A stretch of DNA of 64,000 bases from Physcia stellaris (Eukaryota > Ascomycota > Lecanoromycetes > Caliciales > Physciaceae). The stretch lies in the NCBI GenBank assembly GCA_018902385.1, contig JABSSW010000029.1, forward strand, positions 372,001 to 436,000, read 5' to 3'. The translations under genes and the position numbers were made by a program. How positions within the stretch are numbered: the first letter of the stretch is position 1; each line of letters opens with the position of its first letter. Positions 1 through 64,000 of the stretch are shown piece by piece. The notes beneath the pieces are model-generated. The model saw only the letters and a program-made list of their open reading frames with translations. It was not told where the DNA came from and made no database searches.

Positions 1-467
1 CACTTGATACTAAGCCTAACTGAGCCTTGGTTAGAGCGTCTAAATTATAGTCAGGAGTTCGTCATTTGCTTCTTTTCCTTATAACCTTTGCCAGTCATAC
101 TAACCCGTGACGTATTGCTAGGTGTGACCCATTTCAAGATGGGCTATTCCGCGTGCCAAGCCTAGTCGCGATATATATGAGTCTGCTCGAATGATCTTCT
201 CTTCTCCCCAGAGGTTCTCTTCAGCTGTGATTGTGCTTATTGTCATAACACGAATACTGGAGACATTTCCTGAGCGCTTGGTTGTTTTCTGTCAGCGTCG
301 CCGCTGCATGGTGCCCGGAGCTTAATCGAATTCCTACTCAGGCCTTTGTAAGATCATTCTCTCACGTCCAACGACCTCCTCCTCAGGTATCATCCACGAG
401 AAGCGACTACACAGAGGTACCCTGGATTATCAAAAAGTCCAAGAAGCAATTCCGTAGAGTTGGAAAC
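1..467. other. Gene-free left edge
   Basis: No gene, RNA or repeat is recognised. It is the 5' flank of the 2EXR-domain gene. The reading frame of that gene stays open upstream to position 282 but contains no ATG before 468, so a short upstream exon cannot be excluded. Confidence 0.4.
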
Positions 468-1313
468 ATGGATTCAACTTTGGAGCCTGCTCCAAGTTGG
501 CAAAACCTGCCTCGCGAAATCCGCTACTGGATATACGAAATTATCCTGAATTGTAACAACACGCCTCCCTCAAATCCAGACCAAGCGGGCGAGCGGCGAG
601 AACACCACTACGATGCAGGCACCCAAGTCCAGCGTCGCAGCTTCTTATGTGTTTCTGGCCCTATCCAGCCAGCCAGCTCAGCACTACTCAGATGCTGTCG
701 TCAAAGCAACATGGAGCTCAGCAATTTGATAGCGTCGAAAAAGGTCCCTGGCGCAAAGAATCCTTTCAGGTACCATTTAGATTGTATGGTTCAGGGTTTC
801 CAAGCTTGGCCGACCTGGGTTCGCTTGCCTTGTGCCAGCAGACATGTGCCAGATCTCAAAATCGACCTACGGATTTTCGAGACTAGGGAGTTCGCCCGGC
901 ACAGGTATATGATGCCATTCCTTACTGTGTTTCAGCTTCTCAACCATCTCTTTTATCACGGGCCGTACTTCTTCTGCGAGGGACGGGAGCGGCATTCCAT
1001 GACGGTCGGAACGCTTCAGCTCGACATCATCTTCATCGACGAGGTAGGTTCGACATCGTGGAAGGATCGTTCTGGTCAGGATCGCCTCGCCGGACAGATT
1101 GCAACACATCTGCGGAATTTGGAGTTGCATGGTGTTCTGTCTGGGTACGTTGGCAAGATTGTTTGTTGTTCGGATTCGTACGAGAATAAAAAGATCATCG
1201 AAGTCCGACAGCGGAGAACTCCTATCACCAATCTCGAGTGGAGAACTTGGCGTTCTTTCGGGTTTAGCTGGGGCCCAAATCCTGGCCTAGGAGAAGTCCA
1301 ACAAAACCGATAG
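468..1313 (+). CDS. 2EXR/F-box-like domain protein
   Basis: A protein of 281 residues if translation starts at the first ATG (468). Near the N-terminus it carries the pattern FxxLPxEIRxxIYxxIL (seen as WQNLPREIRYWIYEIIL, residues 9-25), which is typical of the 2EXR domain, an F-box-like module greatly expanded in filamentous ascomycetes. Further on are a CRQSNxE motif and hydrophobic beta-rich segments. The function of these proteins is unknown; a role as adaptors or in non-self recognition has only been suggested. The single-exon frame ends in TAG. No intron is needed, although the open frame upstream leaves the start uncertain. Family membership rests on the short motif and the usual family length of about 250-350 residues. 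Confidence 0.65.
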   Translation: MDSTLEPAPSWQNLPREIRYWIYEIILNCNNTPPSNPDQAGERREHHYDAGTQVQRRSFLCVSGPIQPASSALLRCCRQSNMELSNLIASKKVPGAKNPFRYHLDCMVQGFQAWPTWVRLPCASRHVPDLKIDLRIFETREFARHRYMMPFLTVFQLLNHLFYHGPYFFCEGRERHSMTVGTLQLDIIFIDEVGSTSWKDRSGQDRLAGQIATHLRNLELHGVLSGYVGKIVCCSDSYENKKIIEVRQRRTPITNLEWRTWRSFGFSWGPNPGLGEVQQNR

Positions 1314-2259
1314 CCTTGTGTAAGATGCTGGAAACGGGGTGTAGGTTACAATATGTGTAGTCCAAAGCGTGTTTGCTGAGCGAGCTGTTGACAATACTGC
1401 ATGCCACAAAACTCCTAGATTCTTTGGTAGATATTCATTACTGTTGACTAGGTCAATAGTCTTCGGAAGTTCGGCCAACGAATACAAGATCCAACAAATA
1501 TAACAAGCCCTGCAACCGCGTATAGATACTTTCAATGGCGATGTAAGTAACTATGTTATGGTGTGGTGTGGTGCTATCTTGTCTCACCACTGATACCAAT
1601 TGTGACAGAAGGCGTACCCACCTTTGGCATAATAGTTATGAATGTGATAATGAAGATGACACCATCTTCTGAGTTCGTTCCAAAGTGGGTGATTGCTGAT
1701 CTGTCGGTGTATTATGAAAATCAGCACCACTTACTATCAGACCATGGGATAGCCCTGGGTCTTATCCAACAGTCTTCTCATGCGCTAGGAAGTATAATAC
1801 AGTCACATCCTGCTCGAAGTCCAATGTCCCAGAACAGCCGCACTGTGAGGTCAAAGCTTGAGCTCACCATTCTCATGGATTAGCACCTCAAGACTAATTG
1901 ATAGAATCCAATGGGCATAGCAGAAAGCTCGAGTCTCGCCGTTTGCTGTGGAAGACCTTGACAGTGAATGCCTTATTGCGACTTGCAATCTCGAGCTTAC
2001 CACTGGCTTCGACGACGAGACGAGCATTGACGAAGTCTTGAATCATACTGGATTATGGAAGCCTGTGTTTGTATTACTAATGTTCTTTCAGTGTGTGTAG
2101 GGAGCAAGAGGCCTAGAAAGAACAAGAAAATGATAAACGAGCCAATCAGAGCTCGCTTATGTAATCAGCGTTCTGGCTTGGCATTAGACCTTCAACCTTT
2201 CTGCCGATTCTCCACTCATGAAATAACAAGAACACAAGCTGAAATCTTTGCCCGCAATC
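1314..2259. other. Intergenic stretch with one short repeat element
   Basis: Apart from the TIR element at 1552-1749 nothing is recognised. A 106-codon frame across that element is a by-product of the repeat and is not called as a gene. Confidence 0.4.
1552..1749 (+). mobile_element. Short TIR element, copy A
   Basis: About 198 bp, non-coding. The left end contains TGTGGTGCTATCTTG and the right end CACCACTTACTATCAGACCATGGGA, which are inverted relative to each other (GTGGTGC inward, CCATGG outward). The interior (CATCTTCTGAGTTCGTTCC, then GATCTGTCGGTGTATTATG) aligns with the reverse complement of the copy at 6908-7141 and with the copy at 4255-4495. This is a MITE-like family with diverged copies. 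The exact ends and target duplication are not certain. Confidence 0.6.
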
Positions 2260-2588
2260 ATGGCGATTCCGAGAAGCGCTCTTTCCAGAACTGTCGAATC
2301 AATACCAGTAGGAGATACTGCAGATTCAGACGGGACAAGCGAAGCTAATGACAATGTCGTTACAGGCCGGCTCAGATACTCGGGTTGGAGAAGGATAGAT
2401 GGCGAGAATAGCAGTGAGTATCGTATGTTTCTATTACGCATCTGCGATGTTGGAAATCAGTATTCAAAGGTGACATGTATCGCAACAAGCGACCACGGAA
2501 ACACGCCAGCCCGAAGCTGAAGACGAGATGGGTTTTCCATTCGGTTATGAAGAAACCCATGTTGGAACCTTCTACCATTTTGTTTTAG
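2260..2588 (+). CDS. Hypothetical small protein, two exons
   Basis: Not recognised. ATG at 2260 opens a frame to a donor A|GTGAGT at 2414. Splicing to an acceptor AAATCAG ending at 2460 keeps the frame (exons 2260-2413 and 2461-2588), giving 93 residues ending at TAG. The C-terminal part is strongly basic (KRPRKH, KLKTRW). An alternative third intron from about 2547 to 2589 (TTTTGTTTTAG as acceptor) would continue into another protein-like stretch. Codon pattern and matched splice phase argue for a real gene, but there is no domain to support it. Confidence 0.35.
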
Positions 2589-3183
2589 GAAAGTACCTTG
2601 CACCAGGTTGGGCAACAATCTACAGTCTTCATATTCAGAGAAGCGAGTTACATTGATCCGACATCAGACTTGGTCAGGTTATGTGTTCCCAGAAAACTGT
2701 GATTCCAATCGTGACTACCCAGTAGTCAACGGAGATTCGTTGAGCGAGCTCTTCAGTCGTGGTGCAGGCCATACACCATGTAGTATGAATAGCGGTTGAC
2801 TAGATAGACCATAATCTGGTGAGCAGTGCTCAGCCTTTCTTGCACCGAGTACTTATATTCACTCGGAAGTGGATTAATTTCAACAGCGAGTCACCCGGAT
2901 GTTCACCCAGAAGTGGATTAATTTCAACAGCGAGTCACCTGGATATTCACCCGGAAATGGACCAAATCCAACAGTGACCCACCTGGAAGTGGGTCCACCT
3001 CCGGATGAATAATAAGTCAACTTGCAGGCAGCTATCTTCCCTCAACTACTTAAAGCCATACTTGTCCCTCACTTTCTTGAACTCGAAATATATATATACA
3101 GCGACCCCGAGCACCGATTACGTTTCTCCCAAACAGTTTTGTTCTGCATCTACATCTTCTCTCTATATATAAACAGCTACACA
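2589..3183. other. Upstream region of the caspase-like gene
   Basis: Contains the 44-bp tandem repeat at 2867-2998 and, close to the start codon, A/T-rich TATA-like runs (AAATATATATATACA near 3087 and CTATATATAAAC near 3163) that are plausible core promoter elements. Nothing else is recognised. Confidence 0.45.
2867..3000 (+). repeat. 44-bp tandem repeat, three units
   Basis: Units begin at 2867, 2911 and 2955, an exact 44-bp spacing. The first two units share AAGTGGATTAATTTCAACAG and the following CGAGTCACC(C/T)GGAT, and differ at only a few positions. The third (AAATGGACCAAATCCAACAG) is more diverged. A partial unit may precede the first. The array lies about 185-315 bp upstream of the start codon of the caspase-like gene. 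Confidence 0.85.
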
Positions 3184-4117
3184 ATGGCCTTTTCACCAAC
3201 ACATCCCCCGACCGCATACTCGACCCAAAATACCCTGACTGTCGCTGAATTTCAGCGCGAACTCAAAAAAGCCAGCGACTACTCCCTCCCCTCCATCCAC
3301 TCCAAACGGTATCGTCAGGTCAAGGTCCTCTTGCTGTACTGGGATACCGACCATCACGGGCTGAATGTATGGAAAGAGACAGAACGTCTCGCAGCTACAT
3401 TCTCCCACGGTTACCGCTACGATTGCACCATCGACAAAATCCCATCTCAAGGCTCAATCACTCCGCAACTTTGGTTGAACCGAAGGCTTCTGCATTGGGC
3501 GGAGAATACGGATCAGCAGGACTTGCTGATCTTCTATTATGCCGGACATGGGCGGCATAATAAATTCCCACCAGAGTCGCACTGGACGATGGTGTCAGTT
3601 GTCCCCGTCTCCTATGGCATAAGCGGAATACTGACGGCGTGCTAGATCAGATGCGTGGCAAGTGCCTAGCCCCGACGGAAGAACGCGAAGTACCGAGGCC
3701 GCGATCGATTTCACGGCAGTAAAGAAGGCCACATTGGACCAAGAGAACGCGGACGTCCTCTATCTCCTAGCCAGCTGCTATTCAGCCGCTGCAGCGCTCA
3801 GTACAGGCAAGGAGCTGATTGCAGCCACATCCATCGAAGACGTCACCCCTGCGCCTGGCTACAGCTCATTCACATCAAGCCTGGTTCAGGCGCTCAACGA
3901 TGCGGATCGGCATCAACACTATCTGACCGCCTCTCAGCTGTGGTCTCTGCTGTTGAATGATAAGCACCAGGGGAATTTGGAGTGTACCCCTTTCCACTCC
4001 GAAGCGATGGTCGGTGCCCAGCCAGATACCAGTATCCTGCTTGCGCCAAAGGACCCAGCAACCTTCAGCCCTGATCCACTCAATGCAACATCGGAGGATA
4101 AAGGAGCTCAAGCATGA
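3184..4117 (+). CDS. Caspase-like (peptidase C14 fold) protein
   Basis: Exons 3184-3593 and 3646-4117. The intron is 52 bp, with donor GTCAGT, branch CTGAC and acceptor CTAG, and gives 293 residues. The single recognisable domain is caspase/metacaspase-like: a beta-strand VKVLLLYW, the histidine box LLIFYYAGHG (His122) and the cysteine box LLASCYSAAA (Cys181), 59 residues apart as expected for the catalytic dyad. There is no N-terminal proline-rich or zinc-finger prodomain as in type I metacaspases, no NACHT or other partner domain, and the protein is shorter than classical metacaspases (about 350-450 aa). The usual DSCHSG is SCYSAA here. It could be a free-standing caspase-like peptidase or a regulatory relative; substrate unknown. 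The start is the first ATG after the TATA-like region. Confidence 0.75.
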
Positions 4118-4765
4118 GGAGTTGGGATCTCGGGAGACTGAAGAGAGGAAATCAAGGGTTACTGTTATCCACTAGGATTCAGGCCTCCTACTGCATTTTA
4201 CCTGCTCTTTCTAGCGAGAACAGGGACTGGGCTAGTATTCTAGGCTAGTTGACGGGCCCGGCGTACTACTCCCTCGCCAGCCACGACGCTATCCGGTTCG
4301 TGGCTTACGTTCAAGGGCCATAGCAGCAGGGACGATGATCATACGCTTACCCGTGTGTGGCACAAAGTGGATGAACCTGACAATGGAAATGGTGCCATTT
4401 TCTGATTTCGTCCCAAGTCGGGTAATCGTATATCTGGTCAGGTGTTTTAAGATGATAGCAGCATTTACTAGCAGATCGGGGAGAGGTTTGATGTATTTAT
4501 CCGGAACCTTGATGGTTGGTAGGGTGTTGAGAGTACCAAGGGTTGGAAATGGAAGGATTACACTTGAAGTATATAGTACATATTTAAAAGGGGATCTAAT
4601 TTGAATTAAATTATTTTATTTAATGTCCCCCCAGTCTATGACAGCTAATTCAAGGCCGTGTCGTCAGTTTTCATCATATACAGCCCCTCAGTCCCTCTAA
4701 TTCTATATATCCGTTTCTATTTCCATACTGATACCCAACCCCTTCCCAAAAGCCGTCGCATGAAC
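4118..4765. other. Intergenic stretch with repeat copy B
   Basis: Contains the diverged TIR-element copy at about 4255-4495 followed by an A/T-rich stretch. No gene recognised. Confidence 0.4.
4255..4495 (+). mobile_element. Short TIR element, diverged copy B
   Basis: The central part, ATCATACGCTTACCCGTG then CCATTTTCTGATTTCGTCCC and AAGTCGGGTAATCG, aligns base by base with the reverse complement of the copy at 6908-7141 (ATAATACGCTTACCCGTG, CATCTTCTGATTTTGCCCC, AAGTCGGGTAATCG). The ends have decayed, so the boundaries are approximate. Non-coding. Confidence 0.55.
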
Positions 4766-6494
4766 TCAGCAAAATCGATGCACATGCATACATTTAGCAC
4801 AACCAAGAGAAGAAACCTCGTACCCTTCAAACCGAAACCAGGGCCTAAAGCTCGCGCGACAGGAGACGCATTTATCCTGCGAGTTTGCCAATGATAACAT
4901 CTTTTCCACCCGGTATGTGTAGTCACGGTGTTCTCTTCTCTCGGTCTGAAGGGCCTGGTCCGCTTTAAAGACAGAGAGATTAGTTTAGTTAGGGGGATCA
5001 TTAGGGGAGATAAGATCATCAACAAGGGCCGCGGAGGGGGGAACCGCAAAGAAATCAAGCGTTGGTGGAAATTCGTGTCTGTGTGCAGTGGGAAGCAAAG
5101 AGAGGGGGGCTCACTTTTGTTGTACTGCTGTTTTCGCTGGATCGATTCGGAGGCGAGCTGGTTGTATTGAATTTTCAACTGATGGCTTTCGATGCTTTCG
5201 ATGCCTTTTTGGATCGTGCTCTGCTGGAGGATGGAGAAGAGGAAGTCGCTCTCGTGGGCAAATACGCCTGCCCATTGAGCCTTCTTTCTGTTTGGTGGCT
5301 TTGGAGTCAGTATCAATATTCTCGAAGCTACTCAGTACTCGAAAGCAGTGATTTTCAGGGCTAAGATGCCGGACATCCAGAACATTTCATTCGCAGTGCA
5401 ATCAGAGAAGAAAATCTTCGGAACTGTAACGACTTACTCCGCGACCTTGTCCTCATCCGTCCCATAGCCACCAGTGATCTCCTCCACATATCTAACACAC
5501 ATCGTAGCCACAACAGGCCGCAGACCCCGATCGTTGATACTCGTGCACTTGAGGACTTTGGAGACTATGGCTGCGCAATCATATTCAGGCCACTTTTGGA
5601 AACGAGCTTTGAATTTCTCTGCCGCTAGGTCTCTGAGGTCTGGGATGTCGAGCTTGTCGGCCGTTGCGTAGACATGGATGTTGAGTAGGAGACTCGAGTG
5701 ATTCTGCTGTGATGTCGGAGGAGATATTCTGCTCTCGATGCTTGGTATAGTCTATATTGGACGTCAGCTATATGGTAACGCCGGTCACGCAGTTGCATGT
5801 GGACGTTAATGTCTCGATGAGATGCTGACTAGTCGCACCAGACTGTGCATCGGGAAAGGGAATAAAAGAACATGGGGACTACTTACTGCCATATCGTCTG
5901 CCTCTTTTACGGCCCTAGTTCTCTCTAATATTTGTTCGTCGGTCCCAACCATACTGGCTGTAATTCCTGTGATATTCCCTTCTGAACGCAACATAGATTT
6001 GCTTCCCAGAACCGTCTCGCTCAGCAACTTTTGAGCACCGTCTTCGATCGCCATGATGGCATCCTCATCGCTGTAGTCCATATTATAGAGATACCCAACC
6101 ACCAACTCCACAATATCGGGATATTCTTCTGCGAGATCGACTTTTCCTGATCTGGCTTCCTGTCGTGAGTTAGCGAAACAGAATCTAGGAAATCTTTAGT
6201 TACTTCTCTATTTCGTAGTGGGAAGACAGGAAAGATAGTAGCAGAAAAGCTTGGCTGATAGAGCTAAACAGGACATAGTAGTCATCCATGAGAGGGGAGA
6301 AACCATACTTCGAACTCCCCATCGCAAGCAGCAGCGAAAAACCTCGATTGCGCGCACACCACGCTGCGGTGAACGAGCCATTCGCGACCTTGGCAAGTGA
6401 TCGTAAGGTCAGAGTATTTGCCGCTCTTTAGGAGGTCCCTTCTGTTACTGAGGAGGCGGTGGAGATGACGTTGGTATGGCGGTTGTTGATCCAT
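4766..6494 (-). CDS. BTB/POZ protein with C-terminal CxxC pair (paralogue 1)
   Basis: Five exons: 6494-6309, 6159-5887, 5751-5438, 5287-5115, 4962-4766; 380 residues. All introns are GT-AG with matching phases. The BTB core starts with KSGKYSDLTITCQGREWLVH (about residues 22-41) and continues through VVCAQSRFFAAACDGEFE and IVELVVGYLYNMDYSDED, the usual BTB strand/helix order of fungal stand-alone BTB proteins. A helical BACK-like middle (ADKLDIPDLRDLA, then RGLRPVV) follows. The C-terminus holds CVSC (347, 350) and CAKC (370, 373), a possible zinc ribbon. Known BTB domains dimerise and many serve CUL3 ligases; partners here are unknown. Two paralogues in this window (36204 and 44564) share the same plan. 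Confidence 0.8.
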
Positions 6495-7855
6495 CTTCTT
6501 ACTGATTCTTGGTTTGTTTTGGATTTGTTCTTCTTTGGAGTAATTGGAGTAGTGAGGATGTGGTGGGAAGTGGAGAATTTATGGGAGGCTAGATCTTAAA
6601 GTAGACATGCTGATACATTTCAGGTTTCGTCGTTGTGATATAGAAATTGTGAAAGAACTGTATCATCAGAGAGATTCATACTCATACAAGAGTAAGGAAG
6701 GTTGACGGCGAACTCGGCATCAGTCATTCAATGATCGAACAACTTAGTCTGAAACAGATATCAGTCATTCATGATGTGTTTGCGAAATATAGAAAGCAAA
6801 GGGTCATACCGCATTAACATGCTATCGTATCATCCACTTTCTCTGGATCTGATATCGAAACTTGTGGGTGATGGAAACGGATCTCCATTCTTCACCCAAA
6901 ACCGATTCTCCCATGGTCTGGTGATAAGTGGTGCTAATTTTTACAATACACCGACAGATCTGCGATTACCCGACTTGGGGCAAAATCAGAAGATGATGTT
7001 GTCTTTATTGTCATTTTAATAATATCGTCTTCATGTCTTCTTCAAATGCTTTGTGCTAAACACGGGTAAGCGTATTATCATATTGAGTGCATCGTTGGCC
7101 ATGCATGGGAGGCAAGATAGCACCACATCAAACCATGGGATAGTCTCACACTTCTCGCAGAAGCTCAACCCGCAATGAATAGTGTAACGACAACTACCTG
7201 GAACCATAATCGATTCGTGCCGCGAAAGATGCAGACTCCCCTGCAAGATCTGAAAGACATCGGCTATACCTTAAGTGTGACCCCATGCTATGAATGCAAC
7301 CACGAAACATACTCACAAACCCATTTTCGCCACTGTATCCGAAACACCGAAGTCATGTAATCGAATAAGGTAAGTTGTTGAAACTCCTCTCCCGTCTTCA
7401 CCCTCTTGCCGATCTGCTCATCTTCGCGAGCCTGTATGAGGGCTTAAATCATCGCAGGCGTTTCCTATTCACATGGCCTAATAATTAACTCTGGGCGGCA
7501 AGCAAGACCCCTCCAGAAACCGAGGAGGACGAAGAAAAGGGAGGTGAAGGGGTCGCCTCCGCAAGCTCCGAGAGTCCCCGACCAGAGGATGCCGGGGAGA
7601 TACGGCTTGTCGAATCTGTGGCCCGGATGGGGGACTCGATATAGTACCTTATATCTTTGGCTGTCAGGATAGTCAAACGGGGTGTCAGTGCACTGGAAAC
7701 AGAAAAGAAACGTCGTTTGCTTTATGGTTTAAGCTTTCGAAGCTTGTCATCTTCATCTCGTAGTCACCAAAAGCGTAGCTCTCCTATCTTCGCTGTTCTT
7801 CCTAGACCCATGCACTTCATCATGCCAATTCACCCTTCAGCAGCATTATCTCGGC
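6495..7855. other. Intergenic stretch with repeat copy C
   Basis: Contains the TIR element at 6908-7141. The rest, including a G/C-richer block at about 7490-7630, shows no recognisable gene. Confidence 0.4.
6908..7141 (-). mobile_element. Short TIR element, copy C
   Basis: The best preserved copy, about 234 bp and non-coding. The left end reads TCCCATGGTCTGGTGATAAG followed by TGGTGCTA. The reverse complement of the right end reads TCCCATGGTTTGATGTGGTG followed by CTA, so the ends form imperfect terminal inverted repeats of about 25 bp. Interior sequence matches copies A (1552) and B (4255) on the opposite strand. No clear target duplication could be read. Confidence 0.65.
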
Positions 7856-8255
7856 CTACGACTGCCTCTCCTTCCCTTCCCCTACCATGCCCTCACACCC
7901 CGTCACACCCCCTAGCTTCTCTTCCACTTTCCCCATAGTCGCGTTCTTCGCTGGCTCGCCACCTATTCGCAAAATCAGCATTATCATTCTCTTCTCCCGG
8001 CTTAGCTACCACTCTTTCCTCTACCAAACCACCGCTCCCTCCCAACCCCATCTCCAACCTCAGCCCCCAGACCCTCACATGTAAACAAGGGACTCAAGCC
8101 CACTCACCAGCAACCTCCCTCGCAGCCCTCATCTCCCTGACCGCATACTCCTTATCATCCTTCCCGCTCGCAAACCCCAGCGCCTCCTTCGCCGCACCAG
8201 CGACATAGGTCGCGTGCCCGTGCAGCTGCGACGGGTTCTGCGTTGGGTCGCTCAT
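7856..8255 (-). CDS. CsbD-like small stress-type protein
   Basis: Exons 8255-8108 and 7962-7856 (donor G|GTGAGT, branch GCTGAT, acceptor AATAG), 84 residues. The N-terminal SQLHGHATYVAGAAKEALG and C-terminal GKVEEKLGGVTGCEGM fit the two-part pattern of small fungal proteins related to the CsbD fold, where a GxxxAxG(K)xxExxG helix pattern recurs. Relatives in bacteria are stress-induced. In fungi some are annotated as binding mismatched or cruciform DNA, but the function is not settled. The protein has no signal peptide or membrane segment. It is upstream of, and in the same orientation as, the BTB gene, separated by about 1.4 kb. Confidence 0.65.
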
Positions 8256-9057
8256 TTTGGGTTCTATTAGTGTCTTTTCGTACCGCTCTGTTATTTCTCG
8301 CTTCTTCTTCTCCGTCTTCTTCTTTGCTCAAATTCTGCTTCGTCTCACTGTTGATTCCCTTCTTGCTTAAATATCTGACCCCGGCCGCTTGGGGGAGAGG
8401 CGGGATGGAGAGAGGCTGTGGGTGGAGAAGGCTGCGAGCGGAGATGGAGAAGGAGGGTTGGGCTGGCGGCGATGGAAAGAGGTGGAGTGGGGATAGCGGC
8501 GGATGAGGGGGTTCAGGGTGTAGATGTTACGGATCTGGAAGTTTATCGTGGTAATTCGACGGAGTGGTGGGAGAGATGTGGTCTTTGGCATGGAATGGTC
8601 GTGGAGGCGGAGGTGTGGTGGAGATATTGTGAGCGAGGGGGAAGGGAGTTGATGACGTTGTTGAATGGATATGACGCACGTGAAGGAAGGCTTGGCGAGA
8701 TTCAGCCTTGTGAGGCGACGAAAATGAGGACGACCACGATTTCGTTCTTGAGATCAATCTCATGAAACATGCCACCAGATGCTCTGATTACCGTGTGCGG
8801 GTCGGAAAAAGGCACCAATGATCAGTCTCGACAGTGTTGCTAAAGGCAGCCTCGAGACCATTGAGCTCGAAAGTAGAATATCTACATACGCATAAACCAT
8901 ACTGTGCCCTTTCTCCCCTCTCTATCCAAGCCGTCCCTACTCCTCTATACAATCAATGCTCGACCCTTTCCCCATCTCATAGTCTAGCAGAGCGTACCCA
9001 TCCAGCGGTGACAAACTCCGCACCTGAGCCCCCAATCCCCTACCCTCTTCACCCCCA
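8256..9057. other. Gene-free region upstream of the CsbD-like gene
   Basis: Pyrimidine-rich tracts lie just upstream of the CsbD-like start (8270-8370), a common feature of strong fungal promoters. Several overlapping frames exist on both strands but none resembles a protein family. Confidence 0.35.
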
Positions 9058-10394
9058 TCAAAGATCCAAGCAAACTCCCTTCTCACTAAACCACTCCCTC
9101 AGCACCCTTCTACTCACCAAACCCCCCTCCCCACTCAGCACCGCCTCCCTGAACATCTCTTCCGTACTCCTACTATTTCCGTAGCTCACGTGCTTCGGAA
9201 GAGGCGGTGGTTCTAATACGCTTGATCCATCTTTATCTTCTCCGTTATTTTTATTCTCTACCAAGGTGATTGTGAGGTAACGGCCTTGAAATTTCCGTCT
9301 GGCCAGTGTCTGAAGTGCGCTTTTCTGCTGGCTAGAGCTGGGCAGTTCGAGGATTGCGTAGCCGGTCGGACAGTGTGTGTTTGCGAACGTGGGGAGGGTG
9401 ATGGTTTTGCTATCATGTGGATTAGCCAAATGACGGCGCTGAGATCTGAGAAAAAAGTCCGAGGGAGAAGGGACAGAGAATGAAGAGGGTTGGCAACGTA
9501 CACATCTATACCAGCGAGGAATTCGCCGAAATCTTTCTCATTTGCCTTGAAGGGGAGATCGCCGATACGGAGGAAGCAGCGACTTTCCCGCTCTACTTTC
9601 TGCGTCGTAGCCGTAGTCTTCTTCGCGGCACTCGTGTCCTTCTTCTCTGCCTTTATGGCAGGGTCAATCTGGGCATGTGTAGCATCCACCGGAGCACAAG
9701 TGACTTCTCGAATCTCCTCAGTTTTGACTCGTTTCGCCAAAGCCCCTTCATCAGGCGTGAACGGCAGCTCCGGTATCTTATGCTCTTCAAACCGCACTAT
9801 GATTTTAGTACCCCGAATCATCCTACCACTCAGCTCCCTCATCGCACGACCCGCATCTTCCGTAGAAGGGAGACAGACAACAGCATAACCAGCAGGCGGC
9901 GAAGGCATTCGAATTGATGACCATTCATACTGACCAAACAAGTCCTGGATATCCCCCCTAGTAGCCGCGTGAGGCAAATTTTGCACCATCACGTACTGTC
10001 CTGCACTGGTACGTCCCCCCGTCAAGCCTTCCTCACGGCCTCGCTTTGCGGTCTGTAGCGCCTTGGGCGTCGGCAAGAGCGGCAGATCGGTGGTATATGT
10101 GCTTGAAGTCATCCTTGCAGCAAACGGGTCAATGGCTTGCGAGGCGTGTTGTGTCACCATACATTGGTTGGCCCAGAACTCGGCGTTTACTTTCGCTGCT
10201 TCTGATAAGATGCCGGCGAGATCACTCGGCGTTTGGGGGATAATTGTCTGAGTGGTTGGGGCATCGTAATTCTGCCATTGCCGCGTTGGGTCGTTGTGTT
10301 GAGTCTCTTGGACCTCGGTTTGTCCCATTGTGTTAATCGGAGTTGGTGTTACCATGTTGGTATTTTTGAGCTTAGAAGGACTGACACCTTCCAT
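9058..10394 (-). CDS. RNA-binding protein with two RRM domains
   Basis: Exons 10394-9502 and 9445-9058, 426 residues (donor GTACGT; acceptor TTTTTTCTCAG, with an alternative AG seven bases later). The first RRM lies at about residues 132-205: RNP2-like YVMVQNLPHAAT and RNP1-like AGYAVVCL are visible. The second begins at CFLRIGDLPFKANEKDFGEF (about 272) and is interrupted by the intron, ending in GYAILEL and RYLTITLVENK. The N-terminus and the linker are low-complexity and polar. Likely a nuclear or cytoplasmic mRNA-binding protein; it does not closely match a named family that I can identify. The RNP1 segments lack some aromatic residues of the consensus, so RNA affinity may be modest. Confidence 0.75.
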
Positions 10395-11113
10395 GATGTT
10401 CTCATAAGCGGATATTTTAGCTCAACAAGCCAATTGACGATGCGCTATGCCTGGGCGGTGGATCGTGAACTTCAAGAACAGGAAGATACAGAAGTGTTGT
10501 TGTGTTGGTGTTCCAATAATTTCGACCCTCAACACAGTAACATCGGTTCAGAGCCGGTTGCCTAAAGATGATCTCGTGTGATATCTACCTTACTATGGCC
10601 CGCTCTACGGTGAAGCGAGACCTCGATAACTTCACTCAAGGACGGTTGCGGTAGTACTTATTCATACGCCCATCTTTTAAGTCGGGCTCGAGTGAGCGGT
10701 GGTTCACGTACATGGCCTGAAGTCTAGGTTGCTACTGTGCCTCTCTAAGTCACCGCGAAGTGAGGCAGAGATGTTTCAAGGGCATTCTTGAGTTCATCCC
10801 ATGGCTTGAAAGGTCGCTCGTTTGAGTGCTTGGGACCTTCAATTGGCTGGACCTGGGTATTGTATTGAATGATAGGTGATCAAGTATATCTTACTTAGCC
10901 CACGATTTGTGGACTCAGTCTAGGTCCGGGATTCACCTATCTGATGAGCACGTCGGGGGAGAATGATGACACTTTGTGAGGTAATGGGAGAAGATCCCAT
11001 TTCCTTTGTGCTCGCTACTAATTGGAGCTGAGAGGAATGGCTAGGGGCTCGAGGCGCCAGACTTATGAGATCAAGTACCTATGTTACATCGCTATGCATC
11101 AGTCCTCACGTTC
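10395..11113. other. Gene-free stretch
   Basis: Upstream region of the RRM gene. Only a short perfect palindrome (AATGGGA, 5-base loop, TCCCATT near 10983) is seen. No gene recognised. Confidence 0.35.
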
Positions 11114-12100
11114 TTAGTCTTTTCCAATGTTGGCGAACATATCGTCAGCTTCTGTAAGAAAACCGTTCCCTGTTCCTCCACCGAGGCCTAGGTTAAGCTC
11201 TGGTAACTTTGGCGGAGGGCTATTAGACCTCGCCACTGGGACGTAAGACTCTGCCTCCGACATTCTGATATCCTCTCCGTCTTCTGCTTCGGTTTCTCTA
11301 ATAGGCTGTGTTGGACTTGACATAGACCCATTGCTGTTATGTTCCGCGGATGTTGCCGCACGATTGATATCCAGTGAAGGTTTCCGCTTCCAGAAGGACG
11401 CACTCTTTTTCTTCCGTAGCGGTTGTGGTGGGGACTGGTCAACCGACGATGGCCCTGAAGCTGTAGATGTCATCCTTGCATGACCTTGGAACACATTGTC
11501 CGGCCCGGTATCCATTGAATTTGGTTTTGAATCCATTCCCATAGATGTCTTCCTCTTTCCCCAGAATGCACCACTCTTCCGATTCCGTATCGAGTTCATG
11601 ATGCTTCCTCCTTCGCTTGCGTCCTTGGGTGATGAAGGTGAAGGTAGAGCTTGCGGGGATGCAGAACGGCCGTGCTGGCCTGTAACTGAGGAGTTGGGAG
11701 TAGTTCGGTCGTTCTGTCTCTGGTCCTGTCTGCCCGCGTCCATCAATACCTCTACACCTAGCGAACTTTTCCTCCGTGTCCAAAATGATCCACTCATCTT
11801 CTTCCTCAACGGTCGCCCTGATGACGCCATGCTGTCTTGGCTGGGTGTTGCAGGTCTGTTTGAAGGCGGGGAGTTTCTTTCAATAGAATCCTCGGACAAT
11901 CTTGGCTGATCGTTGCCTGAAGGTCGTCGCAGACCTGCGAGCAAGTGTTTGATGCTGCTTGTACTTCCTCTCCTCTTGCTCGACGGGGGCGTGCTAGGTT
12001 TAGGGGTGTATGGGGAAGGTGTTTTTGCTGACTGGGTTGGTGGATCTGTACTAAGCGGAGAAGGAGATACGTCTCTTGTACTGGGGTATGCACCGGGCAT
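11114..12100 (-). CDS. Ser/Pro-rich protein with three SFW repeats
   Basis: An open frame of 328 codons from the ATG at 12100 to TAA at 11114, rich in Ser, Pro and Arg. Its striking feature is a basic motif occurring three times: KKMSGSFWTRRKSSLG, RNRKSGAFWGKRKTSMG and KKKSASFWKRKPSLD, spaced by 60-70 residues. RRKSS, KRKTS and similar sequences are good matches to basophilic kinase sites. The same frame continues upstream without a stop to about 12331 and reads protein-like (VRPGTPDFFLANS), but without an ATG, so the true start is probably in an upstream exon that I could not place. Not recognised as a named family; it is probably an intrinsically disordered regulatory or cortical protein. 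Confidence 0.6.
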   Translation of the reverse strand: MPGAYPSTRDVSPSPLSTDPPTQSAKTPSPYTPKPSTPPSSKRRGSTSSIKHLLAGLRRPSGNDQPRLSEDSIERNSPPSNRPATPSQDSMASSGRPLRKKMSGSFWTRRKSSLGVEVLMDAGRQDQRQNDRTTPNSSVTGQHGRSASPQALPSPSSPKDASEGGSIMNSIRNRKSGAFWGKRKTSMGMDSKPNSMDTGPDNVFQGHARMTSTASGPSSVDQSPPQPLRKKKSASFWKRKPSLDINRAATSAEHNSNGSMSSPTQPIRETEAEDGEDIRMSEAESYVPVARSNSPPPKLPELNLGLGGGTGNGFLTEADDMFANIGKD

Positions 12101-12744
12101 GGAATAATTCGAGTTGGCCAAGAAGAAATCGGGCGTTCCTGGGCGGACATGTGAAGCCGTTGTCGACGGAGGAGTCTCTGAGTTTAGTCTCTCCGTTGGT
12201 GGTGGAGATCCCTTGGCAGGTACGGCTGGAGGATCATCATCTCCGACGGGGACGAAGGAGCTTGACGAGGATTCGGGGTTTGAAAAGCAGAAGGGGATTT
12301 CTCCATCTTGCTTTGACTTTTGGGGAGATTAAATGATGCGCCTCGGCGTAGTTGGCCGAGACAAATCAAGCACGGAACAAAGATCAAAGTCGAAGGAAAT
12401 GATTATATGACTCAGTGTCAAACCGAATAACACATGATAACACATGTCAAGAAGAGAAAGTGCCAACTCGGAAGTAAATACAGAAGAGGATTTGATCGCA
12501 TGGAAATTGGGGAGGGCGGAGTGCAGTGCAGTCTGCATGTCTCCTGCATGCACGAAAATACTCCCCCGACCAATCAACACAGGGCTAAGGAAATGTCCGA
12601 TGCATCTGCATCCTCGATGCGTCAAAGTCTCCTCAGTCGGTAAACCATAATATAGTAATGTATAAGTCATGTAGGATGAGACACGAAACTACGGTATTCT
12701 ATGTACAAGGAGCGCTTCTTCGGGGGTATCTAACAATAGCCATC
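12101..12744. other. Probable N-terminal extension of the SFW protein and spacer
   Basis: 12101-12331 (minus strand) is an uninterrupted continuation of the Ser/Pro-rich reading frame and is probably coding after an acceptor such as CCCCAAAAG near 12325. 12332-12744 shows nothing recognisable and separates it from the 3' end of the phosphofructokinase gene. Confidence 0.4.
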
Positions 12745-15190
12745 TCATTTCGCCTTCCCACAATTCTCACAGCAGTCCTCCGGCTTCGGCCTTCCGCTCA
12801 GTATATCTACGGTAGCCTTGAGCTTCAGCCATGATTCGTCCTTCGGCCTTCTGGCTTTCCAGTCTGTGTCCGTCGCCTCCAGATCTTTCATGCTGCCAAA
12901 CACCACCTTGGCCCCCTTGATCCCGATCACCGACATACTCATCTTGTCCGCTGCCACCTCGTCTTTGGACTTCCCTGCATATTCTTCCAGATGCTGCATA
13001 CATTTCACCGCGAGTCGGACTGCTCGCACGCGATCCATCGGGGAAGGAGTGCCGCCTTGTTGTACGTGACCTGGGATTGCGGAACGAGATTCGAATCGTC
13101 CTTTCGCCTCCTCGGCGATCATGTTGGCAATGACTTCGGTTGTGTAGACCTTGGATGCGTGTTCGTTCCGTAGTATCAGCTTGCCCGCTCCACTCTCACC
13201 TTTGTCAGTGGCAAAGGCCTGGCGTAGGTGCTCGATGTCTCGGGCGAGCATACGGATTCCAATACCTTCTTCAGGGGTATAGACCGCTAATGCGCCGATC
13301 GATAAGCCTGCCATGGTCGCCACATAGCCCGACTTGCCACCCTGAGTTTCGACTACAAATACTCGCCGCCGAGATGCTGATGCAGACTGTCGGATTGCAT
13401 CGCAGTAGCCGACTAGGGCATTGAGGCAGGTATCGCTTCCTATTGAGTATTCCGTGCCCGGTACATTGTTGCTGATGGTAGCGGGAAGAAGTGCCATTGG
13501 GATGTTGAAAGCAGGGTAATCTGGACGCGCTGTCCGCAGTTGGCTCAATGCTGTATAGGCCTCGAACCCGCCAATGATGAACAGGGCGTCGAAGTGATAG
13601 AGCTCGAAACATCTTGCAGTTTGCTCAAAATCTTCGTCAGGGAGGCCACGATTTGTTCCTATTTCTGATCCGCCTTTGCTAGCCCAGCCCTCGACATGAA
13701 GCCATTGCACTTCTCGCACCGAACCGAGCGGCTTGTCACCGTGATGACGGCAAAGACCAGGAAAGCCATTGTGAACGGCAATCGGAGTGTGACCTCTCGT
13801 CAAGCAATATGCTACCGCGGCTCGTGTGGCGGAGTTCATGCCGCCAGCAGGCGCGCCTACATGGATGATGGCTACTCTCATTTGCTAGGCGAAATTATAC
13901 CCAGATTCAGTTGATTAGATTGTTTGGGGGCTCACCTTCTCTTTTCTCAAACGAAGCCCCGGCTGATCCGTGGAGGTGGTCATCTTGTAGGTATTAAAAT
14001 ACTCAACAAATTCCGCATCCCTGAGCTGCATCGCTCGATCAAAGTCCTTTGCTTGTATTGCTTTGGTGACTTCCTTCGTCGCTTTCACAGCATCCACGAG
14101 GCCTTTGCGGACTATCTTGTTCTCAATGACGGAGATTACCGGCGTTGGGGTGTCAGGTGTTGCGTCTAGAACAGCCTGGACAGCTTCCACGCCCTGCAGT
14201 GTCGAGAGCTGCCGATCATAGGCACAAGGATTACCGCCTCTCTGGACATGTCCAAGGGTTGTGATCCTCGTGTCCAGCTTCAACTCATTCGATAGCAAGT
14301 CCTTAACTTTGCTTGGGGGAATCTTGTTCAGGGATATGTCGTGGGCTCCTTCGGCGATAATGACAATGGTTTTTCGTTTGCCTAGCTTACGGTGCTGCGG
14401 TCCATCAGCATGCGCTTCTATAATCTGAGGAACTATGATGAACCTTGGAAATGATGCCACACATCTCAGCTTCCCAATTTTCTGGAGGCGGCTTCTCGGG
14501 CAAGAAAACAAAATCGGCGCCTGTGCTGACGCCAGCCATCAATGCAAGCCAGCCGCAGTGTCTCCCCATCACCTCGATCACAAAAGCCCGCTGGTGGGAC
14601 GATGCTGTAGAATCAATGACATCTACCATCTCACATATGCGGCCGAGGGAGGAGTAGCAGCCAATGGTAGCATCGGTAAGTGACATGTCGTTATCTATAG
14701 AACCCACCATACCGACGATATTGAGGTGCTTGAAAGGTTTGATTTGGTCCTGTGTGAGCTCCTTGTTCGAAACCAGCTCTTGTAGAAGTCCCTGCCATTC
14801 ATCTCGTAGTATGTCCGCGCCAGTGAGACTGCCGTCACCACCACAGATGACAAGGGCGTCAATACCATGGACGATCAGGTTCTTGGCGGCTTTGAGTCTT
14901 CCCGGTCTTTCTCTGAAGGCCTGGCAGCGAGCGGTCCCAATCAGTGTCCCTCCTTCCGAAAGCCATCCTCGAACGTCACCCCACTTCATCTGCTTTATCA
15001 AGTCTCCGCCCTGTACAAGACCCTCGTAACCTTCGTAGATGCCGTATGCTTCGCATCCCTTTGCGATAGACATTCTGACGACGGCACGGACACAACCGTT
15101 CATTCCAGGGGCGTCTCCACCGCTGGTCATGACGCCTATCCTGCGTTTCTTGCCAGGCAGCGGGGCCGGAACACCTGCAATTACCGCCAT
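12745..15190 (-). CDS. pfkA: ATP-dependent 6-phosphofructokinase
   Basis: Exons 15190-14444, 14394-13936, 13884-12745, giving 781 residues, the normal size of the fungal two-domain enzyme. It catalyses ATP + fructose 6-phosphate to ADP + fructose 1,6-bisphosphate in cytosolic glycolysis. The N-terminal catalytic half shows [20 protein letters not shown] (ATP site), [16 protein letters not shown] (usually GTIDND, the proton-transfer Asp), EVMGRHCGW and [14 protein letters not shown]. The C-terminal half, typical of an allosteric domain that arose by duplication, shows [29 protein letters not shown] and [14 protein letters not shown]. The 49-bp intron after CGIISK changes frame and is required to join [11 protein letters not shown]. 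The gene is divergent from MED17 with a 618-bp shared upstream region. Confidence 0.95.
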
Positions 15191-15808
15191 ATCGCCGCCC
15201 GATTACCCGTCTTTGAAATTCGAAAGGTGAATTGGATATGGAGGGAGTTCTTAGTTGGACGGATTCCCGAAGACGGGGTATCACTTGTTCGTTCGGATTT
15301 TTCTGTGGATAATTGTAATTGTTAACTGCTTGATGTCAGTAAAAGATTATGATTTCAAGGGAAGAAGATGAAATTAAGAAGTCCGGTGAATCTAGAATGA
15401 GTCACTGCAAAAGGAAGGTACCAAAAGGAAAACATGTGGTTCTCGGTCGGAGTAAACTCCCAGGAAGAACACTGTGGAGAGTATCGGTGACCTACCCCCT
15501 CAAGGAAAAAGGCAAAGCATTACCGCAGACGGGAAAGTAAATCCTCGCACCCAGTCTCTCATGCCCTGCGAGTTGAACTACACTAGCTGCCTCATGAGTC
15601 TGTTTGCAGTGTTGATGTGAGGGCAGCACTCGACTCGCAAAATTGAGTGTGGAAAGCAGACGGGCAGGCAAAAGAAATAACAGTCTTATCATTTGGACCT
15701 GGTTTAGGTACCTCGGTACTTAGCTAGCTGTGCCATGACAGCGGAACCAATTCCATCATGGTCTAAGCTCCATTGGTAATTGCATATCGATGCAGGTGGA
15801 TACTTCTC
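15191..15808. other. Shared upstream region of PFK and MED17
   Basis: A divergent promoter region. No conserved box could be assigned with confidence; the sequence is mixed and without repeats. Confidence 0.4.
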
Positions 15809-17881
15809 ATGGGCAACTTTACTTCGATGATGACTGATGTTTTCCCACTTTCTCTACGCGCTTCGCCCAAGCTTGACCCAGACAAAGAGTCCCTTCCTTA
15901 TCTGATCTCTCGCATCAACGATCAGCGAGGCTCTTTCCGTAACATAACCGAAGAAGGCCTCGAAGAAGAGATCGGTGCGGGAGATGATGCGCGACTCGAC
16001 TCACTGGGAGAAGCTGCGGGTGAAGATGATGTGCCAGATGTCAAGTCAAGGCAAGAGGAGCTCGCTGAAGCTCGGCAGCAAATGATTACCCAAGTACAGT
16101 GAGCCCAACGGTTTCATGATATACCCTTGGACCTGGGCTGATTCCAGAACAGACAAGCCCACTGGGAGTGCATTGGAGGTTTGAGCTTGATATCCCTCGT
16201 ACTTGCTGGCCACAACCAACAGGCGAGCGCCCGCCAACAAGCTATCAACACCATAGATCCATATATCAGGGAAGCATTGTCGAAGGATGCCCTTGGAATT
16301 GGTAAACTACAAGAACCACAGAAGTCGGAGACGGAGCGCAAGAATGAGCGGGTTGCAGAGCTTGGCTGGAAAACCCAATCGTTACAATCCGTCGCAGACT
16401 CGCTTTTGAACTCAGCAACGCGGCTTGAGAAGGAGTTGGGATCCGAGACTCGTTACTGGGACCAAGTACTCAAAATTAAAGACCAAGGTTGGTCTGTCAC
16501 CAGATTGCCTAGAGAGAAGCATGCTCTGGGGGTGCGGTATGGCTTCGCAGAAGGTATTTAGCGACTATTACTGTGAACAGGTGCAGTACTAACAATCCTC
16601 CAAGCCTATGCAGACTTCCGAGATCGAGGAATGGCCGCATTGAGACGTGACGAGGATGGAAACATCAGCCTTGATCGAGGTTTGAGGTTCACTGGCGATC
16701 GCAAGCTTCGTGTGCGGATCTTCCAGAACCGAACTATGATTGGCTGTAACCGTCTTTCCAGACCCACAGCGAGAGACCCAGAAGTAGCCGTGACAGACGC
16801 AGACGACGATGAGGATGAGAATGATTCAATAGAAGATCAAATTCTCCAAGCGCGTGACAGTCTTTTTGACGAAGAATTGCACGCAGAGCTTCACCGAGAG
16901 GCTCAGAATCTGATGAACCAAGGCGTTATCTGTATAGGTGACGTTATACAACTACCCTTTCGAGCAGATCAGTCCATTCATATCGACCTAATTAATATCG
17001 ACGATGTAGAAACAGAGCCTCTCCACATCGACGATCAAGTCGCAACAGCCATTTCTGTGGCCCTACGTCTCCTTCTGTCTTACTCCCACCGTCAAAATCT
17101 CCGCCGTCGCTCGCGACCACCACTGCCGCTGAAGGATGGCAAAGTCTCCAGACCAGTATATCAAATCCTGAAGCCTGTCATCGAGCACATCCAGTACAAT
17201 ATAAATGTCAAGTCCTGCGAAAAACTAATCTTCGGTTTCAAGCAAACCTTGCAGGCAGCGGGCCTTGACTTGGGAATAGAAATGGACAAGCCGGCCCTAG
17301 TCGCTGTTCCAGATGATACATGGGTAGTTCCAAAAGACGACACCTCCACCACTGAACGTCTTATCCGTTCACTGATCGGCCCTCCCCATTCCACCTTCAC
17401 CCTCTCCCTGCCTTCCAAGCAAGCTCTCCTCAAAATCGAGGTTCTTACCAATCTCTTCCCGCCCAACTTCGGCACAACGTACCAAAGCATTATCCAATCC
17501 TCCAACCCAGACAGCGTGGCATCCAAAATACCCATCTCAGTGCTATCTACTTCTTTGTCCGAGGTCGAATTCCATGTCAGGCATGTCCTGACCGTGGATC
17601 TTGTCGACTGCATCTCGGCTGGATGGTCGGTTGTAGATGCTCACACTGGGATGTTGACAAGGACGTTCGAGAACCGCGAGGGGGATACGGAAAGTCTGAG
17701 CATTAGAGTTATTATCGAGGCGAAGAAGCTCACGCTGGAATCTGTTCGACAAATCGATGAGGAGGAGGGCGCTGGCGATGAGCAGAAGAGGTTCAGACAG
17801 AGCGTCGTCTGGTCTGTGGGGAATGGGAATGGGAATAGCTTGCTGGGTGCTGTTAGGGATCTGGCTGCTCTCGCGTCGTAG
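15809..17881 (+). CDS. MED17: Mediator complex subunit 17 (Srb4)
   Basis: Exons 15809-16093, 16148-16553, 16605-17881, 655 residues. The N-terminus FPLSLRASP, DKESLPYLISRINDQRGSFR and the later YADFRDRGMAALRRDEDGN are hallmark segments of fungal MED17, the head-module scaffold of Mediator that contacts RNA polymerase II and TFIIH in the nucleus. The second intron has a textbook TACTAAC branch site. A helical region follows the acidic EEEIGAGDDARLD segment. The start could be any of three nearby in-frame ATGs (15809, 15827, 15830); the first is used. Length agrees with the family (about 600-700 aa). Confidence 0.9.
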
Positions 17882-20796
17882 GAGACTGGGGAGTTTAGCC
17901 GTCGTGGTGGGTTTGCTGTGGTGACAAGATTGTCGGGATTCTGTGCCAAATTTGAACGGAAGCGCTTTTGGGGCAGCTTGCTGCATCTCATCCACGCTTT
18001 AGATTCTGTGGCCACCGCTCCCCCAACATGATCAGCTGTCGTGGTTTCCACTCTACCTTGATCTACGCCCTTTTTCGCGGTTTTCGCTCAGAAATCTATC
18101 CCCCTCAACCACTCCCAACGCTCAAAGGCCCGCATTCAGAGATATCCCATTCTCGTAGTAGGCCCATCTCCCTCTTGCGTACATGTTTGAGTATATACAA
18201 GGAGCAAAGAGGGCAATATCTCAGTCCAACGAACCTCAATCAGGGAAAACTCCCCCATCACGACGAGCTTTTTTCGCGCCGGAGAATACTTCGGAGCATG
18301 AAACGAAGAAGAGCTTTTTCGCGGCTGTTGCTGTGATTCTCCTCCCCTTCTCCCTCCCTCCCTCCATCACCCAATAAACCACCTCCACGTTTCCATGCAT
18401 TCGATATCATACTAATGACCAGACCCTAACTTCTTTCGGGGGAGGGGTGCGAAACTCGCTCTATCCCACGTCAATTCAATGCCTAGCCCTCTTTCCGGTT
18501 CTCTTTTTAAGAGTATACGTGTGGTAACTTAGGTGTGCGTGGAGAGGGGTTTATTTGATGGGGGAGGATTGGGATCGATTTTTTTAGCCTCGAGAAGGTT
18601 GATTGGATGAAGCATGATGGTTTCGAGCTGGGAGAGCTTACTATAGATAGCGCTTCTCTTTGAGCTACACATATTGTCAAGGTACAGTTCACAGTGGGGT
18701 TAGCAGTACCATGACAGTGCTTTACTAATTGTCCGCTTTCATGCAATATATTTATTCCGATTTTCCGCACTCGAATGGGGAGAGGGAGATAGAGTGTCAG
18801 GAACAAGACGAGACGAGAACAGGTAGAGATGGACGGACGGACGGACGAGGGACGATGGGAAGGGAGTTCAGGGGTTCATGATATTAACTACATTCTTGCT
18901 TCTGGGAGGATACTATTTAGCGTTGATAGGCAAGAGGCGGGTACAACAAGCTGCACGACGGCTTCAATATCTATCTAATCGATACAGCGATACAGCGCCA
19001 GTTTTTCCGAGCCCAGCGTATCCACTATCCACCAGCTTTAGGATAGGCACCTCGGCTCAGCGTATCCACTATCCACCACCTTCGGAATAGGAACGTAGCT
19101 CATATTTAGCAGGGGAAGCGTGAGATGATGGGTATGGTTCGCTACATCGAGCTCCTTCTGTTGTGTATGAGGAGTAGAGGGCCTTCCGCACTATGCTAGG
19201 CTTGAAGATGTTTTATTCGCTGCCCAGTCTGGCGTTGACGGATTTTGTTTTGAAGAAGCGAGACTTCGTGATTGATGGGAGGATCTGTTGGCTAAATCCG
19301 CCAAAACACATTCCGGAACAGAGGCCGGCCGATCCAGGGCACAAAGCGGTCGAAAGAATGGAGCGGAGAGGTTCCTGTTGTACTTGTTGGGGAGCACTTG
19401 TTAGGTGAGATCGTCGCCTCTCCTGATCCTAAGGAATGGTCTAGAATATGGGTTTTGAGCTCTGGCAAATGTCTGTACCACCGCCTTGAGAATAGCCTGA
19501 CAAAGAAGACCTTAGACAGATTGTGCGACTTGAACAGTGTACATGATGGTATTGGCTTAGTTTGGATAGATAGATATTCATGAGGGGTGGGCTGTCCGGT
19601 TGTCATTTTGCATACACCTAGCCCGCGCTACAACGACATACCCTTGCTTGACTGATTGGTATGGAGCCAAGAAGTGCTGCTAAACGTTCTTGCGGTTCGA
19701 GGGGGCGTCACCAGCGAATGTGCCATGCGCCCCAGGCAACGAGGGGATGAGTGTCGTTGTGTGGTTTGGGCAAGTAGGGTCAGAGTATTCAAACTGATTC
19801 TTTAGAGGATTTTGGGCTTATACATAAAATGGGACACGAGACAAAAGATAGCGCGAGGTGCCCACATCTTTGTCTAACCTCAGTATAGTTCTCGTAGTGG
19901 CTTCGACGATAGCTATAGAAGCCATCTTCGCGCACAGAGCTGTGCTTCATTCGACTTTTCAAGATCGGTTGCTTCCAGAATAGGCGGCGACGATGAGCTC
20001 GTTGTGTATCGAATTTATTGGGTACGGATGTTGGAAGATAGGGAGTCAAGATTCACGGAAACCATGAGGGCAACCAATGTGTCTTTGGGCTGGGTCGGCG
20101 GAAATGGCTTTTTTCAAACATCTACGAAGTCCCGGTAGATTTTGGGGGAAAAAAAAGGGGGGACAGCTTCTGCCTCTGTGAATGCGCCTATCAGTGTGAC
20201 CATGTGAGGCACGACTTGTGCGGCGGTTCCTTTTTAAAGGCAGATCAAACGCCGCCTTTTTTGTAGGCGAGCAAGGCAAATAAGCGAACTGTACCAGCTC
20301 ATGGCAGGGCAAAGCAGCGCCGATTCGCAACAAAGGATTTTCTTCTGCAAGAGAAAAGCTGGTACATACTTCACCCATTTTGTCCCCGTCGTTACTCTGT
20401 AATCTGCTGTTATCAGTCACTAATCGATGTCCATTGATGTGACCAAGGAGTTCGATAATGCTTACCATATTGTCTAACACAGAAAAAGCTTCAACCAATA
20501 ACATGTATGAGTCAGCCGATAATGGATGCGCTCAAATCGATATCAGCTCCAGAGGTGAGGCTTTGATATGCGTTGGACGACCTGGGGGCGTCGACGGCGT
20601 AGAATGAAGACAGTGCTACTGGATGCGGAGGGTGCCTGCATCTCGAAGCAAGGGTATCGGAGTGATTCGACCATATAGCTTTTCCGACATAAACTGGTCA
20701 TGCTTTCCTAGTTATCGGTTGATCATTCGCGTGAAGAGACCATTATTTGCGCACGCGCAGTGCCGGCAAGGAATCCCATTCAGGTCGTCGAGGCAG
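17882..20796. other. 2.9-kb gene-poor region
   Basis: No gene recognised on either strand. Contains a (GGAC)n run at about 18829-18850 and the two-unit 44-bp repeat at 19014-19101. A G/C-rich hairpin-capable stretch followed by T6 (about 20219-20262) was noted but not assigned. Several unrelated open frames of 60-150 codons are present without protein-like features. Confidence 0.4.
19014..19101 (+). repeat. Two-unit 44-bp tandem repeat
   Basis: CAGCGTATCCACTATCCACC begins at 19014 and again at 19058, exactly 44 bases later. The remainder of each unit (AGCTTTAGGATAGGCACCTC against ACCTTCGGAATAGGAACGTA) is similar but diverged. Its unit length equals that of the unrelated array at 2867, which may be coincidence. 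Confidence 0.75.
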
Positions 20797-22004
20797 TCAC
20801 TCACGTGCTAAACGTAGCCCTGCGTGTTTCCGGTCAGCGGTGTCCTGATCGGCTGAAGAGTGGGTGCTAGCACATACCGGCCACATCGATCTTACACAGC
20901 ACAGCACCTCATCCGCTAGGATAGGGCACTCCAGCCAGTCAATCTCACCATGGACGTCAATCTCGGCCGCCTTCATGCCCCGAGCATCCATAGCTTCGAT
21001 TTTCGCCCTAAGTCCAACTAACCTCTCCCTCCATCTATCGATCCCCCCAGGCCTCAACATCTCGAATCCTTCCAGCCCTTGCATCTGCACCGCACATTCC
21101 CAAACCCGCTGCCGGCGCTCATCTTCAAAGTCCGCTCCACAGCTCTTCCTCACCTCCTTCCACGCGGCGCGCCACTTACTACTCCTCAAAATATGCCTAA
21201 TACTATACTGATCCATGCCCGGGTCCACCTTGTCCCACCCATCGCGATACGGGCCCGTGGCCTCGACTTCGAAGCCCCGGTAGCTCTTGCAGTACCAGTC
21301 CGGGATGCAGTACTTGATGTAATCGAGCCTGGTGGCGAGATCCAGCCCCTTGCGGCCATCGAGGTTGGCGGAGAGCGTGGAGTGGAAGAGGGAGCCGTAG
21401 ATGGCCATTTCGAAGAGTGCCCGCTCGGGCTCGCATTGAATCGTCTCGGCGTCTGAGCGCCCACCGTTCCAGAAGTCGGGGATGCTGTACCATTGCTTCC
21501 CCGCGCAGCGGTCGATGAGGTCCGTTACTGGGTTGAAGGTTGTGAAGCGGCTGCTATGGAGCCTAGTGTCTTCGTATCAGATTCTAGGAACATCTTGGCT
21601 GGGTTTTTCTTGTTCTTGTATAGCGCCCTATGTGGTGGAGCTTACCATCGGATATCCTCCATGCTCAACCCTGCGTTCTCGACGCATAGATCGAATAGCC
21701 CTTCGATGCCGCCCCTAAGCGCTTTGCGAAGCTCATATGTGTTCTCCTCGCTCAGAAGCGCCCAGCGGCCGATTTGCTTCGCTGTTGCTGCGACGAGAAA
21801 ATAAGGGTCTGGACGAAAGAAGACGCGGGAGGAAGCTGCCGCTAAGCGGAGAATCAGGTGCGGTGGGGCGGAGCTGCATGCAGCGCGGAGGGGACGGCAG
21901 GTGGAGGAGAGTTCTTTGAAGTCTTCGATGTTGGCGAGGTGGTGCGGGAGGAGGGCAAGGATCTCCGGAGGGAGGGTAAGCAGGGTGGTTTTGGAGGCGG
22001 CCAT
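20797..22004 (-). CDS. F-box domain protein
   Basis: Exons 22004-21646 and 21562-20797 (donor GTAAGC, acceptor CTAG, phase kept), 374 residues. The F-box-like start LLTLPPEILALLPHHLANIEDFKEL (shown in part as LTLPPEILALLPHHL, residues 8-22) is followed by STCRPLRAAC, the usual F-box pattern for binding Skp1 in SCF ubiquitin ligases. The long C-terminal part (IDRCAGKQWYSIPDFWNGG, IRHILRSSKWRAAWKEVR) has no named repeat. The frame remains open upstream of the ATG for about 180 codons, but that part does not look like protein. A possible extra intron near 20900 (GTAAGA to CACGCAG with a CTGAC branch) would give a shorter C-terminus. Confidence 0.7.
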
Positions 22005-22483
22005 GAATGTTGTACACTCGCACAAGAAGGAAGGTCTATTCAAGAGTCTGGTATCAGGAATGGTCATCAGTGACTTTGCCTTGACTTGATCGGAAATCTG
22101 CAGGCATCCACCGGAGATTGCGGACATAACAAAGCGAGCCGATAAATAATGCAAGAGTCCGTACTCTACTGGCAGAGCCTTTTGAGTCGATAAAGGACCT
22201 GATATTGCGAGGTTGAATTGTTTGTTCAAGCTTTTCTTGGTACATTTCAAATTGTTCTCGGAATAATCCACCTTCCATCGTTCCGCCAAGACTATCAGGC
22301 TTTCTGGGGGTGATACTCGGTCACTAGACGAAGCATTCGGCATCATACTTGTCCTAATCATTGTATCGTTTCGACATTCAGCACGAATAAAATCAGCATC
22401 GTAGTGTACTGATTCATCCCTTCGCCACCGAAGCCATAATTCTAATCCTTGGTTCCCTACTCTCGTAGAGTCTGTATGGATCA
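22005..22483. other. Gene-free stretch upstream of the F-box gene
   Basis: Promoter side of the F-box gene. Nothing recognised apart from the fortuitous open frame noted for that gene. Confidence 0.3.
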
Positions 22484-23416
22484 TTGGATACATCTCTCGC
22501 CCTCTCTTCTCCATCGGGGAAAGACTTCCACCGTCCCCCACTTCATGGCAGCGGTCTCCTACGAGACTTTACCGATCAAGCTGCACTCTATATGTGTGGC
22601 GAGTTCATCAAATGGGCCCGTCAGAGTAATCGTTTCGACCTCGTAAACATCGCAGACCTCCTAGGGAAGGGTCTGAAACACCCTCTTCACGCCATATCAA
22701 TGAGATCTACGAGGTATACAAGTACTCGTTGATCTCGTCAGCTGATTGATTTCAGCCGATCAATTGGACCTTGTTAAGGATCTTCTCGTGACGAGACTGA
22801 AGATTCTTTCTTTGAGTCGTTCAGATCCTGAAGGTCTTGGCGCACTTCTGTAAATCGTGCATCGTTTTGCTCTTCGTACGCTGTTTCTGCTAATAAAGCT
22901 GATACTGTTATTTGTGGTCTTCACGGTAAAGCCACTTGACGAGGTCTACGAGGTCTAATGGGTCAAAGAAAAGTTACTCTGGCGCCCCTGATGACTTAAT
23001 GACCTTGAAGCATTGGAACAATTCCCTTCCAGTCCGATCAGTGCTTTTGCGTGTATTGAAACGCGTAACACGACCGAAAGATATCTTGGTCTTTCTGCAC
23101 GTCACATGGATGCTGGAGAAAGGGATGTCAAGCGATGCGAGCTATTGCCAGCAGCTGTATGTTTTTCCTCTCCCAGGTACAAATAGATCGTGGAGGCCCT
23201 GTTCAGGAGAATTGGCCGCGACGCTCTTACCCCAGAACAGTAAATATACATACGGACGCAGACCGAGCATGGTCACTGGCCCTATATATCGAATCTCTTT
23301 CCACTCTGGTTAGCATGCTACTCAAAACTGATGCTCTGAATTTCAAGCATTTGAGAATGGAAACTCCAGAAAGACGGACTTGCGCGGATTGCTGGGGGCT
23401 GCATAAGCATAAGTAA
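22484..23416 (+). pseudogene. Possible decayed or unresolved gene
   Basis: Several short plus-strand frames look like pieces of one protein but cannot be joined cleanly: FIKWARQSNRFDLVNIADLL (22600-22660), DQLDLVKDLLVTRLKILSL (after a possible acceptor TGATTTCAG at 22755) and HTDADRAWSLALYIESL with RTCADCWGLHKHK (23250-23416). Stops and frame changes separate them. Either an intron-rich gene I could not resolve, or a pseudogene. No family is recognised. Confidence 0.2.
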
Positions 23417-23723
23417 GCTGCTTTTTCTAATTTAGAGAAGCTTCTAAGCAGGTGACTATACGCTCATAGCAAGTAACAGAAGGCGAATCAGTTGCCGTCA
23501 CCCAATCAAGGGGGTTAATGATTGTCGTATCTTGTCAGCGAAGAAGGAAAGATAGACAGATATACGAACATAAATGCGTTTCCCTCAAAAGTTCCTTCTT
23601 TCTGATATACCGTTCAATGGATCCGTCCGTCTCGATAGTCAAATCGAAATGTATGCACAACAGAAAAAGGAAAAAACCCTGACCAGCACGCCGGGGCTGG
23701 GACACATTAGATATCACAAATTC

Positions 23724-25397
23724 TCAGACAGTACTAAAATTCAAAAGACCTGCGTCGCTGACTTCACAATCTTGTTCCCCCTCTAGACGATCCAAAAGCT
23801 CAACATGATGCGGACTTCGTGGTTCGATGTTAAACTCAAATGGGCCTGGACAGTGGATGAGTCCGGGGACATGCGTGAGCTTTACCGGGATTTCATCCCC
23901 TTGTGCATCTCTGGTTTTGCCAAAGCGGAATGCGGCCAGTAACTGAACGACTGCAATGTAGACCATCGAGTCTGCGAACAGTCGGCCTGGGCAAGATCGT
24001 CTTCCGTAGCCAAATGCGATCTGACCGGGATCAGGCTCGTTGAGTGGCGGCAGGTACCTCTCCGGCTTGAAAATATCCGGGTCGGGGTAGACTTCCGGGT
24101 CGTGTAAGAACCACCATACGTTAGCCTGTAGATACGATCCCTTGGGAATGACGTATTCCCCATGGACGATGTCTTCTTCCGATACATGCGTCCCGCCAAG
24201 CGGTGCGATAGGGTTCCAACGCCAGGCTTCCTTCACGATACCGTCAACATACGGTAGGTTCTCCCTATCTTCAAAAGTAGGGAGTCGGTCAGTGCCGACA
24301 ACATGATCAATCTCTTCTTGCGCTCTTTGCTGTACTTCGGGAAACATCACCAAGGCCAGTATGACACTAGTGATGGCGGCTACCGTGGTGTCGGAGGCTC
24401 CGATATAGAGATTGGCAGCAGTGATTTTGATGGTCTCTTCATTGTCTAAGTTCGAGGAGGCATTATCACCGGTTGTAATGTTGTACTTTTCCACCAAGCC
24501 GGAAACGTACGATGGTCGATGGGCCTTGTGTGCCATCTGCCGCTTGACGAAAGAGTATGGCACCTCTGCCAGCGCCTCATTGATCGCTTTATATTCTTGA
24601 GCGGTCTTCCTATAGGACATGCCGGGGACCCAATCAGGAAGATATCTAACCGCAGGGATCACATCGACAGGCCAAGAAAACGGTACATAGGCTTGCGAAA
24701 TGTTGTTTATCATGCGCTCAGCCATGCCGACCAATGGATCGTTTCCTGCTTTGTCTATCGAGTATCCATACGTAGTCTGTAGCACAACAGCAGCAGATAG
24801 ACTGATACATTATCAGCTTGACAAATCAGGTTCTAGAAATTCCGATCAATGCACGGCTTACGGCTTCAGATGTTGCAGCAGCTTATTTGGGTTATGCAAA
24901 ATCTTCACTATAAAACGAAGGGTCTCTTTCTCTTGTATGGGCTGGAAGCGAAGGGATGACGGCCCTTCTGTGCCTATCTCTTGATGGATCATGTTCCGAC
25001 GCTTGCGAAATGTCTCCGTGTATGGAGACGCGACCAAGATGCTTTGGAAACCAGACAGCGTAGCAAAGTTCATCTGCGGTCTTGCCGACGTCTTCTGCGC
25101 TGTCTTTCGCAAAATGGTATCTGCAGCTTCTCTGTCATGGAAGATCACGAGGGTTACGCCCATTAGGTTGACCGAGCTGATGGGGCCATAGATATCCTTG
25201 TGCCTGAGCCAATGCGAGAACTCCGGTTCTCCCTTAGGTGGCAGGTCGAAGAGATTGCCCACAATAGGCAGAGCTTTTGGGCCAGGAGGCAGGCGATGGC
25301 CACTTTTGGAGTTCGATTGTTTTCGATACTGGAGTAGAGCGATGGCTGCTCCTATGATTACGAGGCTGGCTTGGACGATAGTAAGAACAGACACCAT
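23724..25397 (-). CDS. Cytochrome P450 monooxygenase
   Basis: Exons 25397-24862 and 24801-23724, 537 residues (donor GTAAGC, branch GCTGAT, acceptor TATCAG). N-terminal membrane anchor (VLTIVQASLVIIGAAIALL) followed by the proline hinge RLPPGPKALPIVGN; I-helix GASDTT; ExxR as EAWR; PERY as KPERYL; heme loop FGYGRRSCPGRLFADS with the thiolate Cys. All P450 catalytic elements are therefore intact, and it should be an ER-bound oxygenase using a P450 reductase. The sequence style (WRWNPIAPLGGTH, YQANVWWFLHDPEVYPDP-like segment) resembles the large group annotated as O-methylsterigmatocystin oxidoreductase-like, but that name does not give the substrate. No biosynthetic backbone gene is nearby, so it appears to stand alone. 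Confidence 0.9.
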
Positions 25398-26435
25398 TAT
25401 TCTGGAATTTCAAGTCTTGAGCGAGATCAAAGCTTAATAGGCTCGATTTCTGAAAGCGAAGTTCCGTTGACAGACTGTATCGTTCCTGGGCTGCGATGAA
25501 GAAATAAAACCTCCCGTAAATTGCTCGATGGAGTATGAATGTGAAATATTTAGTATCAAGGTCGTTCATTAGTTCGTGGCGCCGAGTCAGTTGTGGTCGA
25601 GCATAAGTTCCCAACGGGATGGAAGCTTTGGTGTTATCTAGGCTCGCCGAGTCAGAAGACATATTCATTTAGATTTGCTGATCGATTCAGACTTGGCAAT
25701 ACGAGAGGCCTGATCGGGTTGTTGTGCTCATAATGATGCCAGTCGGATGCGTTCCGGACTTCTTGTCCGGGACCCAATTCGCCAATCCGTCGCCAGTTAC
25801 TCGTAATCCCCCACGCATCACGATTCACGACCCCTCCCTTCCCCGCCCTTCCATTTGCGGTGCAGTTTATTAGAGATATCGAAACCAGTTGGATGACAGA
25901 TTCGATTATTGCCTTCATATTTTATTTACAAGGTGTGTCGAGATTTCCATCAGTTGGTCGCTTCCTTCTCCGCTGTTGGGGAAGGTACGCTGACTTGTCG
26001 GAATTTCTGGGTTGGATGTTTGGGGGAATGGCTCACTACCGTAGTGTACGTGGGACTAAAGCTGTACAGTACCTGTATGGTGGCTTTGATGCGGGAATAT
26101 TGACATTGTATATGACTATGAGGGATCAGGGAGCGGGTGAGAGGCTTTTGCTCGGAGGAAGTGCTGGGTTTGGGTTGTGTTGTTGAGGTGGGTGCGGGGG
26201 TATAACTTGGGTCACGTTTTATTGGTTTTGTCTCTTGAAGAAAAACAACTGCATCGATGTGACCTGAACTTCTACGCCCTGGCTATATCATATGAGAGCA
26301 TACGTCTCTCTTCAAAGGCAGCTCCTGGCACCAAAAGAGACGAACAAAGGACCAAATCCCCAAAAATCACCGTTCAACGAAACTCAGATGATGATTGTCC
26401 TTCCCAATTCAGGACTAACGATTTCCATATCCCCA
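25398..26435. other. Gene-free stretch
   Basis: Between the 5' end of the P450 and the 3' end of guanine deaminase. Weak open frames only; nothing recognised. Confidence 0.4.
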
Positions 26436-28485
26436 TCAACTCTCTGCTCCTCTTCGCTCATGTACCTTCCGCCCCTTGACCCACACCTTCTTAACATTCC
26501 TATCATCGCCGCAAAAGACCCATTTCGCGAGCTTCTCCCGCACGCTCTCCTTCCCCCACAGCTCAACCGGATGATCATGTCCAGCGCTCAACGACCCCAC
26601 AGAATCCCCATCAAAGACCTCCACCCCATCGCCCTCAACGCTAAAATCCCCACACTGAATCATCTGCGCATCGAACTCAAAGCCAACCTCAAACAAGCCC
26701 ACCTTCTGCTCCAATCCCAAACACTTCGCACCACCAACCGTAGCCAAATACAATACCTCCTCAACACTCAACTTCAGCCTCTCGATGCCCTCCTCCCCTC
26801 TCCCCTCAACCACACTCTCCGCCCCCTCCAACCCCCTCCTCTCCCTCAACTTCGAGCCCTCAACACCAGCCAACACCCGACTAACCCCCAACGCCTCCCT
26901 CGCCGCCGTCAACACACTAGGCGACCACCCCCCCGAAACATCCGTGCCGAGCCCCACATTGATCCCCATATCCAGCAACTCGCGCACAGGGCACAGCCCA
27001 GAGGACAAATAGCTATTACTAACCGGACAATGGGCCACGCCCGCGCCATGCGCCTTCACCATTTCTTTTTCGGCGGCGCTGAGATGGATCGCGTGGCCCA
27101 GCACCGTGCGCGGCGTGAGCAGCGCGTGCGTGGCGTAGACCTCGGTGTAGGAAGCGCAGGCCGGGAACAGCGTCCTCACGAGCGCGATCTCGTCTGCGTT
27201 CTCGGAGATGTGCGTCTGGATCGGCAGGTCGTGGTGCTGTGCCAGGGCGCCGAGCTGGTGTAGGCACGCCGAGGTGCAGGAGGGCGCGAAGCGCGGCGTT
27301 ATGATCGGCTCCACGAGCTCGCGCGCCGGGTCGAGCTGCGCGGAGTGGGTGATTGTGGCGCGCGTGGCGGAGAGGGCTGCGAGGGGGCTTTCGTCGCGGT
27401 AGAAGGAGGGGTTGATGGTTGGGTTGTCCATGCAGACGCGGCCGACTTTGGCGCGCTGGCCTGCTGTGTGGCAGAGGGTTGTGAGGAGGTTTGTTGCTGG
27501 GACGTGCAGGGTTGCGTAGTAGGCTGCTGTTGTGGTGCCGTGGGCGAGGGTGCGGGCGATGACGCGGCTGTAGATGTGCCGCGCTCGGGAGAGGGATGAG
27601 AAGGATGATTCGAGGGGGAAGGTGTATTCTGAGAGCCAGGAAAGGAGGGTTGTGGTGCCGAATAGACCGGTGTTGAGGTATTGAGGGGCGTGGATGTGAG
27701 TATCTGAGATTGTGAAGGGTTCGAGTCAGCTTCTTGGATGTGAGTGACTGAAAAGAATATGTGGTTTATGGCGCTTTTGACGCCGATTGTGGCAGATAAC
27801 ACTCCAAAAACGATACAAGTATCATAGAAGCTAGCGAAAGAGATGAGATAGATATCAAACCTGGGGTAATTTCAGGTCCTCAACAATTATCGTCTTTCTG
27901 GGTCGAATCATAGACGAACGAATGTAATTGAACCGTCCTTGCTTTTGCATCTCTGCTTGATCAGTGTGAGTTTGATCCGAAGCCTGCTCTTATACTAAGA
28001 AAACGCTGTAGAAAAGAAGATCCAGCCATTCACGAAGTATCGATCATGCATAGAAGAATGCACAACAATCTACTCTCACCTCATCGCGACCACATAATTA
28101 ACCACCACCCCGTCTTCCAATCGAAACATCCATACAAAAACAAAATCCAAAATCCAAAAACAAAGAGAAATATCCCAAACTCACCAACAAACCCCGGAAA
28201 AAACCACCCCTTCCCTCCCCTCCCCCTCCACCTCCCCCAATCCTCTAACCCACACCACATCCCCCAATCCCAGCCCCACCCCCTCACCACCGCCTCACAC
28301 TCCCTTCCATCCCCCTCCGAGTCGCACTCTAAATCAGATTCTACATATCGGATAACACCAGCTTCATCAACGCCAACAGCCGCATCCTCCAAGACCTTGA
28401 GGCTGCCGAGCGTCGGCGTGGAGATGAATGTGCCGGTGTAGACTGTTTTCTTGAGGGGGGCTTTTTCTGGGGGTGAGGGCTCCAT
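26436..28485 (-). CDS. Guanine deaminase
   Basis: Exons 28485-28185 and 27703-26436, 522 residues. An amidohydrolase-superfamily enzyme that converts guanine + water to xanthine + ammonia in purine salvage. Zinc-site and family motifs are all present: FFPGFVDTHIHAPQY (the two metal His, created by the splice), ITPRFAPSC, PIQTHISEN, GHAIHL, GVAHCPVSN and GLGTDVSGG. The splice joins G|GTGAGT to CTCAG|AT and restores the D of DTHIH. The intron is 481 bp, several times longer than any other here. Exon 1 contains an odd Trp/Gly-rich segment (GWGWDWGMWCGLEDWG) just before the PGF motif. The gene is much richer in G+C than its neighbours. Confidence 0.9.
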
Positions 28486-28996
28486 TTTCTACGGAGACGC
28501 AATGCGGCGATGTCAGAAACTTTCTGTAGACTCACTATCAGAATGGGCTGATAGGTCTTTGAACTTGTTCGGATTTGTTTTAAGGCGATAAGAGGGTGTT
28601 GGTTCGTAATTGATCAATTGTGAGGAGGGATCGCTTCCGTAGAACTTAGTTTGTTGTTTTCAAGGCCAAAGATTTGTGGCAACGTGGGAGGCGATGTGAA
28701 ACGTATATATAAAAAGGAAAACTCCCCAAAGATAAGACAATTCATGGAGGTTCAAGTAGCTTCTACCCTAGCCCTAAATCAGTCAGACGGCCATCGCCGC
28801 ATTCCGTATATTGCTGCGTTGGATGTTTCAGCTGTACGCAATGGTCACTCTAGTCCAAGATAAAGACGGCCTTTTTACATCGGCGGCATGTCGGAAGGTC
28901 TAGATAGGGGTATCATTACTAAAACAGGACAGAACAGCCACCGCGCTCGTTTCCGTCACGCATTTGCAAGTATGTATTTTTTGTGGACAGCCACCG
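28486..28996. other. Gene-free stretch
   Basis: Upstream of guanine deaminase and downstream of NTE1; A/T-rich and without recognisable features. Confidence 0.4.
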
Positions 28997-31900
28997 TTAT
29001 ACACTCGCCCTCCTGGGAGCCATGGTTCGTCTCAAAGCCTTCTTCTCCTCCGTCTCTTCCATTACCGGGAGTAACCCCTGATCTCTGAGCTTGGCGAGAT
29101 ACTCCTGGCCGTACTTGTACCCCACCTGATAGATCTCGTCGAACTTGGCGAATTCCAATGTTCCATACGGGTCGATAGGAGGTCGCATGTACAAGCATCC
29201 TGGTGTGGTCTTTGCTCTCTCCAGAGCATCTATACTGCTAACGTAGGCAAGTCTCGACTGGATTTCCGAGAGGGTTGGTGGGTTAGGGAACGATGAGAAA
29301 GGGTTCCAACGGTTTAATAGAGCCCATGCGCCTGATAAGGAGTCACCAAATGCCTGAGGAAGATTGTCATCTATTGAGCCGACGTCCACAGCGAAAACCA
29401 CGTCTGCACCGAGAGTCTTCATATGGGCAACGGTGAGGTTGTCGACGTAGCCACCGTCGAGAAGCATACTACCCTCATCACACAGGGGAGGGATGAGGCC
29501 AGCCAGCGACATAGACGCTCGCACATAGCGCCAGACATACCCCGAATTGTGGAACTCCGAGCGCGATTTGCTGATGTTTGTAGTGTTGCAATAGAACTCG
29601 AGCCAGAAGTCTTCGATCTGGGAATTGCCAAACGTCTTGAAGATCCCCCGGTTGAACTCATGCCCGGTCGTGTATGATGCTGAGGGGTAGGTGAGATCCA
29701 GCGCAAAGCGCCACATACTTCCCATCCGCCCAGCAAAGCTCTTTGCTCGTCCATACATGGGGACTACGTCTGCGTCACGAGCATAGAGAGCCCCAATGAA
29801 GGCTCCAATAGAGGTACCACCAACGATGTCGATGGGAATACCAGCTTCTTCCAATGCGCGAATGACACCAATCTGAGATATCCCTCTTGCTCCACCCCCT
29901 CCAAGCACTATACCTACCGACTTGCCGCACAATCGGCGCGCAAGCCGATGGAAGTCGCCCTTGAACGGTGTTTCTGCAGAGTATAAAGGTGTTTGCCTGA
30001 TTCGCCGTGAAGTATATTTCTGGATTTCAGCCTGCAGGACCTGGACTCGCTGCTTGAGTGCAGTTCCGAAACGTTTGATCTGCGGGCCTGCAGGCTCTTG
30101 ATCATTACGAACGGACATTTGTATATGGTGATGTCCACCGTTGATCCACAGTCGGTTCCTTAACCACTTGCGGGTGAGTCCAGGCGGAGAGTACCGATCA
30201 ACATGAAGCAAAACCAGCTCTTTCCTGGCTGTAGTCTTCATACCTAGAAGAAAGCGCTCATACTCCCCTATACCGGGCGAGCCTTCGGCAAGTCCGACGA
30301 GAAGAATGCAATCGGCCTGAGTAATACAGGTCTGCGTCCAGGGCGAATTTACGTTGGTGTCAGCGATGTAGAGCAGCATGCCATACCGCTCTTCCAGATC
30401 CGCAAGGTACTGAGAAAGCTTGAGCTTACCCATCCTCGAAAAAGCATGTCTGCCTAGGTGATTCAAGATCGCCGCTTGATTTAGAGAGGTGACTCCGTTC
30501 ACAACACCGATTTGAGTCAGTGCGGTCAGTAGCCTGCTGCCAAACTCTACTACAGGTACCCCGGCGGTGACGGGTAAGATGGCCGTAGTTCTAAGATTGA
30601 CATTCGAGGAAGCGATATTGCTTGAACCAGAGCTTGTTTTGTCTTTTCCTTGCTCGAGTGTAGGGTCCTCGATGAGTGCCCGCATTCGCTGAGCAATGAT
30701 TTTGGATATCTTAATCGTGATGCCAGGATGCTCCAGCGCTAAGCTGTTAAAGAGGGTCTTTGGGAATTTGGCCAATTCCGTGTCACGAATAGCATGTAAG
30801 GTTGCAGGCCGAACAGATTCAGTCAGTACTTCAAGCTCTCCTACACTTTCTCCCTGCCCATACTCTCCGACTACGCGCATTGTGCGATCGTCTTTCTCAT
30901 GTAACCCTCTCAATCTGCCATTGAGGACGATATAGATTGCATCACTATCGTCACCTTGATGGTGTATGACTTGCCCAGCGTTGACTTGGATCCACTCTAG
31001 AGCGAAATCAATGTGGAGGATGAGCCGCGGAAGGAGACTAGTGAGGCGCTTGGCCATCGTCAACAGTATGACAGGATATTTCTCTACTAATCGCTCAAGG
31101 GATGTTCGAGGTAGAAAGCCCACGTAGACATCTGTCTTAGCTCTTACATCTATGAAGGACCTGTATGACGACACCGTTCCGATGTAGCCCGCGAGTCCTC
31201 CAGGCTTGATAAGGAAAAGACTTTTTCTTATGCGTTGTCCTTTTCTGCCTCCATGAGAGTTACTTCGTGGCGTTTTCCGTGCAGAATTCGTGGCTGCTCG
31301 ACGAAGCGGTGGCAATCTATCCTGTTGATGCTGCTGGATTGACCCGTTCAAAGGAGGTGCACCGGCAGCATCATGGAGTTCTGTAGCCACGCTCACATCG
31401 AGGAAGCCGTCAATCACGTAGTACAGTCCCGGATTACGCTCCCCTTCCTCTACAAGGACCGCGTCTTTGGGGAAAAAGACTATCTCTAGCTCGTCCCTGA
31501 GCTCACTAGTGAGATTGCGAATATTCAAAGGCCCTCCTGCAAGCCCAGAGCTTGAGCTCATTGACTCTGCATCGCCATCTGCCGAGACGTCATAAGGATC
31601 CATGAATCCGAACGCATTGGTGAAAGTTGCTTTTTGTCGCTGGGCATCATAAGATACCATGCGCGGCGAATGCTCTACAGAGACCGACGATTTTCTAATG
31701 GCATCTTTCGCATTTGTAAGGCCTATTGCTTTGATCATGCACTCCAATATCGATATCCGAAAAATAGCATCCTCGTCAAGGGATTCTGGCCGGCGAGCCT
31801 GTAGTCCATTTCGCAAAGGAGGAGACGTGAAAGGTGTGTGCTCTCTCTGCGCTAGGGGACTAGTCAAGCCAAGATCCTCGATAGGAGACAGCGGACCAAT

Positions 31901-33668
31901 GTCAGGCAGAGCCGAAGTCATACGTAAGTGGCCAGGCTGCTTTTCTCCAAATCGTGATACTCGGATGTTTGTGAGCAAGTCACCTGCGTCAAGACCTGTC
32001 TTCTGACTTAGTCCAACCTCATCACTAGGATGTCTGATTGGAGAGTCGGTGCGGCGAGCGGCAAGTCTTGCTTGCATGATAATGTCTTTCCTCAGACTAC
32101 TGCTTGAACGTCTTCTTTGAGCTGCCCCCGGATTGTGTAGAGCTATGCCCTTCATACCGTCCTCTGCAGAGGTCAGGCGTTCTTTTTCCTGGGCAAATTT
32201 GTCTTTCAGCCTGTCGAGTGCAGCCCCTCGAAGGTGATTCGGTAGATCATAAGTTGTGTACCTGTTCATATGTCTTTCGGTTCTCAGTACCTCTGAGGTC
32301 AATCCTAGGTACGAATGTGCTGTCGCAAGTGTTACTCGCTGTAAGCGCGTCAAGATCACCTGAACTATGTGAGCGGTAGCTTTTGGGTATACTCGTGTCA
32401 GGCGATGAAAAGCCGTAGCAGGAATAATAGCAATCGTCGTGTCCACTGTTGCTCTTGCGACAATGTCCGGGTGGACGGATTTCCTCCTACGCTTGCCGCC
32501 GCTGGGTAACCTGTTGTGGCTCGACTGCGTATGGTCGTCATTGTTCGGAGTATGATCGAGCCTTAACGGTGGTACAGAAGGCATACGCCCTCTGGGGTAA
32601 TCCAAAGCTGCTCCACCACCGTCGATTGAATGAGATTGCGAAGAAAATAACTCAGAGTCAGGAGTTCGGGGAACCGAGTCAGGCGGCATAGCTGGCGTAA
32701 AGCCCGCACTCGATGTACTAGAGCCCAATCCGCCTTCACTATCCCCATCATGACGAAGTCTGACATCTTCTGTGAACAATGACAGGATTGAAAAGAGGGA
32801 CGACATTGGCGCGCCGTTCTTGACTTCAGTCAGGAGCTGATAACCTTGATGCTCATCATCCGGATCCTCGCCTTCGTGTCGATGGGTATAATTCTCTTCG
32901 TTCATAGTCCCTCCATCATCCGTCACGTTGGAGTCTCTGATCGATTTGACAAAGATTTGTACCAGGCCATCAACCACTAGACAGAAACCCTTCTCTTCCT
33001 CCAATAGTAAGGTTTCGCCGGCAATGAGCTTTCTGGTCTGCATCGTACGGGTAAGCTCATGGAATACCGATCTCTCCACTGCGAGAACAATCAGCAATTT
33101 GTAGAGCAGCTCTTCAAGGCTGGCTGCAATACCTACGATAGCCGAAGACCTTGATCGCACTCAGGAACTCGTCGAGGTAATTAGCCAGCCCGGGCTTTGA
33201 ATCCCCTTCCTGAGTGTCCGGGAAGAGGTCGATGTGAGGTTCTTTCCTTTGTGGCTCTGGGGGTAATCTGGTGTACATGTTCATGAAACGGTACCGCACC
33301 AGCCATGAGATCATGGAGCCAAAGGCTAGGACGATCAACATGCTGGGGATTGTCAGTCCTTGAACTAGCCTAGGAGGCTAACAAACTTACAGAGTGGTGA
33401 AATTCATGGTGACCGTCAGGCTGGTGGAGAACAAGTTGAAGAGAACTGTGGGCAGGGTGATGGAGGTGAAGGTCACCAGCCAGTATAGGAAAGCAGGGAT
33501 GAAGCGACCAAGGAGCAAGAGTAAAGCCCCCAATAAGCCCATCCATGATCGTGATGTACCTTGTTGCGAACTAGCTAGAGCGGAAATCTGAGGCTCTGAG
33601 GAGGTTGAAGCCGAAGCGCTGAAGGTGGAGGGTGGTGTAGACGCATTTTGCTGGAGGATTGAATCCAT
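28997..33668 (-). CDS. NTE1: Lysophospholipase NTE1 (patatin-like)
   Basis: Exons 33668-33391, 33342-33137, 33078-28997, 1521 residues, the normal length of fungal NTE1. It is an ER-membrane serine esterase that deacylates phosphatidylcholine and lysophosphatidylcholine to glycerophosphocholine. Order: N-terminal membrane segments ([35 protein letters not shown]), three cyclic-nucleotide-binding-like domains (for example the stretches after [35 protein letters not shown] and [19 protein letters not shown]), then the patatin domain with oxyanion GGGGARG, nucleophile GTSIG and DGGYVDN for the Ser-Asp dyad. The two short introns restore [21 protein letters not shown]. Everything needed for activity appears intact. 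Confidence 0.95.
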
Positions 33669-34258
33669 GACTGAGGGGAAGGTGGGGGCTCATTGTTGCT
33701 CCGACATAGGACCAGATCGTGGGGTGCGCATGCATCTGCCTCTGAGTCGCATCGTCGTGGACAGGACAATTGAAGTTTGTTTGAGAAAAGCGTAAGAGAA
33801 ATAGCTGCGAATCACGTCGTCCTGCTTCTGCATGCACTCCAGCTGAGCCCGCCATGCGGCGAGTCGGGTCCCTCGGCCCGAAGACCGCTTATCCAGTCGA
33901 GCCAGTCGATCCAGGACGCGCGAGAACAGAATCAATTGGCATCTCCATGCATTCATCAACCTGGCTTTGACACAAGCAGTTCCCCGTGTTCGAAATCCGG
34001 ATCCCGGTTGGAAGTTGTAGGTATATTAAGTATTGGTTTCATCACTTTGCTGACTGGATACATTCTGGTTCGTGAAGGCACATGAGTTGCATGGCTACGG
34101 GCACGAGCCAACATGTCGAGGCTCGACCCCTTAACAACTACAAAATGGCAAACAGGCCGATAAATGATTCCGAGATGACATATCTCGAGTCCTAGAAAGC
34201 TAATGTATCTCCACCAATTCTCGGCCAGCCACAGCTATCCTCCGTATACCTGAACATC
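33669..34258. other. Gene-free stretch
   Basis: Upstream of NTE1. No gene, tRNA or repeat recognised. Confidence 0.4.
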
Positions 34259-34629
34259 CTACAGACCCAATGGGTTCTGAGCACTCTGCTTCTTCTCGCC
34301 AGACTCTGCACTTCCTCCACCCTGCGAAGTGGCGCCCTTGACGGTATCACCAGCGCCCTTGGTGGTGTCGCCGACCGTGTTGGTCAATCCGGTGGTGGTG
34401 TCTCCCACAGTCTTCCCAACGCCGCCGACTACAACAAATTAGCGCTCAGTAGAGACCGTGCGGTTGATGGGCTCGATACATACCAGCACCACCGACAGTG
34501 TCAGTCACGCCGCCAACAGTCTTGCCTAGAGTATCTGTCACCCCACCAAGAATGCCTTGTCAGTCACATCAGCCCGTCCATTATCCGGTATGGTCAAAGG
34601 GGAGACGAACCTCCTGCCTTGTCTGCCAT
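34259..34629 (-). CDS. Small glycine/threonine-rich repeat protein
   Basis: Three exons 34629-34611, 34555-34484, 34428-34259, 86 residues. The first exon is only 19 nt and its donor is GTTCGT, which is unusual; the other junctions are canonical and all phases match. The protein is built of degenerate 10-11-residue units: GGVTDTLGKTVGGVTDTVGG, GGVGKTVGDTTTGLTNTVGD, TTKGAGDTVKGATSQGGG, ending SAQNPLGL. The pattern recalls LEA-like or phasin-like amphipathic helices and is widespread in filamentous ascomycetes as an uncharacterised protein. No signal peptide. A role in stress protection is only an inference from composition. Confidence 0.7.
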
Positions 34630-35043
34630 GACGGTACTTTTCTGGTTCGGATTACAGGTGTGGGAATGAATTGGGGTGCTCCTCGATGTATGTCAGTCGC
34701 CAAAGGACTTCTTCAAGCAGGTAGGTTGGATAGTCTTACGTTTATGTTTCTTTACTATTTGGCCTTTTTGGATGCTTTGGAAAGGGTCTTGAAGAAGGAA
34801 GGAGTGGCTGTGTCTGGATTATATGACTCGAATGAGGGGTCCTTTCAAGCTTGACGTAAAGGCGCACCAGCCCCACCAACAGATCGAGGCCGTCTAGACT
34901 TTTGTTCCCCCGTGCATTATTCTTTCGATCCAGCCTGAAAGCCGGTTTTTGAATCAATCACGTGCCCAAGATCTCAGCCCTCTATGGACCCTTGATTAGA
35001 TCAACCACAAACCACTCGAGCTACTCGTACTCTATCCACAACA
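34630..35043. other. Divergent upstream region
   Basis: Between the small repeat protein and the DUF7704 gene, which diverge from here. No specific element assigned. Confidence 0.35.
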
Positions 35044-35529
35044 ATGTCACCAATTCCCAATCACCTGTCGGTTCCCCTCCCCTACCGCCTCCTCTTCCTC
35101 TACATCGAACCTCTCGGTGCCTTCTTCGGAACAATCGTCAACCTCACCTCGCCCGCCACCTACCTCGCGTCCCTCTCTCCGGCGGCCGTACCCTCCACAT
35201 ACGATCCGCTCACCTACCCGATCTACGCGCAGCTGGCTGGGCACCTTCTGCTCTTCGCTTGGCTCCAAGCAGTGCTACTGCGCTCGACCAATGATCTGAA
35301 GGTCTGGAAGATTGTGCTGGCCGGGATTGCGCTGTGCGATGTGCTGCATCTTTGGGGCAGCTTGGAGGTGTTGGGTTTGAGGGGCTTTTGGGACGTTAGG
35401 ACTTGGAGATGGGAGGAGTGGGTTAGTTTGGGGATGTTGTGGGGGCCGGGGGCGATGAGGGTGATGTTTTGTGCAGGAGTCGGATTGGGGGAGGAGCAAG
35501 GAGATGGCAAGAGGGAAAAAGAGCAATGA
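35044..35529 (+). CDS. DUF7704-type integral membrane protein
   Basis: Intronless, 161 residues, starting at the ATG preceded by ACACAA-like sequence. The N-terminal LPYRLLFLYIEPLGAFFGT is typical of DUF7704 fungal membrane proteins, which begin with a short cytosolic piece and have about four hydrophobic helices. Here these are LLFLYIEPLGAFFGTIVNL, QLAGHLLLFAWLQAVLL, VWKIVLAGIALCDVLHLWG and the segment around MRVMFCAGVGL. The C-terminus is short, polar and charged. Function is unknown in the whole family. The length fits the family (about 140-170 aa). Confidence 0.75.
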   Translation: MSPIPNHLSVPLPYRLLFLYIEPLGAFFGTIVNLTSPATYLASLSPAAVPSTYDPLTYPIYAQLAGHLLLFAWLQAVLLRSTNDLKVWKIVLAGIALCDVLHLWGSLEVLGLRGFWDVRTWRWEEWVSLGMLWGPGAMRVMFCAGVGLGEEQGDGKREKEQ

Positions 35530-36203
35530 ATAGGAAAATGAGACTGAGGCTGGAACATTAGCCGAGGCCTTGAGGTTCAAGCGCCTGGTAGACAGGGTCG
35601 GCGCGGAAAGGGCATTGGGCGGAAGATCTCACAGCACACAAACTACTACAATACTATACTACCTGGTTCCGGAAAGCGGAACTCTCCGTACAAATGCTGT
35701 CCAATGTCGACAATAAAGGGGAAAACGGAGGCTGAATACAACCACCACCAAGATTCAAAGCCTCATCAGACTTCAAGCGGGTGAAGCTTTCTATTATAAA
35801 CCGACAAACGGACCATGTTGGCTCGCTTCCACGAGAGAATTTACTCCCAAGCCATCAAATTACATGTCAGCCATCGCTATTTTAGGCTTCTCCGTACACG
35901 AGAGTCTTTAGCAACTCATACGATAAGAAACGACTTCTTCGGGTATCACAGCTCAAGTGAGCTTCATCGTCCCTCAGGAACTGGGCAAATGAGATGGCTA
36001 TCTCTAGGCCGGCTTAACGTTGGTATGTGACGATAGATCTGACTGTCTTATCTGTCAAAAATTCGGGCCGAGGGAATCCAGAGCCAGTGAAGTATGGTCA
36101 AGAGTTACCTCACTTTACTTCCTCTCAACTCACCTTCTTACTTTGACCAACTGTCAAGATCACCAACCTCGACTACCTTTCAACGTCGACCTGGTTGCCC
36201 GCC
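35530..36203. other. Gene-free stretch
   Basis: Upstream of BTB paralogue 2. Nothing recognised. Confidence 0.4.
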
Positions 36204-37320
36204 ATGATGCTGTCACTCATCTCGCGATATCGTCGAAGTGCAGCAAAGCGTACTCGTTCCCCCTCGCCCTCTCCTCCTATCGTGCCGATGAAGAAACCGA
36301 AGTTTCAAGATCACCACTTCGAGGTGAACTGTGAACTCCTGAAGTCTGGACAGTACTCCGACTCTACGATCGTATGTAATGGCTGGCAATGGAAGGTCCA
36401 CCAGAACATTGTGTGTCCACGTTCAAAGTTCTTCGATGCGGCCTTCAATGGCAAATTCTGCGTAAGGGAGCCAACAACAATGTCTGACTCTTAGCTGATC
36501 ATCATGTTAGGAGGGTTCAACTAAGCGAGTCGTGCTTAATGACGACCACCCGCAACTCGTTAGCAAGATGATTGTCTACCTTTATACATCGGACTATGAT
36601 TGGCGAGCGTCGCAGCCGGTTCTAGAAGAAAAGCCCACCTTGGGCAATGCAGCACCAGCGGAGCATTGTAGCCCTAAGAACATCATGAATCATGTTCACA
36701 TGTTTACCATGGGTGATAAATACGACATCGATGGTCTGAAATCTTTAGCAGAACATCGTTTCCATGCATGCATCGACGAACATTGGCCTTTGCCAGGATT
36801 CCCCGTCATCCTGAGAGATACCTTTGCGACCTCAGCAGCCGACAACAGCTTGAAGGAAACGGTCTTACGCCTCTGTGCTGAGCATCTCGATGAGCTTTTG
36901 GAGGCCGAGGGAGCAAATATCCAGAATGCACGTAACGGCAGCTCAGTGCCAAAGCGCGCCAACGAAGATGTAACATTGCAGCAAGTGCTAGCTGAAGATA
37001 CCGATTTGGGATACCTCGTACTCACCCAAGTCATCAAGAACCACAAGGAAACCTCCGCTCAGACCACCGCTGCCCTCGGAGCACTAAAGGAAGAATACGA
37101 CAATAACCTCGAATCAACCAGCAAAGAGAACGACAGTCTCAGAGCCAAATTGCAGAAAGCGGACAAGCAGATCGCTGCTTTCAAGGCCTTGATGGACGCC
37201 GGTTCTAATTTCGCGAAGTGCTGTAATGGGTATGCTACTGTTATTAAGCAGGGACCTGGTAGCAATGGCTTTGAGCCCAAGTTGGGGCTGTTCTGCAAGG
37301 GCTGTCGACGGTATCGCTAG
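36204..37320 (+). CDS. BTB/POZ protein (paralogue 2)
   Basis: Exons 36204-36461 and 36511-37320, 355 residues (donor GTAAGG, acceptor TGTTAG). The N-terminus is basic (RYRRSAAKRTRSPSPS), a possible nuclear signal. The BTB domain runs from LLKSGQYSDSTIVCNGWQWK through NIVCPRSKFFDAAFNG and KMIVYLYTSDYDW. A helical region HMFTMGDKYDIDGLKSLAEH follows, then a coiled-coil-like segment (LGALKEEYDNNLESTSKEND) and a C-terminal CC at 323-324 with CKGC at 348-351. Compared with the paralogues at 4766 and 43102 it has lost most introns and one of the two CxxC pairs. Adaptor function for a cullin ligase is possible but not shown. Confidence 0.8.
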
Positions 37321-39034
37321 CTGTTAATGGGATAGGAGAGGGAGGTAGGTTCCATCAATTGTTTTGGAAAGTGAAGAGAAGTTCTAATTTTGTCAGGCAG
37401 TGTAGGTATGGCTATTGCGAATGTACCCCGGTGTTACATTGTCTTGATAGCTGAAGCTGTGAGAAAGGAGAGTTCCTGTAGGGAGATAAGCTTGTGGGGA
37501 CCTTACGATGAGCTTCACCGAATCTGATAACCTATAGTACAGGATCTCGAGGATGCAATAGATTACCGACCTTGTAAAGCGCCAATAAAACAAGCTACAT
37601 GTGATCAACAGCATATCCCAATGCCAGACGAGTGGTTCCACAACCGAGACCTCCAATTTCTGCTCCCATATTATGATCTTCAATTCGTTCTCACAAATCC
37701 GGAACTTACCACAAAATGTTAAATGACGCGATAAATTGTAGCATTTGTACGGCTTCTGCCAGGCAATCTCGGCTCCTCGCAAAGAAAGTTGGGAATGGCT
37801 TTCTCTCACCATCCAAAGGAACCCGTCTCTCTTTTAATACTCTCTCCGGGCGCTCTTTATTTATCTTCAGAATATATTCCCTGATTTCCGCCCCTTTTTG
37901 CACAATCACCATTACGCACGCCAGCAAAACCATGAATACCCTCTCTTTCACTCCCTCGCGCTCTGCAGTTTTAGATGGCGACCATCGCCAGAGCAGAGCC
38001 ATGATTGCTATCGATAGGGTCGAGAATTTCCAGGGTGGGGGAGACGTCTGGAGGATACTGTATGTGGAAGCGCAGAGAAGGTTGGTGATTAGGCTGCTAC
38101 GGGGAGGAAGGGAGAAGATTAGCTCGGAGCCTCGGGAGGGATGCGAGGAGAGGTGAGGATAGGGGGGGGGTGTCGGAGCCGGGATCAAGATACGAGAGAT
38201 AGTCTCTTCGAAATTGCACATTTTACATTCAATCAAGACTTTTTCTCCGGATTTATCTCGAGTAATAACACGAACTATTGAAACGATTGAGTATCTCCAA
38301 CATAAAGCGCCGTTTTGTACGACGAAAACGAGTTTTGACAGGAGATGCTCGGATCGAATAACCTCCGGGAGCGGCTCCGGCGACTCCTCCGGGGAAAGGG
38401 GGTGCGCATACCGGAATGGGGTGTGCATGTACTGGAACAGGGTGTGCAAGTACTGGAGTGGGGCGTGCACGTACTGACAGCGTTGATAAATCCCGTGTTC
38501 ACCAAGGTCCGCCGCTGGAATCGATGGGAAATTTTGTCAAAAGCTGTGCGACATTCAGGACTGTTAGACATAAATATCTCTTAGAGCATATGAGACATTG
38601 AACATATCATTGGGATATAAGACGAAGACATTGATGATGATATGTGGATTGCGACAAAGTACATGCGGAGTAAAGAGTACCTTATTTCAGTGTAGCTTAG
38701 ATAATCAAGTCCACCAATCAATGTCAAGTTCTTCGTAGTGGCGCGGGCGCTATTTAGGCGCGCGCCTGGAATAAATTGCCGTGTCTGCCTTGCCGAAGTT
38801 TTCTGCAATTTCGCGAAATCCGATCATCACAACAGAAATCAGTCTGAGGTATGAAACACTGATCACCCGCGTTCGGAAAGAATTGTGGTAGTCATTTCAT
38901 TCTGACCTCTATCTGGTTGCCAGCGTCGCGTGTTGTTCGTCGTGGCAGCTACTAATTCTCTAAGGAGAACCCACCTAAATGCGGCAAATTGGCTCTGCTT
39001 GATTTCGCGCTTTCGGGCTGCCGGTTACACGACA
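37321..39034. other. 1.7-kb gene-poor region with a minisatellite
   Basis: Contains the 21-bp tandem repeat at 38392-38475 and a G9 run near 38163. A 254-codon minus-strand frame (38470-37706) overlaps the repeat but has no recognisable domain and is not called. The last 129 bases are an ATG-less in-frame extension of TRM1. Confidence 0.4.
38392..38475 (+). repeat. 21-bp tandem repeat, about four units
   Basis: Three clear units start at 38413, 38434 and 38455: GGAATGGGGTGTGCATGTAC, GGAACAGGGTGTGCAAGTAC and GGAGTGGGGCGTGCACGTAC, each followed by T. A more diverged unit (GGGAAAGGGGGTGCGCATAC) precedes them. Because 21 is a multiple of three, every frame through it stays open, which explains the spurious ORFs here. 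Confidence 0.85.
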
Positions 39035-41342
39035 ATGGCATCAGATTCAGCTGCTAGGTCGATAACCTATGGTGACAAAGAGTATGACGTCGTCTCGGAA
39101 GGTCTTGCAGAAATCCTCAAATTGAAGAAAGAGGGCACTACAACTACTGCGAAAACCCAATCTGTATTCTACAACCCCATTCAGCAATTCAATCGTGACC
39201 TCAGCGTGCTTGCTATTAGGGCTTTTGCCGAAGATTTGGCCGTGATTAGAAGGCTGAGGAAGGAAAAGCAAATAGCTAGGCAGGCCCAAGGCGTACAGCA
39301 AGGGAGGAAGAGGAAACGGGTCGGCGCTTCTACTGAAGGAAACAACGTGGAGCAGACATTGGATGCCGCAGTCAAGAGAAGCAAGCCTGACGACCTCGAC
39401 AAGCCTGACCCTGCACCGACTTTAGAAGAAACGGACCAAGCGAGCGTAGTTAGAAGTGAACCAGCTGTTACCCGAGATGGGGAATCGGGTAACGATGCGG
39501 GTCTGATACCTACGGGCCCGAAGGCTCTAACCTCGCCAAAAAGCATTCCAGAACCAAAGCCGACCTTTCGGGTTCTTGATGCTTTATCTGCTACCGGCCT
39601 TCGAGCTTTGAGATATGCAAAGGAGATTCCAATGGTGACCTCTATCACCGCCAACGATCTATCAAGTGCAGCAATAGCCTCTATCAAACTAAACGTTCAG
39701 CATAATGTTGTCGGTGAAGTTGTCAAGCCTACAACCGGCGATGCTCGTGCGCACATGTACAATGCAGCGTCTTCACCTCTACAGGCTGACCAGCGATTGT
39801 ACCAAGTTATTGATCTCGACCCTTATGGCACAGCTGCCCCTTTCTTCGATGCGGCCGTGCAGGCGTTGGCCGATGGGGGTCTCCTGTGTGTCACATGTAC
39901 TGATGCCGGAGTCTTCGCCTCAGCTGGTTATTTGGAAAAGACATACTCACAATATGGCGGTCTGCCATTCAAAGGACCCCAAAGTCATGAGGGCGGCCTG
40001 CGTCTTATTCTGCATGCTGTTGCAACATCTGCCGCTCGATACGGTATCGCTATCGAGCCCCTCCTCTCTCTCTCCATTGATTTCTATGCTCGATTGTTTA
40101 TCCGGATCAAGAAGTCTCCAGCAGAGGTCAAGCTACTGGCTGGGAAGACGATGGTGGTATACAATTGCGACACAGGTTGTGGGGCGTGGACGACGCAGTT
40201 TCTCGCCCACACCAAGGAGAAGAAAGCCAAGAATGGCGATTCTTTCTATAAATTCTCCCTAGCACAGGCGCCATCATCGACCCCGCATTGCGCTCACTGT
40301 GGTTTCAAGACGCATCTCTCTGGGTACGTATACTTTGGTAAATCATTTTATTACTCTATGTCTATGCGCCATCATATACACCCTAGGATCATCCCAATCC
40401 ATTTCACCTTATGGGGAGACGGTTCCTCGACTATGGCAACACTGACTTTGCACAGTCCCATGTGGGGTGGCCCTCTTCACAACCCATGGTACATACAGAG
40501 AATTTTAGATATGGTGCCTTTGCTTGATAAGAAAATTTACGCTACAACTCCACGAATAGAAGGCATGCTCACTCTAGCTCGAGATGAAGCGATACTTGAC
40601 GAGCCTACAAGTGAGCCGAAATCGCCTAAGCCAGATCCACCGTCCAACGATCCTGCTGAATCTGCAGAGATTCAGACAACACAGCCCTTGCAGGCCTTTC
40701 CCTCTTTACCAGCATCGAACCGGGCAAACCACCCGTTTTTTGTTATTCCTTCTCATCTGGCCAGTATTATACACTGCACTTCACCTTCAGATGCTGGTAT
40801 GCGTGGTGCATTGATGCACTTAGGCTACCGTACTAGTCGGTCCCACACGAAGCCTGGGTCCATCGTGACGGACGCACCGTGGAACGTCATTTGGGAGATT
40901 ATGAGGTAAACTACCCTACAGTTTAACGCTTGGCCGAGTATGGAAACACTGATTGGTTTGATTGTCTAGAGAGTATGCAAGGCAGAAGGCGCCGATCAAA
41001 GACGGTAGCATCAAGCCGGGCACGGCTGGTCGGGGAATCATGTCAAAAGCTAGAGAGAAAACAGATGTTAACAAGGCAAAGGAGACTTTGACCCAGGTCC
41101 TTAACAAGGCGGAGAGCGTAGAAGATCTGAAGACCGAGCTCCAGGCTGCACTATACCGGCTCAGCAATCCCCAGGTAGCAGCCGAAGACGGGAATACGGG
41201 TAACGATAACCCTCTCGAGCCCGGAACACTTACAATCAATTTCGACGAGGCCCTTGGTAAGGAGAGACCTGGTAAGAAGATGGTGAGGTATCAGGCGAAT
41301 CCAAGGGCAGACTGGGGACCAATGAACAAGGCTAGCGGTTAG
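39035..41342 (+). CDS. TRM1: tRNA (guanine26-N2)-dimethyltransferase
   Basis: Exons 39035-40323, 40456-40905, 40970-41342, 703 residues. It uses S-adenosylmethionine to form N2,N2-dimethylguanosine at position 26 of nuclear and mitochondrial tRNAs. Visible motifs: VFYNPIQQFNRDLSV, SAM-site LDALSATGLRALRYA, DLDPYGTAAPFFDAA (catalytic DPYG), ALFC-type CVTCTDAGVF, zinc-type CDTGCGAW with HCAHCGFKT, and GPMWGGPLHN restored by the first intron. That 132-bp intron has no stop and is a multiple of three, so unspliced mRNA would also be readable. An ATG-less, Arg-rich open frame (from about 38906) precedes the start and could serve as a non-AUG mitochondrial leader. Confidence 0.93.
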
Positions 41343-43101
41343 AAAAGCTTTCCATCACTCACTGTTTGACAGACACCCGAAAGCCCTTCTCCGGACTAGA
41401 CCTTGATCTTGATCATCTTCACCACTAAACCCCAGCATCCGCCAGTGCAATACCAAAGACCCAAGTATCAACCCCAAACCGTAAATACAAAGCCCGAATC
41501 ACCAAAACCTCCCCCTTTTAATCTCCAAGTCCACTATGATTGGAGTTTGTTACCGGGTTCTGGAGTTGGGTGATTGTTGTGGTTTGAGAAGTATAAGTGA
41601 GAAAATTTGAAGGAAAGCAAGACAAAAATGAACTCAGATAACCCTTCATTATTTCATGGTTTATTCTGTTGTTGAGACCGCCAAATTCAACCCATATCTA
41701 AAGTTAGTGAATTAGCCGAGCATATACCTCACTCATCCACGAAGACTCATCACACATCATCACAACATTCCAATTCTGCCCATTTCCAATCAACAACCCC
41801 TGGCCTCTCAACCCAGAAAAACCATTATGATTCCCGCCTGCAATAGCACCGATCACCCTCATCCGCGGACGTGTCATAGCGCGTCAACTTAATTGGAGTT
41901 GCTCGAAAAGATCCAATAATTGTTGAATCAGGGGGTGTTTTGCTTAGCTAATAACCCAATAAGAGAGTTGTTTAGGTGGGATGGGGATATGAGGGTTTGG
42001 TTTGTTCGTGAAGTTTCAGGAGGATTGTTGGGAAAGAAGGGAGAGGGGGAGGGATTGGGGTTGATTGGATTTATTGATGAGGTTGGTGATGGATGGATAG
42101 AAAGGTAAAAATCCGACTGATAATTGGGGTGGGAGAGTGATATCAGAGGGCTGTTCGATGGTTGAGAGTGATTTGCGGAAATCATTGCGCAAAGAACGGT
42201 TGAGGCGGTTCTTGCTTCTAGAATGGAGGCTAATGCCCCTGAAGGCTTCTGTATAGAGACTTTGATGGTTGGCTCGGCCAGCGAACACCGTCTATGCAAA
42301 ACAACACTCACAACAAAAGCTCTGCTGAGCAATAGCATCGTCAATTAACTTCTCTACGTACGCGATCGAGCTATGAAATTGATATGTGCATAAAACCAGA
42401 TTTTCAAAAACGGATGAGCGAAAATCAAAAATCTTGAAATTTGAGAAACAGAAAGGGGAGCGATTGTTTGCAATATAATGAGCAGAAAATCCAAGCATTT
42501 CTCTCGGCAGTTGGGCCTTCCTGCGTCTTTCCTGCATCAGCACTCTTATCCAACAGGCCGAATTGTAGGATTACAGGGCCGGGAAATGATCGTAGCACAT
42601 TTCTTCCGCAATGTATTTGCGAAGACCTATTCATCTTACCAGAGAGCAGAGAGATAAATGGGAATAGCAAGCTATGTTGCTTGTTCACGAACCCCGCGCA
42701 CTGTGACATAGATAGGTAGTAGTGGTAGGTCAGGATGGGGCTAATGCGCTTGTACCCGGGGGGCGGATAGGTACAAATACTCAAGCATGTACCTTTTGCG
42801 TGAGAATCGAATTCAGAAAATGCACTTTTGATACACTCGTCTCGGATAGAGTTGAGTGTCGATCTTTTCACCGAATAAAGGTTGGTACCTCGGTTTGGAA
42901 AACCTTGTCTGCATTGACGTGATAATATTGGAAAATGATGTTGTTCTCAAGTCGAGCTAGCTATCCCCTTTGTTCAGACATCGCCACTGGACTCTGTCTG
43001 AGGCAAATATTTTCCGAGACAAATTGTGCGCCCCCTTGATCCCACAGGCTACCGATTCGTCCATACATGCCGGCCCAGATCTCGGGTTAAGAGGCCCTTA
43101 T
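41343..43101. other. 1.8-kb gene-free region
   Basis: Between convergent TRM1 and BTB paralogue 3. Contains pyrimidine- and purine-rich tracts (about 41900-42110) but no recognisable gene or repeat. Confidence 0.4.
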
Positions 43102-44564
43102 CTACCAAAAGTGTCTTGTTCGGCAGTCCGCACAGGCCAAGGTATAATCTATTTCTCCAGAAGATGAGTAGTAAGGTTCGAAAATGGGTCGAAAGACGCT
43201 TTTGCAGAGGCGGCAATGGCTCCGCGACGCAGCCTTAAGCATCGAGTCGAGCTCAGACTTGAGCTTTCTGTGCCTCGTGGCCGCGTCGTCCCTTTCGGTC
43301 GTAGCTGTGTAGATTGGCACTTAGCATATAACAGCTAAAGGTTGAGAGGCGTGACAAGGTTGAGAGGAAGTGTGACTTACTCTGCTTTGTTACTCGCTTT
43401 TGATCCTCTAGTTCGGCTGCTAATTGGGCAATCTCTGCTGTTCTTTTCTCCTCGCATTCGAGTGTCTTAGCTGTTTTCTGCCGAAGTACAGAGTACAGGA
43501 AATCACCATCCTTGGTCAAGACTTTTTCCCACTCTTTGCTGTCCACGGTGGGCTTGCCTTCAGGAATCTTAATGCCCAAGATTTCCGAAATGTGGTTTTC
43601 GCATCTCTCAGCGATAATCGGACGAAGACCGCGATCATTAGCCGGCGTTGAATCAAGGACTGCTGAAACGATGGTTACGAAATCATGCTGTGGCCAGTAT
43701 TTGGCACATTCTGCGAACTTCGCCGCGGCCAGATCCTTCAGTTCGGGAATGTTGAGTCTGTCAGCCGTGGCGTAAACGGCTGTGTTGACCAGCAAACGAG
43801 AGTGGATCTGTGTGGTAGTACGAAGTCAGCATCATTGCGTTTCGGAGAGTAATAGAGTGAGAATAGAGGTGGATGTGTCTTGCAATTGCTTGCGCTATTG
43901 ATACTGATGTTCTTCCATGAAGAAGGCGCGACTCCTCATCAGGATACAGTGACAACATAGCTGGCGGGAGAGCACTTACATTTTGAAGATCGACCGCTTG
44001 ATCCGTTTCAATTTCAACTTCTTCAAGCTTTGATACTTGGTCGTCCACCGATTCTTGTGCCTCGGTAGCTGCTGCAAAAGGGGAAGGCTCTCTTGAGGAG
44101 GATCTATTTAGGTCCAGAGTACCGTCGTCCTTACTGGCCGCTTCAGAAACTTCATCGTCACTGTAATCGAGCTTGTACAGGTACTGTAAGACGAGATCTA
44201 CGATCTTAGGGTCATCCTCAGGCAGATCGATCTTTCCCTGTTGAGCCTCCTTTGATATGTCAGCGAATACTTTCTATGACATGTCTAAGCAAGGAATCAT
44301 GAATTCGGTGTATTGCTGCCCGTCGGGCAACCACACGACCTTGTTCAAGAACCCTTAATGAAAGATTTCCCTTACAAGAAAGTTTCCGTCACAAGCAGCG
44401 GCGAAGAAGTTTGAGTCGAAACAGACTATGTTACGATGAACTTGCCAACTTTGATTACCGCAAGTAATTGTCAAGTCGGAGTACTTCCCAGAATCGAAAC
44501 GCTGTGCAACAGTTGCCATCAAACGGCGTTGAGCGATTCCAGTATTATGCATTTTCTCTGCCAT
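43102..44564 (-). CDS. BTB/POZ protein with C-terminal CxxC pair (paralogue 3)
   Basis: Exons 44564-44376, 44249-43980, 43807-43381, 43304-43102, 362 residues. BTB core FDSGKYSDLTITCGNQSWQ, NIVCFDSNFFAAACDGNFL and IVDLVLQYLYKLDYSDDE; then an acidic linker, ADRLNIPELKDLAAAKFAEC, a coiled-coil-prone ECEEKRTAEIAQLAAELEDQ and the C-terminal CRLC (326, 329) and CADC (353, 356). The last 37 residues align with those of paralogue 1 (both have CxxC-x2-3-F-R-P and a final CAxC). Intron positions 1 and 2 are the same as in paralogue 1, whereas its third intron is absent here, consistent with one ancestral gene. Molecular partner unknown. Confidence 0.82.
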
Positions 44565-45944
44565 GATGAAATATGGGGTTGATCAGCCTAAGAGTAAAAT
44601 GTAAAGAAGCTATGGATTCGTGGTGGAGAAGTCTTGTAGCGAGGGAGGTCTGATATATAGTAGTACCAGTCAAAGAACGTAAAGGTATTTGCACTATAAC
44701 TTGTTTTAGACGGTTTCAAGGTGTTTATAAGAGAGACGGGGTGTTTGTGATTGATTGCGATTTATTTGCTCCATTTCTGTGTCAAACAAAATTTCAGCAT
44801 CAATGTTTGTTCATCGTGTCACGATCTGGTATGATGCAATTGTGCTATTCACGCACCTCCTCCAACATCCTGGTCTTGGCAAGACACATACTCAATACTA
44901 ACACGAGGTATATGAATGTGACATTAAATAAGGTATCATTTAATGATTCCGTCCTATTTCGGTTAGGTATAGCTCTGTACGGGTGTATGCAAGATTAGTA
45001 TCACCCAATGAGAGAATATCTCGAAGTAATGACTTAGAGAAGAGATCGACACCAACTTTGATGACGCAATGAATGTATACATATAAAGGTTGAAGTAGCC
45101 GGTCGCTAAGTGTTCCTCGAGCTCCAGAGTCTTCAGTCACTGGAGTCTGGCAGTGATTTTCGGCCTTTCATCTCTCGTGGATAGCGGAGCTCACCCATCA
45201 CTTCTTGGTGGGGAGGCTCCGAAAACTCACTAAGCCGTGTTGTGTCACTGTATACTGTGGACATAGTCGAGCTCTTCAGGTACATATATTTGGTAGTTCT
45301 CGAAAGGTTTCTGGACTTGTCGCAGATATCCTGGCCAGTCGCCCACCACTGGCCGTGAAGGTTTCTGATCTTTCCTACTCATGGCGCTTTGCCCCTCTCG
45401 TAACTGCGACGCTTTGATCTTGAGATCTATCTAGGCTATGAGCGTCTATCACCGTGCTGTGACTGAAGTTCGTACAACTTTCTTGGTCAATGAGCAGTAA
45501 GACTATGAAGTGAGGGTGAGAGAGTGTAATTAAGTGATAGATTTCATATCATCGACTCACGACTGAAAGGCTTAGAAATACTCGATTAGCGAGTGGTGAC
45601 TGATATTTTTGGAATGTGGCTGAGAGCGGCTTTTTTCCGCTGTGGCGCAGTGCCTCACTACCACCTCGGAGAAATTGAAGTCTGCCTCCTCCTCATGCAT
45701 CCATGGCGTTGACAACATGCGGGGAACAAACGCATGAGCTCGTCAAGTTGGCGTCAGAGCCTGCGTGGCCCAGATGCTCTCCTCTTCTTGGCTTGTGACC
45801 GTTTGCCTTCGTCAACATGAGTTGTCCCATCCTCGTGCAATCGCCAACTATTCCGATTTGATTCACTTTCGTCCTCCAGAATTTTGCGTTGGGCGGCAAT
45901 CGCAAACGGAGTCGTAAAAAGCACAGATCGTATAAGAGAGAGCC
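44565..45944. other. Gene-free stretch between BTB paralogue 3 and ISN1
   Basis: A divergent intergenic region of 1.4 kb, A/T-rich near the BTB start. No gene or repeat recognised. Confidence 0.4.
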
Positions 45945-47831
45945 ATGACGACGAGATATCGTGTTGAGTGTATGTTCGCAGCTAAACAGACTGCACTATT
46001 CTTCCAGATTCCTTGAAGACATCGCAATAAGATGCTAATGCTGACATTGGGGCGAATTATAGACGCGCTTAAAGTCAGTCAAGTCCGAGTCAATCCAAGC
46101 TGCAAGTAGTTGCTAATGGGAAGTCTTACTAGACACATCGCCGTGATCAGCTGGTCAGCAGCAGGTTGTGGAAACTTGAGCAAAGATACCTTCGCTAATC
46201 TCATCACGGTAGATCGAATGGATCAAGGTAACAACCAAAAATACCGTCATAGGCCTTGCACTGACACGCCATTGGCAGGGACTTCTCGCAGTTCCCTTCG
46301 TCCTCCACTCCCAACCCACCGCGGCCTGGGATGAGGACGTCGTTCCCTCCTGCGCCGTCGCCAAAATGGCAAAGACCGCACATCAGAGATATGTAGAGAT
46401 TATGCGTGACGTCGAAGGCCTTATCAACGACCATAGTAAGAGCGTCGCATCTATTTTTGCAACTATCTCTTTCTTTGGTAGCTTCTTCCATACTGCGTTC
46501 AATATCGTCATCGCAAAGTTTCTTCAGTGGCGTCCGTTACCATCCCACTAAATTCCGAACCTAGTCGCACATCAAAAGCGTGGCGCAGCGAGCCGTTCAA
46601 AGCTCAAGCTCCTTGTTCCCACGGTCGGCACATTCTTCACGCCGCTCCTCCTTGCAGACGCCTTCGCCTATCAAGATCAACGCCGCCATATCAGCTCCCG
46701 TCGCTTCGTCCCGCCTTCTTTCAACGATATCCGCCTGACGCTCAACTCGGCACAGATCATGAGTCTCGTCCGCCAGGGGCCCCTGCACTTAGTCACTTTC
46801 GATGGCGATGTCACGCTGTATGATGACGGACTATCACTGACTCCCGAGAACCCAGTCATCCCGCGCATTCTGGGGTTGCTGGAAAGGGGAATCAAGGTAG
46901 GTATCGTCACAGCGGCAGGCTACACAGAAGCAGAAAAATATTATTCCCGTCTTTACGGTCTCTTGGACGCGATCAACGATGCTGTCGACAAACGCAGACT
47001 TTCAGATCCAAGCCTTGTCGTCATGGGTGGCGAAAGCAACTACCTGTTTGTTTTCGATGCATCGGCTTCTTACCGCCTCAAATATATACCGAGACATGAG
47101 TGGCTGCTTGATGCCATGAGAGCTTGGAGTGACGAGGATATCAGCTCCGTGCTCGACGTTGCGGAATCCGCGTTGAAGGAGTGCGTGGGTAACTTGGGGC
47201 TGACGGCCCAAATTTTGAGGAAGGAGCGCGCTGTGGGTATTGTGCCTGTGACTGATCCGGGAGGAAGAAGGTTCACGAGGGAGCAATTGGAGGAGATGGT
47301 GCTGGTGACGCAGCAAGTCGTTGAGATGTCGGCTGCCGGGAAGAGAGTGCCATTCTGTGCTTTCAACGGCAAGTGATCAAATCCCTTAAGTCTTCTTATT
47401 TCACGCGCGGTTGTGCTCCAAGTTTGCTTTTGCCGATGTTGAATGCCCTGAGGCCAGAGTTGGTCCTCGAGCATACCCCTAAGAGAATGCTTGAACGAAG
47501 CTGCACCCTCCAGCATAGCGCACAGCCTGAAAAATAGCACCTTCTCTCCTAACACCATCCCCCATTCTAACTCTTCTCCAATACAGGTGGCAACGACATC
47601 TTCGTCGACATCGGCGACAAATCCTGGGGCGTGCTCGCCTGCCAGCGCTACCTAGGCGGCATCGAAGGTAGCAGGACGCTGCACGTCGGCGACCAGTTCC
47701 TGTCCGCTGGCGCGAACGATTTCAAGGCGAGACTGGCCTGCACGACGGCTTGGATCGCTAGTCCGGCGGAAACGGTCCAATTGCTGGATGAGCTTGTTGA
47801 GCATGATCATCAGGAGGTTAATGGGGTATGA
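45945..47831 (+). CDS. ISN1: IMP-specific 5'-nucleotidase
   Basis: Seven exons: 45945-45969, 46063-46073, 46133-46153, 46213-46227, 46279-46435, 46565-47368, 47587-47831, giving 425 residues as usual for ISN1. It hydrolyses IMP to inosine in the cytosol and belongs to the HAD superfamily: LVTFDGDVTLYDDG carries the catalytic DxD, KVGIVTAAGY the second motif, ERAVGIVP and FNGGNDIFVDIGDKSWGV the remaining ones, ending LHVGDQFLSAGANDF. Exons 2, 3 and 4 are only 11, 21 and 15 nt and encode YALK, THRRDQL and IEWIK; all phases fit and the joined peptide matches the family. Intron 6 (47369-47586) begins GCAAGT, a GC-AG intron; no GT alternative gives the conserved FNGGND. Confidence 0.9.
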
Positions 47832-48083
47832 GTTGCTAGCACCAGGACCGAGGATTGAAAATGGTTGGGGACCTGAAGGGTAAATGGGGGGAAAGGCTAG
47901 TAAGGGCTGTATTGTGATTCAGGATTGTCTGAGGACTAGGTAAGGTAAGGTAGGTCTTTGTAGGTTGGTCGGGGGAAAAGTTCGGTTTGTTGTTCCTACT
48001 ATTATAATTATCCCCCTAAAAAAGCTCAACCTCATCCCAACTTTCTCCCCTTTCCCCCACCATCCACACTCACACCAACCCCC

Positions 48084-48476
48084 TCACGCCCTCCCCTCCG
48101 CCAACTTCCCCGGCCACCCCTCACCCTCATAACACTCCCTAAAATACACACTCGTTCCCTTCGCCTCAAACCGGCCCTCTTCCCCACCAATCGCGATTAC
48201 AGCCCGGACTGCATGTTCTAAAGTCATGGCCTTCCATTTCCAGCCCTGGCCCTCCTCAGACCTCCTGAGTTCTGCTTCATCTACATTGGTATGCACATCG
48301 ACCCACCCCTCCCCTGTTCCCTTACCCGTCCTCTCTCTTCCTCCTCTTACCCTCCCTAGTATCTCCCCACGACAAAAAAAACCTTCGCAGCCCCACAATT
48401 GATCCGAATTGTGATCTTCAGAGACCAAAGGGTGTCGTTTGTCTTGGGGCTGAGCTTCGCGTATTTCGAAGAACAT
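48084..48476 (-). CDS. Hypothetical protein, 130 residues
   Basis: Intronless frame from ATG 48476 to stop. Charged, with protein-like stretches FFEIREAQPQDKRHPLVSED, WKWKAMTLEHAVRAVIAIGG and GTSVYFRECYEGEGWPGK. No signal peptide or membrane segment. I do not recognise the family. It lies convergent to ISN1, about 250 bp away. Confidence 0.45.
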   Translation of the reverse strand: MFFEIREAQPQDKRHPLVSEDHNSDQLWGCEGFFCRGEILGRVRGGRERTGKGTGEGWVDVHTNVDEAELRRSEEGQGWKWKAMTLEHAVRAVIAIGGEEGRFEAKGTSVYFRECYEGEGWPGKLAEGRA

Positions 48477-50035
48477 TTATGCAGCGTCTTCAATGATAAC
48501 GTGAGTGTGGATTAGGTACTGGATGTCAGTGCAATCCGGCTAAGTACCGGCAGGAGTCTCATGCATAACTCTCTTGGTTTCTTGATAAGAAGTCCATCAT
48601 GCGTCCACACAAGACACGTAGTCAGGGCTGAATGTTGGGGTGAAGGCTGGAGTGCGCTGGATATCTAGGTTTGTATGCAAAATCGAATTTCGCCTTGGAC
48701 TGAATCTTGGGATTGACAAAAGGGTCACTAGTGCCGTAGGAGACGGATATTTGGTTGGATTTTTTCTCTATCGTCGAGATTTCCAGACTGTTGCTTGTGA
48801 TGGCTCTTCTACGGCCCGTATTCAGCCACAATCCCTTCAGCAACGACGATCTAGTCGAGGACCATTTCGTCGCTTGAATACTTTCTGCGAATGAGTCCGT
48901 GGTCGATGCCTTGGATCTGGATGAGCCTCTCACGAACGTTAAGTGTGAGGATTTGATGTACGCGGCGTGGCAAAACTGTTTGAATCACGGACCCTGGGAA
49001 AGTGTGACGGCGAAGTGTTTGATGAAGTTTAATTTTTGAGACTTACATCCTGGATGAACTGACGCTGTGATATTTTTATTGTCATTCATGATTCTCTCAT
49101 TTTCATCACATGTGGACCCCTTATTTCGGAAATGAGGATCATTTTACATACAGAATTTCACGCTCAGAGTCATAGCACTCTTCGTACTATATGGCCCATA
49201 CAGCCCATGCAATAAGTCGCTAAACATGTATCATTTAGTAATCCTGAATACGCAGTATTCCCCTTTGTGGGCTGGGAGCATGTATACAGGTATTTTCGTT
49301 AAGTACACATGTTCGAAAAGAGAAATCGAAGGTGATACAACGATCAGCCGAACGTTCCCTTTATTGGGTCTAGTTGTTCGTCGCCAAATAATACATTAGT
49401 AGATCGCCCTTTCTCGTCGACGAAACTTTTTCACTATGTCGGTTGCATTTCGAAGGGCCTTTCAACTTTGGAGGTATTCATCGGCATGTTGGAATGCTAT
49501 TTTCTGCCTTTGACTCTGGCTCTGTCTAGCACTCTTTTACTATTAATCAATCACGTTCTGATACCGCCAAGTGTTTTCTGGTTTTCTTTTTTTGTGTAAG
49601 TAGTGAGTGACGCGTAGGTCGATTCGGCTACTGGGTGTTAGGGTTCACGTAACAGGACCCACCGTGTCTACGGCAGAGATGAGATATTGGGAGTTGAAGT
49701 GAGATGAAAGGGGGATAATAGGAATGGAAAGGAAAGTTTTAGGCTTTTGCTCGGGGTGTATTTGGGCTCCGAGGTTGGGTTGGGGGGGTTACTACTGTAA
49801 GATCTCTAAGCATCATTCTAAGAGTGAGAGATCCTATAATTTGCTGTGGTTGAGTGTCCTGTATTTGTCGTTTCGAGACTTGCAGTAGAAGGAACTATGG
49901 TTTTGACCAGAAGGAATTGATCGAGAAGGTGAGCATCGATAAATTAAGCTGTGTTGCTAAAGTCCGAACAAGCTTATTATCCGCTAGATTTGATAAGTGA
50001 CTGTATACTCGAAGAAATATCTCGTCCAGAATCTG

Positions 50036-50250
50036 CCGTTAATTAAAGATTGACTCGAGAGTTTGTCTTCGATCATAAAATCAATGAGATCCTTCCAATC
50101 GCTGCTGCCGTATAATAAAGAATGACTTAAGAGTTTGTCTCCAATCAATGAAAAGAAAACATTTCCGATTGCCGCTGCCGTGTAACAAGAAATGACTTAA
50201 GAGTTAGTCTCTCGTGACGATTAAACAAAAGAAACACCTCCATTTGGCTT
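50036..50250 (+). repeat. About 71-bp tandem repeat, three units
   Basis: Units begin with CCGT at 50036, 50108 and 50179 (spacing 72 and 71). Each contains AA(A/G)(A/G)A-TGACT followed by (C/T)(G/A)AGAGTT-GTCT and ends with (T/C)GCTGCTGCCG or TGCCGCTGCCG. The middle and third units are most alike (AATGACTTAAGAGTT in both). Divergence is about a fifth of the positions. Confidence 0.75.
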
Positions 50251-50357
50251 GATCCCCCAACCACAACAATGGGTGTTGGCTCAGTGACATCTGCATTCGA
50301 GAAATATCAGAAGCCGTTGACTAATGACCTTTTCCTCCACGAGTCCGTAGTATGGCC

Positions 50358-50470
50358 CATATAGACCCCTTGCCAGGTGGTCGTGTTAGCTCACATCCAT
50401 CCAACCTTACTTACACCATTGCAAACCTTGGAATCACTCTGCTGACCACCTGGCAATAGGGGTCCATATG
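50358..50470. repeat. 113-bp inverted repeat (hairpin-capable)
   Basis: The left arm 50358-50382 reads CATATAGACCCCTTGCCAGG then TGGTC. The reverse complement of the right arm 50444-50470 reads CATATGGACCCCTATTGCCA then GGTGGTC. The arms match except for one substitution and a two-base gap, with a loop of about 61 bp. It could be a tiny foldback element or the remnant of one. Confidence 0.75.
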
Positions 50471-50785
50471 AGCAGGGTCTACATCATCAGGGCGCAGAGA
50501 AGGCCTCTCCGTGGCTGCCCGGAACAGCAGCCCAAGGGTTTGCAACGGCGGAATCTAGCTGAGCTTCAAGAAGGGGAAGATGCAAGCGTCAGATTGCAAC
50601 ACCTCTTCAAGGGGCCCAGATAAATATCGATCGTCCAGACCCTCGGGTGCTCTACCGGCCAGCCACGGAGAGTTGCGCCCTGACGCCTAGACACATTAAC
50701 ACACATTGACGTTCCCAAAGTTTCGCATAAGGAGGAATTTCAACGTTACCAGTATGTTCACTTTGCTTCTCCTCTATCGCGCGTT

Positions 50786-51284
50786 TCAGACACCCCCGAT
50801 AGTGAAGATTCGCATCACTGCTTTAACTATGTCAATATCTTTGTTGGAGTCCAGGTACACGGCTCCCAAGATAGCTTCTACTGTGTTCGCCAAAGTGCTG
50901 TTGGCCACAGCTCCCCGCCGGGAAGGGTCGTTGTTGACATAGGCCTCCAGCCCGTGCTGGCGGGCGACCATGGCCAGTCTGTTGTTGTTGCCCTCGATTT
51001 CCGTATATGAGTGACCGGCACCTATGACGTTTTAGTCCGAGCTAGGTAATGTAACCCAGGAGACTGGTACCTCGAGGGCTGCCGCCTTCGTACCAATGCT
51101 CTAAGAGGGCTAGCTCTAAGACCGTATCACCCAAGAGCGCAAGGCGCTTATTACCGTCGGGAATTGCTCGCGTACCGGCGTATCTAATCGGAGACCCTGG
51201 AGCCTGAAGAGCTTCGGTAAGAAGCGAAAGGTCGTTGAATTGATAAGCGATAATGTCCTGAACGGCATCATTGGCGGTGGACAT
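50786..51284 (-). CDS. Stand-alone RNase III-like domain protein, altered active site
   Basis: Exons 51284-51071 and 51021-50786, 149 residues (donor GTACCA, acceptor TCATAG). The whole protein is a single RNase III fold: the signature helix appears as KRLALLGDTVLELALLEHWY and the second as LANTVEAILGAVYLDS. There is no dsRNA-binding domain. Relative to the four acidic catalytic residues of bacterial RNase III, the first is Lys46 instead of Glu, the second (Asp53) is kept, the third is Asn117 instead of Asp and the fourth (Glu120) is kept. Short fungal RNase III-like proteins of this type exist and some retain the third acid; this one is likely inactive or non-standard. Its role is unknown, with RNA binding or a mitochondrial-ribosome role possible. 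Confidence 0.75.
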
Positions 51285-51760
51285 GCTCGGTATCCTTTTT
51301 TGGACTAACTGCGACACAGACGTGATGAGAGTATAATTTCTGGTGATGATGCTGATGATGTTCAGATGGCGGTATGGAGAATAAGAGGGCGTTGTTGAGG
51401 AAGGAGAATGGGTTCTGGGTGAGGGATATATAATGCAGTACTACGTCATTGGGGGCGAGGCTGAAATCTTGGCGTGGCTGGAAATCCCGCGTGGCTTGGC
51501 TTGGCATACCAGTCACAGGCCGCGACTCCGGCTGATGCAGTCTTGAAACTGCTGACTCGTCAACAATACGGAAATCTCGAGAACGCCGTCACGTCCACTG
51601 GGCTTCGTTGAGGTATAGAAGTAGGCTGTCTTCAAACGCGTATCTCCTGACATCTGAAAGTCACCGTGGACCCTCCTCATTTCATACGGATACTTGTGCA
51701 CGTCGATACGCCAATAGATACATTCTCGTCGTTGACCCGGTTTTTGGCCAAAAATATATA
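51285..51760. other. Short gene-free stretch
   Basis: Between the RNase III-like start and the displaced 3' fragment of the aldo-keto reductase. Nothing recognised. Confidence 0.35.
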
Positions 51761-53326
51761 TTATCGAGCCATAACTCTAAGGCGTTGGTTCACTAGAATC
51801 GGCTGGTTTCGACGCTGCGTGGCCATTGAACAGAACTTCACGGCAGATAGCGAAGTTCGATTGAATAAGAATGTACGGGTATGCACATTAGTTCCTCTTT
51901 GCACAGCCCAGCTCTGTAGTACCGCATTAATTGGCCAATAAGACAGTAAGTTATATTCGAGAGGTATGTTTTCGCCTCGATTAGAACGGTGTTTTATACT
52001 CGAAGGTATTTTACAAGCCAAGGTGCTTAATAGGTCAGTTAGTAGAGTGACTAAGCAATTTCTAGCCAATAGAACCGCTTACCGCCCGCAACGCTGAGGC
52101 GATTTTTGGTCTTTTGACTGTTTCGTATCACTCGGTACCCATTACTGACTGATCATGATTAACGATTCGAAAGCAAGAAGTATCAAATTGAAAATGTAGA
52201 TAGATCGAAGCTGAATAAAACCTCAATGAAAACACTATGGTACTTCTATTTCCTAGTACTTCGAACCAAGAATTATGTACCTTAATTCAAGGGTCCAGGC
52301 AGGTCCCAAAAACATACCTTATAAACAAAACCCCCCCTACCGTTCGAAAACCTCATTTGGAACCGTGTTTTATAACTCAGAGTGTCTTATAACCCGGAGG
52401 GGTCTTATTGGCCAATTAATGCGGTAGTTGCCCAGCAGCCATCTCATTCTTTTCTGATAGGCGCAATACCAGCGGATCTTGCAGGAGAGGGACACCATCT
52501 TTCTTCTGTCCAGCAAAAGGGCAGTAAACAACCCGCAGTATTCCCTTTTCCTTCATGAAGTCCAAGAGGCGTGTATTGGGGAAATAGGGATGTGCTTCCA
52601 CCTGGTTACAGGAAACTGGCACAGAGCCACCCACCGATATTATCTCCTGTAATTGGGCAATGCTGAAGTTGGACACTCCCACAGCACGTACCTTTCGCGT
52701 GCCGACCAGTCTTTGCATGCTTTGCCAGGTCGGTACAAAGCTTCCTTTGTGGCCATTATCTGCAGCAATATTCTGACAGCAATGAGCCCAATCCACGATG
52801 GCCTGTCCATCAGTAGCGGTAGCAATCGCTTTCTCCGCGTCTGTCGCACCTGGGAAAGCCTTGGCATCGTTGATGTTAGATCGTGCCTTAAGGACGACTG
52901 GCCAGTGTGCGAGGAACAGGTCGATGTAATCAAGACCCATGTTCTTGAGACAAAGGTCGAGACACTTTTCGACATTTTCAGGTGCTCCAAAGTGTGGCCA
53001 GAACTTGGATGTGACAAAGATTTCATTGCGTGGTATTTCGGAGTCACGGATTGCTCTCCCGACTTCTTCATCGACCTAGCCTCCCTGGATCAATGGATTG
53101 CTCCGTTAGCTACTTGAGAGTACTGACTTACGCCGTAGTGCCAGGCGCAATCAATATGGCGGCAGCCAGCTTTGAGCGCGTGCAAGGTGGCATCGTAGGA
53201 CCAGCTGTTATCCCCGAAAGCCCAGGTCCCAAATCCAGGAGAAGGGACCTCAATCTCGCCTTCGACAGATCTCATCTTCATCGATTTCGGAAGAGCCATA
53301 TTCGACTGAACTGGAGGTTGCGGCAT
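51761..53326 (-). pseudogene. Aldo-keto reductase gene split by a transposon
   Basis: Exons 53326-53132 and 53075 downward (donor GTAAGT, acceptor GGCTAG). Exon 1 shows GFGTWAFGD and AGCRHIDCAWHYG (catalytic Asp and Tyr); exon 2 shows FVTSKFWP (Lys), IDLFLAHWP (His), VRAVGVSNF and NQVEAHPYFP, so the catalytic tetrad is intact. At AAGQL (52425) the frame runs into the terminal repeat of a 503-bp element and stops after two codons. On the other side of the element (51921) the same strand and frame resume with LQSWAVQRGTNV, exactly the expected continuation. Lost from the truncated product are the last ~60 residues, including the usual NADP(H) 2'-phosphate-binding IPKS region. After GTNV the C-terminal sequence no longer looks like the family, so further decay or another intron is possible. 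Confidence 0.85.
51922..52424. mobile_element. 503-bp non-coding DNA transposon (MITE) with TA duplication
   Basis: Perfect 23-bp terminal inverted repeats: the left end begins CCGCATTAATTGGCCAATAA and then GAC, and the right end is its exact reverse complement. The similarity continues imperfectly inwards, with ATAAAACAC/GTGTTTTATA on both arms. The element is flanked by TA on both sides (51920-51921 and 52425-52426), the target duplication of Tc1/mariner-type transposition. No transposase frame is present, so it must have been moved by an element elsewhere. It lies inside the aldo-keto reductase coding sequence. Confidence 0.9.
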
Positions 53327-54094
53327 TTTTCTGTGGGAGGAGGGGATGGCTCAAATGGCAAGAGACAGCGACTTCATGAGGATGTCGTGTGATAGGGAGT
53401 AAAGATTTCGCAAGGAACATTCAAACGCTAGTCGTAGCTACGTAGACTGTGACCATGACGTCTGTTTTGATATCCTGGACATCGTCTGGCATACGTACTA
53501 CCTAAGCTGACCAGAAAATGGGGTTCTTAGCAATACGCAGGGTCTGAATAATAGAGCACCAATAAGGAGTATAATCTGGTTCTGGGGGTACATAATACTG
53601 ACTATCCAATGTATGGATGTGCTACAGACGAATTTCTAGTAAATCGTGTGTCAATTATTCGCCATCTACGAGGTAATAAGGTACTTCGTACTCGTGGAAT
53701 ATTTGTTTCTGCTAGTCCCTTTGCAGCTTAGTAAGCCACTAAGTACTATTAAGCTAGTGATGAAATTTAATACGACTAAAGTAGTTCGGTATGTGCGCCT
53801 ACTCTCTACCTACCTACGAGTACATGTCCACAAAGCCAAAGGCAATGCCGATCGTGTGCTTCTATATGTTGGAACCCCATTTGCACATCATCGCCCTTCT
53901 TGTGTTGCACAAGCCCCATCGATGGCGGGACTAGCAGTAGTAGCCAAGGGGCCAGTGCTATCCCTTACCAGTATTTGGATCTGCGCTGACTGCTGCTCCT
54001 AACCTACTGCTTATTTCTCGCTTTCTACTCTAGAACAGTAGACTCTCTGGTTGCATCTCCCCCGTGATTACATACTCTTTCTGCTGTCAAGGCA
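53327..54094. other. Divergent upstream region
   Basis: Between the split reductase and the DUF3605 gene. No gene or clear regulatory element recognised. Confidence 0.4.
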
Positions 54095-54869
54095 ATGACT
54101 GCAACCGACCAAACGCTCATTAACGGCGAAGCGCTGCCGTTCAACCTGACCGATGTCGATCGTGCCACTCTCGCCCAGACGGATGAAGAATTTGAGCCTC
54201 ATAGCTGGGAGGAGTTGAAGACCATTGTCCGTAAGCAACCCGGAGTTTTCTAGGCCCTACAGCGGCATGGGGAAGGCGGCCGCCTTGATTGGGAAATGTA
54301 TCAGCTTTGCTGACCTTGTGCACTCGACTCTAGAAGCCAACGATCTCGCTGCATTCAAAAGATATCCATCCCAGCTACGCCGCTATCTGGCCTGGTCTAA
54401 CGAGATCAAGGCCAAGTACGGCAGCATCCCAAATTTTGTATGCGAAGAACGCCTCCACTGGACTCCTTCACGGATCGATCCCTCTGCTCAGGCAAGCGGT
54501 CTTGAACCTCATACGCCAATTCCCTTTGCCCATACCGCCGACTACAGAGTCCTACGCAATGATTGGCCTTATGCTACACCTCCCGACATCGCACATCTGG
54601 TAATCTGGCTCAAGACACCTTTTGCGGTCGATTCGAAGGGTTATTTGTTGCCTGAAGGGCAGGCGCAAATACAACGCTTTGTGGATAATGCATTTGTGAA
54701 GCCGCTCAAGGCTATCTATGGGGAGGAACAAGATCGAACGCTGTGGTTCAAGAATTGGTCGGCATTGCAGAGTGTGGGGGCTCTAGAACATTTCCACTGT
54801 TTTATTAGGGGCGCCGGGGAACAGCTGCTGACCGAGTGGACGCTGGAAGGGAAGAGAAGTCTGATGTGA
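54095..54869 (+). CDS. N-acetylglucosamine-induced protein 1-like (DUF3605)
   Basis: Exons 54095-54230 and 54334-54869 (donor GTAAGC, branch GCTGAC, acceptor TCTAG), 223 residues. Family segments are clear: SQLRRYLAWSNEIKAKYGSI, VCEERLHW, DYRVLRNDWPYATPPDIAHL, VIWLKTPF, RTLWFKNWSALQSVGALEHF. This is the DUF3605 family, named after a gene induced by N-acetylglucosamine in Candida; its biochemistry is unknown. The soluble protein lacks a signal peptide. It sits 640 bp upstream of, and in the same orientation as, a sugar-nucleotide aminotransferase gene, which may or may not be meaningful. Confidence 0.85.
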
Positions 54870-55511
54870 GTCGGGATAATGGATTACACCATCCTTCTCA
54901 ATACATCGTATATCGCGCACCTGCTCCCCTGCAATATCTGGCCCCATGGTATACAAGTCAACGCAAAAGCATCAGCGTTGACTGCAAGCCGCTGCTCGAT
55001 CGTGCGTACCCCTCAAGCGTACCTCTTTACATGTGATATGAGACGGCAATGTCATGTAATGGAAAGAGTTGCTTTTGGAACATAAATCATAACTTTGGCG
55101 CTAGTGACACGCAGCATGAAGCAGGGATACAGGGTAGTGACGAGGGATAGCTTACTATCGCATGCAGGTAGCAACCCGCTACATAGCACACGCTTGTGAT
55201 ACTGGGCAGGATCGAGACGCAGTCCTGGCGGTGCGATGTCGGCGACTCGGGGGTCACAGAAGGTGTTCGCTCAATCCGGGCTCAACCCATCTTTCGATCC
55301 AAGCATCGAGTCCTTTAACGTCACGCAGGTATCATACCTCGGCTGGAAGGTATCTCAACCGTACAGTGACATCAGGGTCAATACGCGGATAGTCTTTGCA
55401 AAGAGCAACCTACACAGGTTAGGATTTCGATGTTCTAGAGCGGATTTTCCAGATCTTGAGGGCACTAAATCCTTTGCTTCGAATCATTATTGCAAAGACA
55501 TTTCTCCCATC
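54870..55511. other. Upstream region of the aminotransferase gene
   Basis: The aminotransferase frame is open upstream to 55236 with an ATG there and protein-like parts (HRLGFRCSRADFPDLEG near 55420-55470). It could be an N-terminal extension or the relic of a fused or adjacent gene from the same source. No family recognised; the conserved enzyme itself begins at 55512. Confidence 0.35.
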
Positions 55512-56617
55512 ATGATTCCCTTCAATAAGCCCCCTCTGACTGGTACTGAGTTACGGTATGTCAAGGCTGCAACGGAAACCCCAAATCTCTGCGGCAATGG
55601 GGAATTCACTCGCCGCTGCCAGCAATGGATTGAAAACCGGTTGGGGAGTCGCAGCAAAGTCTTTCTCACCACTTCCTGTACCTCAGCGCTTGAGCTCGCT
55701 GCACTCCTCGCTAACATCAAGCCTGGCGACGAAGTCATTCTACCGAGCTTCACCTTCGTCTCCTCTGTCAATGCCTTCGCATTATACGGCGCTACACCCG
55801 TCATGGTTGACGTGATACCCGGAACCATGAACATGGATCATCAGCTCATCGAAGCTGCGATCACGACTAAGACTCGCTTCATCGTACCCGTCCATTACGC
55901 TGGCGTGGCCTGCGATATGGATGCCATCATGACAATTGCGGAGAAATACCATCTCATGGTCATCGAAGACGCGGCACCCTCCTTGACAGCCACATATTCG
56001 TCCCGTGCCCTTGGTTCTATCGGACACATAGGCTGCTTTAGCTTTCACGAGACCAAAAACTTCACCTCTGGAGGTCAGGGCGGCGCCATCGCCATTAATG
56101 ACCCCTCTCTTTTCGACAGAGCTGAGATTCTTTACGATAATGGAACAAATCGTCGTCAATTTTTTCGGGGTGAGATTGAGGAATATGGCTGGGTAGACGT
56201 CGGGTCCAACTTTGTCATGTCAGAGATCCAAGCTGCATACCTTTGGGGCCAGCTCGAAATCGCTGACCGCATCACCACCCGCCGACAACAGATCTGGGCA
56301 CGCTACTTTGCAAAGCTACATCCGCTTGCGAAGAAGGGAATGATCAGGCTCATGGAGCATGAGCCAGAGTGCGCCCACAATGCACATATGTTTTTATCAA
56401 GACGAGGGATAAACGATTGAGAGGGGAATTCGCGAGGTTCATGAAAGAGTCTGGGATTGTGTGTTCACCTCATTATGTGCCTTTACATCACCGGCCCATC
56501 CTTCAAAGGTTGGGAAGGTTTTCGGGCGAGGACAAGTATACGACCGTGGAAAGCGATTGTCTGATAAGACTGCCCCTGTACTATGAATTGAGCGAAAAAA
56601 TCAAGACTACATTATAG
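55512..56617 (+). pseudogene. wecE: WecE/RffA-type sugar-nucleotide 4-aminotransferase, frameshifted
   Basis: Intronless and strikingly like the enterobacterial dTDP-4-dehydro-6-deoxyglucose (TDP-fucosamine) transaminase over its full length (about 370 codons). It is a PLP enzyme of the DegT/DnrJ/EryC1 family: GDEVILPSFTFVSSVNAF, PVHYAGVACDMDAIM, IEDAAP (Asp153), SFHETKNFTSGGQGG with the PLP Lys182, and NFVMSEIQAAYLWGQL. Two oddities: Pro156 replaces the conserved Gln of EDAAQ, and after NAHMF a T5 run (56391-56395) lacks one base, so the frame ends early at IND. The next frame continues correctly with KTRDKRL, HYVPLHHRPI, GEDKYTTVES and LRLPLYYEL to 56617. Either a real -1 frameshift or a sequencing error. 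The high bacterial similarity and lack of introns suggest horizontal transfer. Confidence 0.85.
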
Positions 56618-56955
56618 AGCAGATCTGGCAGTTTTTCAAAGATCAAGGTGCCTATGAGGGACATGTGGATGGGAACGAAGACAATGTCATCACCGAGAAT
56701 GGGATGCACGCGACGAATGGAGCCAATAGATTCTGAAAAGATGCAATCGATCGTGAATGAAATCAACTTCGTGCCTTGAACTTTTAGCTCGTCAGTTTCT
56801 TGAGGCTTGAAAGTCTGGGTTTGGGCCCTTTCGAAGACTGGAGTCTGCGCTAGCACGTTCTCGAGATTGAGGGAAGAGTTGGATGACTCCCAAACAATCT
56901 GTGATCGTCTGTAGTAAAAGGTATTGCACGCCAACAATGGTACCCCAAAGTTTCC

Positions 56956-57447
56956 TTACCGTCCCTCGAAACCCCAAACCTGCTCTACAACTTTGATAAC
57001 TTCAGGCTCCACTAGCAAATCTTCCTCCTCAAGGGCTTTGTGCGTGTCCTTCAGATAGACTTGCTTATGGTGGTTTTCAAGGTCATCTTGCGACAGCCAT
57101 CTAAGTCGTCAGAAATACCGCATCCAGATCATCTGTCAGGTGTTGCTACGGCTTTGGGGCAGAGGAGCAAGCTTACTCTTCAATTAACACCATATCAGGC
57201 CTCTCTGCATTCGCGCTCGTTTGACGGAGTACCAGGTACTTGACACACCCATTCTCGTTTTTATGGACGTTCTTGGCGAGCGAGGTCAGGATTTCTTCGA
57301 CCTACAGGACCGTGCCGCTGGATAAGTTTATGCGCTTTTTGTTGAGGCAGAGAGCTTGTAAAGTGTGGGGAGAAAATGGGGGCTCACACGCGGAAGTTTT
57401 CCCGGGCGTGGGGAGAGCGTGCAGACCATGGTAATCGTCTTTGCCAT
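56956..57447 (-). CDS. ABM-type (antibiotic biosynthesis monooxygenase-like) small protein
   Basis: Exons 57447-57388, 57301-57177, 57100-56956, 109 residues, all phases matching (donors GTGAGC and GTAAGC; branch TTCTGAC before the last exon). It reads MAKTITMVCTLSPRPGKLPR, then VEEILTSLAKNVHKNENGCV, KYLVLRQT, PDMVLIEEWLSQDDLENHHK and VVEQVWGFEGR. This is the dimeric ferredoxin-like ABM fold: N-terminal strand, helix containing the GCxxY/K turn, strand, then (E)EWxSxxxLExH. ABM proteins include cofactor-free monooxygenases and heme-degrading enzymes, but most fungal ones are uncharacterised. A downstream minus-strand frame (to 56581) could be an alternative C-terminal exon if the TAA at 56958 lies in an intron. 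Located between the aminotransferase and the dehydratase-like gene. Confidence 0.7.
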
Positions 57448-57804
57448 GTTGAAAGATGACTTTGATATTGCGGACTTAGCTGGCTTGAATGGGAGAATGG
57501 GTACGGGCAAATACCACGCGGTACTTTTTGATGATGAAGAAGCAAGATTCAGTTGCCCTCTCACTATCAAGCTAGATAATATCGTCGGCAGGTGAGTACT
57601 TGTGCTGCACTCCTCGTCGCCGCTATATCATCCGTTCCGGTGGTGATCACTAGCTTATGGCGTACTCGTACCTGCAGGTTATCACTAGACTGCCATCCCC
57701 ATCGAAACACTGGTGCATATTCGTGAGAAGCTGCAGGTCACAATCGTTGCGATGATTTGCAGTATGCAGTATCCTAATGGTCGCAGGGCGCGGGGCGCTT
57801 GCAG
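57448..57804. other. Short intergenic stretch
   Basis: Between the ABM gene and the 3' end of the dehydratase-like gene; nothing recognised. Confidence 0.4.
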
Positions 57805-58963
57805 TTAAGACTTCCTCGCGGCGTCCTTCCACCACGTATCTCCAAAGCGGGCATACCACTCCACCGTCCTCCTCAACCCCTCCTCCCACGGCACTCGGGG
57901 CTCCCATCCAAGCGCTTTCAACTTCCTGCAGTCCAAGCCGCTATTCGAATCCGCGTACGGTCGCCCAGGCACAGTCTCGATCCACGAGTCGAGACTTGAG
58001 CTATCGCTCGAGGAGTCGCTGCCCCCAAGGTTGACGTAATTGAGCAGCGTGGCGCCCAGGTCGCGGTTGCTGATCTGGGTGCTCGAGCCGAGGTTGTAGA
58101 TTTTTCCGGCCACGCCGCGGTGGAGGAGGACGTTGAAGGCGTTGGCGGCGTCGCCGGCGTACAGGTAGCGCTTGCGCTGCGTGCCGCCCCCGTGCATGGT
58201 CAGTTTCTCCCTGTGCTGGAGGAGCATGATGAACTTGGGGATGATCTCTGCGCCATCCCAACCCCATTAGCGGAGCGGAGGAGGAGGCTGGAAGAGTACC
58301 TACTGTCGGGGTATTGGTTCGGCCCGTAGATGTTGTTGGTGCGCACGATGAGGGTCTCCAGCGCGTTGCAGTGTCCGAACGCCGTCACCAGCATCTCCGC
58401 CGCTGCCTTGCCGGCTCCGTACGGGTTCATGGGGACCAGGGCTTCGTCCTCGTCGTGGCCTTCGCTGCCGCACTTGGTGGCACCGTACACCTCGTATGAA
58501 GACATCTGCACGAATTTGCGGACATTGCACGCTTTGGCGCATTCGAGCATCACCTGGGTGCCGACGATGTTGGTTGCTGCGAACGAAGCCGGGGATTTGA
58601 GACTGGCGTCCACGTTGGACTGCGCGGCGAGATGGATGATGGTGTCGATGCTGTGCAGCTGCAGGCAGCGGGTGATGTCGTCCGGGGACATGATGTCGCC
58701 TTCGTAGAAGGTGAAGTTGGGCTGGCTGTTCAGCATGCGGGTGTTGTTCAGCGAGGCGCCGTAGTCGAGCTTGTCGAAGGAGACAAGGTTGTAGCAGTCT
58801 GAGTAGGTGATGGCCAGGGCGCGGATGATCCAGGATCCTCTGCGAGCAGAACTGTCAGTTTTCCTTTCCTGTCGTGTCGTATGGTACCGAGTTCGAGATG
58901 GTGATCGTGGGGAGCGTGGAGAGAAAGGGGGATATACATGAATCCATTGCCGCCCGTCACCAT
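57805..58963 (-). CDS. dTDP-glucose 4,6-dehydratase-like NAD(P) sugar dehydratase/epimerase
   Basis: Exons 58963-58938, 58839-58304, 58247-57805, 334 residues; splices restore VTGGNGFIGSW and YPDKIIPKF. An extended-SDR protein of the RmlB group: NAD-binding GGNGFIG, FDKLDYGAS, FYEGDI, IHLAAQSNVDASLKSP, YGAGK (Tyr-x3-Lys), VRTNNIYGPNQYPDK, KRYLYAGDAANAF, LGSSTQISN and GRPYADSN. If active it would make dTDP-4-keto-6-deoxyglucose, the substrate of the neighbouring WecE-type transaminase. The catalytic TDE of RmlB reads SYE here, so the acid Asp is Tyr. The ATG used is the first residue of the core fold; a frame upstream (DDAVPSIPEIKNI) lacks an ATG, and a plausible start at 59043 is one base out of frame. 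High G+C. Confidence 0.75.
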
Positions 58964-59397
58964 GATGTTCTTGATCTCGGGGATGGAGGGAACCGCGTCA
59001 TCTCCTTGAGGGTCTGCCGGTCAATCTCGGCGTTGATTGAATCCATGATCTCTTCTCCGCTCCCTCCTGAGCTTTAACTACAATCTTAGAGAAAACACGA
59101 AAGATCGGTGTATATCCGTAAAATTGACTGCGAAGACTGCCCCGTGAAATCCCCCTCTTTCTAGCTAAGAATTGGGGGGGGGGGATGTATGTAACTTCGG
59201 GACTGTCCAAGGTGGGTGCTGGCGCATAGAATACGAAAAGTCAGGAGACCTCCTCGCTTGATTGCTGTTGGGTGGTATGTATGTAATCTCGAAGCGCAAA
59301 AGAAGAGTGGCTGCGCCTTCGTCACCTCCTTCCATGCCCTACGCCTTCCGATATCTCTGCACTAGAAGCATTCTTCGGGAATCTGTGCAGTAGTCTC

Positions 59398-59495
59398 TTC
59401 TGTTCTCCGCATCTTCATATCTTTCTCCGCACTTCTCGGATCTTTCTCCGCACCTCTCATACATATCCTTCTCCGCACTTTCTCAGATCGTAGCT
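59398..59495 (+). repeat. Degenerate CTTTCTCCGCAC tandem repeat
   Basis: The motif TTCTCCGCA(C/T) recurs four times (about 59402, 59422, 59445, 59470) with TC-rich spacers of 10-17 bases (for example ATCTTTCTCCGCACTTCTCG and ATCTTTCTCCGCACCTCTCA). Confidence 0.6.
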
Positions 59496-60399
59496 GGAAG
59501 GACGTATAGCGTTCTGAGAGAATCGTCCACGCTGGTGACTCCCTAGCTTATTGTCACCACCCGGCTTCCCAAGAAGTCGGCGTTATTATCGTTTCATTGA
59601 AGTGGGCTATGGTGGTTCCTGCTTTCGTTTCAGCTGGTTTTGGGGAGCGTTGTTATCGGGGGTGGGGGTGGTGGGAGGCTGAGGAGGAAAGAGGAGAGGA
59701 GATGGATTGGAGTGGGCTGGCATGGGGGATTAGGCGTGCTGGATGGAGGCTGGGTGTTTTGCTTCTTGAATACGAGTTGCAGCTCTCCTTGTTGTGTTAT
59801 CTGTCCATCATGATTTCCTGTGCGGGTACGATACTTTATCTCTCTATCCCTATCTATCCCGATTATGTTTCGGGTTTTGGGGGTCTCTCTGGGTTCTTTG
59901 GGTGTCAGTTTGAAAAGGGGTGTGCTCAGGATCTCTCCAATCAAGGTTTCAGGATGTGAATCGGTTTGTCGATTACGTAATGTGGATATACTACTTTAGC
60001 ATATGTTGCGTACTTCCTTCATTGCTATGTACGAAAACCTTGGTGTTTTGGGCCTGGCTAGCCTGTAGGCCTTTTGTATGAGCGAGATGGCTTAGCAGAG
60101 CAGCTTCCGAGCCTGATTATCTTTTCCTGTCTTTGTGGTTGAGTTATGAAACAAAAATCTTCAACGGAGATGAGAGATGCAAAGTCTCATAAAGAGGTGA
60201 AAATGTCGAATAAATCAAAGAACAAAAATGAATTAACGAGAAGAAAAGAAGAGCCGAAAGACGGAAATGAAGCATTGATCTTCTATTTGCCTCTTAGCTA
60301 CAGCGCGGAAACGAATCAAAGTGTTTTACCCCCGGTCGGCTATGGTGCGAGCTTGCCTTCTATGCAGATCCACTGGTATAAGACTCATTGTGGCCAAGA

Positions 60400-60590
60400 T
60401 GCGGATTTATGCTTGATATGGAAGCGTATGGATATATGAATATAGTATGGGCTAGAGATCAGTCTTCTGCTGCGGTCCTAAGTCGGGTATCTGGATGTCC
60501 CCTTGCACGGATAAAGAGTGGCACTTTCGATTTCGTGCCTAGTGGCTCCCGGCCTGAAATAGATTGCACCGCGTAGTACTAGGCTATGGG
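60400..60590 (+). mobile_element. Short TIR element, diverged copy D
   Basis: GTCTTCTGCTGCGGTCCTAA then GTCGGGTATCTGGATGTC resembles CATCTTCTGATTTTGCCCC-AAGTCGGGTAATCG...ATCTGTCGG of copy C; the reverse complement of the other end (CCCATAGCCTAGTACTACGC then GGTGC) resembles its terminal repeat. Strongly diverged, so the assignment is tentative. Confidence 0.35.
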
Positions 60591-60797
60591 ATGAGTGAAT
60601 CTAGACTGTTGTGTCAAATGCGCAGTTGCTTATCAACGACTCCCAATGCGCAACTTGGAGGCACGGAATCTTGCTTTATTCAGTGCACGAATCGGAAGTC
60701 AAGCCTAAGCAGATCAGCATCCCATCAACTACTGGATCTCTAGCAGGGACTAAGGTAACGCAGTCACGAATCAAAGCAGGCACAGATTGCGAAGAGT

Positions 60798-62887
60798 TCA
60801 AAGTAAGGTAGCAACACACCTCTTATTCCCCCCATCAGTCGTAGTCTCCAAATACCGTGCCCTCTCCGCCTCCGACATGCCCGACCAGACCTTCTCCCGC
60901 TGCGCGTTCCGAGACCTGTAGTACAGTTTCGCGGAGACGATGAGGATGATGTTGTACGCTATGAGCGCGAGTAAGACAGCGTTGCCGGTGCGATACAGCG
61001 GCTTGTCGTGGTCGCGGTAGATCTATGTTCCAGTTGTATTTGAGCTCGAGGCTTTCATGTTAGGAGGTAGGGATTGGGAAGAAATGCAGGGGTGGAAATC
61101 TGCGCAGAGATTTGTCAGGATGGAGGGGGGAAGGAGACTTACGTTCGAGGAGATGATGTTCGATGTCTGCACGCACATGTTGTACAGAGCGCTCCCAACG
61201 GTTCTTGTGCGTACTGAGCCTGCATTCCGACTCGTCATGGCCACTAGATTAATTTCGTTAGCGAGGCTCCCCCTCCTCCCTCCCCGACTAAGCTCATGAG
61301 GAGTCTAAAGATACTCACCGATGATAGCATGTACGTAAGGAAAGCCAACCAGCATCATGTTAAGCACATATCTACTCCAGGTATACGCCGCGCCAGCAGG
61401 CAGCGTCTCCAACCCCACCACCAGCGGAAACATATAGAGCTGACATATCAAGATGATCAGAAAACGGTTATTGATTTTCTCAGATAGCCAGGTCCAGAAA
61501 ATGAGCTGCAGGACGAAGAGCACGTAGGCGGGGACGGTGAGCAGATTCGTTTCGAAGGTGTTGAAGTCGAGAGAGCGAAGCACGAGGGTGAGATAGGCGG
61601 TTGCGCATTGATTGGGGATCGTCCAGGTGAAGCCGAGCAGATAAATGGGCCACATGTCGTAATCTTTCAGGGCTTGCCAAAGGAGGGACAGGTTGACGGC
61701 TTGTCTTTTTGGGATGTTAGTGCTGGAGTCTTTTGATGCAAGTCGTCGTGGTGAATTACCTGTTGTGCATGTCGCCTTTTGAGGGGTCGTCTCTGATGAT
61801 TCTGTTTGCTAGGATGACCTACAGCTGTGATTAGGGACGGAGAATATCGTGCCAGGGCATGGAAAAAGGATTTACTTCTTCTCTTTCAGAAAACCATCCG
61901 TCTTTTCCTCGAAAGAAGCTCGCGGTTTGGTAGGGTGAAGGAGGAAGATAGAACCTAAACGAGACCGATCAGCTCGCTTCCATATCCACCTTTACCAAAA
62001 TTTTACCATGAGATAATGCCGATCAGTGCGGTCAATGATCCTTCTAGCGCAAAAAGCCATTGCCACCCAGCCAAGCCCTGATGACCACGAAGGTGCAGGA
62101 TACCGTAGGCAAGGAAGGCACCGATGATATATGTACAGCCATAAGCCCCCCAAAAGAAACTAAGGCGAATGGGGAGCTCTTTGCTCTTATAGAAATAGCT
62201 GAGATACAAGATGACATCCGGGATAAATCCCCCTTCGATGATGCCCAGTAAAGATCTAGTAAGGAAGAACGTCGCCCGGCCAGTAAGGCGGGACTGACAG
62301 CAGGCGACGATGCTCCATGATACCATCTGAATGGGTATCCAGTTGTCGGGTCCAAGCTTCTTACTGATCAACTGAGACGGGAGCTCGGCGGCCAAAAAGG
62401 AGACATAAAATATCGTTTGTCCGGTATTGTAGTCATTGGTGTTCATGCCCAGGTCTTTCAAAAAAGTGTCTGATAGCGCTTGAGATATATTGGTTCGGTC
62501 TAACTGCAGTGCGAAAAACATCAGACAGCAATACGCACAAACACGGACGTCGAGCCTTCTAATCAGTGCGCTTTCTTCTGCCGTGGACCATGTCGCCTTC
62601 GGGTCATATCGATGTCGGCCCTCGTAGCTGTCGATGGGTACGTAGAATTTGTCGAGACTGACGTCATCACTATTTCGCACGAATCCAGGCTTGATACTCT
62701 CATCAATGGCTTCCTCATCGCTGTTATGAGTATAATGCGCCTGAGATCGTGCAAAGGACGAGGCCTCATTCTTGGATCGTGATTTCAGTCGGGAGAACAT
62801 TGTGGACAATCTGGATTTTGCAACTGTCCCTTCCGTCAGATTTTCATAATTGCCATCGTCTGCGCTGCTAGTTGTATGATGCATCAT
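60798..62887 (-). CDS. MFS transporter, allantoate permease (Dal5/ACS) family
   Basis: Six exons: 62887-62007, 61954-61876, 61818-61760, 61704-61319, 61243-61143, 61022-60798; 576 residues, all phases matched. A long hydrophilic N-terminus (about 110 residues) precedes the 12-helix fold. The first helix contains FFALQLDRTNISQALSD, the DRxNI signature of the anion:cation symporter family; later come ELPSQLISKKLGP, GIIEGGFIPDVILYLSYFY, RLSFFWGAYG, GFTWTIPNQCATAYLTL and the C-terminal NAVLLALIAYNIILIV. Members carry allantoate, nicotinate, vitamins, sulfonates and other organic anions across the plasma membrane. It is divergent from a TauD-type dioxygenase 657 bp away, which makes a sulfonate-like substrate plausible. 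Confidence 0.9.
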
Positions 62888-63544
62888 ATGGTGTGATGTC
62901 GTGAAGAAGTCATAGAGACGGTGAAAACATCACAGTATGAGATCTTTTAGAACGCATAGGAAAAGTACCGACGACTGTTATTCGAATGACCTACAGTAAT
63001 CTCGACAACTTGCACCTTTCAATCCATCAGACCGGACTTATCTCCGTTTCTGATAGTCATCCATACACTTACCAAGGCTGGAAGGTAAAGATCCTAGGGT
63101 TGCTTCGGCGTTGAGCCGCTCGGAATGTTTCGAGGCATACATGGCCAGTAGCGACAATGTCGCAATATCCTTAGCGTTCGTGAATAGGACGAGATTAGAA
63201 ATCGATGGTGTGATAGATGAAGATTATTCCGAATTGTCGGAACTGCGAACGATGTGTTGCCTTGATGACGAGCCTTGCCCCTCAATTGCGTGATGGCAGG
63301 CATTGTACATTATCCCGCACCTCCAACTGCAAATGGATGCCACAACAACCAATTATCGTCGCCAGAGAGGATTCTCTACATTCGCCCTGCCTCAACCGCT
63401 TCAACGGCCTTGAAGATCTGCATGGCGTGGAAAGTATTGTATTGGTCGATTTATAGCCCTTAGTGGTGTGATCCGACGGAATATAAGCAACGGTTGAGAG
63501 CTCTGTCATACCCCAGTCCCCCATTTTTTTAATCGCATCCCATT
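62888..63544. other. Shared upstream region of transporter and dioxygenase
   Basis: A divergent promoter of 657 bp that could control both genes together. No transcription-factor site can be named with confidence. Confidence 0.4.
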
Positions 63545-64000
63545 ATGGCTACCACCGAAACCTCAACCATACTTGCTTCACCAGCTCCCCCGACTATAGC
63601 AGTTGTCAAGACTTTTGGCAACTACAAAGAGCAGGCTTCCGGAGCCAAGGCGTATAATCAGAAATTGGAGGAAGAAGGAGATGCTGAACACCCCAAAGCA
63701 AAGGTAGTTGGTCGGCTGAGAGATAAAAAGAAGAAGTTGGCTGACCCATGCGCTCAGCATACTGAGTACCTTCCAACATGGAACCCAGACGAGAAATACC
63801 CACCTTTGGAGCTATTCACACATACGGAACATGGAATCGAAGCAGATAAGGCTTTTCCAGATTTACTCGGTCCATCAGTAGACCGGGAAGATCTCACACC
63901 CACGATCGGCACCATACTGTCTGGCGTTCAGCTCAGTAGCTTGTCAAAAGAGGGAAAAGATCAGCTAGCCCTGTTCGCAGCTCAACGCAAGGTTTTGGTT
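63545..64000 (+). CDS. TauD/TfdA-family dioxygenase, N-terminal part
   Basis: An open frame of 152 codons from ATG 63545 that runs off the window, so it is partial at the 3' side. After a 60-residue polar N-terminus the sequence YLPTWNPDEKYPPLELFTHT, DLLGPSVDREDLTPTIGTIL and SGVQLSSLSKEGKDQLALFA is characteristic of the fungal alpha-ketoglutarate/Fe(II)-dependent taurine dioxygenase family (TauD). The iron ligands HxD...H lie beyond the window and cannot be checked. Such enzymes release sulfite from taurine or related sulfonates for sulfur supply. The divergent MFS transporter is a natural partner. Confidence 0.8.
   Translation, partial: MATTETSTILASPAPPTIAVVKTFGNYKEQASGAKAYNQKLEEEGDAEHPKAKVVGRLRDKKKKLADPCAQHTEYLPTWNPDEKYPPLELFTHTEHGIEADKAFPDLLGPSVDREDLTPTIGTILSGVQLSSLSKEGKDQLALFAAQRKVLV

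Follow-up and report, generated by a model that had tools for sequence, protein, structure and literature searches.

The window, the whole stretch of 64,000 nucleotides of Physcia stellaris DNA analysed here, contains a sugar 4-aminotransferase gene of the WecE/RffA type that is very probably of bacterial origin, next to a fungal-type gene that has diverged from its paralogue, the UDP-glucose 4,6-dehydratase encoded elsewhere in the genome (Table 1). On balance, we lean towards a reading in which a bacterial WecE was captured into fungal UDP-4-keto-6-deoxyglucose metabolism, making UDP-4-amino-4,6-dideoxygalactose, with the step probably lost in the present genome unless two breaks in the reading frame are assembly errors.

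Table 1 Features of the aminotransferase and dehydratase region, in window positions
Feature	Position	Strand	Basis
DUF3605 protein, upstream of the aminotransferase	54095..54869	+	PF12239, 155.7 bits
WecE/RffA-type sugar 4-aminotransferase, first frame	55512..56420	+	TIGR02379, NF008687, PDB matches, near-invariant columns
Conserved C-terminal part, second frame	56387..56614	+	TIGR02379, 65.3 bits, profile positions 294-363 of 376
T run, first frame change	56391..56395	+	Sequence, three-frame translation
A run, second frame change	56595..56600	+	Sequence, three-frame translation
Tail, third frame, ending in TGA	56601..56736	+	Three-frame translation
ABM-domain protein lying between aminotransferase and dehydratase, approximate limits	56960..57447	-	PF03992, 46.1 bits, exons joined by hand
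Diverged UDP-glucose 4,6-dehydratase-type SDR, three exons	57805..58963	-	Splice model; PF16363, 197.4 bits
Dehydratase intron 2, in QYPDKIIP, phase 1	58248..58303	-	Splice model; C17 paralogue has same place and phase
Dehydratase intron 1, within the GNGFIGS motif, phase 2	58840..58937	-	Splice model; C17 paralogue has same place and phase

The gene starting at 55512 (+) is a member of the WecE/RffA-type family. Its first frame alone scores above the cut-offs of TIGR02379 (ECA_wecE; 451.6 bits against 434.85, E 1.7e-135) and NF008687 (466 bits against 375), and the PDB entries 4piw and 6blg are matched at E 2.2e-121 or better. The PLP lysine, Lys182, is among the 59 of 64 near-invariant WecE columns that are retained, the changes being F98M, E189Q, K210N, K224E and S233N. 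The gene is present as a single copy, no second one being found in the genome. Judged by family membership, the product type would be Fuc4N and not Qui4N. The sequence-only reading had described an intronless gene resembling WecE/RffA, and indeed no intron was seen; the frame, however, is not continuous, stopping at 56420 and changing twice.

Identity to bacterial WecE reached 63% among 197 genomes from the order of Phaseolibacter, 35 of which gave a match at 1e-60, and stood at 62.1% for an enterobacterial rffA in the plasmid collection and 61% for 6BLG. In the tree, the aminotransferase fell on a long branch (1.19) within a 25-row, mainly enterobacterial WecE clade with support of 95/94; four of 25 loci from the order of Phaseolibacter lay outside that clade and one Legionellaceae row inside it. 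Nesting inside the bacterial clade and a position beside it fared alike (AU p 0.48), and a larger first tree placed the protein within WecE with its finer position not settled. Since its place is among bacterial sequences, the aminotransferase is most naturally read as horizontally acquired, with the transfer presumably running into the fungus. Protists that captured bacterial DegT-family sugar aminotransferases, described in the available sections of PMC2064935, offer a precedent. Contamination was ruled out, the gene residing on a 583,761-base contig amid intron-bearing genes and ordinary fungal families. A giant-virus or phage source was likewise set aside: viral_contigs gave one locus, 30% identical, and of the four matches of at least 60% in the phage collection (among 76 records), two were records of 2.7-3.7 kb and the others bore Salmonella titles.

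The first frame holds about 293 conserved amino acids, after which come a small number of residues foreign to the family and then a stop codon. Both frame changes lie in the last third of the gene and inside mononucleotide runs of 5-6 bases, and the third-frame tail resembles the WecE end in an unscored comparison by eye. Introns were ruled out, as there is no room for one at either change, and two programmed frameshifts were judged improbable. As the frame is broken in the last third, the aminotransferase is probably inactive in the present assembly, a young pseudogene, unless the breaks are assembly errors; as family-like sequence continues past them, any loss would be recent or unreal. Eleven control stretches, nearly all drawn from lists of long open frames and thus biased, were open throughout their 16,983 bases and 39 runs of at least 5. 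Two further controls were chosen by family: in acetyl-CoA carboxylase, with 5' junctions only partly traced, both of the downstream frame changes examined were GT-AG introns, and glutamate synthase was open for 1843 amino acids. A Viterbi count of breaks from codon usage was uninformative, as it hinged wholly on the penalty, giving 0 in one version and 79, 13 or 2 in another.

The neighbouring dehydratase had been called RmlB-like, and it is; it is not of the bacterial type, because the positions and phases of both its introns are common to the paralogue on contig C17. It reached 265.5 bits against TIGR01181 (bacterial RmlB), below the cut-off of 365.1, and is 47.0% identical to the C17 paralogue versus 29.9-38.5% for 13 other rows. 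A tree in which the eukaryotic and viral side consisted of one other fungal row (C17) and one viral row only placed the dehydratase with the C17 protein and mimivirus R141, apart from 12 prokaryotic RmlB rows, at 100/100. In the plasmid collection, all 1686 matching records were below 60% identity, the eight listed reaching at most 37.0%, and a search of viral_contigs with the dehydratase confirmed nothing. The 5' limit of the gene is provisional, since residues upstream of the methionine at 58963 still look homologous; a third frame break once placed there was withdrawn, as the C17 copy too seems to have an upstream exon and an unseen exon explains the region equally well. Horizontal acquisition, which the sequence-only reading had extended to two consecutive imported bacterial steps with both proteins expected to group with bacteria, is supported for the aminotransferase and contradicted for the dehydratase by its tree position, its shared introns and its lost catalytic Asp.

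That loss lies in the active-site motif, given in Table 1 of PMC8987622 as [ST]DE...YxxxK. The window dehydratase reads SSYEVYG instead of STDEVYG, [ST]DE having become SYE with YxxxK retained, and it is altered at 10 of 49 columns invariant in the 13 other rows; the family columns His84, Arg289 and Tyr290 are likewise changed. At the position that the available text of PMC9741107 links with UDP preference (His214 in TvUGD, Gln206 in mimivirus), the window dehydratase has His and the C17 copy Gln, the position being read from the alignment after a manually derived shift of three residues for the construct. Among four nucleotidyltransferase-family matches in the whole genome, none was recognised by eye as RmlA. 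As there is no RmlA-like match and the dehydratase carries the UDP-linked His, the dTDP route proposed earlier is unlikely, and these residues and searches suggest that the nucleotide is probably UDP.

Candidate partners elsewhere in the genome are five N-formyltransferase family matches over the cut-off at three places (best E 1.6e-7). On the side of UDP-sugar supply, an ER-like reductase, named by eye, lies at C17:135098. A glycosyltransferase guessed by eye about 10 kb downstream (L004:6329-7768) had no Pfam match and was dropped. The earlier identification of an ABM protein between the two genes and of an N-acetylglucosamine-induced-type protein beside them held up, the latter being a member of DUF3605, the family to which GlcNAc-induced GIG1 presumably belongs; its tie to the sugar module is putative.

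In the favoured reading, an enterobacterial-type WecE donor would have supplied the aminotransferase gene to fungal UDP-4-keto-6-deoxyglucose metabolism. The enzyme would place an amino group on C4 of this keto sugar, with PLP and an amino-acid donor, to give UDP-4-amino-4,6-dideoxygalactose, both substrate and product being putative. Glutamate is the amino donor of WecE, and the amino sugar concerned is otherwise known from glycans of bacterial surfaces. The keto sugar would be supplied by the fungus's own UDP-glucose 4,6-dehydratase, with its canonical copy on C17, and the adjacent diverged paralogue is perhaps a further source, possibly a recruited partner that was altered later. The frame breaks in the last third would then probably have removed the step from the present genome, unless they reflect assembly errors. 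Fungi do produce UDP-KDG, which is then rapidly reduced according to the available portion of PMC5698552. The arrangement resembles the UDP-viosamine route of mimivirus, in which a UGD-type enzyme (R141) hands UDP-4-keto-6-deoxyglucose to a 4-aminotransferase, L136 (available text of PMC9614988); L136 differs in being a remote relative of the window aminotransferase (E 3e-6) and in making viosamine, a gluco amino sugar.

Rather unlikely, in our estimation, is a hybrid route in which the fungus's own duplicated dehydratase was re-tooled to the SYE couple and joined with the captured enterobacterial WecE to make UDP-4-amino-4,6-dideoxygalactose, lately lost or being lost in the present strain; the couple is absent from the sugar-nucleotide dehydratase triads in the available part of Table 1 of PMC8987622. 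It is similarly doubtful that the whole module functions, the breaks being assembly errors in runs and the dehydratase working with Glu alone or with Tyr as the acid, so that the pair would convert UDP-glucose to UDP-4-amino-4,6-dideoxygalactose. Both breaks fall in runs of 5-6 bases, mononucleotide runs being where sequencing errors occur, WecE conservation persists past both of them, the two genes are adjacent, and GDP-mannose dehydratase relies on Glu, having no acid Asp (PMC8987622, Table 1). The controls argue against this, as the eleven stretches, for all the bias in their choice, were open and the two family-chosen genes showed no break where looked at, as does the number of otherwise invariant columns altered in the dehydratase.

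We regard it as quite unlikely that the dehydratase paralogue acquired a different activity, such as a 4-epimerase-like or 5,6-dehydratase-like one, with another sugar as the present or past product of the pair. SYE matches no acid/base couple in the available part of Table 1 of PMC8987622, where the Asp-to-Cys change of TunA accompanies a different product, and the changed His84, Arg289 and Tyr290 columns point the same way, but loss of function would look identical. TunA, a UDP-GlcNAc 5,6-dehydratase with a TCE triad, is also without the acid Asp in that table and differs in having Cys where the window dehydratase has Tyr. A purely accidental pairing, with each gene drifting and no pathway in common, is very unlikely. 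The canonical dehydratase being located elsewhere and neither gene looking fully intact would fit with this; a dehydratase-like ORF accompanies only 10 of the 49 bacterial loci whose flanks were complete, and close linkage is therefore no rule in bacteria either. The chance of such adjacency is nevertheless only about 6e-4 by a post hoc hand estimate that assumed 13,000 genes and two dehydratase-type genes, with neighbours counted up to two genes away on each side.

Compared with known systems, the aminotransferase shares at most 63% identity, the catalytic Lys and the retained columns with WecE/RffA (dTDP-4-amino-4,6-dideoxygalactose transaminase; 4PIW/4ZAH, 6BLG), and differs in its fungal contig, its twice-broken frame, the lack of RmlA or a bacterial RmlB alongside, and a likely preference for UDP over dTDP. 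The dehydratase shares family and the His at the UDP-linked position with fungal UGD/RHM enzymes, Botrytis BcDH being compared by description only, and two intron sites with the genome's canonical C17 enzyme; it departs from them in SYE for [ST]DE, in its changed invariant columns and in adjoining an aminotransferase. The WECE and MVIM-WECE proteins of Karenia brevis and excavates, compared by description, are also bacterial-origin DegT-family sugar aminotransferases in eukaryotes; WECE is a broad name there, grouped with desosamine, FdtB- and QdtB-type enzymes, and the available sections of PMC2064935 name no fungi among the holders. That work already documents other eukaryotes taking up such enzymes, which makes the fungal case less surprising.

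No report of a fungal WecE was found among the open-access papers listed, so that a lack of published work on one can be claimed only weakly. In PMC8092308, a phylogenomic survey of nucleotide-sugar enzymes in fungi, the words aminotransferase and transaminase occur 0 times, and the available part of PMC9309667, consulted for WecE, holds nothing on fungi. How much change the acid residue tolerates in 4,6-dehydratases could readily be tested with the SYE paralogue. Should fungi that produce 4-amino-4,6-dideoxy sugars exist, the present picture of their cell-wall and metabolite chemistry would be short of one sugar, and UDP-4-keto-6-deoxyglucose, whose build-up harms a fungus according to the available portion of PMC5698552, would have a fate besides rhamnose.

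About 293 residues of the frame opening at 55512 align with WecE/RffA, beginning at residue 1 and scoring 451.6 bits with TIGR02379 (cut-off 434.85) and 466 bits with NF008687 (cut-off 375), and in a PDB search 4PIW/4ZAH and 6BLG lead widely over perosamine synthases and other entries. Compared with 80 bacterial WecE rows, 59 of 64 near-invariant columns are kept, and the PLP lysine (182) is retained. The C-terminal family part continues in a second frame (65.3 bits, TIGR02379 profile positions 294-363), and the last residues, to 56736, lie in a third. Introns were ruled out as the cause of the two frame changes, since at each of them the family sequence runs on without a gap. Of the intronless WecE/RffA-like gene described in the sequence-only reading, the family match and the lack of introns stand, but its frame is not continuous. 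A search of the fungus's own genome yielded no second copy, the only remote relative being a fusion gene on another contig, C61; DegT-family matches numbered three, namely the aminotransferase, this fusion and a gene on contig C1 read by eye as a sulfhydrylase.

Sequence comparison indicates that the aminotransferase is very probably bacterial in origin. The best 80 of 260 prokaryote-genome loci, from a scan that relies on short exact peptide patterns and whose enterobacteria, judging by titles, are Phaseolibacter only, were all bacterial and 49-59% identical. Enterobacterial rffA in the plasmid collection, where several records carrying it are chromosome-sized, reached 62.1% identity, and 35 of 197 genomes from the order of Phaseolibacter matched at 1e-60 (best 63%). 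A first tree (84 rows) placed the gene within WecE without resolving its exact position. In a second tree of 68 rows, to which loci from 25 of those 35 genomes were added and from which most of a distant clade was dropped, it fell in a 25-row clade with support of 95/94 (bootstrap not fully settled), together with 21 of the 25 added loci, 6BLG, Phaseolibacter (additionally represented as locus L129) and one Legionellaceae row; four of the added loci were placed outside. The expected grouping with bacteria was thus observed, and a test of placement inside against placement beside these clade-mates favoured neither (p 0.48). GC (52.4%) and GC3 (59.4%) lie within the range of 11 control stretches, so a transfer, if there was one, is not fresh.

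Evidence on whether the frame breaks are real points both ways. Both lie in mononucleotide runs and family-like sequence persists downstream of each, which counts against real breaks. Counting for them, both downstream frame changes examined in acetyl-CoA carboxylase are GT-AG introns (5' junctions traced in part), and the glutamate synthase frame is open over 1843 residues. The 11 control stretches are also open (16,983 bases, 39 runs of at least 5 bases), but they prove little because nearly all were drawn from lists of long open frames, and the two family-chosen control genes weigh more. The aminotransferase leans, without certainty, towards a young pseudogene.

Coordinates of features in the window, past its end and on other contigs (L numbers are extracted loci; C17 is another contig of the same genome)
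Feature	Location	Strand	Remark
Aminotransferase, first frame change	T run 56391-56395	+	stop then at 56420
Aminotransferase, second frame change	A run 56595-56600	+	second frame ends after run
Dehydratase	58963-57805	-	three exons; 5' end provisional
Second gene of dehydratase type	C17:172164-173169		STDEVYG motif standard
Same C17 gene, the canonical UDP-glucose 4,6-dehydratase, with transporter-like neighbour; ER-like reductase	L095:4653-5976, L110		contig C17
TauD dioxygenase, sulfotransferase-like fragments split between two frames, P450	L004:1533-5496, L005:6039-7190		≤25 kb downstream of dehydratase

The best PDB matches of the neighbouring dehydratase are RmlB 6BI4 and 6VLO, the latter the structure of mimivirus R141 (PMC9614988), and its TIGR01181 score of 265.5 bits is below the cut-off of 365.1. 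Two introns are common to it and the C17 gene: a phase 2 intron interrupts the Ile codon of GFI, and a phase 1 intron the Lys codon of YP(D/E)K. It is 47.0% identical to the C17 gene and 38.5% identical to R141, whereas identity with 12 prokaryotic rows is 29.9-35.1%. A tree split the two fungal genes and R141 from those 12 rows with support of 100/100; the pair of fungal genes received 92/89, and the branch of the window dehydratase is long (1.74). By its shared introns, identities and tree position, the gene is an old duplicate of the fungal enzyme and not the proposed bacterial import.

The dehydratase keeps 39 of 49 columns invariant across 13 other rows, and the C17 gene 49 of 52 by the same count (12 rows). 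Its changes include T123S, D124Y, H84N, R289N and Y290S, with YxxxK retained. A review (PMC8987622) gives the dTDP/UDP-Glc 4,6-dehydratases an [ST]DE motif in which Asp is the acid and Glu the base, and the available portion of its Table 1 has no entry with Tyr in the middle. At a position linked with nucleotide preference (PMC9741107), as read from the alignment with the construct offset worked out by hand, the dehydratase has His (eukaryotic, UDP) and prokaryotic rows have Tyr; the C17 dehydratase has a mimivirus-like Gln instead of the usual eukaryotic His.

The imported two-step bacterial module proposed earlier does not survive. The adjoining pair is instead a gene of bacterial origin, its frame broken, and a fungal gene whose active site has changed. 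An RmlA-like nucleotidyltransferase was sought in the genome, and none of four NTP_transferase-family matches, named by eye from their frames, looks like RmlA: two fall at one GDP-mannose-pyrophosphorylase-like gene, and the others at its regulatory-type relative and an eIF2B-type protein. Five formyltransferase-family matches occur at three places. As an ER-like reductase lies 37 kb from the C17 dehydratase, the rhamnose route appears complete elsewhere in the genome, and the aminotransferase would have UDP-4-keto-6-deoxyglucose available to it. A triose-phosphate-transporter-like gene adjoins the C17 dehydratase (26.2 bits, under the 30-bit cut-off).

The window spans bases 372001-436000 of contig C29 (583,761 bases; the genome is 44 Mb in 147 contigs). 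On this contig, TauD, sulfotransferase-like and P450 genes are situated at and past the window end, where general matching, as opposed to a by-name search, recognised no backbone enzyme or sugar transferase. A 480-residue frame at L004:6329-7768 looks GT-B glycosyltransferase-like by eye and has no Pfam match.

The C61 fusion (L002:352-2724; C61:213117 region) is a 790-residue frame, with no visible intron, in which an oxidoreductase of the Gfo/Idh/MocA type and an aminotransferase of the DegT family are joined. Its match in Streptomyces sp. 769 (NZ_CP003988; 36.3% identity over 84% of the query) falls on features named as separate adjoining enzymes, one for each half. The same two domains make up Karenia brevis MVIM-WECE, a fusion of bacterial origin (PMC2064935), and the C61 fusion is possibly a second captured sugar-amination unit. 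The same paper describes the capture of sugar aminotransferases of the bacterial DegT family by dinoflagellates and excavates, in Karenia also in a form fused to a Gfo/Idh/MocA dehydrogenase; mimivirus has a UDP-based dehydratase and 4-aminotransferase route (PMC9614988). Among the open-access papers listed by literature searches, none was seen to report a fungal WecE. The Karenia precedent lessens the surprise of a bacterial sugar aminotransferase in a eukaryote, and the idea of a fungal amino sugar survives as a lead.
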